A stretch of 64,000 nucleotides of DNA from Fibrobacter sp. UWR2. GTDB taxonomy: Bacteria > Fibrobacterota > Fibrobacteria > Fibrobacterales > Fibrobacteraceae. This document shows positions 1 through 64,000 of the stretch, in pieces. How positions within the stretch are numbered: the stretch's first letter is position 1; every line of letters begins with the position of its first letter. The notes under the pieces were generated by a model. That model made no database searches. It worked only from the letters and a program-made list of their open reading frames with translations, and had not been told where the DNA came from. The DNA is taken from contig NZ_MWQE01000001.1 of NCBI RefSeq assembly GCF_002210285.1, forward strand, positions 1 to 64,000. Reading direction: 5' to 3'. The position numbers were made by a program, and so were the translations under genes.

Positions 1-107
1 ACGTGAACCTCATCGCCCCGATCGCCATGGAAAAGCAGCTCCGCTTCGCTATCCGTGAAGGTGGCCGCACGGTCGGTGCCGGTTCCGTAACCGAAATCAT
101 CAAGTAA
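1..107 (+). CDS. tuf: Elongation factor Tu, C-terminal end (partial)
   Basis: Only the last 34 codons lie in the window; the reading frame starts at base 3 and ends with TAA at 105-107. The visible end, including [20 protein letters not shown], is the conserved close of EF-Tu domain 3, the GTPase that brings aminoacyl-tRNA to the ribosome. The gene stands directly before rpmG, tRNA-Trp, secE and nusG, a very common bacterial order for a tuf copy. Nothing can be said about its start or GTP-binding domain, which lie upstream of the window. Confidence 0.95.
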
Positions 108-119
108 TCAGGATTAAAA

Positions 120-272
120 ATGCCTAGAGAACTCATCGTGCTCGAATGCACAGAATGCAATCAGCGCAACTATGATTGCGACAAGAACAAGCGTCTTCAC
201 CCTTCCCGCGTGGAATACAAGAAGTACTGCCGCTTCTGCCGCAAGCATACTGTTCACAAGGAATCCAAGTAA
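120..272 (+). CDS. rpmG: 50S ribosomal protein L33
   Basis: A 50-residue basic protein beginning [18 protein letters not shown] and ending in HTVHKESK, the usual size for L33. It has two cysteine pairs, CTEC near residue 10 and CRFC near residue 38, so it is of the zinc-binding (C+) type. The ATG at 120 has an AGGA ribosome-binding site 12 nt after the tuf stop. L33 sits at the E-site region of the large subunit. The gene lies between tuf and tRNA-Trp, and co-transcription with both is likely from the spacing. It is below 60 codons and therefore easily missed. Confidence 0.95.
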
Positions 273-284
273 GGAAATCCGCTT

Positions 285-357
285 AGGTCGATAGCTCAAT
301 TGGTAGAGTCACGGTCTCCAAAACCGTTGGTTGGGGGTTCGAGTCCCTCTCGACCTG
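285..357 (+). tRNA. trnW: tRNA-Trp (CCA anticodon)
   Basis: A 73-nt cloverleaf: the acceptor arm AGGTCGA (285-291) pairs with TCGACCT (350-356), with discriminator G at 357. The D-loop has AGCTCAATTGGTAGAG, the anticodon CCA is at 318-320, and the T-arm contains GGTTCGAGTCC. The 3' CCA is not encoded. tRNA-Trp between rpmG and secE is a conserved arrangement in many phyla, and the gene probably belongs to the rpmG-secE-nusG transcript. Confidence 0.95.
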
Positions 358-378
358 GGAGTTTCCTCCGGAGTCATC

Positions 379-564
379 ATGCGAAAGATTCAGCAATATG
401 TCAAAGAATCCATCCAGGAACTGAAAAAGGTCACTTGGCCGACTTGGGAAGAACTCAAGGGATCTACTCTTGTCGTGATGCTCTTCAGCGTCATCATGGG
501 TTGCTATATTGCCGGTCTTGATTTTGTTTTCTCCTTGGTTGTGAACCAGATTATGGGTAGGTAA
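379..564 (+). CDS. secE: Preprotein translocase subunit SecE
   Basis: A 61-residue single-span form of SecE. It starts MRKIQQYVKESIQELKKVTW, has the conserved amphipathic helix and the KKVTWPTWEEL signature near residues 16-27, then one membrane helix at about residues 30-55. SecE clamps SecY in the translocon. I chose the ATG at 379 because CGGAG lies about 6 nt upstream; a start at 331 would overlap the tRNA. It ends 5 nt before nusG, the usual secE-nusG pair. Confidence 0.95.
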   Translation: MRKIQQYVKESIQELKKVTWPTWEELKGSTLVVMLFSVIMGCYIAGLDFVFSLVVNQIMGR

Positions 565-569
565 GCACT

Positions 570-1112
570 ATGAAAAAGTGGTACGCCATCCATACTTTCT
601 CCGGTCAAGAAAACAACATCAAGAAACATATCGAGCAGATGATTGAACGCGAAGGCGTTCAAGAAAAGTTCGGCGAAATCATCGTACCCACCCGCGAAGT
701 CGTGAGCAACGTCCGCGGGCGTCGTCGCGTTTCTACGCAGAACTTGTTCCCTGCATACATCATTATAGAAATGGAGCTGGACGAGCTCACCCAGCACCTG
801 GTGTCCACCATTAATGGTGTCACCCATTTCGCCGGAATGACACGCGCTTCTCGTGTTCCTATTCCGCTTCAACAGAGCGAGGTCGATCGTCTCCGTGGAG
901 TTAATCCTGAAGCTTCCATGGAAGGCGAGATCCAAATCCCGTACACCATTGGCGAAAATGTCCGCATCAAGGAAGGTCCCTTCAAGGACTTTGTGGGCGT
1001 CGTAGACGAAATCATGGAAGACAAGACCAAGATCAAGGTCATGGTCACCGTCTTCGGTCGTTCTACGCCTGTCGAACTTGCCTTTAACCAGGTCGAGTCC
1101 GCCACCGCATAG
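570..1112 (+). CDS. nusG: Transcription termination/antitermination protein NusG
   Basis: 180 residues, normal length. The N-terminal NGN domain begins MKKWYAIHTFSGQENNIKKH, and the C-terminal KOW motif is visible as NVRIKEGPFKDFVGVVDEI at about residues 129-147, followed by VMVTVFGRSTPVELAF. NusG binds the RNA polymerase clamp, increases processivity and links to Rho or ribosomal protein S10. The gene follows secE by 5 nt and precedes rplK, the standard order. Confidence 0.97.
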   Translation: MKKWYAIHTFSGQENNIKKHIEQMIEREGVQEKFGEIIVPTREVVSNVRGRRRVSTQNLFPAYIIIEMELDELTQHLVSTINGVTHFAGMTRASRVPIPLQQSEVDRLRGVNPEASMEGEIQIPYTIGENVRIKEGPFKDFVGVVDEIMEDKTKIKVMVTVFGRSTPVELAFNQVESATA

Positions 1113-1141
1113 TGTTACGGTTTTTGCAACGGAGATAAAAA

Positions 1142-1567
1142 GTGGCAAAGAAAATCACAGGTTACATTAAGCTCCAGATTCCCGCAGGCGCTGCCAACCC
1201 GGCTCCTCCGGTAGGTCCGGCCCTTGGTCAGAAGGGCGTGAATATCATGGAGTTCTGCAAGCAATTTAACGCCAAGACCCAGAACGACAAGGGCATGATT
1301 GTCCCGGTCGTTATCACGGTTTACGCGGACAAGAGCTTTACCTTCATCACGAAGGTGTCGCCGGTTCCGGCCCTCATCAAGAAGGCCGTCGGCATTGAGA
1401 GTGGTTCTGGTGAACCCAACCGTAAGAAGGTTGGCAAGATCACCAAGGCCCAGGTTCAGGAAATCGCCCAAAAGAAGATGCCTGACCTAAATACAATCGA
1501 CCTCGAAGCCGCCATGCGCATGGTTGCGGGTACTGCCCGTTCCATGGGTATTGATGTGGTTGACTGA
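1142..1567 (+). CDS. rplK: 50S ribosomal protein L11
   Basis: 141 residues with the full L11 pattern: [20 protein letters not shown] at the N-terminus (proline-rich binding site for release factors and EF-G) and the C-terminal rRNA-binding domain with [16 protein letters not shown]11 binds the GTPase-associated centre of 23S rRNA. Translation starts at GTG (1142) preceded by CGGAG; no in-frame ATG gives the conserved N-terminus. First gene of the rplKAJL set. Confidence 0.97.
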
Positions 1568-1607
1568 GGCAGGTAATTCACCGTTACGTATCTGACAGGA
1601 AAATTTC

Positions 1608-2294
1608 ATGTTCAGAGGAAAAAAATACAAAAAGGTTGCTGAAGCTTTTGATCGTAACCAAGCTTACGATTTGAAGTCTGCAATCGAAATACTCAAAAAG
1701 TCCGAGGTGAAGTTCGACCAGACGGTCGAAATCCACTTCAATCTCGGTGTGGACCCAAAACATTCCGACCAAGTGGTTCGTGGCACTGTCGTGCTTCCGC
1801 ATGGTACCGGTCGTTCGGTCCGCGTTCTCGTTTTCTGCAAGGACAACAACCTTGAAATTGCAAAGAACGCTGGCGCAGACTACGCGGGTGGTGCTGACTT
1901 GGTTCAGAAGATTCAGGAAGGCTGGCTGGATTTCGACGCCGTCGTTGCTACTCCCGACATGATGCCGGTGATTAGTAAGGTGGCCCGTGTCCTCGGTCCT
2001 CGCGGTATGATGCCTTCTCCGAAGGCCGGTACGGTTACGGTTAACGTGGCCCAGACGGTTAAGGAGCTCAAGGCTGGTAAGATTTCTTACCGCGTTGACA
2101 AGGGCGCTAACGTCCATGCCCCTGTTGGCAAGCTCTCCTTCACGGTCGACCAGCTGGTTGAAAACACCAAGTCTGTTATCGACTCTGTTGTGAAGAACAA
2201 GCCTCAATCTTCTAAGGGCACTTACATCAAGAGCCTCACTCTGACGGCTACGATGGCCCCGGGCATCAAACTTGATATGGCACTGACACGATAG
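1608..2294 (+). CDS. rplA: 50S ribosomal protein L1
   Basis: 228 residues, the usual length. Recognisable L1 blocks are [14 protein letters not shown] (about residues 64-77), [17 protein letters not shown] (about 128-144) and [20 protein letters not shown] near residue 160. L1 forms the mobile stalk near the E site and in many bacteria represses its own mRNA. It stands 40 nt after rplK and 8 nt before rplJ. The short gap before rplJ leaves no room for a long L10-type leader. Confidence 0.97.
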
Positions 2295-2302
2295 GAGAAA
2301 CC

Positions 2303-2857
2303 ATGAAAGCTGTAGTTAAAAAACAACAGACCGTGGACGCCCTCGTTGAATCCTTCAAGGATGCTACCGCCGTCTACCTGCTCAATTACCAGGGCATCAC
2401 TGTCGAAAAGGACAACGCCCTCCGTAAGGCTCTCGCTTCCAAGGGTGTCAAGTACCACGCAGTGAAGAATACTCTTCTCAAGCGTGTGCTCGCCGCGCTC
2501 AAGGTGGAAGGTCTCGACGATATGCTGACCGGAGCAACATCCGTGATGGTCGGCTTCGCAGATGATCCGCTTCTGCCTGCCCGCGAAATTGAAGCGTTCC
2601 ACAAAGCTAACCCTGATTTCTTGGTCGCCAAGAGCGTCTTCCTTGATGGAAAGCCGATGCCTGGCTCCGAAGTCGTCAACCTTGCTAAGATCCCGGATCG
2701 CAAGGGCATGATCGCTCAGATCGTCGCCATCGCTCTCGGACCTGGTGGCAAGATCGCCGGCCAGATCAAGGCACTCCAGGAAAAGCTGGAAAAAGAATCG
2801 GGTTCCGAAGCAGCCCCTGAAGCAGCACCTGAAGCTGCCGCTGCACCGGAAGCTTAA
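2303..2857 (+). CDS. rplJ: 50S ribosomal protein L10
   Basis: 184 residues. The N-terminal part (residues 1-130) has the L10 pattern YLLNYQGITVEKDNALRKAL and VKYHAVKNTLLKRVLAALKV; the helix that binds L7/L12 dimers follows at about residues 135-165. The tail is an Ala/Glu/Pro repeat (EAAPEAAPEAAAAPEA) of about 18 residues, longer than in E. coli L10. L10 anchors the L7/L12 stalk. It is preceded by AGGAG and followed by rplL after 51 nt. Confidence 0.96.
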   Translation: MKAVVKKQQTVDALVESFKDATAVYLLNYQGITVEKDNALRKALASKGVKYHAVKNTLLKRVLAALKVEGLDDMLTGATSVMVGFADDPLLPAREIEAFHKANPDFLVAKSVFLDGKPMPGSEVVNLAKIPDRKGMIAQIVAIALGPGGKIAGQIKALQEKLEKESGSEAAPEAAPEAAAAPEA

Positions 2858-2908
2858 CAACAAACCACAAACCAAAATTTTTAAACGGAATAATCGGAGA
2901 AACACATC

Positions 2909-3286
2909 ATGGCAACTGATATCAAGGCACTGGGCGATCAAATCGTTGGTCTTACCCTTCTCGAAGCCAAGGCTTTGGCTGACTACCTTAAGGAAACTCA
3001 CGGCATTGAAGCCGCTGGTGGCGTCGTAATGGCTGCCCCGGCTGCTGGCGCTGGCGCCGCTGCCGAAGAAAAGACCGAATTCGACGTTATCCTCGCCGAA
3101 GTCGATCCGGCCAAGAAGATGGCTGTCCTCAAGGAAGTCCGCGCTATCACGGGTCTCGGCCTCGGTGAAGCTAAGAAGGTCGTTGAGACTGCCAATAGCG
3201 TCATCAAGGAAGCCGCCCCGAAGGCTGACGCTGAAGCGCTCAAGAAGAAACTCGAAGAACTCGGAGCAAAGGTTACCCTCAAGTAA
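2909..3286 (+). CDS. rplL: 50S ribosomal protein L7/L12
   Basis: 125 residues. An N-terminal dimerisation helix (residues 1-35), an Ala/Gly-rich hinge ([17 protein letters not shown], about residues 44-60) and the conserved C-terminal domain with [20 protein letters not shown] and [11 protein letters not shown] at the end. This is the stalk protein that recruits translational GTPases. Start ATG at 2909 has GGAG upstream. It is followed by a hairpin and T-tract before rpoB, so stalk protein can be made in excess over RNA polymerase. Confidence 0.97.
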
Positions 3287-3320
3287 TGCTCACAGTTCTT
3301 TGAACTGCTCTTACCAATCG

Positions 3321-3354
3321 CCTGCACGCGAGTGCGGGCTTTTGGTGTTTTTTG
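3321..3354 (+). terminator. Attenuator-like hairpin between rplL and rpoB
   Basis: CCTGCAC (3321-3327) pairs with GTGCGGG (3332-3338), including one G-U, around a GCGA loop, followed by a T-rich stretch (3340-3354). Partial terminators at the rplL-rpoB junction are well known in other bacteria and lower rpoBC expression relative to ribosomal protein genes. That role here is inference from position. Confidence 0.7.
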
Positions 3355-3389
3355 TCTAATTAGGCACTTCACCGGATGAGGTATTTCAA

Positions 3390-6300
3390 ATGACCACGGA
3401 GCGAAAGAGTTATTCCTCCAACAAGTTCCAACTGGAACTGCCGTACTTGATCGAAGTCCAGAAGGCTTCCTACGAGCAATTTTTACAGGCCGACATCCCG
3501 CAGGAAAAGCGCTTGCCCGCTGGCCTGCAACGTGTTTTCCAGGACATTTTCCCGATTACTGACCCTAACGGGCTATTCTCCCTGGAATACGAAAAGTATT
3601 ACTTCGGTATACCGAAATACAGCATCCCTGAATGCCGCGAACGTGGACTTTCCTACAACATGGAACTCTATGCCACGCTCGCCCTTCGCGTGTTCGAAAA
3701 GGACGGCGAAGACACCAAGCTTAAGGAAGAAGTCAAGAACGATGTCTTGATTTGCGAACTTCCTATCATGACCGAGAACGGCACGTTCATCATCAACGGT
3801 GCTGAACGCGTTGTCGTTTCTCAGTTGCACCGTTCCCCGGGTGTGAGCTTCGACGAAGAGCTCCAGCCGAACGGCCGTTCCGACTACAAGAGCCGCATCA
3901 TTCCTCATCGTGGTGCGTGGGTCGAATTCAACGTCGAAAGCGACGTGCTCTACCTCTCCATCGACCGCAAGAAGAAGATTGCGGCCACCGCCATGCTCCG
4001 CAGCATCGGCTTCGAGACCACTCAGGACATCCTGAACCTCTTCTACAAGAAGACCGAAGAAGTCGTCGTTGCCGAAGAAGCTGAAAAGTTCAACGAAGAC
4101 GGCGTGTGCGAACTCATCGACCGTATCATCTTCAACGATGTCGTCGACGAATCTACCGGTGAAATCATTGTCGAGGCGAACTCCGTCATCGACGAACGCA
4201 AGCTCGAACGCCTGCGCGAAAGCAACGTGGAAAAGATCGTTCTCCTCTCCAAGGACGAAGAAAACCTCCTCATCCACAACACGCTTGCCAACGACAAGAC
4301 CAAGTCCCGCGAAGAAGCCCTCCGCACGATTTACTCTGTCACGCACCAGCAGCAGGACGAAGCTCCGAACCTGCAGGCTGCCGAAAACTATTTCGATTCC
4401 ATGTTCCTGAACGACCCGCGCAAGTACGACTTGGGCGAAGTCGGTCGTTACCGTTTGAACGCTAAGGTCTACACTCCGAAGATCCTCAACATCCTCAAGG
4501 AAGTGGGCGAGCAGTTCAAGCAGTACAACATGGACAAGGAACTCGCTCTCCCCGAACCGACCCGCACGACGATGAGCAAGGCCGACTTCCTGGCCGTCAT
4601 CGAATACATGGTCGGCCTCTACGACGGCGAAGACGGTTATGCCAAGGACGATATCGACCACTTGGGCAACCGCCGCACCCGTTCTGTGGGCGAACTCCTC
4701 GCTAACCAGATTTCTGTGGGCCTTTCCCGCATGTCTCGCGTCATCCGCGAGAACCTCTCCCTCCACAACGACGACGAACAGACCACTCCGCGCGACCTCG
4801 TGAATACCCGCACGGTTTCCTCTGTTGTCCAGGCGTTCTTCGGTTCCAGCCAGCTCTCGCAGTTCATGGACCAGATGAACCCGCTTTCGGAACTTACCCA
4901 CAAGCGTCGTCTCTCCGCTCTCGGTCCCGGTGGCCTTTCCCGTGAACGTGCGGGCTTCGAAGTCCGTGACGTGCACTACACGCACTATGGCCGCCTCTGC
5001 CCGATCGAGACTCCGGAAGGCCCGAACATCGGTCTTATCAACTCCCTCGCGTCTTACGCCATCGTGAACCACTATGGCTTCATTGAGACTCCGTACCGCA
5101 TTGTCGGTCTCGTCGACTTCAAGGACGCCCAGGGCAATATCGTGAAGTTCCCGGAAGCCAAGTGGCACTTCGGTATCTTCAAGGCCTTCGTGCATGACCC
5201 GCACTACTTCCTTTCCCAGCAGGAACTCACCCGCAAGGAAATGGACTCCATCCGCATGAACCTCGACAACCGCCAGCGCGACCTGTTCGACTCGTTCGCC
5301 GGCAAGGTGTTCCAGTTCAGCGATGCCGAAGGCGAAGTCCGTTACTTCAAGAACGGCTTCGAACTCGATGGCTTTAACGGCAAGGCCGACTACGTGCAGG
5401 CCAGCAGCTCCATCGACCAGGTCGTTTCTGACTTTATCACTTACCTCACCGCCGACGAAGAAGATGCCTTCAAGGTGGCTCCGGCTTCTACCGAGCTCAC
5501 CGACGACAACCGCTTCAAGGAAGAATACGTCATCGTCCGCGACAAGAGCGAATACCCGCACGTGCTCCGCCAGGACAGCATCGAAATCGACGACATGGAT
5601 GTCGAACGCATCGACCTCATGGACGTGGCCCCGATGCAGATCGTGTCCGTGGCCGCTGGCCTCATCCCGTTCCTTGAACACGATGACGCTAACCGTGCTT
5701 TGATGGGTTCTAACATGCAGCGCCAGGCTGTGCCTCTGCTCCGTGCGGAAGCCCCCGTGGTGGGTACCGGCCTCGAACGCCGCGCCGCCCTCGACTCGGG
5801 TACGGTTGTCCGCGCCAAGCACGACGGCCGCGTGACCTTCGTTGACGCCCGCAACATCACGGTGCAGCGCGGCAACATGGTGAACGGCAACTTCGAACCG
5901 CTCACCGGTCTCGGCGAAAACTACGAATTCCTCGGCAAGGATCCTATCGATAACTACACGCTTCGCAAGTTCGAGCGCAGTAACCAGGATTCCTGCGTGA
6001 ACCAGAAGCCTATCGTGAACGTGGGCGACTTCGTCAAGGCTGGCGACGTGCTGGCTGACGGCGTGTCTACCGACCACGGCGAACTGGCCCTCGGTAAGAA
6101 CATCCTCATCGGCTTCCTCCCGTGGAACGGTTACAACTACGAAGACGCCGTTATCATCTCGGAAGAACTCGCCATCAAGGATACCTTTACTTCCATCCAC
6201 ATCGAAGAATACGAACTCGATGTCCGCGAAACCAAGCGCGGCCCGGAAGAACTCACTCGCGAAATCCCGAACGTCGGTGAAGATGCCCTGCGCAACCTCG

Positions 6301-7679
6301 ACGAGAACGGCGTTATCCGCGTGGGTGCCGAAGTCGGTCCGGATGACATCCTCGTGGGTAAGGTTACCCCGAAGGGCGAAACCGAACTCTCTCCGGAAGA
6401 ACGTTTGCTCCGTGCCATCTTCGGCGAAAAGGCCGGCGACGTGCGCGACTCCTCCCTCAAGGCTCCTCCGGGCATGAAGGGCGTGGTTCTCGAAACCCGC
6501 ATCTTCTGCAAGAAGGAAAAGTCCGACAAGAAGAGCAAGGAAAAGGATCAGGAAACCATCGAGAGCATCCGCTCCAACTTCCAGACCCAGATCGACAAGA
6601 TCAAGGAATCTTGCCGTGAACACCTGCTCGAACTTCTCGGCGGCAAGGCTGCCGGCAAGGTGATGGACAACGAAACTCATGAACTCCTGATCCGCGAAGG
6701 CCAGACCTACACGGCTCAGAACCTCACCGCTATCGACGTGACCAAGGTGTCGCCGGCTTCTACCTTTGTGGTGGGTGATGACGAACTCCAGGAACAGGTG
6801 CTTTCGCTCGTGATTGTCGCACGCGACAACCTCGACACCCTGACCCGCACGATGGAAAAGGAAATCGATAAGGTCACCAAGGGCGACGAACTCAAGCCGG
6901 GCGTTCTGAAGAGCGTCAAGGTCTACATCGCCAAGAAGCGCTGCCTCTCTATCGGTGACAAGATGGCCGGTCGCCACGGTAACAAGGGCGTCGTGTCCAA
7001 GATTGTTCCGGTCGAAGACATGCCGTTCACCGAAGACGGTCGCCCGCTCCAGATCCTCCTGAACCCGATGGGCGTGCCTTCCCGTATGAACATCGGTCAG
7101 GTGCTTGAAGTTCACCTGGGCTGGGCTGCCAAGACGCTCGGCTTCAAGGTTTCTACGCCGGTGTTTGACGGTGCCAAGTTCGAGGACATCTGCAAGGAAC
7201 TCGAAAAGGCCTACCAGAAGAACCCGATCGTGAACTACGAAATGGATCCGGAACACGACAAGATTATCGGTAAGGCCAAGCTCTATGACGGCCGCACCGG
7301 TGAAGCCTTCCTGAACCCGGTCACCATCGGTTACATGTACTACCTCAAGCTCGGCCACTTGGTGGACGACAAGATCCACGCCCGTTCTATCGGTAGCTAC
7401 GCCCTCGTGACGCAGCAGCCGCTCGGCGGTAAGAGCCAGTTCGGTGGTCAGCGCTTCGGTGAAATGGAAGTGTGGGCCATGGAAGCTTACGGTGCCGCAT
7501 ACACCCTGCAGGAACTCCTCACCGTCAAGTCTGACGATGTTACGGGTCGTTCCATGGTGTACGATGCCATCGTCCACGGCAAGAACACGCCGAAGCCGGG
7601 CATCCCCGAGTCCTTCAACGTTATGATTCGCGAAGTTCATTCTTTGGGTCTTGATATCGAGACCATTGGAGATAAGTAA
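3390..7679 (+). CDS. rpoB: DNA-directed RNA polymerase subunit beta
   Basis: 1429 residues, full length. Landmarks in order: the N-terminal YLIEVQKASYEQFLQADIPQ; the rifampicin pocket region with FFGSSQLSQFMDQMNPLSEL and THKRRLSALGPGGLSRERAG (about residues 480-520), where the sequence looks like the wild-type sensitive form; CPIETPEGPNIGLINSLA; the active-site GDKMAGRHGNKGVVSK; and C-terminal GGQRFGEMEVWAMEAYGA. It carries lineage-specific charged insertions, for example KEKSDKKSKEKDQETIES near residue 1040. Ends 1 nt before the rpoC start codon. Confidence 0.98.
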   Translation: MTTERKSYSSNKFQLELPYLIEVQKASYEQFLQADIPQEKRLPAGLQRVFQDIFPITDPNGLFSLEYEKYYFGIPKYSIPECRERGLSYNMELYATLALRVFEKDGEDTKLKEEVKNDVLICELPIMTENGTFIINGAERVVVSQLHRSPGVSFDEELQPNGRSDYKSRIIPHRGAWVEFNVESDVLYLSIDRKKKIAATAMLRSIGFETTQDILNLFYKKTEEVVVAEEAEKFNEDGVCELIDRIIFNDVVDESTGEIIVEANSVIDERKLERLRESNVEKIVLLSKDEENLLIHNTLANDKTKSREEALRTIYSVTHQQQDEAPNLQAAENYFDSMFLNDPRKYDLGEVGRYRLNAKVYTPKILNILKEVGEQFKQYNMDKELALPEPTRTTMSKADFLAVIEYMVGLYDGEDGYAKDDIDHLGNRRTRSVGELLANQISVGLSRMSRVIRENLSLHNDDEQTTPRDLVNTRTVSSVVQAFFGSSQLSQFMDQMNPLSELTHKRRLSALGPGGLSRERAGFEVRDVHYTHYGRLCPIETPEGPNIGLINSLASYAIVNHYGFIETPYRIVGLVDFKDAQGNIVKFPEAKWHFGIFKAFVHDPHYFLSQQELTRKEMDSIRMNLDNRQRDLFDSFAGKVFQFSDAEGEVRYFKNGFELDGFNGKADYVQASSSIDQVVSDFITYLTADEEDAFKVAPASTELTDDNRFKEEYVIVRDKSEYPHVLRQDSIEIDDMDVERIDLMDVAPMQIVSVAAGLIPFLEHDDANRALMGSNMQRQAVPLLRAEAPVVGTGLERRAALDSGTVVRAKHDGRVTFVDARNITVQRGNMVNGNFEPLTGLGENYEFLGKDPIDNYTLRKFERSNQDSCVNQKPIVNVGDFVKAGDVLADGVSTDHGELALGKNILIGFLPWNGYNYEDAVIISEELAIKDTFTSIHIEEYELDVRETKRGPEELTREIPNVGEDALRNLDENGVIRVGAEVGPDDILVGKVTPKGETELSPEERLLRAIFGEKAGDVRDSSLKAPPGMKGVVLETRIFCKKEKSDKKSKEKDQETIESIRSNFQTQIDKIKESCREHLLELLGGKAAGKVMDNETHELLIREGQTYTAQNLTAIDVTKVSPASTFVVGDDELQEQVLSLVIVARDNLDTLTRTMEKEIDKVTKGDELKPGVLKSVKVYIAKKRCLSIGDKMAGRHGNKGVVSKIVPVEDMPFTEDGRPLQILLNPMGVPSRMNIGQVLEVHLGWAAKTLGFKVSTPVFDGAKFEDICKELEKAYQKNPIVNYEMDPEHDKIIGKAKLYDGRTGEAFLNPVTIGYMYYLKLGHLVDDKIHARSIGSYALVTQQPLGGKSQFGGQRFGEMEVWAMEAYGAAYTLQELLTVKSDDVTGRSMVYDAIVHGKNTPKPGIPESFNVMIREVHSLGLDIETIGDK

Positions 7680-7680
7680 T

Positions 7681-12123
<4,443 letters not shown>

Positions 12124-12137
12124 TTTCGGTTATGTAC

Positions 12138-12165
12138 TTGAAAAATTTGGAAAAAGAACTATATT
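12138..12165 (+). promoter_or_regulatory. Promoter of rpsL-rpsG
   Basis: TTGAAA at 12138-12143 and TATATT at 12160-12165 are separated by 16 nt, a good housekeeping-sigma promoter. It lies 27 nt upstream of the rpsL GTG and shortly after the rpoC stop, so the two S12/S7 genes can be transcribed on their own as well as by read-through from rpoC. Confidence 0.65.
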
Positions 12166-12192
12166 TGCACTCCAAAATCTAGGAGATTAATA

Positions 12193-12582
12193 GTGCCTAC
12201 TATTCAACAGCTCGTCCGCAACGGACGTGAACAGATCAGCAACAAGACCGCTTCCGTGGCCTTGAAGTCCTGCCCGCAGAAGCGCGGTGTTTGCACCCGC
12301 GTGTACACCAGCACCCCGAAGAAGCCGAACTCTGCTCTTCGTAAGATTGCCCGTGTGCGCCTTTCCAACAAGATGGAAGTTACCGCTTACATCCCCGGTG
12401 AAGGCCACAACCTCCAGGAACACTCCATCGTGCTCATCCGCGGTGGTCGTGTGAAGGACGTTCCGGGTGTTCGTTACCACATCATCCGTGGTGCCCTCGA
12501 TACCCAGGCTGTCAACGGTCGTCAGAACGGCCGCTCCAAGTACGGTGTTAAGAAGAAAGGTGCCGCTCCGGCCAAGAAGTAA
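12193..12582 (+). CDS. rpsL: 30S ribosomal protein S12
   Basis: 129 residues. Conserved S12 blocks: [11 protein letters not shown] at the start, [20 protein letters not shown] (about residues 28-47, including the lysine linked to streptomycin resistance; it reads as the sensitive K), and [20 protein letters not shown]. The C-terminal tail ends in Lys/Ala residues. S12 sits at the decoding centre. Translation begins at GTG 12193 with AGGAG 8 nt upstream. Its own promoter precedes it, and rpsG follows 11 nt later. Confidence 0.97.
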
Positions 12583-12593
12583 GGAAGTAGTAT

Positions 12594-13070
12594 ATGTCTA
12601 GAAGAAGAAAGGCTCTCCATCGCTCCATCCTCCCGGATCCGCGTTTCAAGTCTGTCCTCGTCACCGAACTCGTCGGTGTCGTGCTCAAGCAGGGTAAGAA
12701 GACCATCGCCGAACAGATTGTCTACACCGCCCTTGACCTCCTCGACAAGAAGGTCGAAGGCAAGGAAACCCCGCTCGAGAAGTTCGAACTCTGCCTCGAG
12801 AACATCAAGCCCCGCGTCGAAGTCAAGTCCCGCCGCGTCGGTGGTGCCAACTACCAGGTTCCTATGGAAGTTGCTCCGGACCGCGCCAAGGCTCTCGCCC
12901 TCCGCTGGCTCCTCGATGCCGCCCGTAACCGCAACGAACCGAACATGGCCGACCGCCTTGCCGCCGAACTCGTTGCTGCCAAGAACGGTGAAGGCAACGC
13001 TGTCCGCAAGAAGAACGACACGCACAAGATGGCCGAAGCCAACAAGGCTTTCGCTCACTTCCGTTTCTAA
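12594..13070 (+). CDS. rpsG: 30S ribosomal protein S7
   Basis: 158 residues, standard length. It starts MSRRRKALHRSILPDPRFKS and includes LENIKPRVEVKSRRVGGANY (about residues 65-84) and YQVPMEV, the RNA-binding beta-ribbon of S7. S7 starts assembly of the 30S head and in many bacteria regulates the str operon. The gene ends the operon: a strong hairpin follows and no fusA or tuf copy is found downstream in this window. Confidence 0.97.
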   Translation: MSRRRKALHRSILPDPRFKSVLVTELVGVVLKQGKKTIAEQIVYTALDLLDKKVEGKETPLEKFELCLENIKPRVEVKSRRVGGANYQVPMEVAPDRAKALALRWLLDAARNRNEPNMADRLAAELVAAKNGEGNAVRKKNDTHKMAEANKAFAHFRF

Positions 13071-13103
13071 TTCTTGCATTAGCACGAATTATCCTAGAGG
13101 AAG

Positions 13104-13130
13104 GGCTCCGCTTTTGCGGAGCCTTTTCTG
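13104..13130 (+). terminator. Rho-independent terminator after rpsG
   Basis: GGCTCCGC (13104-13111) and GCGGAGCC (13116-13123) form a perfect 8-bp stem around TTTT, followed by TTTTCTGTTT. It closes the rpsL-rpsG transcript. It may also slow transcripts arriving on the other strand from the GH26 gene, although the T-tract on that side is poor. Confidence 0.9.
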
Positions 13131-13186
13131 TTTCCTCCTGGCCCTTGGACCAAGCCGAGTTTTTATGTTCAGATTTCTAGTGGCGC

Positions 13187-14395
13187 CTACCGCTGTGGCA
13201 CGAGCCTGTAGATGCTGCGCGTGCTCGTCTCGGGAACGTCCAGCGCGTGCTCGCCCGGGGTGAACTTTTGCACAGCGCTCTGCCACAGGATGCGGCCCTG
13301 ATGGTCGAACTGCACGACGCTCGCGGTCATGGCGCGGTCGACCTGCAAGAGCAACTTGCCGCCCTGCTGCCGGAACGAAAACTTGTCTGTAATCCCGCCG
13401 GTGCGTATGGCGGTAGTGCTGCTGGACGAACTGACGGAACTTGACGATTCGTGAACTGCTTCGCTGCTCGAAGATTTGGGCTCACTTGCCTTCATCTTCG
13501 CGATGCCCGCCTTCCAGGCGTCAACGGCGGCCTGCGAGGTGTTGAGTGCCCAGTCGCCCTCGTTCGCTTCTTTGCTCTGGCTGAACCACATCACCGCGAA
13601 AACGCGCGAGAAGTCCGTGGCAAAATGCTCGAACATGTCGGTAATCCATTCGGCCTTGTTGCCGCCCCTCTCGGAGCTTGAGATTTCGGCGATAAAGAGC
13701 GGCTTGTCGATGTTCGCGAGCGCGTTGTACGCCTTCTTGAAAACCTGCGAGAACGTCTGCCAGCTGGACCAGCTCTGGCACGTGCCCCAGTTGTAGCCGT
13801 CGATGGAGATGTAGTCCACGTACTCGTCGCCGGGATAGTTGCCCGTGAGCGTGGTGCCGCTGCCCTGGTTCGAGGCGTTGGTGGTCCATACCCACTTGAC
13901 GTTCGTGACGCCTTCTTCCTTGAAGATTTTCACGATGTGGCGGAAAGCTTCGGCGACGTTCGCGTCGGTATTGCCGGCGCCCGATTTTCCTACCCCCCAG
14001 TCATACCAGTCTCCATTTGCTTCATGGAGCGGTCTGAGCCAGATTTCGTCGCCGAAGCCCTTGACGCCCTTTGCATATTCACGGATGTAGTTGTCGGCCT
14101 TGCCGTTCACCAGTTCCTGCGCGTTGTAGCCGTTCGCCATCCAGGTCACCACCAGCGTGGAACCGTTGTTCTTCGCGACGTTCGCGTACTGCGCAGTCGC
14201 GTTCCAGTCGTTGATGTCAAAGAGCGCAAAATAACTGATGAGGTCGAGGTGCGTGCCCTGCAAATCCTGGAATGCTTGCACGTTCTGCTGCGTGGGTTGC
14301 GGGTACTGCCCGGGCCCACCGACCCATGCGCCGACCTGGAAGGCCATTGCCGTCACGGGTGCGAGAACCATCGAGAATAGGAACTTCTTGTTCAT
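13187..14395 (-). CDS. Secreted GH26 beta-mannanase with poly-serine linker and T9SS-like tail
   Basis: 402 residues. Signal peptide (residues 1-18), then a glycoside hydrolase family 26 barrel. The acid/base Glu is in RPLHEANGDWYDW (E125) and the nucleophile is in FIAEISSSE (E237); the stretch TTNASNQGSGTTLTGNYPGD between them is typical of GH26 mannanases. Residues about 305-330 are a serine-rich linker, and the last 70 residues form a small beta-domain ending FTPGEHALDVPETSTRSIY, like a T9SS sorting domain. It should cleave beta-1,4-mannans outside the cell. Start ATG at 14395 has GGAGG upstream. The exact substrate is inferred from family. Confidence 0.88.
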   Translation of the reverse strand: MNKKFLFSMVLAPVTAMAFQVGAWVGGPGQYPQPTQQNVQAFQDLQGTHLDLISYFALFDINDWNATAQYANVAKNNGSTLVVTWMANGYNAQELVNGKADNYIREYAKGVKGFGDEIWLRPLHEANGDWYDWGVGKSGAGNTDANVAEAFRHIVKIFKEEGVTNVKWVWTTNASNQGSGTTLTGNYPGDEYVDYISIDGYNWGTCQSWSSWQTFSQVFKKAYNALANIDKPLFIAEISSSERGGNKAEWITDMFEHFATDFSRVFAVMWFSQSKEANEGDWALNTSQAAVDAWKAGIAKMKASEPKSSSSEAVHESSSSVSSSSSTTAIRTGGITDKFSFRQQGGKLLLQVDRAMTASVVQFDHQGRILWQSAVQKFTPGEHALDVPETSTRSIYRLVPQR

Positions 14396-14633
14396 AAATG
14401 CCTCCGGCGGGCTTCCGTCCGCAAAATGTTCCCATACACCCTAAAAATAGATTGTGCAGCCAGCGCGGGCTGATTTCTAAAACGGATATTTGTACCAAAG
14501 TGTATCTAGTGTTTTATAACGTCCTGGAGTTCCTCGATACTGCCGTAAATTCACATTATCCGAATAAGATTCTCCAAATAGGAACACCCTCTTTATTTTT
14601 TTTCTAGTTTGTTTGGTAATCAGGGACTGCTGT

Positions 14634-15725
14634 ATGAAACTTTTGAAATTGTGTTGGCTGCCGGTTCTATTGATGGCGATGTTCCTTTGCGGGTGCTCGC
14701 AGTCCAATGAAGATGAAGTGCGAAAGGCGAAACGCTTTGAAGAGTTAAAAGGACTGCCATTGGACACGGTCCTTACGCGTGCGTATAAATTCTACGAGCA
14801 GTTCCAGGCGACGGGTGATACGCTGCTGCGCGATTCCATGGACGATTACAGGGGCCACTTTTTTGCGAGATGGGAATTGACTTCGGATTCTCTTTGTGGG
14901 ACGGTTGCGCCGGATGATTCTTTGGCGATGGAATTACGCGAAATCTATAATGTTGTATTGGAGTTCGATGCTAAACGCAAGTATCGTTACGTTCTTGATG
15001 AAGAAGAACGCGAAAAACGGGAAGATGATTTATGGAATGATAGCGCACGTAGAGAAAAAGTGTCGAAGATGATGGATGCCTATTTTAAAGCTTTGGTTGA
15101 AAACCCGGATTCCATGCGGGTTGTTGAAGAAAAGGAGAGGGCAGAGAGAGAAAGAGCCGATAGCATCTATGCTGTGAAAATCCGTGCGATTCCGCTTGAT
15201 GAAGCCTTGAATCGTTTGGAAGAGGATTCTAGCAGCATTTATAATTACGCGTATTTTGTCCAGACGCTGGAGGTGCTGTATGTCGATACTGCTGTCGCCG
15301 ATATGAAGGAACTGGATAAAATCGATCGGCACAGGATAAAGCGAAATACCTGGAAAGAAATGAAATCAGCTTGCTTGGGTAGAACATCGATGGGCCAAAA
15401 GGTTCTTATTCTGAACAAGGAATATGAATCTCTGTTGAACAATTTTATGAGAGCGAATGTTCATGAGTCTCGCAGTGAGAGGTACACGATCTTGCCGGTA
15501 AAATATCCTTTCTGGTATCCGATGATTTCTGTTGTGCCGCATCATTCGGGCGATGATTTCCATTTTGAATCGTTCCCGGCCATGGGAGGAGCCTTATTCA
15601 ACAAAAACCATGATATGGTGATATTGAGTGTAGAGGAGTCTTTCAATAGCGGGAGTTACTACTATTTGGCAAAGAAGAACGGGAAATGGGAATTGATAAT
15701 GCATAAAGACGGCTGGGTGGCGTAG
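14634..15725 (+). CDS. Hypothetical lipoprotein
   Basis: 363 residues, family not recognised. The start MKLLKLCWLPVLLMAMFLCG is followed by the lipobox Cys (LCGC), so it is probably a membrane-anchored lipoprotein. The middle is rich in Lys, Glu and Asp and likely helical (about residues 90-200, with EEEREKREDD and EKERAERERA). The C-terminal part is more globular, with YTILPVKYPFWYPMISVVPH and the end WELIMHKDGW. ATG 14634 is chosen over an upstream TTG at 14613 because AGGGA precedes it. It stands alone between divergent GH26 and enolase; no function can be inferred. Confidence 0.75.
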   Translation: MKLLKLCWLPVLLMAMFLCGCSQSNEDEVRKAKRFEELKGLPLDTVLTRAYKFYEQFQATGDTLLRDSMDDYRGHFFARWELTSDSLCGTVAPDDSLAMELREIYNVVLEFDAKRKYRYVLDEEEREKREDDLWNDSARREKVSKMMDAYFKALVENPDSMRVVEEKERAERERADSIYAVKIRAIPLDEALNRLEEDSSSIYNYAYFVQTLEVLYVDTAVADMKELDKIDRHRIKRNTWKEMKSACLGRTSMGQKVLILNKEYESLLNNFMRANVHESRSERYTILPVKYPFWYPMISVVPHHSGDDFHFESFPAMGGALFNKNHDMVILSVEESFNSGSYYYLAKKNGKWELIMHKDGWVA

Positions 15726-15842
15726 GTGCGAAAACCCGCCTCTTTTTTGCCCACTTTTTCTCGGCTTGCTGTTCTAGCGCCTGCCAACAATTTTCCTATA
15801 TTTACAGCACAAAAATTTCACACTAAACCAAAAGGCTAAAAA

Positions 15843-17252
15843 ATGGCTTCTAAAATCAAATCCGTTGTTGCCCGCCAGATCCTCGACTCTCGCGGCAATC
15901 CCTCTCTCGAAGTTGATGTTACCCTCGAAAACGGCGTGAAGGGTCACGCTGCTGTCCCGAGCGGTGCTTCTACCGGCGAACGCGAAGCTTGCGAACTCCG
16001 CGACGGCGACAAGAAGACCTACTGCGGCAAGGGCACGCTCACTGCTGTGAAGAACGTGAACACCAAGATTGCCAAGAAGATCATCGGCATGGACCCGGCC
16101 AAGCAGACCGAAGTCGACGACGCCATGATCGCTCTCGACGGCAACCGCATGCTCAAGAACAAGCTCGGTGCAAACGCTATCCTCGGCGTTTCCATGGCTG
16201 TCTGCTGCGCCGCTGCTAACGACGCCAAGATGCCTCTCTACCAGTACATCGCCAAGCTCCATGGCACCAAGAAGCTCACGCTCCCGTGCCCGATGTGCAA
16301 CGTGATCAACGGCGGTGCTCACTCCTCCGCCCCGATCGACTTCCAGGAATTCATGATCGCCCCGGTTGGCGCCAAGACGTTCTCCAAGGGCCTCCAGATG
16401 GTTACCGAAATCTTCCACGCCCTCAAGGCTGTGCTGAAGAAGGCCGGCTTCGACACCACCGTTGGTGACGAAGGTGGCTTCGCTCCTGGCGTTTCTATCA
16501 AGCCGGCTAAGAACAAGTTCGGTTACGAAATTACTGGCGTGATGACCCTCGAAAAGGCTCTCGACGCCCTCAAGGCTGCAACCACCAATGCCGGTTACAA
16601 GTTCGGCACTGACATCAAGATCGCTCTTGACGTTGCTTCCTCTGAATTCTGCGACAAGAACACCAAGGCTGGCAAGCCGGAAACCTACACCTTCAAGAAG
16701 AGCACCAAGAAGACTGTCAAGTCTGCCGACATGGTGAAGCTCTACGAAAAGCTCATCGACAAGTACTCCATCTTCTCCATTGAAGACGGTCTCGACGAAG
16801 CTGACTGGGCTGGCTGGAAGGTCATGACCGACAAGCTCGGTGGCAAGATCAACCTCGTGGGCGACGACCTGTTTGTGACCAACCCGACCATCTTCGACGA
16901 AGGCATCAAGGCCGGTATCGCTAACGCCATCCTTATCAAGGTGAACCAGGTCGGTTCTGTGTCCGAAACTCTCGCCGCCATCAAGCGCGCTCAGAACGAA
17001 GGCTATGCTCCGATCGTTTCTCACCGCTCTGGCGAAACCGAAGACACCTTCATTGCTGACCTCGCCGTCGGTACTGCCGCTGGCCAGATCAAGACTGGTT
17101 CTCTCTCCCGCACGGACCGCGTTTGCAAGTACAACCGCCTCCTCCGCATCGAAGAAGAACTCGGCAAGGCTGCCGTGTACGCCGGTGACCCGCGCAAGGC
17201 TTGCAAGGCCCCTGCTAAGAAGGCCGCTTGCAAGAAGTGCTGCAAGAAGTAA
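15843..17252 (+). CDS. eno: Enolase (phosphopyruvate hydratase) with Lys/Cys-rich tail
   Basis: 469 residues; it converts 2-phosphoglycerate to phosphoenolpyruvate in glycolysis. Signatures: ARQILDSRGNPSLEVDV at the N-terminus, VPSGASTGEREACELRD (about residues 39-55), the Mg-binding ALDVASSEF and SIEDGLDEADW, the catalytic ILIKVNQVGS, and SHRSGETEDTFIADLAVG. Most enolases are about 430 residues; part of the excess is a tail of about 20 residues (GDPRKACKAPAKKAACKKCC and so on) with four cysteines and many lysines. It has its own leader (TATATT box at 15797-15802) and a terminator after it. Codon use is strongly biased, as in a highly expressed gene. Confidence 0.97.
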   Translation: MASKIKSVVARQILDSRGNPSLEVDVTLENGVKGHAAVPSGASTGEREACELRDGDKKTYCGKGTLTAVKNVNTKIAKKIIGMDPAKQTEVDDAMIALDGNRMLKNKLGANAILGVSMAVCCAAANDAKMPLYQYIAKLHGTKKLTLPCPMCNVINGGAHSSAPIDFQEFMIAPVGAKTFSKGLQMVTEIFHALKAVLKKAGFDTTVGDEGGFAPGVSIKPAKNKFGYEITGVMTLEKALDALKAATTNAGYKFGTDIKIALDVASSEFCDKNTKAGKPETYTFKKSTKKTVKSADMVKLYEKLIDKYSIFSIEDGLDEADWAGWKVMTDKLGGKINLVGDDLFVTNPTIFDEGIKAGIANAILIKVNQVGSVSETLAAIKRAQNEGYAPIVSHRSGETEDTFIADLAVGTAAGQIKTGSLSRTDRVCKYNRLLRIEEELGKAAVYAGDPRKACKAPAKKAACKKCCKK

Positions 17253-17279
17253 TCTAAACCATTAGAATTACTGAAAGAG

Positions 17280-17310
17280 GCGTCCCTATCAGGGACGCTT
17301 CTTTTGTTTG
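17280..17310 (+). terminator. Rho-independent terminator after eno
   Basis: GCGTCCCT (17280-17287), loop ATC and AGGGACGC (17291-17298) form a perfect 8-bp stem followed by TTCTTTTGTTTG. It closes the monocistronic enolase transcript. Confidence 0.92.
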
Positions 17311-17633
17311 TAATCATTTTTTGCTGGCTGGCGATGTGTTTACTTTATCTGTAATTTACTGGTCTGGACCTGTGGGAAACCTGGTGCCTGCCGGACGTTT
17401 TTGAGGCACGAAAAAGGCATTATTTCTACTTTGTAAACTCTCGTAAACAATTAGGCTGTGAATGAACTGTGAATAGCCTGTGCCGCGGCTTGGATGGCGC
17501 CCTGGACCCGCGTCTGTGTCGCCTTGTAAACGTATTTTTTTAGAACGGGGAGTAACAAACAATACGTTTAAATCTATATTAGAATCCGAATTTCATCAAA
17601 AGTCGTAAATAGGCTTACAATAAGAGGATACAC
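17311..17633. other. Non-coding gap between eno and the peptide importer operon
   Basis: About 320 nt with no credible gene. The 3' half holds a perfect 10-bp inverted repeat, TAAACGTATT at 17527-17536 and AATACGTTTA at 17561-17570, just upstream of a TATATT box at 17575-17580 which probably serves the operon starting at 17634. Further upstream are two TGTAAAC/CGTAAAC copies (near 17430-17450). I see no riboswitch that I can name. Confidence 0.5.
17527..17580 (+). promoter_or_regulatory. Putative operator and -10 box of the peptide importer operon
   Basis: A perfect inverted repeat (TAAACGTATT / AATACGTTTA, 24 nt apart) ends 4 nt before TATATT (17575-17580), so it covers the expected -35 position. 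That geometry fits a repressor or activator site controlling the importer. No clear -35 hexamer is visible, which would agree with activator dependence. The role is inference. Confidence 0.4.
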
Positions 17634-19460
17634 ATGATTGGAATGAAAACTATTGCCAAGACTGCTGCCGTGATTACGGCCGCGGGTGCCCTTTTTGGGT
17701 GTGATAGCAGCAGCGAGCAGCAGGCCGCCGAAGGCGCACTGCCCCGCCAGCAAACGCTTTACTTGTCTGGTCAGCAGTGGGGTGCCCCTGCTACGTTCAA
17801 CCCGCTCGCCGAAAGCTGGATGGCCGCATGGCCGGTGGGTGGCCGCTTCAACCTGGTGTACGAACCGCTCGTCACCTATAACACCCTGAATGGTCAGGTG
17901 GAAGCCCTTCTTGGTACGCTCGTTCCGGAACTTTCCAACAACGACAGCATCGTGGTCGACCTGAACCCCGCCGCCAAGTGGAGCGACGGCAAGCAGGTGA
18001 ACTCCAACGACGTGAAGTTCATCTTCACGAACGGTTCCATCAACACGACCGAACAGATTTCCGCAATCCACGTGGATACCCTCAAGGCCGAACCGGCAGC
18101 GGCGGATGCTCCCGTTACCGAACGCATTTCCTTCATTGTGGCTAAGGACAAGCGCAACAACCCGCTTTCTGTGATGGACCTCCTCCAGGCTATCCGCATC
18201 GTGCCGGCTCACGTGTTTGAACCGCTCGTTGCCGAAAAGGGTCTCGACGAAGTCAAGAAGCTCATGATGGACAAGAACCCGGTCGTTTCTGGCCCGTACA
18301 CCATCAAGGACTACTCTGCGAACAAGATTATCCTCGAACGTCGTGATGACTACTGGGGCAACGCTGCCCTCCACGAAGGCAAGCTCCCGGCTCCGAAGTT
18401 CATCGTTCACCCGATCTACAAGAGCAACGAACACAACACCATCGCTCTCCGCAAGGGCGAACTCGATGCTTCCATGTCCTTCATTCCTCGTATTGGCGAC
18501 CTCAAGAGCGCTGGCGTGCACACCTGGTTGAACGATGCTCCGTTCTTCACTCCGGGCGCTATGCCGATGCTCATGATCAACACCATGAAGGAACCCCTCA
18601 ACGACAAGCGCTTCCGTCGTGCTCTCGCTACGGCCATCGACTACAACGCTATCCGTCAGTTTGCTCTCTCCGGTTACACCTCTCAGTTGCAGCCGGGCCT
18701 CATCATGCCGACGAACCTCGAAGGCAAGTACATCAACGCCGAAGACCAGAAGGTCGGCGTGAAGCTCGACATTGTTGACGAAGCCGAACGCCTCAACACC
18801 GTGAAGGCCATGCTCTCCGAAGCCGGCTACAAGTCCGTGTTCAAGGATGACGGTTCTCTCGACCACATGGAAAATGCCAAGGGCGAAAAGATCCCGACCC
18901 TCTTCATCACGTCTCCGGCCGGCTGGACCGACTGGGAATCCATCGTGAACATCGCTGTCGAAGGCATGCGCAAGGCCGGTATCGACGTTCGTGAAGGTTT
19001 CGTGGATGGCGGTCAGTACTGGCCTGCCATGGGCACCGGCAACTTCGACCTCATCATGCACAAGCCGACTGCCGACGTGTCTCCGTCTCTCCCGTGGAGC
19101 CGCTTCAACGAAGTTATGTCTAGCCGTGACTGGCAGAAGCTCGGTGACTGGGCCGGCACCAACATCGGCCGTTACAACCAGCCGGGCACCAAGGAATTCC
19201 GCCCCGAAGTGGACAAGCTCCTTGCTGAAATCCCGCTCATGACCGACGAAGCCAAGAAGGCTGAAGCCTACCGCGAACTCAACAAGATCTTCATGGAAGA
19301 CCAGCCGGCGATTCCGCTCGCTTACCTCCCGGAACAGTACTACGAGTTCAGCGACAAGGTTTGGACCAACTGGCCGTCTGCCGACAATGCCTATGCCCCG
19401 GCCCAGCTGCCGTGGATCGCTTCCGGCACGAAGGTTCTCTGGAACCTGAAGCTCAAGTAA
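17634..19460 (+). CDS. Peptide ABC transporter, substrate-binding lipoprotein
   Basis: 608 residues, SBP_bac_5 (DppA/OppA) family. Signal peptide with lipobox (ALFGC, Cys about residue 23), then the mature protein. Typical blocks: the early YEPLVTYNT, AAKWSDGKQVNSNDVKFIF (about 114-132), VSGPYTIKDY, ILERRDDYWGN, and MINTMKEPLNDKRFRRALAT. It should capture oligopeptides or similar solutes and deliver them to the two permeases that follow. ATG 17634 has AAGAGGA upstream; a second ATG at 17643 is possible. First gene of a five-gene operon. Substrate cannot be read from sequence. Confidence 0.9.
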   Translation: MIGMKTIAKTAAVITAAGALFGCDSSSEQQAAEGALPRQQTLYLSGQQWGAPATFNPLAESWMAAWPVGGRFNLVYEPLVTYNTLNGQVEALLGTLVPELSNNDSIVVDLNPAAKWSDGKQVNSNDVKFIFTNGSINTTEQISAIHVDTLKAEPAAADAPVTERISFIVAKDKRNNPLSVMDLLQAIRIVPAHVFEPLVAEKGLDEVKKLMMDKNPVVSGPYTIKDYSANKIILERRDDYWGNAALHEGKLPAPKFIVHPIYKSNEHNTIALRKGELDASMSFIPRIGDLKSAGVHTWLNDAPFFTPGAMPMLMINTMKEPLNDKRFRRALATAIDYNAIRQFALSGYTSQLQPGLIMPTNLEGKYINAEDQKVGVKLDIVDEAERLNTVKAMLSEAGYKSVFKDDGSLDHMENAKGEKIPTLFITSPAGWTDWESIVNIAVEGMRKAGIDVREGFVDGGQYWPAMGTGNFDLIMHKPTADVSPSLPWSRFNEVMSSRDWQKLGDWAGTNIGRYNQPGTKEFRPEVDKLLAEIPLMTDEAKKAEAYRELNKIFMEDQPAIPLAYLPEQYYEFSDKVWTNWPSADNAYAPAQLPWIASGTKVLWNLKLK

Positions 19461-19484
19461 TACAAAGGAACGAAGGGAATATAA

Positions 19485-20867
19485 ATGCTTAAACAGTATC
19501 CCATGCTGCGCTACGTCTTGCAGAAGGCGTTCTGGTATCTTCTGACATTCGTCGTAGCTGTCGCAATTAACTTCACTCTACCGCGTATGGGTGAAAACAA
19601 CCCGGTAGATATCATTATGGGTAAGGCCGCCCAGGGCCTTTCTCCGGAACAAGCCAAACTCAAGAAGGAAACCTTGCTCAAGGCCTTCGGTATGGCCGAA
19701 CTTGACGACCAGGGCAACGTAATCTACGACCCCGAAGTCGATGAGAACGGCCAGGTGAAGATGGTTAAGGTCCCGAAGAAGGAAAACGGCGCGGTAGTTC
19801 TCAAGACGGTCAAGGTGACGGATGCCGAAGGCAATCCGGTCATGGAAGAACGTCAGAAACTTGACGAACAAGGTAATCCCGTGTTCGAAGAGAAGCCGGT
19901 TCTCGACGAGAAGGGCAAGCCCGTGATGGAAAAGGACCCGAAGACCAAGAAGAAGGTTGCTAAGGTCGAACAGGTTGCTGTCATGGAACAGTTCCAGGTT
20001 GAACGCCAGGATACGGTCATGATAGATACTGTCTTGCGCAAGACTGACCCCAGGCTTGCGTCCGGCATTTCCCAGTTCTTTGTCTACATCAAGAACGTCT
20101 TCAAGGGTGACCTCGGCCTTTCTTACAGCCAGTACCCGAAGCCGGTTACCGAGATTATCAAGGAATCCCTCCCGTGGACCCTTGCTATCCAGGCCCCGAC
20201 CATTATCCTCGGCTGGATTGTCGGTAACCTTCTCGGTGCCTTCGCTGCATACAAGCGCGGCATCTTCGACAAGGTGTTCTTCCCCTGCGCCATGTTCCTC
20301 AACGGTGTGCCGTTCTTCGTGTTCGGTATGCTCCTGGTGGCGCTCTTCTCCATTACGCTCGGCTGGTTCCCGGCCATGGGCGCCTACAGCCCGGATATTC
20401 CGGAACTTACCTTCACCTGGAACAACATCAAGAGCGTCGGGTACTACTATGTGCTTCCGTTCTTCTCGGTGTTCCCGATCCTCCTTTCGGGTCAGGCAAC
20501 CGGTATGCGTTCCATGTCCATCTACGAACTCGGTACCGACTACATGAAGTACGCGAAGTGGCTGGGTCTCCGTGAAGGCAAGATTATCAGCTACGTGTTC
20601 CGTAACGCCATGCTCCCGCAGCTCACTGGCCTTGCCCAGAGCCTCGGTGCGATGGTGGGCGGCGCCCTCATTACCGAAATGATTTTCTCTTACCCCGGCC
20701 TCGGTATGGCGATGCTTACCGCCATCCAGCAGAACGACTACGCTACGATTCAGGGCTGCACGCTCATGATCTCTACCTGCGTGCTTGTCGCTAACTTCGC
20801 GGTCGACGTTTTGATTGCAATCTTTGACCCGCGCGTCAAGGCCGGTCTCCAGATGGGAGGTAAGTAA
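19485..20867 (+). CDS. Peptide ABC transporter permease, DppB/OppB type, with long charged insertion
   Basis: 460 residues against about 310-340 usual for the family. It has the N-terminal membrane helix (about residues 10-30) and the DppB-like core: VFKGDLGLSYSQYPKPVTEI, LPWTLAIQAPTIILGWIVGN, the EAA-type loop with GLREGKIISYVFRNAMLPQL and a C-terminal IFDPRVKAG. Between the first helix and the core, at about residues 70-185, is an extra hydrophilic segment with imperfect repeats of the form D-x-x-G-N/K-P-V. By topology it should lie outside the membrane on the periplasmic side. It forms the channel with the next gene, which starts 2 nt later. Confidence 0.88.
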   Translation: MLKQYPMLRYVLQKAFWYLLTFVVAVAINFTLPRMGENNPVDIIMGKAAQGLSPEQAKLKKETLLKAFGMAELDDQGNVIYDPEVDENGQVKMVKVPKKENGAVVLKTVKVTDAEGNPVMEERQKLDEQGNPVFEEKPVLDEKGKPVMEKDPKTKKKVAKVEQVAVMEQFQVERQDTVMIDTVLRKTDPRLASGISQFFVYIKNVFKGDLGLSYSQYPKPVTEIIKESLPWTLAIQAPTIILGWIVGNLLGAFAAYKRGIFDKVFFPCAMFLNGVPFFVFGMLLVALFSITLGWFPAMGAYSPDIPELTFTWNNIKSVGYYYVLPFFSVFPILLSGQATGMRSMSIYELGTDYMKYAKWLGLREGKIISYVFRNAMLPQLTGLAQSLGAMVGGALITEMIFSYPGLGMAMLTAIQQNDYATIQGCTLMISTCVLVANFAVDVLIAIFDPRVKAGLQMGGK

Positions 20868-20869
20868 TC

Positions 20870-21715
20870 ATGGGTAAACTTCTTAAAAACCTTCTCAAGT
20901 CCCCGATGTTCGTGATTGGCGTGTCCATCTTTGTGCTGTCTCTTTTGATTGCGCTCTTTGGACCTCTCTTCTATCACGTTGACATCAATGCCCGCGACAT
21001 GATGGCAGGCCCCTATGCCGGTTCTAGCGCAGACCACCTGCTCGGTACCGACCACCTCGGCCGTGACTACGTGTCGCTCCTGATTGCTGGCCTCCGCTCC
21101 TCGCTCTATGTGGGCCTGGTTGCCGGTGTCATCGCTACTACGATTGGTGTGCTTGTTGGTTTGTTCGGCGGTTTCCGCGGTGGCTGGATTGACGAAGTCC
21201 TGAACATGCTCACGAATATCTTTATCGTGATTCCGCAGTTCGTGATTCTCGTGCTCATCAGCTCTGCCGTGAAGGATGGCCGCTCCCTTACGCTGATTGG
21301 CCTTATCATCGGCCTTACCGCGTGGAGCTGGTCTGCCCGTGCCGTGCGTGCCCAGGCATCCTCCCTGCGTAGCCGCGACCACATCGCGCTTGCCCGCATC
21401 AACGGTGCCTCGACGCTCACCATCGTGCTGAAGCATGTGCTCCCGTACCTGCTTTCGTACGTGTTCATGGTGTTCATCATGCAGGTGTCCTCGGGTATCC
21501 TTTCCGAAGCCTCCATCTCCATGATCGGCCTCGGTCCTCTGGATTCCACTTCCCTCGGTATCATTTTGAACCAGGCGAAGGACAACGGTGCGCTTTCCGG
21601 CGGTATCTGGATTGCGTTCCTCCCGGCGACCATCATCATTACTCTCACGGTTTTCGCGCTCTACCTCATCAATACCTCGATGGAAGGCGTGTTTAACCCC
21701 AGGCTCCGCAAGTAA
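20870..21715 (+). CDS. Peptide ABC transporter permease, DppC/OppC type
   Basis: 281 residues, five to six membrane helices. Typical features are the N-terminal helix (about 15-35), LLGTDHLGRDYVSLLIAGLR (about 62-81), GLFGGFRGGWIDEVLNMLTN and the cytoplasmic EAA loop around RSRDHIALARINGASTLTIV, which contacts the ATPases. Pairs with the upstream permease to form the translocation pore. Start ATG at 20870 follows AGGTAAGTA after the previous stop. Length is near the usual 290. Confidence 0.93.
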   Translation: MGKLLKNLLKSPMFVIGVSIFVLSLLIALFGPLFYHVDINARDMMAGPYAGSSADHLLGTDHLGRDYVSLLIAGLRSSLYVGLVAGVIATTIGVLVGLFGGFRGGWIDEVLNMLTNIFIVIPQFVILVLISSAVKDGRSLTLIGLIIGLTAWSWSARAVRAQASSLRSRDHIALARINGASTLTIVLKHVLPYLLSYVFMVFIMQVSSGILSEASISMIGLGPLDSTSLGIILNQAKDNGALSGGIWIAFLPATIIITLTVFALYLINTSMEGVFNPRLRK

Positions 21716-21726
21716 GAGGTAACGAA

Positions 21727-22728
21727 ATGTCAGAAAATGTTTTTGAAGTAGAAAACCTCAGCCTGTTTTACCTGGGCCGCTTCGGCGACAAGACCCATGC
21801 CGTGACGAACGTTAGCTTCTCCATGAAGCAGGGCGAAATCCTCGGCATCGCGGGCGAATCCGGATGCGGTAAGTCGACTCTCGTGTCTGGCCTCATGGGT
21901 ATGTGCATTCCGCCGCTTTATCCCGAAGGCAAGAGCGACGTGCGCGTGTGGAACGGCACCAAGATGGAATCCCTCATGAACCGCAAGATCGAGGACGTCC
22001 GTGCGAACGTTCTCGCCCAGAAGGTCTCGATGATTCCGCAGGGTGCGTTCAACGCCCTGAACCCGGTCCGCAAGATCAAGGACATCGCCGCCGACGTGAT
22101 TGCCGCTCACCAGCAGCCCGGCAAGAAGCTCGACCACAAGGAAATTTACGACCGCCTCTGTGAACGTTTCGACCTGTTCGGAATGGACACGAAGCGCGTG
22201 CTTGATTCTTACCCGATTCAGCTGACCGCTGGTGAACGCCAGCGTTCCGTGATCGGTATCTCCACCCTGCTCAACCCGCAGATGGTGATTGCTGACGAAC
22301 CGACTTCCGCTCTGGACGTTTCGACCCAGAAGGAAGTGATCAAGATGATTTTCGATCTTCTTGACAAGGGCATCTTCAGCACGATGATCTTCATTACCCA
22401 CGAACTTCCGCTCCTGTACCACGTGGCCGATAACATCGCCATCATGTACGCCGGCGAATTTGTGGAAAAGGGTACGGCGGAACAGGTCGTCAAGGACCCG
22501 CGTCACCCGTACACGCAGGCACTCATGGGCGCCATGCTCAGTACCGAAGCGAGCCAGCGTGGCCGCCATCCGGTGGCTATCGAAGGCGCTCCTCCGAGCC
22601 TCAAGAAAGAAATCATCGGTTGCCGTTTCGCTGCCCGCTGCAGCAAGGCATGCCCCGATTGCAAGAAGAACACTCAGAATCTCCGCGTTGTCGGCGATCG
22701 TGACGTGAGGTGCGATTATGCTAAGTGA
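21727..22728 (+). CDS. Peptide ABC transporter ATP-binding protein, DppD/OppD type
   Basis: 333 residues. Walker A is GESGCGKST (about residues 44-52), the Q-loop is MIPQGAFNALNP, Walker B is MVIADEPTSALD, and the H-loop His is in IFITHELPLL. The C-terminal oligopeptide/dipeptide extension ends with CRFAARCSKACPDCKK, a cysteine pattern that often binds an Fe-S cluster in this family. The signature motif reads LTAGERQR instead of the usual LSGGxxQR. The last 11 nt overlap the next ATPase gene, a sign of coupled translation. Confidence 0.92.
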   Translation: MSENVFEVENLSLFYLGRFGDKTHAVTNVSFSMKQGEILGIAGESGCGKSTLVSGLMGMCIPPLYPEGKSDVRVWNGTKMESLMNRKIEDVRANVLAQKVSMIPQGAFNALNPVRKIKDIAADVIAAHQQPGKKLDHKEIYDRLCERFDLFGMDTKRVLDSYPIQLTAGERQRSVIGISTLLNPQMVIADEPTSALDVSTQKEVIKMIFDLLDKGIFSTMIFITHELPLLYHVADNIAIMYAGEFVEKGTAEQVVKDPRHPYTQALMGAMLSTEASQRGRHPVAIEGAPPSLKKEIIGCRFAARCSKACPDCKKNTQNLRVVGDRDVRCDYAK

Positions 22729-23527
22729 TAAGCCCGTTGTATTTTCTGCCAAGCGCATCAGCAAGGACTTTGGTGCGGGCAAGACCCTGAAGACCGCCGT
22801 GAAGGATGTTTCCTTTGATATCTATGACGAGGAATTCATCTCTATCGTGGGTGGCTCGGGCTGCGGCAAGTCCGTGCTCGCCAAGATCATGCTCGGCCTC
22901 TACAAGCCGACGCGTGGCCAGTTCCTTTACCGCGACAAGCCCATCAAGAACCTGAAGGACCACTGGAACGAAGTCCAGTCCGTTTTCCAGGACCCGTTCG
23001 GATGCTTCAACCAGTTCTTTACTATCCGTAGCCAGCTGGAAGACGCTCTGAACATCTTGAAGAACAAGCCCTCCAAGGACGAAATCCGCCGCCGCGTGGA
23101 CGAAGGCCTGATGGCCGTGAACGTGACGCCTGCCGATATCGAAGGCAAGTACCCGTTCGAACTTTCCGGTGGTCAGATGCAGCGTATGCTCTTGGCCCGT
23201 ATCTTCGCGCTCCGCCCGAAGGTTCTGATTGCTGACGAAGCTACCTCCATGGTGGACGCCTGCGTGCGTGCAAACATCCTCGATTACCTCCGCAAGTTGA
23301 AAGACGAACTGAAGATGACCGTGGTGTTCGTGACTCACGACATCGGCCTTGCAAACTACGTTTCGGACCGTATCTTCATTATGCATGACGGCAAGATCGT
23401 GAACCAGGGTACCCCTGCCGAGGTGCTCGACAACACGAACGAACCGCATACGCTCCGCCTGCTCGACGATATCCCGGAAGTCCACAAGACCGAATGGATC
23501 AAGAACAGCCATCGTAGCAAGAAGTAA
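22718..23527 (+). CDS. Peptide ABC transporter ATP-binding protein, DppF/OppF type
   Basis: 269 residues. Walker A is GGSGCGKSV (about residues 46-54), Q-loop VFQDPFGCFNQFF, signature LSGGQMQRMLLAR (about 148-160), Walker B KVLIADEATSMVD, switch His in VFVTHDIGLA. It lacks the C-terminal cysteine-rich extension of its partner, as shorter OppF forms often do. Last gene of the importer operon, overlapping the previous gene by 11 nt and followed by a palindromic repeat and a terminator. Confidence 0.92.
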   Translation: MLSDKPVVFSAKRISKDFGAGKTLKTAVKDVSFDIYDEEFISIVGGSGCGKSVLAKIMLGLYKPTRGQFLYRDKPIKNLKDHWNEVQSVFQDPFGCFNQFFTIRSQLEDALNILKNKPSKDEIRRRVDEGLMAVNVTPADIEGKYPFELSGGQMQRMLLARIFALRPKVLIADEATSMVDACVRANILDYLRKLKDELKMTVVFVTHDIGLANYVSDRIFIMHDGKIVNQGTPAEVLDNTNEPHTLRLLDDIPEVHKTEWIKNSHRSKK

Positions 23528-23535
23528 TGCGATAG

Positions 23536-23566
23536 TGTCATCCTCGCGAAAGCGAGGATCTTGCAA
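23536..23566. repeat. REP-like palindromic element
   Basis: TCCTCGC (23541-23547), GAAA, GCGAGGA (23552-23558), flanked by GTCA and TCTTGC. This 'GTCATCCTCGCGAAAGCGAGGATC' type of extragenic palindrome (sequence here split by its GAAA loop) recurs in many bacterial genomes, where it is dispersed between genes. Only one copy was noticed in this window, so its repeat status is known only by analogy. Confidence 0.5.
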
Positions 23567-23570
23567 AAGA

Positions 23571-23600
23571 AAACCCGACTCGTTTGAGCCGGGTTTCTTT
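23571..23600 (+). terminator. Rho-independent terminator of the peptide importer operon
   Basis: AAACCCG (23571-23577) pairs with CGGGTTT (23590-23596); inside, CTC pairs with GAG around GTTT. It is followed by CTTTCTG. It closes the five-gene operon before the GH9 gene. Confidence 0.85.
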
Positions 23601-23684
23601 CTGTTTGGGGAGATGTTTTCATTTGAAAACGGGAAATGCTCCTGAAAAGGTTCCGGCGTCTGCATTTTTAGGTATATTCTGGGT

Positions 23685-25445
23685 ATGAGTGTATACAAGA
23701 ATGTTTTTTATGCGGGCGCGGCCCTGGCTGCGGCATCTCTGTTTACTTCCGTGGCTTTTGCTGGCCCTCTCGTGAACCAGTTGGGCTATTACCCTGAAGC
23801 CGAAAAGTCGGTCGTGTACCCGGGCAACGACGCGAACGGCCTCGAGGTGCGTGACCTGAACGGAAAGACTGTGCTAAAGCTCGATGCTCCCGACGTGTAC
23901 GACTGGGACTACAGCGGCGAGGAGGTGCAGACCTTCGATATCTCCGCCGTCAAGACACCAGGAACCTACCGCCTGTTCCGCGGTGGCGCCTACGTGGGCA
24001 ACCCCATTACGGTCGGGAACAATGTCTACGAGGACCTGGTGAAGGCGAGCCTCAAGTGGTTCTACTACCAGCGCGCAAGCATGCCGCTTTTGCCGCAGTA
24101 TGCGGGCAAGTGGGCGCGCGCTGCGGGCCACATGGATGATAAGGTTATCATATACGGTTCCGACAAGGTGACCGGTGGCAAGGGCGCCGGTAAGGTCATC
24201 AATTCCGCTCGCGGCTGGTACGATGCGGGCGACTACGGCAAGTACATCGTGAATTCCGGCATTACCGTTTTTACCTTGCTCGAGATTTACGAGCACTTCC
24301 CGAAGTACATGGATTCGCTGACCTGGAACATTCCGCGCGAGTTCCCGAAGTATCCGGAACTGCTCGAGGAAATCCGCTACAACCTGGACTGGATGCTTAC
24401 CCTACAGGACAAGGACGGCGGTGTTTACCACAAGGTGACGACCTTGAAGTTTGGCGGGAGCGTGCTGCCCGAAGATGACGTGGCTCCGCGCTATGCGATT
24501 ATCAAGAACATGCCCGCTTCGCTTGACTTTGCAGCCGTGATGGCGCAGGCGAGCGTCGTGTACAGGAACATCGACAAGGCCTATGCCGACAAGATGCTCA
24601 AGGCGGCAGAAAGCGCATATGCCTGGGCGAAGAAGAACCCGAAGGCTATCTACAAGCAGCCTGACGACGTGCAGACTGGTGGCTACGTTCCCGGTGACGA
24701 AAACGGCAAGGACGAGTTCCGCTGGGCTGCTGCCGAACTCTACCGCGCGAAGGCTGTTGCCGGCGTTAAGACCGACAAGGCTGCCGCCGGTTACCTGAAG
24801 GACTTGAAGGGCAATCCGTTCACGGCAAATGGCGCCTGGTGGGGCGACGTGAACATGCTTGCCGCATTCCGCGTGGCGCTCGATTCCGCCGACTTTGACA
24901 AGGACTTGGTTGCCGCTGCGAAGAAGACGGTGATGAACGAGGCGAACAACCTGCGTGCCGTGGGCGACACGAGCGCCTACCGCTTGCCCGCTTTCCCGTG
25001 GAGCTGGAATTGGGGTAGCAACAGCGCGATGGCGAACAACGGCATGGTGCTGGTGCATGCCTACCTGCTTACCGGTGACAAGAGCTACCTGGATGGCGCG
25101 CAGCAGTGCCTTGACTACCTGCTGGGCAAGAACCCGATGGACATTACCTATGTGACAGGATTCGGCTACAGGAGCCCGCGCAATCCGCACCATCGCCCGA
25201 GCGAATCTGACCTGGTGGACGATCCGGTGCCGGGCATGCTCGTGGGTGGCCCGCACTTGGGCAAGCAGGACATTAACCTGGACGGCAAGGAACACTGGAA
25301 GTGCCCGAACTATGCCGCTGCCGACAAGCCGGCTCTCGCCTACATCGACAACCGTTGCAGCTATGCGACTAACGAGGTGGCCATCAACTGGAACGCCCCG
25401 CTTGCGTACCTCGCCGCTGCCCTCGAGGCCATCTACTCGAAATAG
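23685..25445 (+). CDS. Secreted GH9 endoglucanase
   Basis: 586 residues, glycoside hydrolase family 9. Signal peptide (about residues 1-26, ending VAFA), an Ig-like CelD_N domain opening LVNQLGYYPEAEKSVVYPG (about 29-112), then the (alpha/alpha)6 barrel. Catalytic Asp residues are in WYDAGDYGKY (D180, D183); the PHHR motif occurs as SPRNPHHRPSESD (near residue 505); the acid Glu is in TNEVAINWNAP (E564). It should cut beta-1,4-glucan (cellulose) chains outside the cell. No carbohydrate-binding module, serine linker or T9SS-like tail is present, unlike GH26 in this window. A TATATT box lies only 6 nt before the ATG. Confidence 0.93.
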   Translation: MSVYKNVFYAGAALAAASLFTSVAFAGPLVNQLGYYPEAEKSVVYPGNDANGLEVRDLNGKTVLKLDAPDVYDWDYSGEEVQTFDISAVKTPGTYRLFRGGAYVGNPITVGNNVYEDLVKASLKWFYYQRASMPLLPQYAGKWARAAGHMDDKVIIYGSDKVTGGKGAGKVINSARGWYDAGDYGKYIVNSGITVFTLLEIYEHFPKYMDSLTWNIPREFPKYPELLEEIRYNLDWMLTLQDKDGGVYHKVTTLKFGGSVLPEDDVAPRYAIIKNMPASLDFAAVMAQASVVYRNIDKAYADKMLKAAESAYAWAKKNPKAIYKQPDDVQTGGYVPGDENGKDEFRWAAAELYRAKAVAGVKTDKAAAGYLKDLKGNPFTANGAWWGDVNMLAAFRVALDSADFDKDLVAAAKKTVMNEANNLRAVGDTSAYRLPAFPWSWNWGSNSAMANNGMVLVHAYLLTGDKSYLDGAQQCLDYLLGKNPMDITYVTGFGYRSPRNPHHRPSESDLVDDPVPGMLVGGPHLGKQDINLDGKEHWKCPNYAAADKPALAYIDNRCSYATNEVAINWNAPLAYLAAALEAIYSK

Positions 25446-25473
25446 ATTGTTGCCGACCTTCGCGACTCTTTAT

Positions 25474-25506
25474 GCCCTGTTGTTCATGCAACAGGGCTTT
25501 CCGTTT
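25474..25506 (+). terminator. Rho-independent terminator after the GH9 gene
   Basis: GCCCTGTTG (25474-25482) and CAACAGGGC (25489-25497) make a perfect 9-bp stem with loop TTCATG, followed by TTTCCGTTT. Confidence 0.88.
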
Positions 25507-25598
25507 ATGCAACGGAGTGTTGCATAAAAGAATTAAAAATTATAAAACGTGTTAAAAACTGTGATTTTGATTAAAAATAAGCGGTTTTGTTGCATAAA
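25504..25598. promoter_or_regulatory. Repeated TTATGCAAC/GTTGCATAA sites upstream of the TIGR02147 gene
   Basis: TTTATGCAAC (25504-25513) and GTTGCATAAA (25519-25528) are a perfect 10-bp inverted repeat with a 5-nt centre. A third half-site, GTTGCATAAA (25589-25598), ends 4 nt before the -35 hexamer. The spacing suggests binding sites for a dimeric regulator, possibly the adjacent TIGR02147 protein acting on its own gene. The inverted repeat could also simply form a second hairpin; binding is inference. Confidence 0.5.
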
Positions 25599-25602
25599 AC
25601 AA

Positions 25603-25630
25603 TTGACTTTTGTGAAAAAAGAGGTATAAT
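25603..25630 (+). promoter_or_regulatory. Strong promoter placed 8 nt before the TIGR02147 start codon
   Basis: TTGACT (25603-25608), 16-nt spacer, and a perfect TATAAT (25625-25630). Transcription should begin near 25637, almost exactly at the ATG (25639), so the mRNA would have little or no 5' leader. Confidence 0.75.
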
Positions 25631-25638
25631 TAGGAGTG

Positions 25639-26475
25639 ATGAAACCGATTGTCGAATATTCCGATTTCCGCCAGTACATGCGGGACTACTATGAGGAGCG
25701 CAAGCGCTGCTCGGTGTTCTCGTGGCGTGAGTTCTCGAAGGTGGCGGGATTTACCTCGTCGTCGTACATGAAGGTTGTCTGCGATGGCAAGAGTAAGCTC
25801 TCCCGTGTCGGCGTCGAGCGTACGGGGGCCGCGATGGGCCTTGTCGGATTCGAGATGGAATATTTCCGTGCCATGGTCGAGTACGGCCAGGCCGAGGTGG
25901 AGGCGAAGAAGAAGGCTGCCTACGAGAAAATGCTTTCCGTTGCCAGGACGCACAAGGTCCGCGTGATGGAAGGCGAACTGTTCGAGTTCTACGATTCATG
26001 GCACAACCCCGTGGTGCGCGAACTCGCCCCGCTGATGCCGGGTGCTACTCCAGGCGATATAGCGAAGATGTGCTGCTCCGAAGTTTCTGCGGCCGATGTC
26101 CAGAAAAGCCTCAACTTTCTTACTAGGGCGGGCCTCCTGAAAAAGGCCGGCCAGGATGCCTTTGTGCTTGCGGAGACGTCGATCAGGGGCACGCCGGACG
26201 CTACACGCCTTGCGCTCCGCGGAATGCACCGTCAGATGTCTGAACTCGCTACCCCTGCGGTAGACCTCCCTGTGGACGAGCGCCATTTTAGCGGTGTCAC
26301 TATGGGCCTCTCGAACGAAAGCTACCGCAAGATAGAGAACGTACTCGACGAATGCCGCCGTAAGATTATCGCCATTGCTGCCGAAGACAAGGATGTCGAC
26401 CAGGTTTACCGACTGAACCTGCAACTTTTCCCGCTGAGCAAGAAAGTGAAGGAGCGCAAGAATGAAGAAGTCTAG
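25639..26475 (+). CDS. TIGR02147 family protein (Fibrobacter paralogous family; putative regulator)
   Basis: 278 residues. It matches the family first described as a Fibrobacter paralogue set (TIGR02147, overlapping DUF4423): N-terminal YSDFRQYMRDYYEERKR and FSWREFSKVAGFTSSSYMKV (about residues 8-45, helix-turn-helix-like), a middle with LTRAGLLKKAGQDAFVL (about 155-171), and the C-terminal RKIENVLDECRRKIIAIAAE. Members are thought to act in transcription, but no target is established. ATG 25639 is preferred over GTG 25636. It overlaps the next lipoprotein gene by 14 nt, so it leads an operon of secreted proteins. Confidence 0.85.
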   Translation: MKPIVEYSDFRQYMRDYYEERKRCSVFSWREFSKVAGFTSSSYMKVVCDGKSKLSRVGVERTGAAMGLVGFEMEYFRAMVEYGQAEVEAKKKAAYEKMLSVARTHKVRVMEGELFEFYDSWHNPVVRELAPLMPGATPGDIAKMCCSEVSAADVQKSLNFLTRAGLLKKAGQDAFVLAETSIRGTPDATRLALRGMHRQMSELATPAVDLPVDERHFSGVTMGLSNESYRKIENVLDECRRKIIAIAAEDKDVDQVYRLNLQLFPLSKKVKERKNEEV

Positions 26476-27211
26476 TTTATACGTACTGCTCGCGTGTGGA
26501 ATTTTGCTTTTCGCACTCCTTTGCGCAGGCTGTTCCGACAACCCGAGTGTCGCGGGTACGGCCGAAGAGCCAAATGAACTGGCCCAGAACGAATCCTCGA
26601 GCAGTTCCGAGCCGCAACAAAGTTCCTCTTCGGACATTGGCCCCGGAATTGTGCAGAGAGACTCAGCATCGCTGGAATTCTACATTGAGCAGTTTGGGAT
26701 AGACAGTCTCCAGTTCAACGGCGGAGTCCTTGCTGCTATGGCGGATTACGACATGAAACCGCCTCCCCAGAGTTCGGTGGATCCCGGCAATCAGCCCGCC
26801 ATGGCGACGGAATTCGATACCCCGTGGCCACACGCAATCGTCAAGCAGAACGTCGAAGCCTTGAATGACCTGTTCCCCAAGGCGAACGAGCAATTTGCGA
26901 ATCTGGTTGATTCCATCAGAGAAGGCATTGCGAGCGACAGTTGCAAGCTCTATGTGCAGAGTGTCTGGGGTGATTCCAAGACTATCGGCTTTGTTCTCGC
27001 CAATGTCTCGAGGGATACCGTTTCCATCATCGACATCGCCAACAGCAACTGCAAGGAAACGACTGAAAACAAAGTGTACCGGTTCCTGTTCCGCTACTGC
27101 GGAGAAATAGACTCGCGTCCAGAAATCGTACACACGACGGTTGCTGCCAATATTTCTGCCGACAAGTGCCCGGTCCAGAGAACCGCTGCCGAATGGCTGA
27201 AGGACGAATAA
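26462..27211 (+). CDS. Hypothetical serine-rich lipoprotein
   Basis: 249 residues, no family recognised. The lipoprotein signal peptide ends at LLCAGC (Cys about residue 23); residues about 42-62 form the Fibrobacter-type serine/glutamine-rich spacer (SSSSSEPQQSSSSD). The remaining 180 residues are globular with four cysteines, including DSCKLY, NSNCKE and RYCGE, which could form disulfides in the periplasm or at the surface. It overlaps the TIGR02147 gene by 14 nt and lies 21 nt before another lipoprotein gene, so co-transcription is likely. Confidence 0.75.
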   Translation: MKKSSLYVLLACGILLFALLCAGCSDNPSVAGTAEEPNELAQNESSSSSEPQQSSSSDIGPGIVQRDSASLEFYIEQFGIDSLQFNGGVLAAMADYDMKPPPQSSVDPGNQPAMATEFDTPWPHAIVKQNVEALNDLFPKANEQFANLVDSIREGIASDSCKLYVQSVWGDSKTIGFVLANVSRDTVSIIDIANSNCKETTENKVYRFLFRYCGEIDSRPEIVHTTVAANISADKCPVQRTAAEWLKDE

Positions 27212-27232
27212 TTTTAGAAAAGGAGAAATACA

Positions 27233-28093
27233 ATGAATCAGAAAAAAATTATCAAGGTGCTTAGTGCCGCGGCAGTACTTGCTGCGTTCGGGCTTGCTGC
27301 TTGCGGTGACGACAGTTCCAGCAGCCCCGTTGTTCCCGATGGAATCACGAGTTCGGAGGCTACGCTTACCTCGTCGGAGACGGTTCCCTCTTCCGATTCG
27401 CAAGTAACGAGTTCTGAAAGCTCGCAACCGACATCATCCGGTAATGAACAGCCGACATCGAGCGATAGCAACCCGGCATCGAGTAGCGATATTGTCGCGA
27501 GTTCTTCGTCGACGGTGAATCCGGAATCTTCGTCGACAGAGTTTTCGAGTTCGTCGGATATTACCGAGACCTGCCGCCATATTACCGATGTCGGTGACCC
27601 GATGAAGCCGCACCCCTGTGACACCGAGTTCGAAGTTGCCATGGACTGCGCCAAGAACTACTACCTGATGTGCGCGGGTGGAATCTGGCTCAATGCGACA
27701 GGCTGCGACACCACCCAGGAAAAGTGCGGTTTCGACGATTACAAGCTCTGCATGGATTACCACCTCAGGGACTACTGCAGCGATGACTGGCTGAATGAAC
27801 CGTGCGAAGACGGAGACTCCCGCAGTTATAGGAAATACGATAGTACAGATTCTACGAGTTATAGCTCCATCGACTACCTGTGTGTAGACGGCAAGTGGGT
27901 GGACCGCATGAGCCTCTACTGTTCCGGAGGCAAGGGTTGCGGTTCGGGTGGTTTCCAGGATTGCTGGCAGAGCGATATCATCGGCACGACCTGCAACGAA
28001 AGAGATCCCGAATCTTCATGGATCAGCAAGGACGGTTGTGACTTTCAATGTCGAGATGGCAAGTACGAATTCGTTCCCCCTCCGACAATGTAA
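27233..28093 (+). CDS. Hypothetical serine-rich, cysteine-rich lipoprotein
   Basis: 286 residues. Lipobox GLAAC (Cys about residue 23), then a long Ser/Thr-rich spacer of about 80 residues (many S-S pairs, as in PTSSGNEQPTSSDSNPASSS). The C-terminal 170 residues contain about 18 cysteines in short Cys-x3-8-Cys patterns (ETCRH, HPCDTEF, MDCAKNYYLMC, CGFDDYKLCMDY), suggesting a small disulfide-stabilised, repeat-like domain. A strong AAGGAG site precedes the ATG. No function can be named. It shares an operon with the preceding lipoprotein and is followed by a hairpin. Confidence 0.72.
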   Translation: MNQKKIIKVLSAAAVLAAFGLAACGDDSSSSPVVPDGITSSEATLTSSETVPSSDSQVTSSESSQPTSSGNEQPTSSDSNPASSSDIVASSSSTVNPESSSTEFSSSSDITETCRHITDVGDPMKPHPCDTEFEVAMDCAKNYYLMCAGGIWLNATGCDTTQEKCGFDDYKLCMDYHLRDYCSDDWLNEPCEDGDSRSYRKYDSTDSTSYSSIDYLCVDGKWVDRMSLYCSGGKGCGSGGFQDCWQSDIIGTTCNERDPESSWISKDGCDFQCRDGKYEFVPPPTM

Positions 28094-28141
28094 CGTGATT
28101 GGAGAAAAAAAATCGCCATGTTCGCGATATGAGTGTATATT

Positions 28142-28172
28142 ACGGATATGGGTAGAATCCATATCCGTTTTT
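28142..28172 (+). terminator. Hairpin with T-tract just upstream of the DUF4874 gene
   Basis: ACGGATATGG (28142-28151) and CCATATCCGT (28159-28168) form a perfect 10-bp stem with loop GTAGAAT, followed by TTTT. It can end transcription from the lipoprotein operon. Because the GGAAGGAGG ribosome-binding site of the next gene starts only a few bases later, the element could also act as an attenuator for that gene. Confidence 0.75.
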
Positions 28173-28189
28173 GCTGGAAGGAGGATGCT

Positions 28190-29905
28190 ATGAAAAGGCT
28201 TGTGCTGATTGCTTTTGCTGCGGCGTTCCTGCAGGCCCCGCTTTTTGCGGCCGGTCTCGTGAAACAGGATATTGACACGACCGATGCGATGGCGACGCTT
28301 GACAATTTCGACCGCGGGTTCTATACGCCGCAGGTGCTGCATTTGAAACCTTCGGGCAGCAAGCCGATTGAAAAACCATGGGCGAAACTCCTCCACCTGC
28401 GTGCCGAAATTTCGGAATTCAGCAGCAACGCATGGCTTTCGATTGATACTACCGGCGGGAAGCGCGATACGGTGCGCGGCGTGAGCCAGGACTTGACCGA
28501 AGACGCGTTAAACGTGTTGCAGACGACGTTTGACAATATCCGTGCGAACAATGGCTTTGCGATTGTGCGCATCTGTTACGATCCGTGGTACAACGGACGC
28601 AGTAATGTGACTCCCGAACACAAGTGGGTAATGCGTCATGTGGAACAGCTCGCTCCCGTGCTCTCGAAGAATACCGACGTTATCGTGGCGCTTGAGATGG
28701 GAATGCACGGTGCCTACGGCGAGATGCACAGCGACACGAACATCACCTACGACCGCATTGCCGAGGCGACGAACTTGATGCTGCGCAGTACGCCGCCCGA
28801 ACTCAAGATTCTCACGCGTACGGGAAACTATTCAGCGAAGGTGCTGGGCTTTGACAACTGGGGTGTAGACTTCCACATTGACGGCGAGAAGTTTGCGGAG
28901 ATTGCGAAGGCGAAGGGCGACACGATGTACCGTGTGGGAATGTTCAACGACGGCTATCTGGGAACGCAATACGATTACGGCACGTGGGGTGCGGACTGTG
29001 CTACATCCATCTGCCGCGAAGAAGGCGTGGCCTGGCTCGAGAAGTACGGCATCAACACGCCCTACGGTGGCGAGGCGCTCACGACGGCAGGCGGTTACGA
29101 GGTCATCAATACGCCGGAGTTTCTCTCTTACGAGGGCTTCCGCACGCATACAAGCTATTTGAATGTCCAGTGGAACAACAACCTGATTGACAGCTGGAAA
29201 AAATCGCAGTTTGAAGGGAAAGATTTTGAATATGATGGTTCGAAAATAGATTCGTTGACAGGTTTCAAGTACGTCAACGACCACCTGGGCTACCGCTTCG
29301 CGCTGCGCGAATCGTGGCTAAGCGATACGGTGGGTGCCGATGGTGTTTTCAAGGCGAAGCTGCGCATACAGAACGTGGGCTTTGGCAACTTGACGCGAAA
29401 GATGAAGGCTTCACTAGTTGTTAATGGGATACAACAAGTGGGTATGCTAGATACTTTGGCTTACATTTACTATGAAGTTCCTCTCCCTGATTCTATTGAT
29501 TTTATGAAAGTGCATAGCCGCAAAATTGAAATCAAGGGTGCCGATACCGTGATGACATTTGATGGCAACAATGAAGTTTTGATCGAAGCGAAATTGGGCT
29601 CCTTGAAAAACCAATCTCCCGAAGATTGGACGGGCATCCCGTTGGAAGTGTACTTGAAGGTCTGTAATGACGACCCGGTCAAAGAATGCATCCACTTTGC
29701 GAACGACGAATCGAGAAACCGCATAAGCAACGGTGTTTTCATCGGAAAAGTTGTTTTCGATGAGAGTGTTGTTTCTATAAATCCGCGGCCCCTGCAACCC
29801 GGCAATCAAAAGCAAAGCGCCCCCTTCGTTCAGAGGGAGCGCAACAGCGTAATTATTCGTGACGGCGAAAAGTCGTACCGCTTGAACGGTGCGAAAATGA
29901 AGTAG
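28190..29905 (+). CDS. Secreted DUF4874/DUF4832 protein
   Basis: 571 residues. Signal peptide (residues 1-20, ending LFA), then a DUF4874-like domain with KLLHLRAEISEFSSNAW, FAIVRICYDPWYNG and VIVALEMGMHGAYGEMHSD (about 50-185), a TIM-barrel-like pattern, followed by a DUF4832-like region containing RVGMFNDGYLGTQYDYGTWG and HLGYRFALRESWLSD. The tail is a beta-rich segment of about 80 residues that could be a sorting domain. Family members are extracellular and often sit near glycan-degradation genes, but no activity is known. ATG 28190 is chosen for its strong GGAAGGAGG site. A convergent dsbD gene ends 3 nt away. Confidence 0.8.
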   Translation: MKRLVLIAFAAAFLQAPLFAAGLVKQDIDTTDAMATLDNFDRGFYTPQVLHLKPSGSKPIEKPWAKLLHLRAEISEFSSNAWLSIDTTGGKRDTVRGVSQDLTEDALNVLQTTFDNIRANNGFAIVRICYDPWYNGRSNVTPEHKWVMRHVEQLAPVLSKNTDVIVALEMGMHGAYGEMHSDTNITYDRIAEATNLMLRSTPPELKILTRTGNYSAKVLGFDNWGVDFHIDGEKFAEIAKAKGDTMYRVGMFNDGYLGTQYDYGTWGADCATSICREEGVAWLEKYGINTPYGGEALTTAGGYEVINTPEFLSYEGFRTHTSYLNVQWNNNLIDSWKKSQFEGKDFEYDGSKIDSLTGFKYVNDHLGYRFALRESWLSDTVGADGVFKAKLRIQNVGFGNLTRKMKASLVVNGIQQVGMLDTLAYIYYEVPLPDSIDFMKVHSRKIEIKGADTVMTFDGNNEVLIEAKLGSLKNQSPEDWTGIPLEVYLKVCNDDPVKECIHFANDESRNRISNGVFIGKVVFDESVVSINPRPLQPGNQKQSAPFVQRERNSVIIRDGEKSYRLNGAKMK

Positions 29906-29908
29906 CCG

Positions 29909-31771
29909 CTACGGAATCGCTTCGAGAATCAGGTTGCTTGTCAAGAGTTCCGGCAGTACGACTTGTTTGCCCTTGTCGCCCTTCGGGTAAATCGCGTAGG
30001 CGGGCACGCCGGATTTTCCCATGCTGTAGAGCAGTTCGTTCACTTCGGGTGTTTCGCGGGTCCAGTCCGCCTTCATGCGGATGACGCCTGCGCTATCCAG
30101 CTTCTGCAAAAGATCCTTGTCGCTCAGGACGGCGGCTTCGTTCGCCTTGCAGGTCAGGCACCAGTCGGCGGTCGCGTCGATGAAGATGGTCTTGCCGGCC
30201 TTCGCGAATTCGGCGACGAGTTCCGGAGAGTAGCGGTACCACCCGCCTTCGAGCACTTGCTGGGCCATGCGGGCGTTGAAACGCTCGTCCAGAATTTTTT
30301 CGTATTGCGGCGCGGACCAGGTGAACCAGGTGAAGGCAAACGCAATGGCTCCTATGACGAGTAATCGCACTTCGTAGGCGAACGAAGATCCCGGAGGTGC
30401 AAACTTGCCGATACAAAAACTGAAGAAGGCAGTAGCGAGGATGAATCCCGCAAAGAGCGCGACGCCCATTCCGCCGGCCTGCTCGTTCACGATCCACAGG
30501 AGCCATGCGACGGTGGCGAGCAGCAGAACTCCCATCACCTTCTGGAGTATAACCATCCACTTGCCCGGTTTCGGGAAAACCTTCAGCACGGCGGGGAAGG
30601 CGCACACCAGCAGGTAGGGGAGCGCAAGCCCGAGCCCTGCGGCAGTAAAGAACAGGAAGAGTACGGGTGTCGATGCGGTAAACGCGAATCCCATCGCCGT
30701 CCCGAGGAAGGGCGCGGAGCAGGGAGTGCTCAGGAGCACGAGAAGCGCTCCGGTGAAGAACGCTCCGGCAATACCCGCCTTGTGGCCCGCGGCATCCATG
30801 CGCGTTGTGGCCGATCCCGGGAGCCAGATTTCGAACACGCCGAAGAAACTCATCGCGAATGCGGTGAGGATGACAACCATGAAGGCAATAAATCCCGGGC
30901 TCTGGAACTGCATTCCCCAGCCTGCTGCGCCGCCGCCGGCCTTGATGGCAGCTACGATTCCGGCGAGTACCCAGAAACTGACGAGGATGCCTGCGGTCGT
31001 CGAAAGTCCGAGGGAGACGAGCTTGCTTCGGGACTCGCCTGCCTGCTTGATGAGACTGAACAGCTTGAGCGAGAGCACCGGCAGCACGCACGGCATGAGG
31101 TTCAGGATGATTCCGCCGAGGAACGCGAAGAACAGCAGGAGTGCTACGGCAGCGGCACCTTCCTTGCCCGCAAGGCCGTCATTGCCTGCAGCGCCGTTTA
31201 ATGCCTGCGGCCCGTTTCCTTCATCGTTTTTTTTTAAGGGATTTCCGATGCCGGCCTTGTTGCCGATACGGATATTCACGCTCGCGGGCGCGAGGCAGAT
31301 GGAGTTATCACATGCCTGGTAGTGGAATGTGGCGTTCGTAGTAAGGCTGTCGTAGCCGTCCGCTACGGCCTTCACGGGAATCTTTATCTGGAAGTGTCCC
31401 TTGAACACGAGATTCTCGAATTCAAGAACCTCGTTGTATTCCTTGATGGGCTCGGGCCACTGGGGCTCGCCGAACTCGATTCCGCGTGCGGCAATCTCCA
31501 CGGAGGATGGTTTCAGGAATTCGTCGGCAGCGATGTTCGCGTTCACGTGCCAGTTGTCGGGAATGACGATGTCGATAATGACGCTGGACTTTTCGGAAAG
31601 CGCTCCGGTGGAGTAGTGCATCGATGCTTCCGGAGGCTCCATGGCGTTCATGTTGAATTCTTGCGCCTGTACCCTGGTAACACCTGTTGACAAAATGCAA
31701 AGAAAAATTGCGAAAAAGCAACTTGCAGTTGCAAAATTTTTTTGTGTCTTGAAAAATGCACTGAGATTCAT
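29909..31771 (-). CDS. dsbD: Thiol:disulfide interchange protein DsbD
   Basis: 620 residues, all three DsbD parts present. A signal peptide is followed by the N-terminal periplasmic domain with its redox pair in YQACDNSICLAP (C154, C159); eight membrane helices follow with the paired cysteines in NLMPCVLPVLSLKLFSL and LLSTPCSAPFLGTAMGF; the C-terminal thioredoxin domain has DATADWCLTCKAN (C538, C541). It carries electrons from cytoplasmic thioredoxin to periplasmic disulfide proteins, useful for the many cysteine-containing secreted proteins here. ATG 31771 is preferred to a TTG at 31801. Only 29 nt separate it from the divergent sigma-factor gene. Confidence 0.93.
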   Translation of the reverse strand: MNLSAFFKTQKNFATASCFFAIFLCILSTGVTRVQAQEFNMNAMEPPEASMHYSTGALSEKSSVIIDIVIPDNWHVNANIAADEFLKPSSVEIAARGIEFGEPQWPEPIKEYNEVLEFENLVFKGHFQIKIPVKAVADGYDSLTTNATFHYQACDNSICLAPASVNIRIGNKAGIGNPLKKNDEGNGPQALNGAAGNDGLAGKEGAAAVALLLFFAFLGGIILNLMPCVLPVLSLKLFSLIKQAGESRSKLVSLGLSTTAGILVSFWVLAGIVAAIKAGGGAAGWGMQFQSPGFIAFMVVILTAFAMSFFGVFEIWLPGSATTRMDAAGHKAGIAGAFFTGALLVLLSTPCSAPFLGTAMGFAFTASTPVLFLFFTAAGLGLALPYLLVCAFPAVLKVFPKPGKWMVILQKVMGVLLLATVAWLLWIVNEQAGGMGVALFAGFILATAFFSFCIGKFAPPGSSFAYEVRLLVIGAIAFAFTWFTWSAPQYEKILDERFNARMAQQVLEGGWYRYSPELVAEFAKAGKTIFIDATADWCLTCKANEAAVLSDKDLLQKLDSAGVIRMKADWTRETPEVNELLYSMGKSGVPAYAIYPKGDKGKQVVLPELLTSNLILEAIP

Positions 31772-31776
31772 AAATT
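31749..31776 (+). promoter_or_regulatory. Promoter of the ECF sigma gene inside dsbD
   Basis: TTGAAA (31749-31754), 16-nt spacer, TAAATT (31771-31776). The -35 lies within the dsbD signal-peptide codons and the -10 touches the dsbD start codon, so the two genes cannot be transcribed from here independently. Expected start of transcription is near 31783. Confidence 0.5.
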
Positions 31777-31800
31777 TGCGCTTAAAACCTGGTTTGGACA

Positions 31801-32364
31801 ATGGTTAATCAATCGGAAGAAAAAATAGAATATCGCAGGACTATCGAGGAAACGTGGCTGCGTTATTCGGAAATAATCTACAAATTATGCGCCATGCGGT
31901 GCAATTCCACGGAAGAGGCTCGCGATTTATTCCAGACTATTGCCCTGAAATTTTGCGAAAATGCCGACCGTATCCTGGAAAGGGAAGACGTGCTGCCGTG
32001 GTTGATTTCTGTCATGCGGCATACCTATATGGATTCAGTTCTCGAAAAGAAGCGCACGCTGTGCATGTCCGGAGTTCCTGACCGTTGTTCGGAATATGCC
32101 TCGTTTTGCGAAGACCAGGCGTTGTACCATGAATACAGGCCGGTTGCCGAGATGCGGTATGCCCTCGAGAGGTCCCTTGAGCAGGTGACGCCCCTCGAGC
32201 GGATGCTTGTCGAAATGAAGTTCTACGGAGGGTTCTCGGTCCGGGAACTGAGCAATATCTTTGGCCTCTCCGAAAACGCGATACGCAAGCGGCGCTACAT
32301 GGCGCTTCGCAAAATGCATGACATGATGGGTGAATGGTTGTCCATGCCGAAAATGGCACAATAA
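31801..32364 (+). CDS. ECF-type RNA polymerase sigma factor
   Basis: 187 residues, sigma-70 family of the extracytoplasmic-function type. Region 2 is seen as TEEARDLFQTIALKFCENAD (about residues 37-56) with VLPWLISVMRHTYMDSV. Region 4 is LTPLERMLV-like here (VTPLERMLVEMKFYGGFSVR, about 137-156) with the helix-turn-helix ELSNIFGLSENAIRKRRYMA. No anti-sigma gene is recognisable on either side; the downstream gene is a secreted propeller protein. It could direct genes for envelope proteins, but targets are unknown. No Shine-Dalgarno site is visible before the ATG. Confidence 0.88.
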   Translation: MVNQSEEKIEYRRTIEETWLRYSEIIYKLCAMRCNSTEEARDLFQTIALKFCENADRILEREDVLPWLISVMRHTYMDSVLEKKRTLCMSGVPDRCSEYASFCEDQALYHEYRPVAEMRYALERSLEQVTPLERMLVEMKFYGGFSVRELSNIFGLSENAIRKRRYMALRKMHDMMGEWLSMPKMAQ

Positions 32365-32413
32365 AATTCTAGAATCGCTTTTCTCCGGCACGATAAATTC
32401 GTAATTTTACATT

Positions 32414-34534
32414 GTGAAGTTATTGCTGAATATCTTGGTGCTTTTCGTGTGCCTGCAGTCTGCCGTTGCCGCTGAAAAATGGCAGAACTTTTCTGTACCC
32501 TTCTCCATAAGGGATGTTGCTGCGACTGAAGACGGCGTCTGGCTTGCGACCGATGGCGGCGTGAGGTACAAGAGCAGTACCGACGATGTCGTCTATACGC
32601 CGGCGAACGGTCTGGAGGCTTCGACATTCTATGGCATAGTGAATACCGCGCGCGGTGTGTTTGCCGTTTCTGAATATGGCCTTATTGCCCGAATGAGTGA
32701 TGACTTTACGAGATGGACTGTGCTGAACAGGTCTTTCCCCGCGGGCAACGTCCGTGTCGTTCCCGGTCTGGTTGAATTTTCGGGCGATAACCTGGTAATC
32801 GCCTTCGAAAGCAAGATTGCCTTTGTCGACCTGAAGACGGTCACGTCAATCCTCTCTATTGAGCGCGTCGGCGATATTGCCCTTGGCGTATACGGCCCCG
32901 AAAAGATGGAGATTCGCGGCGATTCGCTGTTCGTGTCCACTTCGCGCGGGTCATTTGTCCGCCGCATGGACTGGGACCATCTTAAGGACGACATGCACCT
33001 CGTGGATCCGGAAACGTGGACCCGAGTGAATCCGAGTGAGCTTGGGAGCCGGGATTCGCTGCATGTCGTTGTCCATGGCAAGACTCTCAAGGATTCTGTC
33101 CTTTATAGCGATGGAAAGAGCAAGGTCCTTTGGCAGTTCGACGTGAAGGACCAAACCTATCTGATTGGGCACGAACTGATTGCCCGTTACGGGAACGGCA
33201 AGCTGGAAGACTTGACCAAGTATAAACTGTTCCAGCTCAGTGGCCTGTATGAACTGCAGGCAATTCCCGAGGGCGGCGTGATTGTTGCGTCGGAAGATGG
33301 ATTCCTCGCGACGAACATGGGTGGATTCTGGCATGAGCCGATGGTCGCGTTCCTCGGGTTCGGTAACCACAACGAAGCCTATGCCTACCGAATGAAGACG
33401 ATGTCCATATTGCCGGAAGGCAAGATGATTTACCATGTCTGGGGAATGGGGTTCCAGCTTTACTGGTCAATGGAACACCTGTATAACATTTCTCCCTTTA
33501 ACGACAACTGCCTGGATGAACTTGTGGAATCGTTTACGGTGGCTGTCGGGACGACGGTCGCTCCCGACGGAAGCGGATTCCTGGCGGCGACATCTGCCAA
33601 CGGGAAGTATAGCGTGGACTTCATCACGCCCGATGGAGAACTTAGCTGTGCGACTGGCGTGGGCAGCTCTTCGTTTGCAGGCCCCCTGGCTGCCCGTGTC
33701 GATCCCAGTAATTCGGACTGGATAGTGTATGTCTCGAACCGCAATAGCCTTGGCGCCTTTGCCGAGGGCGGTCTGGACATACTGCGTTTCCCGCCACCAT
33801 CAAGGAATGGTGGGCGACTGATGAATCCTGAACTCAAGTCCATTGACGGCCTTGATGGCAGTACGCTTATCGACATGGCGATAGACGAGAAGAACGAGGT
33901 CATGTGGGTTATTTCGTCTACGGATATCGGGTACATGGAATTCGACAGGGACTCTATCCGGAAGCCTGTCTCGATGAACGGATTGCTTGGTGCGGAATAT
34001 ACATCGATCGACGTGGATCCGCTAGGGAACATATGGGTAGGAACGACTACTCAGGGCGTATACCGCCTAGATAGGCGTAAAGGGTCGCTCGATACCTTGA
34101 CGGCGACGCACTATACGATGATGGACGGACTTCTGAACAATGCGGTCCTCGACCTGTCTATAGACAAGAAGTATGGTGTAATCTGGATGGCACACGAAAA
34201 CGGGGTCTCGAGTCTAGACCGTAACGACCTGCGCGAAACGAGAACCTTCATGACCGATTCCGCCGATACCGAAGTCCAGGTGTATCCGGTTCCGTTTAGG
34301 CCGCATGAATTTCCGCATTTGGTCATCGATAACATTTCTAGCGCCTCCAGGGTCGACATATACAACCGGGGTGGCGCCTTGATGCGTTCTTTTTCGGGCA
34401 GCGACGTTGCCGGCGGTAGGGTGGAATGGGATGCCCTTACCAAGGAAGGCCGCCTTGTGGCTCCTGGCGTGTACTACTATGTGGTGCGCACGCCGTCCAA
34501 GATAAAGAAAGGCAAGTTTATCGTTATCCACTGA
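32414..34534 (+). CDS. Secreted beta-propeller protein with T9SS-type C-terminal domain (PorZ-like?)
   Basis: 706 residues. GTG start and signal peptide (residues 1-19, ending AVA). The body shows repeated propeller blades of the two-component-regulator type: EDGVWLATDGGVRYKS (about 34-50), PEGGVIVASEDGFLATN, EVMWVISSTDIGYMEFD, and LGNIWVGTTTQGVYRLDRR (about 535). The last 85 residues are a FlgD/T9SS-like sorting domain: VQVYPVPFRPHEFP, VDIYNRGGALMRSF, and APGVYYYVVRT. PorZ of Porphyromonas, part of the T9SS surface attachment complex, has this same layout, so a PorZ-like role is plausible but unproven. It follows the sigma gene by 49 nt. Confidence 0.72.
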   Translation: MKLLLNILVLFVCLQSAVAAEKWQNFSVPFSIRDVAATEDGVWLATDGGVRYKSSTDDVVYTPANGLEASTFYGIVNTARGVFAVSEYGLIARMSDDFTRWTVLNRSFPAGNVRVVPGLVEFSGDNLVIAFESKIAFVDLKTVTSILSIERVGDIALGVYGPEKMEIRGDSLFVSTSRGSFVRRMDWDHLKDDMHLVDPETWTRVNPSELGSRDSLHVVVHGKTLKDSVLYSDGKSKVLWQFDVKDQTYLIGHELIARYGNGKLEDLTKYKLFQLSGLYELQAIPEGGVIVASEDGFLATNMGGFWHEPMVAFLGFGNHNEAYAYRMKTMSILPEGKMIYHVWGMGFQLYWSMEHLYNISPFNDNCLDELVESFTVAVGTTVAPDGSGFLAATSANGKYSVDFITPDGELSCATGVGSSSFAGPLAARVDPSNSDWIVYVSNRNSLGAFAEGGLDILRFPPPSRNGGRLMNPELKSIDGLDGSTLIDMAIDEKNEVMWVISSTDIGYMEFDRDSIRKPVSMNGLLGAEYTSIDVDPLGNIWVGTTTQGVYRLDRRKGSLDTLTATHYTMMDGLLNNAVLDLSIDKKYGVIWMAHENGVSSLDRNDLRETRTFMTDSADTEVQVYPVPFRPHEFPHLVIDNISSASRVDIYNRGGALMRSFSGSDVAGGRVEWDALTKEGRLVAPGVYYYVVRTPSKIKKGKFIVIH

Positions 34535-34545
34535 TTGGGGTGAGT

Positions 34546-35019
34546 ATGTTCGAGAAGAAAGTCCTTGTTTACCTGGTTGCTCTACTGGCTGCCATTGCGG
34601 CATCGCTATCGCTCGAGGCGTGTGCAGGCGAACGCCAGGGGCTCGTGTGTTCCGAGATCCAGTACAGGCTCGACACGCAGACCTATTCGCCCGACCAGCG
34701 CGCCTATATCGAAGAGGAATTACGTGTCTGCCGCGAAGAAGAGGCTAAAAAGCGCGGTGAAGATGCCGCTGCGAGGCAGGGTATATACGAACGTTACGCA
34801 GCGACTCAGGATTCGGCCGGCGTAGATTCTACGAAGTCGGTTTCCGAAGCGATCGGGGATTCCTCGGGCGAGGCGACGATGAGCATTTATGACCGCTACA
34901 AGTCGGTGGAAAGTTCTTCTTCTGCAGGCGCCGCGGGTACCGATGCTGCCGCAGGTGCCGTCGCGCCGGCTGCAGGCGAGAACGATACGGCTTCCGTTGA
35001 TGCGGGCGCATTCCAGTAG
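34546..35019 (+). CDS. Hypothetical lipoprotein
   Basis: 157 residues, family not recognised. Signal peptide with lipobox LSLEAC (Cys about residue 25). The N-terminal half has three further cysteines (GLVCSEI, LRVCREEE) in a helical, charged stretch; the C-terminal half is low-complexity with two IYxRY motifs (GIYERYAAT and SIYDRYKSVESSS, about 50 residues apart) followed by an Ala/Gly/Asp-rich tail. It starts 11 nt after the propeller gene and ends 14 nt before cca, so it belongs to the same transcript. Confidence 0.75.
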   Translation: MFEKKVLVYLVALLAAIAASLSLEACAGERQGLVCSEIQYRLDTQTYSPDQRAYIEEELRVCREEEAKKRGEDAAARQGIYERYAATQDSAGVDSTKSVSEAIGDSSGEATMSIYDRYKSVESSSSAGAAGTDAAAGAVAPAAGENDTASVDAGAFQ

Positions 35020-35033
35020 GCGGTCCCTTCTTT

Positions 35034-36341
35034 ATGGCGAAAATCCAGACTCTTGCAGGTGAATGGTTCGAGCCGGAACTGCCGAGCCGTTTGTTGAAAA
35101 TCGCGGGCGATATCCGCGATGCGGGCGGCCGCGCCTTTTTGGTAGGCGGCTGGGTCCGCGATGCGCTTCTGGGTAAGAGCTGCAGGGACTACGATATCGA
35201 AGTCTACGACATGGCGCAAGATTCCCTCGTGCCGCTCCTTTCGAAATATGGCCGCACGAACCTGGTCGGTAAGGCGTTCGGCGTGATCCACCTCGCCATG
35301 AAGGGGCTATCGCTCGATTTCTCGTTCCCGCGCACCGAAAGCAAGGTGGGCTATGGCCACCGCGGTTTCGTGGTGCATACCGACGAAAAGCTCAGCTTTA
35401 AGGAAGCGGCGCTCCGGCGCGACTTTACCATCAACGCGATGGGCATGGAACTGCCCGAACTCACGCTGTGCGATCCGTATGGCGGCATTGACGACCTCAA
35501 GACGCATACGCTCCGGCATGTGGGCCCCGCGTTTGCGGAAGATTCCCTGCGCATATTGCGCGGTGTGCAGTTTGCGAGCCGTTTTGAATGCACGCTTGCG
35601 CCCGCGACCGTGGAACTCTGCCGCACGCTTTCGCTTGACGACCTGAGCGTGGAACGCCTCTTTGAGGAATTCAAGAAGTGGCTCTTGAAGCCGGGCAAGC
35701 CTTCGCTCGGGCTCCGCGCCTTCCTGGACATAAAGCTGGATGGATACTTCCCGGAGATAAGCCCGTTCAAGGGCTCGTGGGATGAACTCGGCAAGATTCT
35801 CGACAACATGTCGCAGTTGCGCGACTCGAGTGAAACTGCAGGCAAGGAATGCGCTGCGCCGCTTACCGATGCACAGAAGATGGAATTCGCCTTTGCTGCG
35901 CTCCTGTGTGGCAGCGCGGGCACCTCGCTCAAGTTCCTGGAACGCATCACGAACGAGACGCACCTGCTGAAGGTTGTGCCGCTCGTGCTAGATGCTTTGC
36001 AGAACCTCGACGAAAATATCGTGAACGACATTCCGGCATTGCGCCGCTTGGCGGTGAAGCTGAACGGCTTGCAGTTGCTCTGCCTGCTGGTGCAGAGCGT
36101 TCCGGACCGTTATTACAAATCGCCCAGCCTTGCGAAGGACTTGTGGAAATCTGCCGGCGATTACGGCCTGCTCGAAGCCGCCCCGCAGCCCTACCTTACG
36201 GGCAAGATGCTCATGGATCTCGGTTTCAAACCCGGCAAGCAGATGGGTGAAATCATCAAGCAGAGTTTTGAACTCCAGCTCGACGGGAAGATTGCCGACG
36301 CCGAGGCGGCCATTGCCTGGGTAAAGGAGCAGAAGGCATGA
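35034..36341 (+). CDS. cca: CCA tRNA nucleotidyltransferase / poly(A) polymerase family
   Basis: 435 residues. The class II nucleotidyltransferase core is clear: AFLVGGWVRDALLGKSCRDY (about residues 30-49) with the catalytic DYDIEVYD, the flexible-loop Arg region RRDFTINAMGMELPE (about 125-139), DPYGGIDDLK, and the nucleotide-recognition stretch FAEDSLRILRGVQFASRF. The C-terminal 200 residues are helical and divergent. It should add or repair the 3' CCA of tRNAs; the two tRNA genes in this window both lack encoded CCA, so such an enzyme is needed. Separation from poly(A) polymerase is not certain by eye. Overlaps the next gene by 4 nt. Confidence 0.85.
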   Translation: MAKIQTLAGEWFEPELPSRLLKIAGDIRDAGGRAFLVGGWVRDALLGKSCRDYDIEVYDMAQDSLVPLLSKYGRTNLVGKAFGVIHLAMKGLSLDFSFPRTESKVGYGHRGFVVHTDEKLSFKEAALRRDFTINAMGMELPELTLCDPYGGIDDLKTHTLRHVGPAFAEDSLRILRGVQFASRFECTLAPATVELCRTLSLDDLSVERLFEEFKKWLLKPGKPSLGLRAFLDIKLDGYFPEISPFKGSWDELGKILDNMSQLRDSSETAGKECAAPLTDAQKMEFAFAALLCGSAGTSLKFLERITNETHLLKVVPLVLDALQNLDENIVNDIPALRRLAVKLNGLQLLCLLVQSVPDRYYKSPSLAKDLWKSAGDYGLLEAAPQPYLTGKMLMDLGFKPGKQMGEIIKQSFELQLDGKIADAEAAIAWVKEQKA

Positions 36342-37171
36342 AGTTCTATTGGGGAATAGTTCTTGCGCTCGTTTGTGGATATGCCGTCTCCTGCAGTGAC
36401 GACTATTCTTCTACCGGCCTCAATGAAGCGCCTGCCGTGCGGATAGAAGATATCCCGACGAAAAATCTCAGGAGTTCCTCGAGTGCGGCGCCCTCGAGCA
36501 GTTCCTTCAGGCAGTTCAACGATTCTATACCGTATGGCGAACTGGTAGATAGGCGTGACGGCAAGTCCTACAGGACGGTGCTGATTGGTGACCAGATCTG
36601 GATGGCGGAGAACCTCAATTACGGGGATTCCGTAAGCACGCCGAGCCTGAAGGGAAATACCTGGTGCGGTGGTGGCGATTCCCTCAAAAACGATTGCGGC
36701 ATATATGGAAGGCTCTACGCTTGGGCTGCTGGTGCCGAATTGTGCCCCGAAGGCTGGCGCATGCCCAGCATGGAAGATTATATGACCTTGGCGAAGAACT
36801 TTGGCGGGATGGCTTTTGCCGGAGAAGCGCTGAAGTCTGATGCTGTTGGTTGGAGAAAACTGGGCGGATCGAATGTCTCGGGCTTCTCGGCGCTTGGTGC
36901 CGGTTACCGCCATCACGATGGCGATATCCTGGAAATCAACAACAAGGGCGTATTCATGACGAACTCTGTCGGGTACCGCAAGGATCCGATGGATGGTTCT
37001 CGTGGAAGCGCCAACATAGATGTCTTTGTCATTACCGACGAACTGGTCGGTGTCGAATTTGGAAGGTGCGTTTTTAGTGAAGGATTATCTATCCGCTGCA
37101 TCAAGGATGACGAATATGGCGAAGGGCGGATTATTACCGAAGGTGAAGACTCCGAAGAAGACGGAGAGTAG
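36338..37171 (+). CDS. TIGR02145 (Fibrobacter major paralogous domain) lipoprotein
   Basis: 277 residues. Signal peptide with a lipoprotein-type Cys (VSCSDD, about residue 20), a short Ser-rich spacer (RSSSSAAPSSSSF, about 46-60), then the Fibrobacter succinogenes major paralogous domain: VDRRDGKSYRTVLIGDQIWM (about 70-89), AENLNYGD, YGRLYAWAAGAELCPEGWRM (about 127-146) and PSMEDYMTLAKNFGG. The domain is found in dozens of copies in Fibrobacter genomes; its role is unknown, probably at the cell surface. It overlaps cca by 4 nt (ATGA). Confidence 0.88.
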   Translation: MKFYWGIVLALVCGYAVSCSDDYSSTGLNEAPAVRIEDIPTKNLRSSSSAAPSSSSFRQFNDSIPYGELVDRRDGKSYRTVLIGDQIWMAENLNYGDSVSTPSLKGNTWCGGGDSLKNDCGIYGRLYAWAAGAELCPEGWRMPSMEDYMTLAKNFGGMAFAGEALKSDAVGWRKLGGSNVSGFSALGAGYRHHDGDILEINNKGVFMTNSVGYRKDPMDGSRGSANIDVFVITDELVGVEFGRCVFSEGLSIRCIKDDEYGEGRIITEGEDSEEDGE

Positions 37172-37173
37172 TA

Positions 37174-38550
37174 CTACCAGTATTTATCAGTCTCGTCAAA
37201 GTGATTCCTACGTTCGGTTTTCTTGCAACGGCTCGCTGCAAAACCGATGATCTGGTAGGCGCTGCGTTTGTACGAATATGCTGTTGACATGAAGATGTCG
37301 CGATCCTCGACAAAATAGATGTTTTTGGCCGTGGTGGACTTTGCCTTTTCCAGTTTGAGGAAGTCCTCGCTCGTGATGACCGGATACCAGTTCCAGTCGG
37401 GGGCGCACTTGTATCTTACGGAATCAACCGTTGCGTAATCCATATTTGCCGCGGTATCTCCGTAGCAAAGGCCAATCTCCTTTTCGAGTGCCGTAGCCGT
37501 ACGCCATACAAACGTGGTGTCGCAGTTGCCGCTCACCTGCTTGATATCGCAATAAAAGATTTCGTCCTTGTACTTGCTGTTCTCGTTGATGTTCGTTATC
37601 GGCTGGAAGGCGATGTCGCTACTGCATTTGCCGAAGCCGTAGAGCAGTGAGGGAATAATGCTTAGCCACGAGTTTACGCTGGTAAGGGAACAATCGTAGT
37701 GGATGGTGGCGATGCCGCAGTATCCGGCGGTCAGGATTTTCAATTCCAGATATCCCCAGTAGTCTTCCTTCTTATAGGTATTTATCATGGAATCGAGAAG
37801 GGCTAGTGACTTGGCCTCACTGGAATTTGCAAAGTCGCTTACGGCGACAAGGGCGTCCGCATCGTTAAAGGTGCCGTCTTCCTTGAAGCTTTCTGCAAGG
37901 CTGGTTTTTATCTGCTGGTATTCATCGGGGGATTTGTTGCCTCGGATAATATACCATGGATACCAGAGGATAGGGACGTAGTTGAAGGCCTCTCCTGAAT
38001 AGTACATGAAAACGAGGGGGCTGAAATCCTCGTAGTCGAAGATGTTGGTATTCAGTTGCATCTCCTTCTCGAACTCGCGCAGGCTCGTGTACTTTGCGGT
38101 CTCGAGAGGGTAGTCGTGCTTCAGGTAGAGTTCCTTGATTCTCGGGACAAGCATCGTACTGAGGAAGGTGACTCCGACTTCGTTTCTCCATCCCAGATCG
38201 GTGATGGTGTTGAACGTGACGGATGCCTTTCCGGACTTTCCCTTGGCAACGACTTCGAACAGGGCTATGTCGGTCTTGAGGTCCGTTCTCGGGAAATGGT
38301 AAGTGTGTTTTTTCTGCGGGTCGGGAGTCCCGTAGATGGTATCGCCCTTGGGCTTGAGTTTGTCGTTTAGGCAGACAAAGTAGAACTCCTCGATTTCCAG
38401 GTCGGGGTCAATCATGGCAGCCGCGTTTATCTGCCTGTTGCTGGTACTGTATTTCGATTCTTTCGCCGTTTCGGTCTTGGTATCGAGACTGTTGTCTGTT
38501 CCGCAGGCGGCAAGGATTAACACAGCAAGGGCAAGGAGGATCTTTTTCAT
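37174..38550 (-). CDS. Hypothetical lipoprotein
   Basis: 458 residues, family not recognised. Signal peptide with lipobox ILAAC (Cys about residue 16). The body is acidic and aromatic-rich, with stretches such as EIEEFYFVCLNDKLKPKGD and FDYEDFSPLVFMYYSGEAFN; several cysteines in the C-terminal half (IATIHYDCSL, FGKCSSD, FYCDIKQVSGNCD, GLCYGD) suggest disulfides. It has a strong AGGAGG site and overlaps the upstream lipoprotein gene by 4 nt. It ends 2 nt from the convergent TIGR02145 gene, with no visible terminator between them. Confidence 0.75.
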   Translation of the reverse strand: MKKILLALAVLILAACGTDNSLDTKTETAKESKYSTSNRQINAAAMIDPDLEIEEFYFVCLNDKLKPKGDTIYGTPDPQKKHTYHFPRTDLKTDIALFEVVAKGKSGKASVTFNTITDLGWRNEVGVTFLSTMLVPRIKELYLKHDYPLETAKYTSLREFEKEMQLNTNIFDYEDFSPLVFMYYSGEAFNYVPILWYPWYIIRGNKSPDEYQQIKTSLAESFKEDGTFNDADALVAVSDFANSSEAKSLALLDSMINTYKKEDYWGYLELKILTAGYCGIATIHYDCSLTSVNSWLSIIPSLLYGFGKCSSDIAFQPITNINENSKYKDEIFYCDIKQVSGNCDTTFVWRTATALEKEIGLCYGDTAANMDYATVDSVRYKCAPDWNWYPVITSEDFLKLEKAKSTTAKNIYFVEDRDIFMSTAYSYKRSAYQIIGFAASRCKKTERRNHFDETDKYW

Positions 38551-39269
38551 GGTTCCTCCTCTATGGCGGCGAACATGGCGTTGGGAACGACTTCTCTGCA
38601 GTCGATGTGCCCGAGCTGGATGTCGGTATTCAGCGTGATGTGCTTGTTCTTGATTTTCAGGTTGAAAGCGTGATTCTTGGTGTATTCGGAACAGTCGCCG
38701 TTATAGAACTGGACGAACTTGATTTCGGTAAAGGTGAAATCTTCCGGTTCTATCACGAGTACCTGGGAGTAGTCGCCCGAGCGCAAGACGATTTTCTCGG
38801 CGGTCTCGCAACTGAAATCCTCGCAGCCGAAGATGTCGAGGTAGAAGTCGATAACCCGCGCCGTTGACCAGTAGGGTTGAGTGGTCTCCCAGTAGTTGGA
38901 ATTTGTCACCTTTATCTCGAAGTGGGCTTTCAATGTAATCGGGTTCGGGAATTTGGCTATCCCTAGGGAAAACATGACCATGCTTGCAGCGGCGCTATCG
39001 GACTTGGATGCAAGCAGCTTGTCCTTGGGCGTGTAGTCCTTGAACCGGTGCTCGTGTGAAAGCTGCTCGCTGTAGACTACGCCGCTTTCCCAGGGGTGCG
39101 GTACCTGCAGGGAATCCTGGTAGAGGATTATGGAATCCAGGGCGGGGAGGTTCACTTCCTTTATGGTGAAACGGTTGAGGCTCTGCGTATAGTAATCGTA
39201 TTCCGTTGTGCACGACCAGAAAATGGCGGCGCACAGCGAAACAAAAACTATGCAGAAAAGGCGCTTCAT
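38547..39269 (-). CDS. Hypothetical lipoprotein
   Basis: 240 residues, family not recognised. Begins MKRLFCIVFVSLCAAIFWSC, a lipoprotein signal with the Cys at residue 20. The mature part is mostly beta-type with LNRFTIKEVNLPALDSIILY and FYLDIFGCEDFSCETAEKIV (a Cys pair), and ends in a further Cys (HIDCREVVPNA). It starts 21 nt after the DUF58 gene and overlaps the next lipoprotein gene by 4 nt, so the three - strand genes probably form an operon. Confidence 0.75.
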   Translation of the reverse strand: MKRLFCIVFVSLCAAIFWSCTTEYDYYTQSLNRFTIKEVNLPALDSIILYQDSLQVPHPWESGVVYSEQLSHEHRFKDYTPKDKLLASKSDSAAASMVMFSLGIAKFPNPITLKAHFEIKVTNSNYWETTQPYWSTARVIDFYLDIFGCEDFSCETAEKIVLRSGDYSQVLVIEPEDFTFTEIKFVQFYNGDCSEYTKNHAFNLKIKNKHITLNTDIQLGHIDCREVVPNAMFAAIEEEP

Positions 39270-39289
39270 GTTCTTGGCTTTGGAACGAA

Positions 39290-40180
39290 CTACATTCTCG
39301 CGGCTTTCGCGCGACGGCGGAAGTGCTCGATAAGCGGGGCCACGGTTTCCTTGAAGTCGTCGTGCGTCTCGATGCGCACGAAGTCGATGGACATGCGCTG
39401 GAACAGTTCCTTGGTCGCCTTGCCCTGGCGCTTTGCCTCGCGAGCGAACGCCTCGCGGAATGCCGCATCGCCGGTATCAATTAGAAGCGTCTCGCCGGTT
39501 TCGGGATCTTCAAGCTCTACAAGGCCTGCGGGAGGCAGTTCCATTTCACGCGGGTCCACCACGGAGACCGCAAGCACGTCGTGGCGCTTGCGCAGGATCT
39601 TGAATGCGTTCTCGAAACCTTCGTCCAGGAAGTCGCTCATCACCACGACCACGGCACGGCGGTTCAGAATCTTGCCGGCATACTCCAGCGCCACCTGCGT
39701 GTTCGTGCCGTGGTGCTGCGGCTTGAAGTAGAGGATTTCACGGATAAGCCGCAGCACGTGCTTGCGGCCCTTCTCCGGCGGGATAAACAGTTCGACCTGG
39801 TCCGTATAAATTAAAAGCCCTACCTTGTCGTTGTTCTTGATGGCGGCAAAGGCGAGGAGCGCGGTGAGGGTCGCCATGACCTCACCCTTCATCTGCGTGC
39901 CGGAACCGAATTCCGAACTGCTGGAGGCGTCGACCATCAGGAGCATGGTCATCTCGCGCTCTTCGATAAACTTCTTCACGTATGGCGTGCCGGTGCGTGC
40001 CGTCACGTTCCAGTCGATGGTGCGCACGTCATCGCCCGGCATGTACTCGCGGACCTCGCTGAACTCCATGCCGTTCCCCTTGAACGAACTGTGGTAAGCG
40101 CCGGTCATCACGGTGTCGAGCGTGCCGCGAACGCTGAGTTCGATGCGGCTGACGGTCTTTAGAACTTCTTTATCTAGCAT
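39290..40180 (-). CDS. DUF58 domain protein
   Basis: 296 residues, the normal length for DUF58. The family motif is GDDVRTIDWNVTARTGTPYV (about residues 50-69), followed by a von Willebrand A-like fold with LLMVDASSSSEFGSG (about 79-93) and VVVVMSDFLDEGFENAF. Such proteins usually work with a MoxR AAA+ ATPase in assembly or maturation of membrane or secreted complexes; no moxR is present in the window. ATG 40180 is chosen because it begins the conserved domain; upstream codons to 40228 lack a ribosome-binding site. Confidence 0.88.
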   Translation of the reverse strand: MLDKEVLKTVSRIELSVRGTLDTVMTGAYHSSFKGNGMEFSEVREYMPGDDVRTIDWNVTARTGTPYVKKFIEEREMTMLLMVDASSSSEFGSGTQMKGEVMATLTALLAFAAIKNNDKVGLLIYTDQVELFIPPEKGRKHVLRLIREILYFKPQHHGTNTQVALEYAGKILNRRAVVVVMSDFLDEGFENAFKILRKRHDVLAVSVVDPREMELPPAGLVELEDPETGETLLIDTGDAAFREAFAREAKRQGKATKELFQRMSIDFVRIETHDDFKETVAPLIEHFRRRAKAARM

Positions 40181-40251
40181 CTTGGTTTCTCTTTCACCGA
40201 AGAATATACAAAAAAACGGCTCAGACAAACCAATCTAAGGCACCCGTTTGC

Positions 40252-40289
40252 AACGCAAAAAAGAACTCCCAGCGCATGCCAGGAGTTCT
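40252..40289 (-). terminator. Terminator after hsp20
   Basis: On the - strand AGAACTCC (40289-40282) and GGAGTTCT (40269-40262) make an 8-bp stem with a 12-nt loop, followed by TTTTTGCG. It separates hsp20 from the DUF58 gene. Confidence 0.8.
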
Positions 40290-40326
40290 CTAAGGAGAAC
40301 GATGATTGGAGTACATTTATTCTTGA

Positions 40327-40707
40327 TTAGCCGATGGTCAACTTACGTGCTGCGGCCTGGGCCTTCTTCGACAAGTCGAATTTCAGGATACCGTTTTCAA
40401 GCGAGACCTTGATGTTCTCGGTGTCGATGTCGTCAGCCAATCTGAAGCTGCGCTCGAAGGTGAACTTCTCGTCCTTGCTGCGCACGCGCGTCGCCTTGAC
40501 GGTGATGATGTTCTTTTCGACCTGGATGTCCATGTCTTCTTTCTTCACGCCCGGAAGTTCGACTTCCAATGCGAAGCCGTTTTCGGTCTCGTAGTAGTCG
40601 GCCTTCGGTGTGTAGGTGCATTCGCCCTTGGCGGCTTCGGCGTTGAAGTTGTCAAGGAAGTTCTGGATGCCATAGAATGCGGTCGGGAGAATCTGTGCGT
40701 TAATCAT
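40327..40707 (-). CDS. Hsp20 / alpha-crystallin small heat-shock protein
   Basis: 126 residues. A short N-terminal arm (residues 1-35), then the alpha-crystallin domain: PKADYYETENGFALEVELPG (about residues 36-55), VKKEDMDIQVEKNIITVKA, and the hallmark A/G-x-L-type end SLENGILKFDLSKK (about 105-118). A holdase chaperone that binds unfolding proteins under stress. ATG 40707 is preceded by AGAGG. It is transcribed alone: terminators lie on both sides and a sigma-54-like promoter lies upstream. Confidence 0.92.
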   Translation of the reverse strand: MINAQILPTAFYGIQNFLDNFNAEAAKGECTYTPKADYYETENGFALEVELPGVKKEDMDIQVEKNIITVKATRVRSKDEKFTFERSFRLADDIDTENIKVSLENGILKFDLSKKAQAAARKLTIG

Positions 40708-40949
40708 AATTTTACCTCTTTTGGTTGCGGACCCGGTTTTTGGCCTGGCCCATTGTTTTTTTGTCTTCGCACTACTATAAGCGAACTCCGTGCCAAAACG
40801 GGTGGTTGGTGCATCTTGTAACACAAAACTGCCGTTTTTATGCGAAAAAAGCCAGTTTGGCGGCAAAAACATGCCAAAACGGTAAGAGCGCATTTCAAAA
40901 AGGGACACGAGGGGTTTCGCCTGCGAAACACTGCCTTGTTCAAGATGAA
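40708..40949. other. hsp20 upstream region
   Basis: About 240 nt without a gene between hsp20 and the terminator of the esterase gene. It contains the sigma-54-like element at 40780-40796, a TATAGT box (40774-40779 on the - strand), and a GC/AT-skewed stretch (40795-40895) with two related TTTTGGCAyG motifs on the - strand. No CIRCE element (TTAGCACTC-N9-GAGTGCTAA) is visible. Confidence 0.45.
40780..40796 (-). promoter_or_regulatory. Sigma-54-like -24/-12 promoter of hsp20
   Basis: Read on the - strand the bases are TTGGCACGGAGTTCGCT. They match the sigma-54 consensus TTGGCACG-N4-TTGCT with the correct GG-to-GC spacing and one mismatch (TCGC for TTGC). The start of transcription would fall near 40770, giving a leader of about 60 nt. 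sigma-54 control of small heat-shock genes has been reported for ibpB in E. coli; here it is inferred from the motif only. Confidence 0.5.
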
Positions 40950-40985
40950 AAGCAAAACAAAAGGTCCCTGTCTAGGACAGGGACC
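40950..40985 (-). terminator. Terminator after the first CE1-type esterase gene
   Basis: GGTCCCTGTC and GACAGGGACC form a perfect 10-bp stem around a 3-nt loop (40963-40985). On the - strand it is followed by TTTTGTTTTGC. Confidence 0.9.
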
Positions 40986-41011
40986 CCTTGAGTTTGTTGT
41001 AGAGAGAATTA

Positions 41012-42502
41012 CTAGAACTGCGTGATGAATTCCCAGCCGATGTCGGATGCCCACAGCTTGCCGTTCTCGCGCATATCCCACTGGTGGCCGCCGCTGAAGG
41101 TGCACCACTTTACAGGGAAGCGCGGGTCGACCGTCTTGTAGTCGTAGCAAACGTGGTTGCCGCCAGTGTATTCGGTCGCCTTTTCGCCGGTGCAGTCGGT
41201 GTGGCCTTCGGGGCCGTTGTTCTTCAGGATTCTGTCGCGGGCGCTACGTCCCATGCTTGGCGGGCAGGTGCCGTCGCTCAGGCCCACGGTTCCCATCCAG
41301 GCAATCGGCTTGCCTGCGTTCTTCGGGAGGTAGATGACCTGGTCGGCGGTCGCGAATACCACGACACCGCGGAGCCTGTGCTGGAATGTCTGGGCGAGAG
41401 AGTTCGAGTACATGGCGCCAAAACTGAAGCCCGAGGAGAACACGCGCGAGGTGTCCACGCAGAGGTTATCGTTCAGGTAGGTGAGGATTTCGTCGAAGAA
41501 CAGGTGGTCCTTGTTGTCGCCGCAGCGCCAGGGCATTTGGTCGGTGTAACCATGCGGAGCCACGAAGATGGTGCTCTCCTTGGCGCCCTTCTGGTCGCGG
41601 TAGCCGTAGTAATGCTCGTTCTTCGCGACGTTCTGGGCGGAACCGCCCATGCAGTGCATGCCGAACACCAGGCGGTAGGGCTTGTTCTTGTCGTAGTTCT
41701 CGGGGAGGTCGAGGTAGACTTCATGCTCGATGCCGCCGCCGGTGAACTTGAAGTAGTTCTTGAGCGTGTTGTCCTTGCCGCAGCCCTTACTCGGGGTGGG
41801 GTCGTTGCCGATGGCATAGCCGAAAGCATAAGTCTGCCCGTCGAGGCTTTTTTTCAGGGTGAGGGAAACCGAGGTGTCGAGCTTGGGCAGGTATGCCTTG
41901 AGCGTGTCATACCCTTCGGCGGTAACCATCAAGGTGTCCGAAGAGCCGAAGTCGACCTTCAGGAGGGCCTTACCCGGATGTGCCGGGAACGAGGCGTGGT
42001 ATGTACCGTCGGCCCTGAACTTGATGGTCTGCTGTGCGCTTCCGACGCGGACACGGGCAAGGTAGATTCCCTGTGCGTCCACTCCTTGGCGCAAATCAAC
42101 CTGGCCTTTACCGTGCAACGTCTGGCTCAGTACCTGGTGGCCGGTCATGTCATATATGGCCACGTGTACGGGAGAATTCGGGCTCTGCGAGAAATGCAGT
42201 ACGCCATCGACGATATCGATATAGCCGGGGTTTCCGCTGGCGCCTACGATGGCGGTAATCCCCGACGACGAGGACTGCAGTCCCGACGACGATGAACTAG
42301 GTTCATCGTTTCCGATTATCTGGAATTCGCCCTTGTTGCCGGTCGTGACTGTAGTATCGTTCTTGAGCAACTTTACGGTTGCTTGAGCGACAGGCACGTT
42401 GCTTTCGTCTTTTACGTAGCCGGAGAGTACGTAGTCTGCAGAGGCCGTGGAAAATGCTGTTGCCAGCACAATAGGGAAAAAGGTGGAGAACGTTCTCCTC
42501 AT
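41012..42502 (-). CDS. Secreted CE1-type carboxylesterase with N-terminal beta-domains (copy 1)
   Basis: 496 residues. Signal peptide (1-22); a carboxypeptidase-regulatory-like domain (YVLSGYVKDESNVPVAQATV, about 24-70); a T9SS-sorting-like beta-domain (HVAIYDMTGHQVLSQTLHGK, about 110-170) which sits inside the protein; then a COG3509/LpqC-type alpha/beta hydrolase: YRLVFGMHCMGGSAQN, nucleophile SSGFSFGAM (S360), and His in FSGGHQWD (H473). Related enzymes remove ferulate or acetate from plant polysaccharides; the exact substrate cannot be read. It has an AAGGAG site before ATG 42502. It is a tandem paralogue of the next gene, each with its own terminator. Confidence 0.82.
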   Translation of the reverse strand: MRRTFSTFFPIVLATAFSTASADYVLSGYVKDESNVPVAQATVKLLKNDTTVTTGNKGEFQIIGNDEPSSSSSGLQSSSSGITAIVGASGNPGYIDIVDGVLHFSQSPNSPVHVAIYDMTGHQVLSQTLHGKGQVDLRQGVDAQGIYLARVRVGSAQQTIKFRADGTYHASFPAHPGKALLKVDFGSSDTLMVTAEGYDTLKAYLPKLDTSVSLTLKKSLDGQTYAFGYAIGNDPTPSKGCGKDNTLKNYFKFTGGGIEHEVYLDLPENYDKNKPYRLVFGMHCMGGSAQNVAKNEHYYGYRDQKGAKESTIFVAPHGYTDQMPWRCGDNKDHLFFDEILTYLNDNLCVDTSRVFSSGFSFGAMYSNSLAQTFQHRLRGVVVFATADQVIYLPKNAGKPIAWMGTVGLSDGTCPPSMGRSARDRILKNNGPEGHTDCTGEKATEYTGGNHVCYDYKTVDPRFPVKWCTFSGGHQWDMRENGKLWASDIGWEFITQF

Positions 42503-42639
42503 GTTTTACTCCTTTCCCATACGCTGTTTGGTGATAACCTAAATGTAATCAAAAATCGGGAAGAAAGTTCACGGTAACGAAAAATTTTCGTAAACAGACG
42601 ACGGCAGAAACAACTTTAACCGTAAAAATTTGCAGAAAA

Positions 42640-42673
42640 ACAAAAAGTGAACGGCTCCCGTTGCCGGGAGCCG
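42640..42673 (-). terminator. Terminator after the second CE1-type esterase gene
   Basis: CGGCTCCCG (42652-42660) and CGGGAGCCG (42665-42673) form a perfect 9-bp stem around TTGC. On the - strand it is followed by TTCACTTTTTGTTTTT. Confidence 0.92.
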
Positions 42674-42701
42674 CTCTGGGTTTGGTTATGGAGAGTACTA
42701 A

Positions 42702-44243
42702 CTAGAATTGTTCGAAGAACTTGTGGACTTCTTCAGGAACCCAGGTGTTTTCCCAGCCCTGTCCGGTCTTTGTGTTGGGGCCGTCATGTGCGGTCCACTG
42801 GTGTTCGCCGTTCCAGCTGCAGAACTTGACCGGGAAGCGTTCGTCGACGGTCTTAAAGTCGTAGCAGAGGTGGCCTGCATTGCCGTTGAATTCTTGCGGC
42901 TTTTCGGCGCTGGCGTCAGTGAAGTTGCCGTTGGCATCGGCCTTACCGTTCCTCTTGAGGATTCTCGGGAGGGCGCTGTTCTTGGCGCGGTTGTAATCGC
43001 ACATGCCGTCGTTTTTGCCATGAACGGCCATCCATGCAATCGGCAAGTTCTTGGCATCATAGCGACCTGTTCCTGCAGCCGGGAGCCAAATGTTGTAGTC
43101 TGCAGTTGCGTAGACGGCTACAGCGCGGAGTCTTTCTTGCATGTCCTGAGCGAGAGAGTTTGTGAACATGGCGCCGAAGCTAAATCCTGTGGCGAACACG
43201 CGGGTGGTGTCAACGCAGTAGTTGTCGAACATCGCGGTAATCATTTCGTCAACGAACTGGTGGTCTTCCTTGCCGTTCCAGGTACCGTTGTCGTTACCCT
43301 GCGGGGCTACGAAGATGTAGTCGCCGTTCTTGTCGAGCACTTGCTGGCCGTAGTACGGGGTCGGATGGTCGTAGTCCGGGTTGTGGTGCACGAAATCTTC
43401 GGCCTTGGAACCCATGCAGTGGTTTGCGATGAGGAGCTTGTGCGGCTTGGTGTTGTCGTAGTTCTTCGGCAAGGTAATGAAGAAGGTGCGGTTCTTGCCG
43501 CCGACATTCAAATTGTACTTCTTGCCGTTTTCAACAGTCTGGACCGAATTCAAGGTAGAATTCTTGCCGCAACCCTTACTCGGACGCGGATTGTTCTTCA
43601 ATGCGTAACCGAATGCGAACTGTTCTTCGGCGGGTGCGGTCTTCGTGAGCTTCACGGCGACGGTCGTATCAAGCGTGCCGAGAGGTACGAAAAGCGTGTC
43701 GAAACCTTCGGCCACGAACTGGAGCTTTTCACCCTGCTGGATTTCCTTGAGCAGAGCGTGTCCCTTCGAGTCGAAAGAGGTGGCGTAGTTGCCATCTGCG
43801 GTGAAGCGGAAGTTCTGCTTTGCGCTGCCCATGGTGACCTGCGCGTAGTAGGAACCCATGGCGGTAGTGCCCGTGCGGAGGTCGACTTCGCCAGAGCCGT
43901 AGAGCGTCTGGTTCAGCACCTGGTGGCCGACGGCGTCAAAAATCCTGACCTGCACAGGAGCGCTCCCGCTCTGGCTGTAAGAAAGAATGCCAGAATTGAT
44001 GCTGATGTAGCCGGGATTGACCGCAGCCTGGTTGATCCCGATAGGCGGTTGTTCGTCTTCGTGGATGGTGAACTTGCCGGCTTCGTCAGTCTTTGTAGTC
44101 TTGTTTTCCTTGACGAGCGTTACGGATGCGTCCTTGATGGCTTGGCCATCTGCGTCGGATACAGTGCCGCTGACAGTATATGCAAATGCAGAACTACCCA
44201 AAGTTACTGCAAGCGCAGAAATAAATAACGGAAGACGTTTCAT
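42702..44243 (-). CDS. Secreted CE1-type carboxylesterase with N-terminal beta-domains (copy 2)
   Basis: 513 residues, the same layout as the preceding gene: signal peptide (1-21), regulatory-like domain (YTVSGTVSDADGQAIKDASV), an internal T9SS-sorting-like domain (VRIFDAVGHQVLNQTLYGSG), and a C-terminal hydrolase with LLIANHCMGSKAEDF, nucleophile ATGFSFGAM (S355), an acidic residue in VHGKNDGMC and His in WNGEHQWT (H481). The hydrolase ends in a different loop (TKTGQGWENTW). Divergence between copies is moderate, so this is an old duplication, perhaps with split substrates. ATG 44243 is preferred over GTG 44249 because GGAG lies 8 nt before it. Confidence 0.82.
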   Translation of the reverse strand: MKRLPLFISALAVTLGSSAFAYTVSGTVSDADGQAIKDASVTLVKENKTTKTDEAGKFTIHEDEQPPIGINQAAVNPGYISINSGILSYSQSGSAPVQVRIFDAVGHQVLNQTLYGSGEVDLRTGTTAMGSYYAQVTMGSAKQNFRFTADGNYATSFDSKGHALLKEIQQGEKLQFVAEGFDTLFVPLGTLDTTVAVKLTKTAPAEEQFAFGYALKNNPRPSKGCGKNSTLNSVQTVENGKKYNLNVGGKNRTFFITLPKNYDNTKPHKLLIANHCMGSKAEDFVHHNPDYDHPTPYYGQQVLDKNGDYIFVAPQGNDNGTWNGKEDHQFVDEMITAMFDNYCVDTTRVFATGFSFGAMFTNSLAQDMQERLRAVAVYATADYNIWLPAAGTGRYDAKNLPIAWMAVHGKNDGMCDYNRAKNSALPRILKRNGKADANGNFTDASAEKPQEFNGNAGHLCYDFKTVDERFPVKFCSWNGEHQWTAHDGPNTKTGQGWENTWVPEEVHKFFEQF

Positions 44244-44261
44244 CTTCACACTCTCCTTTTA

Positions 44262-44289
44262 ATTTTAACCCATAACACGATAGTGAAAA
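44262..44289 (-). promoter_or_regulatory. Possible promoter of esterase copy 2
   Basis: On the - strand TTTTCA (44289-44284), a 16-nt spacer and TAAAAT (44267-44262) match four and five of six consensus bases. The position is 18 nt before the ATG, just ahead of AAGGAGAG. Confidence 0.35.
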
Positions 44290-44319
44290 TAATCACAAAA
44301 ACCCTAAAAACGGCGTTTT

Positions 44320-44355
44320 TGAACGAAAATCGCATGGACAATTTATCCATGCGAT
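44320..44355 (-). terminator. Terminator after the TolC-like gene
   Basis: ATCGCATGGA (44329-44338) and TCCATGCGAT (44346-44355) make a perfect 10-bp stem around CAATTTA. On the - strand a TTTTCGTTC run follows. Confidence 0.85.
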
Positions 44356-44393
44356 GTAAACGTTTAATTTACAAATGAACCGTTAGTGCGTTT

Positions 44394-45686
44394 CTAGTCC
44401 AATTTGCCCTGGTAGAGGTCGAGCAACTTACGGGCGAGCAGGCTCGTGTATTTCGCGTTCGTGAGCGTCACCTGCGCCTTCTCGAGGTTGTTCTTCTGGG
44501 TGAGGTAGTCTGTGTAGGTGAGGGCACCTGCGTTTCGCTGTTCCTCGGCGACCTGGAGGGCTTCGGTTTCTGCCTCCACCTGGAGCATGGCGGCCTTCCA
44601 CTGCAGGTCGGCGCTCACCGCGTTGAGGTAGAGTTTCTCGATGCTGTTCTCGAGGTTCTTGGCCGTTTCCTGTAGGGCGAGTTGCGTCTGTGTCTCGTTC
44701 ACCTGCGCCAGGAGCACCTTGTTGTTCGTGCTGCCGTTATCGATGATAGGGATGTTTATGCCCAGCGTGAGGGAGTTCTGCCAGCCGTACTTGAGCTGGT
44801 CGCCATAGGCATCGGACTTCCATGCCTGCAGGCCCGTGCTGGAACTGGCCCCGAGCGTGACCGTGATGGAAGATCCGGTTCCTGCGACTTCGGTGTTCTT
44901 CTTTGCGGCGCGGATGGAAATGCTGTCGGACTTGAGTCCCGGGTGCGAACTCTTGACTGCCCCCTGCAGTTCGGCAAGCGAAGGGATGGCGTCGATGGAA
45001 TCGGGGCTTGAAATCGCCATCTCGGGAGCCGTGACATCGAACTCCTCGCTTTCCGGCAGTTCAAGGAGCTGGCGGAGCGTTGTCTTCGCGGTGTTCACGG
45101 AGAGCTGTGCCGAAAGTTCGGCGACCTGCTTCTGCAGCACGTTGGACTGGCTCTGGGTCAAATCTTTCTTGGTGATGGAACCGGCTTCGAATAGTTTGCC
45201 GTAATGCTCGAACTCGGCGGTAGAGAGCTCGACGGAGGCGTGCGCGGTGCGTAGGTTCTCCTGTGCGGCCAACAGGTTCATGTAGGCGTTCAGCACGCTT
45301 TCCTGGATGTTCCTCTCGGTCTGCTTCGTCTCGAACTTGGCGGCCTCGCGGCTAAGTTTGCTCGCCTCTACGCTCAGGCTGCGCGACCCACCGTCCCAAA
45401 GCGTGTACGAGCCCGTTATGCCCAGGTTCAGGCGGTAGTGGTCCTCGTTGTCGACAAAGGGATGGTCGTACAGGGTGTTCTGGATGCTGGCGGAGACGGT
45501 CGGGTAGCGGCCGACATTCGCCTGCTTGATGTTGATCTCGGACTGCTGTTCGCGGAGTTTCGCGGATTCAAGCGAGAGGCTCTTTTCGCGAGCCTGCTTG
45601 AGGCAGGCTTCGAGCGTCCAGGTATCTGCGTGTACCAGTACTGCCGTCGCGATAATCCCGAGAATGATTGCCTTTGTATTCTTCAT
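44394..45686 (-). CDS. TolC-family outer membrane efflux protein
   Basis: 430 residues. Signal peptide (1-18, ending VHA), then the repeated TolC pattern: TWTLEACLKQAREKSLSLES (about 20-39) and long coiled-coil helices with two structural repeats (for example LRTAHASVELSTAEFEHYGK and LQVEAETEALQVAEEQRNAG). It should form a trimeric channel for export by an ABC or RND partner, but no adaptor or pump gene is adjacent. The MacB-type pair at 58.5-60.5 kb is a possible partner by function, not by position. ATG 45686 starts the signal peptide; upstream codons run into the tRNA-Val terminator. Confidence 0.9.
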   Translation of the reverse strand: MKNTKAIILGIIATAVLVHADTWTLEACLKQAREKSLSLESAKLREQQSEINIKQANVGRYPTVSASIQNTLYDHPFVDNEDHYRLNLGITGSYTLWDGGSRSLSVEASKLSREAAKFETKQTERNIQESVLNAYMNLLAAQENLRTAHASVELSTAEFEHYGKLFEAGSITKKDLTQSQSNVLQKQVAELSAQLSVNTAKTTLRQLLELPESEEFDVTAPEMAISSPDSIDAIPSLAELQGAVKSSHPGLKSDSISIRAAKKNTEVAGTGSSITVTLGASSSTGLQAWKSDAYGDQLKYGWQNSLTLGINIPIIDNGSTNNKVLLAQVNETQTQLALQETAKNLENSIEKLYLNAVSADLQWKAAMLQVEAETEALQVAEEQRNAGALTYTDYLTQKNNLEKAQVTLTNAKYTSLLARKLLDLYQGKLD

Positions 45687-45740
45687 GCCATTTAGATGCC
45701 CGAGGGGTAAAATCCGTTGCTTCGGGACGTATAAGATAAT

Positions 45741-45770
45741 AAAAACGAAAAAGACCCGTTCAGGCGGGCC
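45741..45770 (-). terminator. Terminator after tRNA-Val
   Basis: On the - strand GGCCCG (45770-45765) pairs with CGGGTC (45758-45753), including one G-U, around CCTGAA, followed by TTTTTCGTTTTT. Confidence 0.8.
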
Positions 45771-45778
45771 TTTTCGAG

Positions 45779-45853
45779 TGGACGGTACTGGATTTGAACC
45801 AGTGACCTCTGCCGTGTGAAAGCAGCGCTCTAAACCAACTGAGCTAACCGTCC
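45779..45853 (-). tRNA. trnV: tRNA-Val (CAC anticodon)
   Basis: A 75-nt cloverleaf on the - strand: acceptor GGACGGT (45853-45847) pairs with ACCGTCC (45786-45780), discriminator A at 45779. D-arm TAGCTCAGTTGGTTTAGAGC, anticodon loop TTCACAC with anticodon CAC inside a CTGCT/GGCAG stem, T-arm CTGGTTCAAATCCAG. CCA is not encoded. It is followed on its own strand by a terminator. Confidence 0.92.
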
Positions 45854-45901
45854 GAGGTAGGCGCAAATATATAAAAGCGCTAGCCCCTTGTCAAGGGGTG
45901 G

Positions 45902-46366
45902 CTAGAGATACTTGTCCTCGGCGGCGCGGAGGATGGAGAGGAACTCGGCCGGGGTCTTCGAGGCGATGAGGTCCTTGCGCACGTTGCCGTCGGCTAGGAG
46001 GCGACTGACGGAGGAGAGGGCCTTGAGGTGCGGGCCCACGGTGTTGCCCGGGCTCACGATAAGGATAAGCAGGTACACGGGTTCGCCGTCGAAGGACTGG
46101 AAATCGAGACCCTTCTCGACTGTGGCGGCGACCATGCACATACGGTCGACGTAGTCAATCTTTGTGTGGGGTACGGCGAGTCCGCATCCGATGCCTGTGG
46201 AACGGCTCTGTTCGCGGTTCCAGACGGCTTCAAATATCTCGTCCCTGTGCTCGAGCTTGTAGGCATTGCACAAGGTATCCACGAGTTCGTTCAGGATGGC
46301 TTCCTTGGTTTCGCTCGTGGAATTGATCAAGATACAGTTGTCGACGAATCTTTCAGAAAGACGCAT
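45902..46366 (-). CDS. PTS EIIA domain protein (PtsN/fructose type)
   Basis: 154 residues, EIIA of the mannitol/fructose-nitrogen family. The phospho-accepting His lies in GLAVPHTKIDYVD (about residue 67), within the typical TGIGCGLAVPHTK block; the C-terminal region has VSPGNTVGPHLKALSSVSRL (about 105-124). No EIIB/EIIC permease, HPr or EI is near, so a regulatory (PtsN-like) role is more likely than sugar uptake. It is an isolated - strand gene after tRNA-Val. Confidence 0.85.
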   Translation of the reverse strand: MRLSERFVDNCILINSTSETKEAILNELVDTLCNAYKLEHRDEIFEAVWNREQSRSTGIGCGLAVPHTKIDYVDRMCMVAATVEKGLDFQSFDGEPVYLLILIVSPGNTVGPHLKALSSVSRLLADGNVRKDLIASKTPAEFLSILRAAEDKYL

Positions 46367-46484
46367 GTTCCTATTCCTTGTTTTCTATTCCGTGTAATAT
46401 TTTAGAAAAATAAACGCTTTTTTTGGGGAATTGTAGCGATTAAATAATATTTTGAGCGAAAATTGTGCGAAATAGCGAGAAAAA

Positions 46485-47249
46485 CTACAGTTTTTTGAAC
46501 AAATCGAGCACATTTTGGGGGGTGTTCAGGTTCTCGAGTTCCCTGAGCGCCTTTTCCGTGGAGGCTACGTCTATCTGGCCGGGGGCCTGTGCCTGCCCGA
46601 TGGAGGCGTAGGTGAGATTCGCGCCTTCTTTCAGTGACCAGATACGGCTTGCCTTTCCGGTTTCGCCCATCCCGAAGGCGGCGAACAGACTGAACTCGTG
46701 CGAATGGATGCGGGTGAACTTGTACAGGCGATCGCAGTCGGTTTCGCTGTTGCTCATGGCGGCAATCTTCAGGCCGTCCGCCTTAAGGCGCAGGCAGTCG
46801 CGGGCGAAGTCGTCGAGTTCCTGCTGGTTCGGTACGCGCAAGAAGTTGTGCTGTGACACGAGAATCCTTGTCTTGCGCATGTCGGCGAGGCTTTTCAGGT
46901 TCTTGAAATCGTACAGGCAGTCCTGTTCCAGGTCGAGCCATTCGGGCACTTCGCTTTCGCCGAGAATCTTCGACCAGAGCGGGATGCGAGAGTACGCGTC
47001 CTTGTCGGGGAACTTGCCACCGTCGCGCGCAAGCCTGATGGTGCCGATCTGCATGGCGTGTGGGGCAATCTTCCTTACGCGGGCAGAAAGTCCGGTCCAG
47101 TCTTTCTCGCTAAAGAGGTCGTAGCGAATCTCGAGTGCGTTGCACGCCCCGATGTCAAGGAACACGGGGTGCATGCTGTCAGCTTCGATTGCGGAGAGGA
47201 CTTCGGGGTCGACCAGACCGACCAGATATTTTTCGTTGCTCGCGGGCAT
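46485..47249 (-). CDS. aroD: Type I 3-dehydroquinate dehydratase
   Basis: 254 residues, the normal length for AroD. It dehydrates 3-dehydroquinate in the shikimate pathway. Catalytic His is in ILVSQHNFLR (about residue 129), Schiff-base Lys in DGLKIAAMSNS (about 158), and the C-terminal substrate-binding block GMGETGKASRIWSLKEGANL is followed by ASIGQAQAPGQIDV. The early R-E region (TIRLARDGGKFPD) is a shorter match than in E. coli. ATG 47249 is chosen; upstream frame to 47318 lacks a start with support. A TATATT box lies only 6 nt before this ATG on the - strand. Confidence 0.82.
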   Translation of the reverse strand: MPASNEKYLVGLVDPEVLSAIEADSMHPVFLDIGACNALEIRYDLFSEKDWTGLSARVRKIAPHAMQIGTIRLARDGGKFPDKDAYSRIPLWSKILGESEVPEWLDLEQDCLYDFKNLKSLADMRKTRILVSQHNFLRVPNQQELDDFARDCLRLKADGLKIAAMSNSETDCDRLYKFTRIHSHEFSLFAAFGMGETGKASRIWSLKEGANLTYASIGQAQAPGQIDVASTEKALRELENLNTPQNVLDLFKKL

Positions 47250-47387
47250 GCGATAAATATAGTTATTCGCAGAAAGAGAATGTTTCTTTTTGTTTGGGTT
47301 TGTTGTTTTTGCGTTCAACAGTTTTTACGTAAAAAAATACCTTGCTTTTTTGAATAGAGTTTATATTGAAAAAAAATGGAGCGCTCT

Positions 47388-49337
47388 ATGAAATCGATTA
47401 AACTGCCAATGATGGCGATTCCCGCTATTTTAAGCCTTCTAGCGTGTTCTGAGGGCAATGGACCGGTTGCTGGACCCGACGATGGAGGGATGGGTGCGGA
47501 GTACCCTTTTTCTAGCAGCGTAGGCTTTGATGGCGGAATTTCTGGAACGGAAGTTCCCGTTGACGGTTTTTCCAGCTCGAGCATTTTCGTTCCGGGCGCA
47601 GAAGTTTACAGTTCTAGCAGCGTCATTCCCGGTTTTGGTGCCTCCAGTTCGAGCATCGTGGGCCCGGGCCCTGTTTTTTCCAGTTCAAGCGTCGTGATTC
47701 CCAGTAACGCGGGCGACGACGAGAACGACAACGAAGATGCGAGAACGCTGAACGGCACGCAGATTCTTTTGAAGCTTGCGGGGACGACGGCTACCGTGGA
47801 AAACAACAACGGCTGTGTCGAGATTGCAGATAAAGTAGCGACTATCACGTGTCCGGGCGCCTATTACGTTACCGGCGAATCATCCGATTTCCAGGTCGTG
47901 GTGAACACTCCGGCGACCGATAACGAGGGCAATACCGGCATTTACCTCTATAATGCGACATTGAAGAGCAGCAATTCGCCCATCCTCGTGAAGAACGCCG
48001 ACAAGGCGGTGCTCCACTTGGTGAAGGGAACCACGAACGTTGTGGAAGACGGCAACGGCAATCACGTGTTTACCAAGGTTAACGGCGCGCAGGATACATC
48101 AAAGGCCGCGATTTATTCTAGGGACGACCTGAACATCAAGGGTGCGGGTAAGTTGACAGTGAATGGCAAGTTCAAGAACGGCATCCAGTCGAGCAACGAT
48201 CTCAAGATCAAGAACGGCGACATTACCGTGGTTGCAACCGACGATGGTATCAGAGGCAAGGGCAGCCTCCAGATTTCGGGTGGAACGCTGAACATCACGG
48301 CCAACAATGGCAACGGCCTTAAAAGCGACGAATGCGAGGAAAATCCCGATGGCAGTTTCAAGGACACTGTGGCGAACAAGGGCTTCGTGAAAATTACAGG
48401 TGGCGACATTACCATCAAGGGGCGCAAGAGCGGCATCAAGGCGACCAATTACATTGATGTGAGCGACTCCACCGAACCTTCGACCATCAAGATTGAATCT
48501 CCCAACAAGGGGATCTCTGCCGAAAAGTTCATCTATGTCAACGGCGGCACCATCGACGTGAAGTCGGATTCCTCCGCAATCCGTACCAACTGGCGTGTCT
48601 ACATGAACGCCGGCGACGTGACCATCTCGACAAAGAAGAAGGGCATTCATGCGGATTCCGCCATTTACCTGAAGGGCTCCACGGTCAACGTCGTTACCTC
48701 TCTCGAGGCCATAGAGGCCTACCAGATTTTTGCCGAGGGCGGAGTCACCTCCGTGTTTGCGACAAACGACGGCTGGAACGGCGGTGGCGGCCCCAAGAAC
48801 CAGAATAGTTCCATGGCCATGTTCAGCGAGAGCAGCGGCTATATCACCATCAGCGGCGGCTACCACTACATCAGCGTGAAGGGCAACATGGTTGACGGGC
48901 TAGATGCCAACGGTACCGGAAAAATGACCGGCGGCGTGGTGATTGTCGAAATCACCGGCGAAAGCTACGAGAGCCAGGGCGGCGGTTTCAACTTCGGCGG
49001 TGGCTGGAGCATGCCGGGCATGGGCGGCCAGCAAGGCGGCGGAAACAACTGCGGGGCCTACAACTTTGCCGGGGGGCTTATCGATACCGACGACGGATTT
49101 TCAATTACTGGCGGCACCCTCCTCGCGTTCGGCAACTACACGATGGATGTTCCCGGATGTACGGCCCTGACCTACAACAACAGCAACTACTACGGTTCTA
49201 GCAGTGCGGCGGTCAAGCCGACTCACCAGGGCAACTACATTCTGTACGGCGGGTCTGTGCAGTCGGTGTCGCAGGTAAATACCACCGGCATGAAGGAATT
49301 CAAGTTCCCCAACGGCGTGAGCTACATGTACAAATAG
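47388..49337 (+). CDS. Cthe_2159-like carbohydrate-binding beta-helix lipoprotein
   Basis: 649 residues. Lipoprotein signal (LSLLAC, Cys about residue 19), a Gly/Ser-rich spacer with repeated SSS clusters (about 40-115), then a long right-handed beta-helix of the DUF4353/Cthe_2159 type: rungs such as DDLNIKGAGKLTVNGKFKNG, IQSSNDLKIKNGDITVVATD and FVKITGGDITIKGRKSGIKA. The Clostridium founding member binds acidic plant polysaccharide with calcium, so this one may bind pectin-like glycans. ATG 47388 has GGAG 6-7 nt upstream; an in-frame ATG at 47376 lies 8 nt after a TATATT box and would give a leaderless product 4 residues longer. Confidence 0.82.
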   Translation: MKSIKLPMMAIPAILSLLACSEGNGPVAGPDDGGMGAEYPFSSSVGFDGGISGTEVPVDGFSSSSIFVPGAEVYSSSSVIPGFGASSSSIVGPGPVFSSSSVVIPSNAGDDENDNEDARTLNGTQILLKLAGTTATVENNNGCVEIADKVATITCPGAYYVTGESSDFQVVVNTPATDNEGNTGIYLYNATLKSSNSPILVKNADKAVLHLVKGTTNVVEDGNGNHVFTKVNGAQDTSKAAIYSRDDLNIKGAGKLTVNGKFKNGIQSSNDLKIKNGDITVVATDDGIRGKGSLQISGGTLNITANNGNGLKSDECEENPDGSFKDTVANKGFVKITGGDITIKGRKSGIKATNYIDVSDSTEPSTIKIESPNKGISAEKFIYVNGGTIDVKSDSSAIRTNWRVYMNAGDVTISTKKKGIHADSAIYLKGSTVNVVTSLEAIEAYQIFAEGGVTSVFATNDGWNGGGGPKNQNSSMAMFSESSGYITISGGYHYISVKGNMVDGLDANGTGKMTGGVVIVEITGESYESQGGGFNFGGGWSMPGMGGQQGGGNNCGAYNFAGGLIDTDDGFSITGGTLLAFGNYTMDVPGCTALTYNNSNYYGSSSAAVKPTHQGNYILYGGSVQSVSQVNTTGMKEFKFPNGVSYMYK

Positions 49338-49798
49338 CAATCTGTACGAAACTTTCTAAAAATCGTATGAGCTGTTCTAAATTACGGACTAAAGTGACTT
49401 CCGTAGTCATTTAGTCCGTAAAATCGATGCTCATTTTTAGCTCAGAAGTTAACCTTTACGGACTAAAATAGCCTTTGGGGGTGTTTAGTCTGTAAAAATT
49501 CTGATTTATTACTTTGTTATAAGTGAAATATTTTGCAATCGGACGGAATTTTACGGACTAATACGCGACCCCGCTGTATTTAGTCCGTAAAGCAACCCGC
49601 GGGCACCCCTCTGGCTGTCGCAAAATTACGGACTAAATCGACACCCCCCTGCAAAAAGTAGGTAACGCCGGCAAAAATTCTGTGATAATATTGGTGTCGC
49701 GGGCGTAATAGGCGGCACGCGAACGTCGCGAACCCAGCCTGTAGCGTAAAGACCGAGGAATAAATTTCTAAATTGTACCTGAACAAAAAGGATTTATT
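49338..49798. other. Non-coding region with phased inverted-repeat array
   Basis: About 460 nt with no credible gene. Most of it, 49,382-49,665, is occupied by the inverted-repeat array described separately. The last 130 nt hold the leader and AAAGGA ribosome-binding site of clpP. No tRNA, riboswitch or insertion-sequence end is seen. Confidence 0.7.
49382..49665. repeat. Array of 12-bp inverted repeats (TTACGGACTAAA / TTTAGTCCGTAA)
   Basis: Four units, each with arms 12 nt long and exactly 16 nt apart. Unit 1 is 49382-49393 and 49410-49421, perfect. Unit 2 is 49456-49467 and 49484-49495, one mismatch. Unit 3 is 49551-49562 and 49579-49590, one mismatch. Unit 4 is 49626-49637 with a degenerate partner at 49654-49665 (7 of 12). 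Dyad centres are 74, 95 and 75 nt apart, close to 7, 9 and 7 turns of the helix. Unit 1 has an additional inner pair TGACT/AGTCA. Spacers of units 3 and 4 share a C-rich core. No CRISPR features. Confidence 0.9.
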
Positions 49799-50380
49799 AT
49801 GGCCGATTGTAACGAGAAGAAAGAGAACCAAGTTCCCGAGATGATGAAGAAGGCGGAAGAATTCCTCGCCTCCAAGCGCCGCATTTTTTTGTGGGGCGGT
49901 GTCGATGATGAGAGCGCCGAACGCATTGTGAAGCAGCTTCTGTACCTCGATTCGCTGAACCACGAAGACATCGTGTTCTTCATCAACAGCCCGGGCGGCG
50001 TGATTTCCAGCGGCCTTGCCATCTACGACTGCATGAACGCCATTGAAAGCGATGTCGTGACGGTTTGCTGCGGCCAGGCGGCTTCCATGGGCGCCGTGCT
50101 CCTCACTGCCGGTGCGAAGGGCAAGCGCATTGCATGGCCGAACGCCCGCATCATGATTCACCAGCCGCTCATCCACGGCGAAATTGTGGCGCCTGCAAGC
50201 GATATCCAGATCCAGGCCGAAGAGATGCTGCGCATCCGTGGCATCACGGGCAAGATCCTTGCCGAGACTTCGGGCCACACGATCGAGGAAATCGACCGCG
50301 ACACCGAACGCGACAACTTCATGAGCGCCGAAGAGGCCAAGGCATACGGCCTGGTCGACAAGGTCGAAAGCCTGGTTTAA
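49799..50380 (+). CDS. clpP: ATP-dependent Clp protease proteolytic subunit
   Basis: 193 residues, mature length. Catalytic triad: Ser in CCGQAASMGAVLL (S96), His in ARIMIHQPL (H121) and Asp in DTERDNFMSAEEA (D172). The conserved VFFINSPGGVISSGLAIYD block is present at about residues 59-77. It forms the barrel that degrades proteins fed by ClpX or ClpA. No tig or clpX neighbour is present; it is followed by ftsY after 15 nt. The repeat array lies upstream. AAAGGA precedes the ATG by 6 nt. Confidence 0.96.
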   Translation: MADCNEKKENQVPEMMKKAEEFLASKRRIFLWGGVDDESAERIVKQLLYLDSLNHEDIVFFINSPGGVISSGLAIYDCMNAIESDVVTVCCGQAASMGAVLLTAGAKGKRIAWPNARIMIHQPLIHGEIVAPASDIQIQAEEMLRIRGITGKILAETSGHTIEEIDRDTERDNFMSAEEAKAYGLVDKVESLV

Positions 50381-50395
50381 TACGGAAGTTTTGTA

Positions 50396-51319
50396 ATGGG
50401 ACTGTTTTCCGCTATCAAGAGCGGGCTTGCCAAGACCCGCGACGCCCTTATGGGCGAACTCAAGGGCATTGTCGGTGCGGGCAAGATTACCGACGACACG
50501 CTCGAGGAACTCGAGGAACATCTGATCAAGGCAGACGTTGGCGTGGAAGCCGCGTTCTTGTTGACGGATGCGCTCCGCGAGCAGGCGCTGGGCAAGTCGC
50601 TCACTACCGAGCAGGTGCTTGATATTATGCGGGGCGAGGCGGAGCGATTGCTGAAAGATCCGCCGTCGTTCGAACTTAAGGGCAAGCCGCACGTGATTCT
50701 TGTGATAGGCGTGAACGGCGCCGGCAAGACGACTACCATTGGCAAACTTGCCGCCCGTTTTATTGGTGAAGGCAAGAAGGTGATGATCGCCGCGTGCGAT
50801 ACGTTCCGCGCCGCCGCCATCGAGCAGCTGGAAACGTGGGCTGAGCGCAGTGGTGCGGAATTCGTGAAGCACCAGGAAGGCTCCGACCCGGCGGCCGTGG
50901 CGTTCGACGCCTGCCAGGCCGCCGTTGCGCGAGGCTGCGATGTGGTCCTTGTCGATACCGCCGGCCGACTTCACAATAAAGACTACCTGATGGAAGAGCT
51001 CAAGAAGATTGTCCGCGTCATCAAGAAGGTGAACCCGGACTTCCCGCAGGACATGTGGCTCGTGATTGACGGCAATACCGGGCAGAACACCATCAACCAG
51101 ACGAAGATTTTCAACCAGAGCTTCCCGCTGACGGGGCTCATAGTCACAAAGCTCGACGGGACTGCACGTGGCGGTGCTGTCCTCAGCATAGCAAGTTCGC
51201 TCCAGATTCCCATCCGCTGGATTGGCATGGGCGAACGCATTGACCAGCTGGTGCCTTTCAGCAAGGCCGAATACGTGGAAGGCCTTTTCGAGAACGCTCT
51301 CGAAGAACAGGAACCTTGA
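50396..51319 (+). CDS. ftsY: Signal recognition particle receptor FtsY
   Basis: 307 residues, a short form without the acidic A domain found in E. coli. NG domains complete: helical N domain (about 1-95), G1 P-loop GVNGAGKTTTIGKLA (G105-A119), DTFRAAAIEQLETWAE (about 139-154), VDTAGRLHNKDYL, GNTGQNTI and TKLDGTARGG. It receives ribosome-bound SRP at the membrane and passes the nascent chain to SecYEG. It directly follows clpP and precedes a small lipoprotein gene. Confidence 0.96.
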   Translation: MGLFSAIKSGLAKTRDALMGELKGIVGAGKITDDTLEELEEHLIKADVGVEAAFLLTDALREQALGKSLTTEQVLDIMRGEAERLLKDPPSFELKGKPHVILVIGVNGAGKTTTIGKLAARFIGEGKKVMIAACDTFRAAAIEQLETWAERSGAEFVKHQEGSDPAAVAFDACQAAVARGCDVVLVDTAGRLHNKDYLMEELKKIVRVIKKVNPDFPQDMWLVIDGNTGQNTINQTKIFNQSFPLTGLIVTKLDGTARGGAVLSIASSLQIPIRWIGMGERIDQLVPFSKAEYVEGLFENALEEQEP

Positions 51320-51338
51320 TGCGGGGCTAGACCTCTCG

Positions 51339-51725
51339 ATGGCGGGATTGTTGCAAAATAGGGTGAATGGAACGCGGTCAAACGCGTTTCGTTTTGCTTT
51401 TGCCCTGCTCGCCGCCCTGCTGCTTGCGGGCTGCAGCGGCGATGCCCCCGATGTCGACGAGAGGCTCGTGAGCACGTTCGTGGAAATCCGCATGGTGGAA
51501 CAGACCTATGGGCCCGATTCTCCGGCGGGCCGCCTTGCCCGCAAGGGAGTACTGGAAAGGCACGGCTATACCCGCGAGACATTTGCAGCCGCCTGTGACA
51601 AGGTTCTCGAAGACGATGCCCAGTGGATACCCTTCCAGAAGGCGGTTGTCGAGCGGATTGATTCGCTGCTTGGTATTCCGAAACCGGTTGTGAAGGACCC
51701 GAAAAAGAAAGAGGCCAAGAAATGA
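51339..51725 (+). CDS. Small DUF4296-like lipoprotein
   Basis: 128 residues from ATG 51339; GTG 51363 is an alternative that would give a more standard signal peptide. Signal sequence with lipobox LLLAGC, then a helical domain: DERLVSTFVEIRMVEQTYGP and VLERHGYTRETFAAACDKVL, similar in layout to DUF4296 proteins of Bacteroidetes, whose role is unknown. The tail is Lys-rich (KDPKKKEAKK). It overlaps the following thioredoxin-like gene by 4 nt, pointing to co-translation. Confidence 0.72.
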   Translation: MAGLLQNRVNGTRSNAFRFAFALLAALLLAGCSGDAPDVDERLVSTFVEIRMVEQTYGPDSPAGRLARKGVLERHGYTRETFAAACDKVLEDDAQWIPFQKAVVERIDSLLGIPKPVVKDPKKKEAKK

Positions 51726-52213
51726 TTCGCATGCGTTGCGTACGTGTTGCCCGCGTTCTGGCCGTTTTCCTTTTGCTGATGGCCGGAATATCCTCTGCCG
51801 CCATGAAGGGCCAGGCACTTGTTCACTGGATGGACTACTCGGCCGCGCTTGAGAAGGCGAAGAAAAACCCGAAACTCATCTTTGTAGACCTCTACGCGGA
51901 CTGGTGCATTCCGTGTCGTGCGATGGATGCGACCGTCTATTCGGACCCGAGTGTCGCTGCGCTTTTGAACAACAGGTTCTATGCGGTCAAGCTCGACGCC
52001 GAATCGCAGGACTCCATCGTGTGCGACGGACAGAAGAAAACCGTGAAGCGCTGCTACTTCGACGTGTGGGAATTGAGCGTTTTGCCGGCGTTCGTGCTCG
52101 TGGCGCCAAAAGGTCTTACTATATTGACGGTATCGGATTCCATGAGTCCGCAAGAAATGAAGTCTCTTCTTTTGCAGTTTCTTATTAAAGAAGAGGAGTG
52201 GATAAAGAGATGA
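51722..52213 (+). CDS. Exported thioredoxin-like protein
   Basis: 163 residues. Signal peptide (about 1-26), then a thioredoxin fold with the active site DLYADWCIPCRAMD (CIPC, about residues 62-65) and the cis-Pro region ELSVLPAFVLVAPKG. It resembles the C-terminal domain of DsbD on its own and may accept electrons from DsbD (gene at 29.9-31.8 kb) to repair disulfides. There is an extra cysteine pair in SIVCDGQKKTVKRCYFD (about 101-112). It overlaps both neighbours by 4 nt. Confidence 0.83.
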   Translation: MIRMRCVRVARVLAVFLLLMAGISSAAMKGQALVHWMDYSAALEKAKKNPKLIFVDLYADWCIPCRAMDATVYSDPSVAALLNNRFYAVKLDAESQDSIVCDGQKKTVKRCYFDVWELSVLPAFVLVAPKGLTILTVSDSMSPQEMKSLLLQFLIKEEEWIKR

Positions 52214-53361
52214 GCGGAGATATCTATTTCTATTTGCAGGTGGCGTTCTGGGCGCTCGTTTTCTTGCTTGCGCTCTGTTACGGAATCTTCCCGGTAACGC
52301 TCCCGTTTGTGAGCGAACTGTTCAAGCGCCGTCGCCGCGACATCGACAAGAATTTTGGACTGCCGACCGTTTCGCTCTTGATTTCTGCGTACAACGAGGA
52401 AGGAGTCATCGAACGTAAAATCCACAATATCCTCGAGATTGACTATCCCAAGGAAAAACTCGAGGTACTGATTGGTGATGACGGTTCTGCCGACCGCACT
52501 GCAGAAATAATCGCGCGCTATGCCGACCAGGGCATCACTCTGGTGAAGGCTCCGAAGAATGCGGGCAAGGCAGCCATGCTCAACCGCCTGCAGAAAATTG
52601 CGAAGGGCGACATCCTCGTGTTCTGCGATGCGAATACGATGTTCTTCCCCAATGTGGTGCGTAAACTCGTGGCGCCCTTCGAGGACAGGAAAATCGGGTG
52701 TACTTGCGGTCACCTGATTCTTTCGGACAAGAGTGGCAGCGTGCTCGGGCAGGGTGAAAGTTCCTACTGGGATCTGGAATCCGAAATCAAGAAGTTCGAG
52801 GGAATTCTCGATAGGCTTATCGGTGGAAACGGCGCCCTCTATGCGATTAGGCGTGAACTTTATACGGAACTTCCGGTCAAGAAGAGCGTCATGGACGACT
52901 TCTTCATCACCACGAAAATTTTGCAGAAGGGCAGTTTCTGTACGTTTGTCTCGAGCGCCATCGGTACGGAACAGACGTCTAAGGAAAGTATCGGCGAATT
53001 CCGCCGCAAGGTGCGCATTGGCCGTGCGAATTTCAACTACTTGTGGTCTTACCTGCCTTTACTGAATCCGTTCCGCCCGCTGCTTGCCTACCTGTTCTTC
53101 TCGCACAAGTTCTTGCGCTGGTTTTCCCCGCATATTATTATCCTCATGTTCATTCTGAACGCCTTGTTGCTCCCCTGTGGTATGGTATATTGCGTGAGTT
53201 TCGCTCTTATGCTCCTGATCGCGCTCCTTTGCGTGACGAAGGTTGTGCCCAGCGGTTACTACTTCATGACGATGAATCTCGCCTTGTTAAAGGGGTTCTT
53301 CCTCTCGTTCTGTCGCGAAAAGAGCGGCGGTTGGGCGCGCGAAGCGAGAACCGACGAGTAA
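52210..53361 (+). CDS. Membrane glycosyltransferase, family 2
   Basis: 383 residues. N-terminal membrane helix (about 7-30), GT2 core with VSLLISAYNEEGVIERKI (about 53-70) and IGDDGSADRTAEIIA, metal-binding DANTMFFP (about 141-148), acceptor-site GGNGALYAIRR and DDFFITTK, and a Q/RxxRW-like EFRRKVRIGRANF. Three or more hydrophobic helices follow. This resembles processive or undecaprenyl-type synthases of extracellular glycan; the product cannot be read. ATG 52210 overlaps the previous stop. Confidence 0.85.
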   Translation: MSGDIYFYLQVAFWALVFLLALCYGIFPVTLPFVSELFKRRRRDIDKNFGLPTVSLLISAYNEEGVIERKIHNILEIDYPKEKLEVLIGDDGSADRTAEIIARYADQGITLVKAPKNAGKAAMLNRLQKIAKGDILVFCDANTMFFPNVVRKLVAPFEDRKIGCTCGHLILSDKSGSVLGQGESSYWDLESEIKKFEGILDRLIGGNGALYAIRRELYTELPVKKSVMDDFFITTKILQKGSFCTFVSSAIGTEQTSKESIGEFRRKVRIGRANFNYLWSYLPLLNPFRPLLAYLFFSHKFLRWFSPHIIILMFILNALLLPCGMVYCVSFALMLLIALLCVTKVVPSGYYFMTMNLALLKGFFLSFCREKSGGWAREARTDE

Positions 53362-53395
53362 GTGTGAGGTTATATTTAGTTCGAGTGTTCGCAGT

Positions 53396-53854
53396 ATGAA
53401 AAGAGTCCTGACAGCCGTCCTGTTCGCAATCGCATGCGCCTTTGTCCCGGCGAATGCCTTTACTATGGATTTTCAGGGCGGTATCGCGAACCACGTGAGC
53501 GAACTTTCAAGTTTCAACATGAGCTTCTATGGACATTGGTGGTATCCTATCGACCAGATGCTCTTTGTGGGCGTCGGCGGCGGCTATCAGGAACTGGACA
53601 ATGTCGGGTACGTACCGCTTTCTGGAAGCCTGTGGGTGCGCCTCCCCATCGGGCGGCAGGTGCTCCCCGTTGCTACGGGCGATTTCGGCTACATGATAGG
53701 CAGCCGCCATCAGATGTTTTGGCGTGCAGGCGGTGGTCTGGATATCAAGAACGGAGACCTTTCTTCTATCCTGGTAATGGCCGGATATCAGTTCCTCAAC
53801 CACGTCGGGCATGGGTATGTTTATCTCCATGCCGGTATCCTCGTAGAAATCTAG
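53396..53854 (+). CDS. Small outer-membrane-like beta-barrel protein
   Basis: 152 residues. Signal peptide (1-21, ending ANA), then alternating hydrophobic/polar strands with turn glycines (MLFVGVGGGYQELDNVGYVP, VATGDFGYMIGSRHQMFWRA, and SILVMAGYQFLNHVGHGYVY), ending VEI. This pattern fits a small outer-membrane barrel. No family recognised. It follows the glycosyltransferase gene by 34 nt and may be part of that operon. Confidence 0.65.
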   Translation: MKRVLTAVLFAIACAFVPANAFTMDFQGGIANHVSELSSFNMSFYGHWWYPIDQMLFVGVGGGYQELDNVGYVPLSGSLWVRLPIGRQVLPVATGDFGYMIGSRHQMFWRAGGGLDIKNGDLSSILVMAGYQFLNHVGHGYVYLHAGILVEI

Positions 53855-54068
53855 AATCGCTGTTTCTTTTTTTCTAGAAGCATATTGAATGGTCGCAGAT
53901 AATAATCTGTGTCTGTTTTTTGTTGTATTGCTGTTGTGGCTACAAAGTAAATATACTGTATTGCACTTTGTTATTTATGCGAAGAAATTGTTGTACAATG
54001 TACTACTTTTGATAATTTGTATGTATTAATTTATAAGTAAAAAGTATTCTAAAACCCGATGCAATTTC

Positions 54069-54097
54069 TTGACCGTTAATTTGTTCTTAAATATATT
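54069..54097 (+). promoter_or_regulatory. Promoter placed 10 nt before the start codon of the His-Cys protein gene
   Basis: TTGACC (54069-54074), exact 17-nt spacer, TATATT (54092-54097), then 10 nt to the ATG at 54108. The RNA would start near 54104, leaving about 4 nt of leader and no room for a Shine-Dalgarno site. Confidence 0.75.
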
Positions 54098-54107
54098 TTG
54101 AAGCACT

Positions 54108-55007
54108 ATGAAAAAAATACTACTTACCTCAATTGTTTTATTAATGGCGGCAAACTTGTTTGCCTTGGAATATGAACCTTCATGGCGTCGAGCGGATTGG
54201 TATCCGATTACGATGCTCAAGATATCGTCAGCGGCGATTGATGATTACTCGCATTTGCCGGGTGCTACGAATCTCACGACATCCATTGAGGCTCGTGATG
54301 CATTTGTCACTTATATGACTCAGTCCTATAATAGGCGCTATCCTAGTTATCAGGTCATACAGCCGTATGTCTTTACAAATTATACTGCCAAAGCCGATAG
54401 TTTCAAGAGCGCTCAACTTTATCATTCGAATATTGTTTTCTTTGCCGGTCATGGCAACCAACAGGCTCTTGCTTTCTATGATAGGATTGCTGATGTGGAT
54501 TACAAGGCGTTTGGTGGTGACATCAAGTGGGTCTTTCTCGATGCTTGCTTAGTCCTGAATGTCAATAAGAGTGATAAATTGAATATGGGTCCCGGAAACT
54601 CGTACAGAGATCCGGACAAGTTTACAAAGTTGAAGAATGCCTTTATCGGTACTCATGCAATTTTGGGGTATTATTCGATTGGAATAAGACTCCGTTCAAG
54701 TAGTGAAACGTACAGTTCAAAAACGAAATACAAGTATTTCGCACAGTACTTCATTGAAAATGATATGGGAATCTGGGAAGCTTACAAGAAAGCTCATAAG
54801 ACATATTATGATGGAGCTAAGGAATACTTGGCTGGATACGAGCCTGCAATCGCCTATATCAAGGGGACGGACCAGTATGGCCGTCAGCACGATGGCAGTA
54901 CCGAAAAGATTTCGAGTACGTACGAGGTCGCGATGAACCCGCACCAGAGTGGCAGAAACTACGATGTAAAGTTCTACACCCAAAAATACGGCACGCCGGA
55001 GTATTAA
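54108..55007 (+). CDS. Secreted clan-CD-like His-Cys protein (DUF6345/caspase-fold type)
   Basis: 299 residues. Signal peptide (1-19, ending LFA). Two hydrophobic strands end in the residues expected for a caspase/gingipain-like dyad: NIVFFAGHGNQQ (His115) and KWVFLDACLVLN (Cys147). The region between and after has no recognised domain; a helical stretch at about 240-265 (YKKAHKTYYDGAKEYLAGYE) follows. Length and layout resemble DUF6345 proteins. Whether it is a protease is inference. It belongs to an AT-rich segment unlike its neighbours and has a near-leaderless promoter; the next gene starts 25 nt later. Confidence 0.7.
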   Translation: MKKILLTSIVLLMAANLFALEYEPSWRRADWYPITMLKISSAAIDDYSHLPGATNLTTSIEARDAFVTYMTQSYNRRYPSYQVIQPYVFTNYTAKADSFKSAQLYHSNIVFFAGHGNQQALAFYDRIADVDYKAFGGDIKWVFLDACLVLNVNKSDKLNMGPGNSYRDPDKFTKLKNAFIGTHAILGYYSIGIRLRSSSETYSSKTKYKYFAQYFIENDMGIWEAYKKAHKTYYDGAKEYLAGYEPAIAYIKGTDQYGRQHDGSTEKISSTYEVAMNPHQSGRNYDVKFYTQKYGTPEY

Positions 55008-55032
55008 TTAACGAAAAAGCAGAGGAATTATA

Positions 55033-55956
55033 ATGAAAAAAGTATTTGTTGCAATCCTAACGGTGGCCTTGATGAGTTCCTTTGGCTTTGCGAAGCCGAA
55101 TGTCGTCATGGGCGGAAATGCAAAGAAGTTCCTGAAGAACCGTCATCACCTTGTGCACAAGCAGCAGGGTGCCGAAGCTACTCAGGAAGCATCCTCCTAC
55201 GTGGTCAAGGTTGACGAGGGTTCTAAAAAGACCATGTCGGACTTCAAGGATTATCTGAAGGGCTGGTACAAAGTCGGCATGTACAAGACCGAGAAGAATG
55301 TCGCCTACTTCAAGAACGAAGGGCTTCGGGTGGATATTTCCGATGTGAAGACCAACCGAGAAAAGTGCGCCCAGAGGATTCTGAACAAGATTGTGCCTGT
55401 CAAGTATGCTAACCAGTTCAAGCTTGTCTCGATTGACGAGGAATGGGGCTTCTCCGAGACGGAATCGGCCGAAGTGACTACCTATACCTTTAACTTCAAA
55501 CGAGTCTTTAATGGCCGTGTAGTTCGTAATGGGGATAACTTCCTGTCTATCGATATCGGCAAGGACGGCCAGTTCAAGGGCGCCGATGTTGCCTTGCAGG
55601 ATCTCGCCTTGACAACGGAAACGGTTGTGACGGATGGAGATGCTGAAGAAAACGAGGCTACTCTTGATTCTCTGATCAATACGGAATCGGAAGAACTTGA
55701 CATTATTATTGATAATGGAGGTTTCAAGAAGACAAAGATGAAGAGCATCAATGTCGGTAGCGTCGCCGAGGCATACTGCGAAGTGGAAGACGGTTCCGAC
55801 AAGAAGCTGTTCCCCTGCCTGTCCTATGCCACGAAGGTGAGCCTTGAAGACGGCAACGCAGTTTCTCGCATTATCGACGTGCCGCATTCCCGCGGGTCCT
55901 GGCGCCACAACCGTCAGGGCAAGAAACCTCTCAAGTTCCACCGCTTCAATCGATAG
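55033..55956 (+). CDS. Secreted partner protein with possible FTP/propeptide-like region
   Basis: 307 residues. Signal peptide (1-20, ending GFA); a basic segment follows (KKFLKNRHHLVHKQQ). Residues about 148-190 read as a beta-hairpin like those of FTP/PepSY propeptide domains: TYTFNFKRVFNGRVVRNGDN, FLSIDIGKDGQFKGADVAL. The C-terminal part has a Cys pair (AYCEVEDGSDKKLFPC) and ends in a basic tail. Such domains often act as protease prodomains or inhibitors, so a role in controlling the upstream His-Cys protein is attractive but unproven. RBS GAGGA before ATG. Confidence 0.65.
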   Translation: MKKVFVAILTVALMSSFGFAKPNVVMGGNAKKFLKNRHHLVHKQQGAEATQEASSYVVKVDEGSKKTMSDFKDYLKGWYKVGMYKTEKNVAYFKNEGLRVDISDVKTNREKCAQRILNKIVPVKYANQFKLVSIDEEWGFSETESAEVTTYTFNFKRVFNGRVVRNGDNFLSIDIGKDGQFKGADVALQDLALTTETVVTDGDAEENEATLDSLINTESEELDIIIDNGGFKKTKMKSINVGSVAEAYCEVEDGSDKKLFPCLSYATKVSLEDGNAVSRIIDVPHSRGSWRHNRQGKKPLKFHRFNR

Positions 55957-55976
55957 TTTGTTTATTGTGTTTGTCG

Positions 55977-56003
55977 AAAAAGCCCCCGAAAGGGGGCTTT
56001 TTT
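55977..56003. terminator. Bidirectional terminator between the partner gene and pflB
   Basis: GCCCCC (55982-55987), loop GAAA, GGGGGC (55992-55997), with AAAA before and TTTTTT after. It suits both the + strand partner gene and the - strand pflB gene, which converge here. Confidence 0.9.
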
Positions 56004-56025
56004 GATTTCTTGATAATGGCGATGA

Positions 56026-58284
56026 TTACAGCACGCCGTGGCAGGTACGGCTGATCACGTCGTCCTGCTGTTCCTTCGTGAGCGAGAGGAACTTGACAGC
56101 GTAGCCGGAAACGCGGATGGTGAAGTTCGCGTATTCGGGCTTTTCCGGGTGAGCCTGAGCGTCGAGCAGCTTTTCCACGCCGAACACGTTCACGTTCAGG
56201 TGGTGTGCGCCCTGGGCGAAATAGCCGTCCATCACAGTCACGAGTTTCTGTGCGCGTTCGTCATCGCTGTGGCCGAGAGCATTCGGACTAATCGTCTGCG
56301 TGTTGCTGATGCCATCGAGCGCGTATTCGTACGGGAGCTTGGCGACAGAGTTGAGCGAGGCGAGCAAACCGTTCTTTTCGGCGCCGTAGCTCGGGTTTGC
56401 ACCGGGAGCGAACGGGGCGTGTGCCGGGCGGCCGTCGGGGAGGCTGCCAGTAGCCTTGCCGTAGACGACGTTGCTGGTAATCGTGAGGATGGAGGTCGTG
56501 GGCTCGGCACCGCGGTAGGTGTGGTGCTTCTTGACCTTGCCGATAAATTCCTTGAGCAGCCAGACTGCGACTTCGTCGGCGCGGTCGTCGTCGTTTCCGT
56601 ACTTCGGGAAGTCGCCTTCGACCTCGAAGTCCTTCGCGAGACCGTTTTCGCCGCGGATGACCTTCACCTTTGCATACTTGATGGCGCAGAGACTGTCGAC
56701 CACGTGGCTGAAGCCTGCGATACCCGTCGCGAACGTGCGGCGCACATCGGTATCGATAAGGGCGAGTTCCGCAGCTTCGTAGTAGTACTTGTCGTGCATG
56801 TAGTGGATGAGGTTCAGCGTATTCACGTAGATACCTGCGAGCCATTCGAGCATGATGTCGTACTTGTGCATCACTTCGTCGTAGTTCAGGTAGTCGCCGG
56901 TAATCGGAGCGAGTTCCGGGCCGATCTGCATGCCGGGCACCAGGCCGCCTTCTTCATCCTTACCGCCGTTGATGGCGTAGAGGAGCGCCTTGGCGAGGTT
57001 CGCGCGGGCGCCGAAGAATTGCATTTCCTTGCCGGTCTGCGTTGCAGAAACGCAGCAGCAGATGCTGTAGTCGTCACCCCAGACCGGGCGCATCACGTCG
57101 TCGTTTTCGTACTGGATGGAACTGGTCGTCACAGAAATGAAGGCGGCGTATTCCTTGAAGTTCTCGGGCAGGCGCTTGGTGTAGAGCACGGTGAGGTTCG
57201 GCTCCGGAGAGGGGCCCATGTTCTCGAGCGTGTGCAGGAAGCGGAAGTCGTTCTTGGTGACCATAGAGCGGCCATCCTGGCCCATGCCGGCCACTTCGAG
57301 GGTGGCCCACACCGGGTCGCCGCTGAAGAGCTGGTTGTAGCTTTCGATGCGGGCGAACTTGACCATGCGGAACTTCATGACCATGTGGTCCACGAGTTCC
57401 TGCGCGTCGCTTTCGGTGAGCGTGCCGTTTTTGAGGTCGCGTTCGATATAGATGTCGAGGAAGGTCGAAATGCGGCCAACGCTCATTGCGGCGCCGTTCT
57501 GCGTCTTGATGGCGGAAAGGTAGCCGAAATAGAGCCACTGGAAGGCTTCGCGGGCGTTCGTGGCGGGCTTCGAGATGTCGAAGCCGTAGCTTGCGGCCAT
57601 CACCTTCATGGCCTTGAGGGCCTTGATCTGTTCGGCGACTTCTTCGCGCAGGCGGATGACGTCGTCGGTCATGGTGCCGTCGCCCACGTGGGCGAGGTCG
57701 TTCTGCTTCTGCTTGATGATGTAGTCGATACCGTAGAGGGCTACGCGGCGGTAGTCGCCCACGATGCGGCCGCGGCCGTAGGTGTCCGGGAGGCCGGTAA
57801 GGAGGTGAGCCTTGCGGACGGCGCGGATTTCGGGAGTGTAGCAGTCGAACACGCCCTGGTTATGCGTCTTGTGGTATTCGGTGAAAATCTTGTGCAACTC
57901 GGCGCTCGGTGTGTAGCCGTACTGCTGGCAGGATTCCTCGGCCATCTTGATTCCGCCGAACGGCATGAATGCGCGCTTGAGCGGCTTGTCGGTCTGGAGG
58001 CCGACCACCTTTTCCAAGTCCTTGAGGCTTTCGCTGATGTAGCCCGGCTTGTGGCTCGTAATCGTCGAGACGATATCGGTGTCCATGTCGAGCACGCCGC
58101 CTTTCTTGCGTTCTTCGGCCTGCAACTTCTGGAGTTCGCCCCAGAGCTTTTCGGTCGCGTCGGTCGGACCCGCCAAAAATTCCTTGCCGCCTTCGTAGGC
58201 AGTGTAGTTACGTTGGATGAAATCGCGGACATTGATTTCTTCTTGCCAGAGTCCGCCGTTAAAGCCTTTCCAAGCTTCACTCAT
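56026..58284 (-). CDS. pflB: Pyruvate formate-lyase
   Basis: 752 residues. A glycyl-radical enzyme that splits pyruvate with CoA into acetyl-CoA and formate in mixed-acid fermentation. The catalytic cysteines lie in [18 protein letters not shown] (C409-C411, three in a row where E. coli has ACC), and the radical Gly is in [18 protein letters not shown] (about G727). The PFL domain blocks are intact ([17 protein letters not shown]). The activating enzyme gene pflA is not in the window. ATG 58284 is chosen for the AGAGG site; the frame continues upstream but begins without one. Confidence 0.95.
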
Positions 58285-58493
58285 TATGTACCTCTTTGCT
58301 CGGATCCCTACACCCAAATAAGTGGGCCCGAGGCTTTTGTTTCTTTGTTTTTTCTTGCACTGCAATATAGCAAGTTCGCGGTCCTGGGTACGAGGATTGA
58401 TGTGCGGAAATAGCACTACCGACAAGGGGTTGCAAATGAACTCACCTGTAACCTTTTGCAAGTCAAAGGATTAGACAAAAAAATGTAAAAGAA

Positions 58494-59699
58494 TTATTCG
58501 AAACGGAGTGCTTCGATGGGGTCGAGCCGGCTTGCCTTGCGGGCGGGATACCAACCGAAAAATACGCCGGTGGCAAAGCACACGCCAAAGCTTACCACGA
58601 CACTCATCACGGATACGCTCATGGGCATGTTGAACACGTTCTTTACGATTTCGGAGGCTGCGATTCCAAGCGCAATCCCGATGATTCCGCCCAGCAGGCT
58701 GATGATGACGGATTCGAACAGGAACTGGAACATGATGTCGCGACCGCGTGCGCCGATAGCCATGCGCAGCCCAATCTCCTTGGTGCGCTCGGTCACCGAG
58801 ACGTACATGATGTTCATGATTCCGATGCCACCTACAAACAAGCTAATGCCGGCGATGATGGTGAGCACAAGCGATATCATGTCCGATGTGCTCGTGATGG
58901 TCTGTATCATTTCTTCCTGGGTGAATATGCGGAACGGGTCGGTGGGCTTTGTCCAGCTGCGGCGTTCCTTCAGTATGGCCATAATCTCCTCGGTCGCTTT
59001 CTCGGCGTAGCCTTCGCCGATAGAATTCGCGTAGATTTGCCTGATGTTCGTTGTCGCCGAGAAGCGTCTCATTACGGTCTGGTACGGCGTGAAAATCACG
59101 TCGTCGTTGTCCTGCCCAAAATCGCCGGAGCCTTTCGATTTCAATGTTCCGATGACCTTCAGGGGGATGCTCTTGTAGCGTATGGTTTTCCCGATAGGGT
59201 CCCCCTCGGGGAAAAGGTTCTTCACTACGGATTGCCCGATGACGCAGACTTTCGCCATGCGGTCAGCTTCGTCATCGAACATCACGCCGTCATCGATTTC
59301 GTAGTTGCGGATTTTGAGGTAGTCGGCGGAAACGCCGGAAAGTGTCGTGGGGGAGTTGTTGTTGCCGACGATCGCCTGCCCGCTCACGGTGACCATCGGG
59401 GAGACCCCGTCGATGTATGTCGCCTGCTCGCGGATTGCGACTAGGTCCGCCTCCTCGAGCATCTCGGAGGATTCCGTCTGCACGCCGCCGCGCCTGTCAC
59501 GGTTTGGCATGATGATGACGGCGTTCGAGCCCATCGCGGTCATCTGTTCCTTGATGGAAATACGGGAGCCTTCGCCCATGGCGACCATGGCGATGACGGC
59601 CGCGACACCGATGACGATGCCGAGTACCGAGAGGAAGGTGCGCATGCGGTTGCGTAGTAGCGCGCGTATGGCGATTTTTGCTAAAGTGAAAGGACTCAT
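58494..59699 (-). CDS. MacB-type ABC transporter permease (FtsX family)
   Basis: 401 residues. N-terminal membrane helix (about 18-40, FLSVLGIVIGVAAVIAMVAM), a large periplasmic core (about 50-260), then three helices in the FtsX fold with GGIGIMNIMYVSVTERTKEI (about 291-310) and EIGLRMAIGAR. MacB-like proteins push substrates mechanically through TolC-type channels or move lipoproteins. It overlaps the ATPase gene by 4 nt. No MacA adaptor is next to it. Confidence 0.9.
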   Translation of the reverse strand: MSPFTLAKIAIRALLRNRMRTFLSVLGIVIGVAAVIAMVAMGEGSRISIKEQMTAMGSNAVIIMPNRDRRGGVQTESSEMLEEADLVAIREQATYIDGVSPMVTVSGQAIVGNNNSPTTLSGVSADYLKIRNYEIDDGVMFDDEADRMAKVCVIGQSVVKNLFPEGDPIGKTIRYKSIPLKVIGTLKSKGSGDFGQDNDDVIFTPYQTVMRRFSATTNIRQIYANSIGEGYAEKATEEIMAILKERRSWTKPTDPFRIFTQEEMIQTITSTSDMISLVLTIIAGISLFVGGIGIMNIMYVSVTERTKEIGLRMAIGARGRDIMFQFLFESVIISLLGGIIGIALGIAASEIVKNVFNMPMSVSVMSVVVSFGVCFATGVFFGWYPARKASRLDPIEALRFE

Positions 59700-60454
59700 T
59701 CCTCAAAAACCTCCGGTGGGGGCAACGCCTCGAATGCGGCTTTCGCGTCCTGCACGTTCTCGTTGATTACATCTTTTTTCAGGAGCCCGTCGCGCAGCGT
59801 GATGGTACGCCCGCTAAACGTAGCGATGTCGGGTTCATGCGTTACGAAGGCGATGGTTTTCCCCTGCCGGTGCAGTTCCTGGAAAATCATCATGATTTCG
59901 TAGCTGGTTCGCGTGTCCAGGTTTCCGGTCGCCTCGTCGGCGAGGATGATTACGGGGTCGTTCACCAGGGCACGGGCGATGGCGACTCTCTGCTGCTGGC
60001 CGCCGGACATCTGGTTCGGCAGGTGGTTCATGCGGTCTTCGAGCCCGACCATCTTGAGCGCCTCTACCGCACGGCGGTGGCGTTCCTCGGAAGATACCTT
60101 GGAATTGTATAGCAGGGGCAGTTCCACGTTCTCGATAGCCGTAGTACGGGAGAGCAGGTTATAGCTCTGGAATACGAACCCGATTTTCTTGCTGCGGATC
60201 TTCGCGAGCGCGTCGCGGCTGAGTTTTTCGGTATGTTCCCCGTCCAGTATGTAGTGCCCGCCGGTGGGGCGGTCCATGCATCCGAGGATATTCAGCATGG
60301 TGGACTTGCCGGAACCGCTTGTTCCCATGATGGTCACGAATTCGCCGGGGTAGATGTCGAAGGAGACTCCGCGCAGGGCATGCACGGTTTCTTCGCCCAT
60401 TTTGAAGTCGCGGCGGAGGTTCTGTATCGAAAGTATGGGGCTTTTTTCACTCAT
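59696..60454 (-). CDS. MacB/LolD-type ABC transporter ATP-binding protein
   Basis: 252 residues. Walker [10 protein letters not shown] (about 44-52), Q-loop [20 protein letters not shown] (about 94-113), signature [19 protein letters not shown] (about 148-166), Walker [14 protein letters not shown], and switch His in [11 protein letters not shown]. The tail of about 20 residues ([20 protein letters not shown]) is longer than in LolD. It pairs with the permease that follows on the same strand. Confidence 0.92.
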
Positions 60455-60489
60455 TTTCGCTAATTTAGATGCGCCTGCACGTATTTTCG

Positions 60490-60518
60490 TTGCATTTCGG
60501 CCCTAAGATAAATATCTT
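60490..60518 (+). promoter_or_regulatory. Promoter of the tyrosine kinase gene region
   Basis: TTGCAT (60490-60495), 17-nt spacer, TATCTT (60513-60518). The expected RNA start is near 60525, immediately before the hairpin at 60531. Confidence 0.5.
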
Positions 60519-60530
60519 TATGGAGGATGT

Positions 60531-60585
60531 GTGGCAAAATCCCGTCTGTGAAGGCGGAATGTATTTTGCCACCTTTTTGTTTTTT
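60531..60585 (+). terminator. Attenuator-like terminator in the leader of the Wzc-type gene
   Basis: GTGGCAAAAT (60531-60540) and ATTTTGCCAC (60563-60572) form a perfect 10-bp stem; the loop contains CCGTC/GGCGG as a second stem. CTTTTTGTTTTTTG follows. It lies between the promoter and the gene (60664), so RNA polymerase must pass it to reach the kinase gene. A role as regulated attenuator is inference; otherwise it is a terminator for unknown upstream RNA. Confidence 0.8.
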
Positions 60586-60663
60586 GCTAGTTTTTGTAAT
60601 AAATATGTATTGTTCCTTGGTTGCACGTATTTTGTCGTGTGATAAGGACTTGGAGATTTCTTG

Positions 60664-62415
60664 ATGGATAACAAGGTTCCGCAAACAGCGGCCGCGCCGA
60701 AGCCCGAAGATGATGAGATCGATATTTTGGAAATATTGATGTTCCTTCGAACGAAATGGCGTTTTCTGATTATATTCCTTATTTTGGGCGTCTGTGCTGG
60801 CGGCCTGGCCTCAATGTGGTTACGGCCGGCCTACAATAGCGATATTTTGCTTCAGGTTGACGTGAAGGGCAACAAGTCCGCGAAGGCCCTTGGCGAAATG
60901 GGCGCCCTGCTCGATGTATCGACTCCGTCCGAGGCCGAGATGCAGCTCATCAAGAGCCGCATGGTACTCTCGTCCGTCGTCGACGATGAACGCCTGTGCT
61001 ATTCCGCCACCCCGCTCAGCAAGGCGGACCGCCTGTTGCACCGCGAGGGCCGCATGGATCTCGAATACCTCAAGATTCCGAAGGCGGTGACGGAGGCAAA
61101 AATCAGGATTACCGCCCGCGTGCTTGCCGATTCGACATCGTATGAATTGCTGGCTGACGACGAAAACGTGCTCCTGAAGAAGGGGGCTATTGGCGAAACG
61201 TACCGCTTGCCCTATGCGGGCGACACGCTTGTCGTGTGTGTGCGTTCCATTGCCGCAAAGCCCGGCCAGATGTTCCGGCTTTCTGCGATCCATCCTCAGA
61301 TGGCGGTTGCAGGCCTCCTGAAGAAGCTGCATGTCTCTGAAGAGGGCAAAAATTCCGGCATTATCCGCGTGTCGACGTCCAACCTTTATCCCGACCGCGT
61401 GGCAAGCATCCTGAATACGATAGCCAATACGTACCTCAAGCAGAATATCGAGATGCGCAGTGCCGAGGCGAAGAAGACCCTCGAGTTCCTGGAAGAACAG
61501 CTCCCGGGCGTGAAGGCCAAGCTCGATTCTGCAGAGCACAAGCTTACCTCGTACCGCCATACGAAGGGCACAATCGACCTTTCGGGCGAAACGCGCATGC
61601 ACCTTGAAAAGGATGTGGGCCTGCAGCAGAAGCTCCTGGAACTTGAGCAGAAAAAGCAGGAGGCATTGCGCCTGTTCCAGGCGGAACACCCGACCATCCG
61701 TACCATCGAACAGCAGCAGGCCAAACTCCGTGGTGAACTTGCCAAGCAGCAGAAGGCCGCCGAAAAGCTCCCGCTGACGCAGCAGGAAGTCCTTTCCCTG
61801 CAAGAGGAAGTTGAGGTCAACAACAGGCTCTACACGAACCTCCTGAACAATATCCAGCAGCTCCGCGTGGTGCAGGCGGGTGAAGTCGGTAACGTGCGTA
61901 TCGTGGACCGCGCCTTTGTGCCTATCAGGCCCAGCAAGCCGAACCGCAAGCTCATTTTCCTGGGCGTGGTGTTCGGGTTCTTGCTCCTTGGTTGTGCGCT
62001 CGTGCTTGTGCGCCGCATGGCCCAGAACGGGGTGACGAGTAGCAGTGAACTTGAACTGGCGACTGGTGTTGGCGTCTACGGCAAGCTCCCGTTGATAGGG
62101 AAGGATACCGTAAACAACGTGCTCAAGCCTGTGGTGCACGAAAGCCCCGACGAACCGTTCGCTGAAGGCGTGCGCGCCCTCAGGACGGCCCTCGAGTTCT
62201 CCCTGATGATGGACAAGGACAAGGTGCTCATGGTTTCGGGCCTCGTCGAAGGCGTGGGCAAGTCTTTTGTCTCTATAAACCTTGCAAGTTCCTTTGCCAT
62301 GTCGGGCAAGAAGGTGCTACTTGTGGATATGGACCTGCGCCGCGGGCATATGTTTGAACGTGGCCACAAGGGCCTGTGCGAAATGCTCCGCACCGACAAC
62401 TATTCCGATGAATAA
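60664..62415 (+). CDS. Wzc-type polysaccharide co-polymerase/tyrosine kinase, cut by an in-frame stop
   Basis: 583 residues to the TAA at 62413-62415. Membrane helix 1 (about 33-52), the Wzz domain with a coiled-coil (about 255-385), the PCP hallmark GNVRIVDRAFVPIRPSKPNR, membrane helix 2 (KLIFLGVVFGFLLLGCALVL), then the start of the BY-kinase: Walker A GLVEGVGKSF (about 526-535) and A' LLVDMDLRRG (about 552-561). Walker B and the tyrosine cluster lie beyond the stop in the same frame. Such proteins control chain length and export of capsule or exopolysaccharide. As read, the kinase cannot work, though the Wzz part may. Confidence 0.85.
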   Translation: MDNKVPQTAAAPKPEDDEIDILEILMFLRTKWRFLIIFLILGVCAGGLASMWLRPAYNSDILLQVDVKGNKSAKALGEMGALLDVSTPSEAEMQLIKSRMVLSSVVDDERLCYSATPLSKADRLLHREGRMDLEYLKIPKAVTEAKIRITARVLADSTSYELLADDENVLLKKGAIGETYRLPYAGDTLVVCVRSIAAKPGQMFRLSAIHPQMAVAGLLKKLHVSEEGKNSGIIRVSTSNLYPDRVASILNTIANTYLKQNIEMRSAEAKKTLEFLEEQLPGVKAKLDSAEHKLTSYRHTKGTIDLSGETRMHLEKDVGLQQKLLELEQKKQEALRLFQAEHPTIRTIEQQQAKLRGELAKQQKAAEKLPLTQQEVLSLQEEVEVNNRLYTNLLNNIQQLRVVQAGEVGNVRIVDRAFVPIRPSKPNRKLIFLGVVFGFLLLGCALVLVRRMAQNGVTSSSELELATGVGVYGKLPLIGKDTVNNVLKPVVHESPDEPFAEGVRALRTALEFSLMMDKDKVLMVSGLVEGVGKSFVSINLASSFAMSGKKVLLVDMDLRRGHMFERGHKGLCEMLRTDNYSDE

Positions 62416-62787
62416 ATCGAGAAGATTTTCGAGAATTTCTATGTGCTTGCATCTGGCAAGCGTGTGGTGAACCCGGGTGACCTGCTTGGCAAGGATCGCT
62501 TCGGAAAGTTCCTCGATGTGGCACGTTCTAAGTACGACCTGATTATCCTGGATACGCCGCCGGTGTTCCAGTGCAGCGATGCGCTGCTTGTCGAAAAATA
62601 TGTCGACCACATTTTGTGCGTGCTCAAGTATGCCTCGCATTCCATGGAAAGCATCCAGGATGCGCTTGCCATGTTCGACCGCAGTACAGACAAACCTTTG
62701 CCGAAGGCGTTCGTATTCAACAAGTGCGAACACAGCCGTTCGGGGTATGGCTATGGTTACTATGGCTATTACCGCAAGAAGTATTAA
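62416..62787 (+). pseudogene. Severed C-terminal part of the Wzc-type tyrosine kinase
   Basis: Continues the frame of the preceding gene right after its TAA: KRVVNPGDLLGKDRFGKFLD, Walker B DLIILDTPPVF and the Tyr-rich tail GYGYGYYGYYRKKY, which is the autophosphorylation cluster of BY-kinases. One base change (TAA to AAA, CAA or GAA) would restore a 707-residue protein. An internal GTG at 62443 has no ribosome-binding site. It could be a nonsense mutation, a sequencing error, or less likely read-through. Confidence 0.8.
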
Positions 62788-62804
62788 CACACAAAGGAGA
62801 ATAG

Positions 62805-64000
62805 ATGAAAAAATCATTCGCTCTTTCATTACTAGCCGTAGGCTTTGCCTTCGCCCAAAGCGGGTTGATGGCCGGGTCTGACGGTATTCACCAGCAGAAT
62901 GCCTACACCCTAGGCCAGTGGAATCTTGCCATTGGCGTGGGTGGCGACCTCGCGCTGGATTCCTGGAGCTTGAGCCGTGGCGGCCAGTACACCGCAAACG
63001 GCAAGACCTACGGGCTCAACGAATGGGATGGCTCCCTTTCGGGCAGAGTCAATTTAGCTCTCGGTTTGCTTGACTTCTTGGATGTGGGCGCAAGCCTCCC
63101 TCTGTACTACGAACATGCGAACGATGATGGCGTTGCCGGCTGGTACGACATGTGGACGACCAGCCGTGGCGACCTCGACCTGTGGTTGAAAGCCCGCATC
63201 CCGTTCGACGATGACCGCGTCTTTGGACTTGCGGCCATGTTCGACTTCTATATCCCGACGGGTGAAACTTCCGTGGGTATGCGTCCCCGCCATGCCTGGT
63301 ACCTGAACGACCAGGGCATTACGCATCCGTTTACCGCCGATGCATTTGCTGTGGCCGGAACCCTCGTGATGACTCTCGACTTCTCCAAGGTGAACGTGCC
63401 TATCCGCTGGAACGGCCATGCCGGCTTCGTGTACGCTACCGGTGACGGTCAGGCCAACACGTTCGTGTATGGCACGGGCTTGAACTGGCTCCCGCTCTCC
63501 TGGATGGATGTCTTTGCCGAATTCTCTGGCGAATTCCGCGTAGAGGAAACTGGATATCCGCGTGACCCGATGGACGACCCGATGCTCATTACTCCGGGTC
63601 TGCGCTTCCACCTGCCGTGGGGTATCGACTTCGCTATGGGTCTGGATGTTGCTGTTCGCGCTCTCAAGAACTTCCGTTACGATTACAAGAAGGAAATGAA
63701 GAACGTCGACGACTACATCGTCCACTACATGGATGAAAAGGGCCACAGGGCTACTTACGGTTACGTCCCGACTCCGCTTTATGCCGGTACTGCCGCTCTT
63801 ACTGTTCGCTTTGGCGACAGGAAGAAGGACTCCGATGGCGATGGCGTAGAAGACAAGAAGGATAGCTGTGCTAATACTCCGTCCGGCGCTGTGATTGATT
63901 CTCTTGGCTGCCCGATCGACAGCGACAAGGATGGCGTTCTCGATGGATTCGACAAGTGCCCGGCTACTCCGGAAGGCGCTACCATCGACTCTGTCGGCTG
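62805..64000 (+). CDS. OmpA-family outer membrane protein, N-terminal part (partial)
   Basis: At least 398 residues, open at the window end. Signal peptide (1-17, ending AFA), a beta-barrel-like domain of about 320 residues (for example GQWNLAIGVGGDLALDSWSL, FSKVNVPIRWNGHAGFVYAT), then thrombospondin type-3-like calcium-binding repeats: DRKKDSDGDGVEDKKDSC, DSDKDGVLDGFDKCPATPEG. In this family an OmpA peptidoglycan-binding domain normally follows; it would lie beyond the window. AAGGAGA precedes the ATG. It starts 17 nt after the kinase fragment, so it may share its transcript. Confidence 0.88.
   Translation, partial: MKKSFALSLLAVGFAFAQSGLMAGSDGIHQQNAYTLGQWNLAIGVGGDLALDSWSLSRGGQYTANGKTYGLNEWDGSLSGRVNLALGLLDFLDVGASLPLYYEHANDDGVAGWYDMWTTSRGDLDLWLKARIPFDDDRVFGLAAMFDFYIPTGETSVGMRPRHAWYLNDQGITHPFTADAFAVAGTLVMTLDFSKVNVPIRWNGHAGFVYATGDGQANTFVYGTGLNWLPLSWMDVFAEFSGEFRVEETGYPRDPMDDPMLITPGLRFHLPWGIDFAMGLDVAVRALKNFRYDYKKEMKNVDDYIVHYMDEKGHRATYGYVPTPLYAGTAALTVRFGDRKKDSDGDGVEDKKDSCANTPSGAVIDSLGCPIDSDKDGVLDGFDKCPATPEGATIDSVG

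Follow-up and report, generated by a model that had tools for sequence, protein, structure and literature searches.

What does a regular series of inverted repeats do in the intergenic region before clpP, and does it belong to that gene at all? We addressed this question by analyzing a window of 64,000 nucleotides (the whole stretch of DNA under study), the Fibrobacter genome that contains it, and related genomes. Upon inspection of the window, positions 49382 to 49665 comprised three complete palindromic units and a half-degenerate fourth, in which a unit consists of the arms TTACGGACTAAA and TTTAGTCCGTAA on either side of a 16-nt core, and the start-to-start distances are 74, 95, and 75. The features are as follows:

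47376 to 49337, plus strand: gene for a Cthe_2159-type carbohydrate-binding domain protein, upstream of the array; it adjoins clpP here, not in the closest relatives.
49382 to 49421, no strand: palindromic unit 1; arms 49382 to 49393 and 49410 to 49421, both exact; 16-nt core GTGACTTCCGTAGTCA.
49456 to 49495, no strand: palindromic unit 2; arms 49456 to 49467 and 49484 to 49495, the right arm with one mismatch (TTTAGTCTGTAA); GGGGG in the core.
49551 to 49590, no strand: palindromic unit 3; arms 49551 to 49562 and 49579 to 49590, the left arm with one mismatch (TTACGGACTAAT); CCCC in the core.
49626 to 49665, no strand: half unit 4; left arm 49626 to 49637 exact, right arm 49654 to 49665 (AAAAGTAGGTAA) matching at 7 of 12 positions; CCCCCC in the core.
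49799 to 50380, plus strand: clpP, downstream of the array; the array before clpP is not kept in relatives.

A sequence-only reading of this DNA had described four units with an invariant 16-nt inner spacing. Its distances were correct, and its description of the units holds for the three complete ones; the fourth is a half unit, too degenerate for its inner spacing to be judged.

The array was absent from all 29 clpP loci of relatives that we examined, and two of these loci carried a palindrome array of another family upstream of clpP. We therefore rejected a clpP operator; to judge from these comparisons, the window array is not a clpP feature. The two foreign arrays (L219 and L223, the clpP loci of G053 and G001) have the arms TTACGTCAAA and TTACGTGAAA, with spacings of 210 and 199, and occupy the same position as the window array. 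The neighborhood itself also differs: in this genome the Cthe_2159-type gene sits between a minus-strand gene (46485 to 47318) and clpP, whereas in close relatives the counterpart of that minus-strand gene appears directly beside clpP, with apparently no Cthe_2159-type gene there.

A genome-wide family of palindrome arrays

We searched the whole genome (3.28 Mb in 20 contigs) for the arms. The exact 12-mer occurred 53 times, compared with 0.4 expected and 2 for a reversed control, and the units totaled about 38, spread over about 15 intergenic sites. All 16 units with two exact arms had a core of 16 nt, although gaps of 10 to 24 were allowed, and the central core positions were 61–75% G among 36 distinct cores, each turned to its G-rich strand; thus, the G-rich core noticed in the window is a genome-wide property. 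The spacings of units across the genome (74, 85, 95, 136, 158, and 168) correspond to about 7, 8, 9, 13, 15, and 16 helical turns. The arrays lie between genes, mostly 12 to 270 bp past a stop codon and in many cases flanked by convergent genes, which is not where promoters are expected. Such copies at about 15 places, mostly behind gene ends, argue against a single operator or a single partition locus, both of which the sequence-only reading had considered, and the multi-site protein-binding reading survives in its phased spacing. The REP-like reading likewise stands for the scattered copies and fails on the fixed core length and phased spacing, which ordinary REPs do not have.

The scattered arrays of this genome have their arms in common, and mostly neither their cores nor the intervening DNA; thus, recent copying of a single element does not seem to be their origin, and we rejected a simple copy-and-paste of whole arrays on this ground. 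Tandem duplication clearly enlarged some arrays. No target-site duplication was identified.

A linked nuclease gene and the phasing of the arrays

Beyond the reach of the sequence-only reading, where contig C3 begins and beside purA, two copies of the array flank a gene that the genome encodes once. The last positions of contig C6 (174644 to 174698) and the first of C3 (1 to 55) are identical over 55 bp, inside an array; these ends look like an assembly graph break, and C6 probably carries the continuation of the left array at the nuclease locus. The product is an uncharacterized PD-(D/E)XK-type nuclease of 286 amino acids. No match to it was found among Pfam and NCBIfam families or in a sequence search of the PDB, which led us to reject a known protein family, and matches to PHROG remained below threshold; no transposase family matched the linked gene either. 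In the alignment of homologues, the RSKSE and WEH motifs were invariant and PDF nearly so (N for D in one member), the conserved residues being E179, D210 (the position with N in one member), E225, and H226. In the predicted structure (mean pLDDT 88.8), the N-terminal part is a coiled coil that includes a small sheet, and a nuclease domain forms the C-terminal part. This domain resembled the catalytic domain of I-Bth0305I (Z 8.3, rmsd 2.8, 91 residues aligned), TnsA and Bax1 (both Z 7.8), and Vsr (Z 6.5). Since these matches are nearly tied and Z scores near 8 can reflect a common arrangement, we claim only a PD-(D/E)XK-type fold, to which the conserved acidic residues conform; cleavage is putative. 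The N-terminal part of the model has a coiled-coil hairpin, with three strands between two long helices. We considered an arm-binding (AP2-like) domain as in lambda integrase, a three-stranded sheet plus helix, and the fold search gave no clear match in the PDB. The gene is under purifying selection, as its dN/dS of 0.12–0.27 between homologues indicates.

It is mainly the C-terminal nuclease domain that recurs on viral contigs (L196 to L203) and in plasmid hits (H1 to H8), which suggests that this domain is common to other systems. We rejected a phage origin because the viral contigs matched mainly the nuclease domain and none carried an array in our search, and a plasmid-borne element because the plasmids carry the nuclease domain alone, within larger AAA ATPases or helicases.

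Homologues of the nuclease were present in 14 of 41 Fibrobacter-related genomes, with up to seven per genome, and at more than 580 places in a set of species-representative genomes, the best 80 of which belong to Fibrobacter, Treponema, Lachnospiraceae, and Clostridiaceae; many of the genomes compared are metagenome bins. A palindrome array lay within 900 bp of the nuclease gene in 75 of the 107 loci read, upstream of it in 65 of those 75, compared with 1 of 58 control stretches taken 2.4–3.3 kb upstream and none in shuffled sequences. About a third of the homologue loci, mainly from Lachnospiraceae, lacked an array by the search used, which counts against a partnership of nuclease and array. 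The arms are family-specific (for example, TTACATACTAAA, GGGGCGTATAAA, CGTACCTATAAA, or TTACGGACGAAA), no bases outside the arms are conserved across families, and some species carry several independent families per genome. The two-unit arrays of L032, L034, L042, and L043 (about 200–210 bp each) have the variant outer arms GACAGACTAAA and TTTAGTCTGTC and inner motifs near TTAGTTTGTNNGTA in common, their middle parts being unrelated; they look like a sub-type. Behind the array of L042, at about 2330 to 2390, we observed a short terminator-like sequence near CCGGATTTGAATCCGG, dozens of copies of which occur in relatives; it is apparently an unrelated dispersed repeat.

Because tandem duplication can make equal spacings within one array, we counted distinct or single spacings per array in the analysis of phasing. 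For 97 distinct spacings from 61 nonredundant nuclease-linked arrays, 10.55 bp was the best of all periods in a scan from 6 to 30 bp, with R 0.896 (Rayleigh p about 1e-34), and R stayed at or below 0.364 in all of 2000 random sets; when each array contributed a single spacing, p was about 3e-22. Scattered arrays taken alone were also phased, both in this genome (R 0.947, n = 19) and in a second family with GGGC-type arms (R 0.92, n = 37). The core has a regular center as well: four identical central bases were present in 25% of 209 units compared with 4.5% in shuffled cores (at most 11% in 1000 shuffles), the tract being G in this genome and A in the GGGC and Treponema families. Phasing had been taken as a sign of protein binding at the window site, and the 61 arrays give strong support to this suggestion well beyond it; from the sequence pattern, we strongly infer that a protein binds the arms.

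Divergence, gain, and decay of the arrays

The distance between arms and the distance between nuclease proteins were correlated (Mantel r 0.34, reached in 0 of 5000 permutations), also among pairs below 55% identity (r 0.21, 0 of 5000), and linked inheritance rather than recognition could account for part of this covariation. Genomes that encode the cognate nuclease have scattered arms, and other genomes have almost none. In Treponema, we found 20 units in four arrays in the cognate genome and none in eight other genomes. Of the GGGC type, we counted 29, 21, and 5 units in the three genomes whose nuclease is of that type, a further 18 in three other genomes, and none in 35 (Fisher p 0.002). 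One of the genomes with GGGC units is that of the window itself, where this second palindrome family has the arms GGGCRTATAA, a spacing of about 85 bp, and eight near-intact units in three arrays (L267 to L269):

C1, 673738 to 673862: GGGC-family array.
C2, 95747 to 96041: GGGC-family array.
C2, 257750 to 257874: GGGC-family array.

No cognate nuclease for these eight units was detected in this genome, and they may be relics of an earlier specificity. Near-intact units without a detected cognate nuclease count against the partnership reading and imply that decay after loss is not immediate.

Comparisons between relatives point to constraint on the arms and to gain or loss of arrays. In an orthologous array of two related genomes, the arms were identical at 102 of 104 positions, the cores at 50 of 63, and the flanks at 80%, with the spacings 84, 86, and 84 unchanged. 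For two arrays of this genome, relatives with the corresponding gene pair had no array between the two genes; in one case this was true of all relatives in which the pair could be joined, and in the other of G048. One Fibrobacter clade of nucleases occupies the purA locus, between purA and a moxR-type ATPase gene. At this locus, G018 carries four units and the nuclease; G013 carries one complete unit and a half remnant and no nuclease (this genome is 77% complete, so absence elsewhere in it is uncertain); and G008 retains only a half arm, with no match to the nuclease and no unit of that type genome-wide.

From this comparative evidence, we estimate a probability of about two in three that the phased palindrome arrays are the binding sites of a cognate PD-(D/E)XK-type nuclease. 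Besides the points noted above, the unshared cores and intervening DNA of the scattered arrays, the lack of an identified target-site duplication, and the N at D210 in one member speak against it. The window array would then be one of about 15 scattered arrays of 40-bp palindromes bound by this protein. Each unit would be a dimer site with two inverted arms of 11–12 bp, a core of fixed length, and a central homopolymer of G or A; units placed 5 to 20 whole helical turns apart would put neighboring dimers on one face of the DNA, where direct contact or looping could bring them together. The specificities of nuclease and arms would diverge together, with specificity changing fast, arrays would be gained at new intergenic places, and sites would erode once the nuclease is lost. 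From sequence we also infer that this protein is an active nuclease and is responsible for array gain, for which a cut within the core, mended by recombinational repair, is one possible route. The repeats form a scattered family present in several bacterial phyla, and the whole looks like an undescribed partnership of a putative DNA-cutting protein with its own binding sites; we found no earlier description of such a partnership in the open-access literature. A wider proposal, to which we give somewhat less than even odds, is a selfish or domesticated nuclease-repeat system in at least three phyla, in which dimeric nucleases with a fast-changing target of about 12 bp would keep their own phased array and seed cognate arrays chromosome-wide, the purA locus in Fibrobacter having been occupied by nucleases of different specificity that left relic arrays behind. 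A nuclease-array system of this kind, if real, would be a second, unrelated route by which chromosomes acquire populations of short palindromes and an enzyme to match; it would not depend on RAYT transposases and would extend such repeats to phyla where they have been little studied. A sharp physical prediction can be drawn from the strict helical phasing, and the many nuclease-arm pairs would form a natural catalogue of specificities and targets, in which a recognition code would become directly testable.

Alternative explanations and known systems

A free-standing homing element is a doubtful but serious alternative. In such a scheme, the nuclease would cut gene-free arrays, repair would copy an array-gene-array cassette into them, and recombination between the flanking arrays would drop the gene and leave solo arrays, as with solo LTRs, so that the window array would be a relic. 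In four loci, the gene stands between two directly repeated copies of the array (92% over 269 bp in L078, 92% over 209 bp in L031, 80% over 312 bp in L128, and 80% over 108 bp in L071), an arrangement that would fit either homing or recombination with solo arrays as its product; solo units also occur where a relative has the gene, and the nuclease domain resembles I-Bth0305I, in a near tie with TnsA and Bax1. However, a homing gene lies within its own recognition site and its carrier is immune, whereas here intact units lie beside the gene, at the very locus where a homing nuclease would normally destroy them. Moreover, the orthologous clade stays at the conserved purA locus with no movement, most arrays were never seen with the gene, and homing does not need helical phasing.

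Host regulation, in which an autoregulated DNA-binding regulator would keep a nuclease fold and the scattered arrays would be the operators of its regulon, is unlikely. It agrees with the mostly upstream position of arrays at the nuclease gene (65 of 75), with helical phasing typical of cooperative operators, and with arms that look constrained between species; it sits poorly with scattered arrays located for the most part past stop codons or between genes that converge, with sites that turn over between relatives, and with putative catalytic residues that are nearly invariant. We consider a nucleoid-organizing or partition-like system, whose protein would bridge phased arrays, quite improbable. 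The phasing, the scattered clusters, and the N-terminal coiled-coil hairpin of the model would suit such a protein, but the arrays are lineage-specific, 14 of the 41 genomes searched have the system, and several independent families share a genome in some species; a parS- or centromere-type site would have a stable, conserved location, whereas these arrays turn over between relatives.

Tandem structured RNAs, which the sequence-only reading had listed, would be transcribed hairpins, for example guides or 3' stabilizers, and we regard them as very improbable. Three of the units form good folds, whether as RNA or as single-stranded DNA (z −4 to −7), and the cores vary as loops do, but any near-perfect palindrome folds well and whole-turn spacing across phyla is not expected of RNA; there was no match to Rfam at gathering score in the window array or in 10 nuclease loci, and a known RNA was rejected because the only hit was a chance sub-threshold match to MIR2655 (E 0.67). 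Scattered extragenic palindromes, some of them clustered, would suit ordinary REP/BIME elements mobilized by a RAYT transposase. This reading is barely credible here given 40-bp units whose core is fixed, arrays that are phased, no base conserved beyond the arms, and a linked gene of PD-(D/E)XK type rather than a Y1 transposase.

Several known systems resemble the proposed nuclease-array partnership in part. The candidate phage-defence proteins PDC-S68 of PADLOC contain a match to the C-terminal nuclease domain of the present protein (E 1e-23 to 1e-28), but these models exceed 1200 residues, whereas the present protein has 286, with its own N-terminal domain and repeats. In the lac, AraC, and lambda CI looping operators, dimer sites are spaced in whole helical turns, as are the dimer sites predicted here; the present arrays differ in being scattered, lineage-specific, mostly behind genes, and tied to a nuclease family. 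I-Bth0305I and the Vsr-like EDxHD/PD-(D/E)XK homing endonucleases provide the best structural neighbor and share the cassette-like direct repeats of some loci, whereas here the sites form multicopy arrays beside the gene and at scattered gene-free places, with no intron or intein context at the loci read.

The closest known system is REPIN-RAYT (REPtron), in which RAYTs are single-copy and vertically inherited (PMC8049555) and TnpAREP co-evolved with its REPs (PMC8266576). Both systems appear to combine a chromosomal gene with cognate scattered extragenic palindromes, here 53 exact arms and about 15 intergenic places, and in both the palindrome co-diverges with the enzyme, as the correlation of arms and proteins suggests (r 0.34, 0 of 5000). 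The REPIN-RAYT enzyme is a Y1/HUH transposase, whereas the gene linked to the present arrays is of PD-(D/E)XK type; the present repeats consist of 40-bp palindromes arrayed at whole-turn distances, tens of units in number, with several families in some genomes; and no tetranucleotide tag of the GTAG/CGTC type was seen here, the families sharing no bases outside the arms. By analogy, then, the nuclease-array partnership behaves like REPIN-RAYT, and it is not a member of that system because both enzyme class and site architecture differ.
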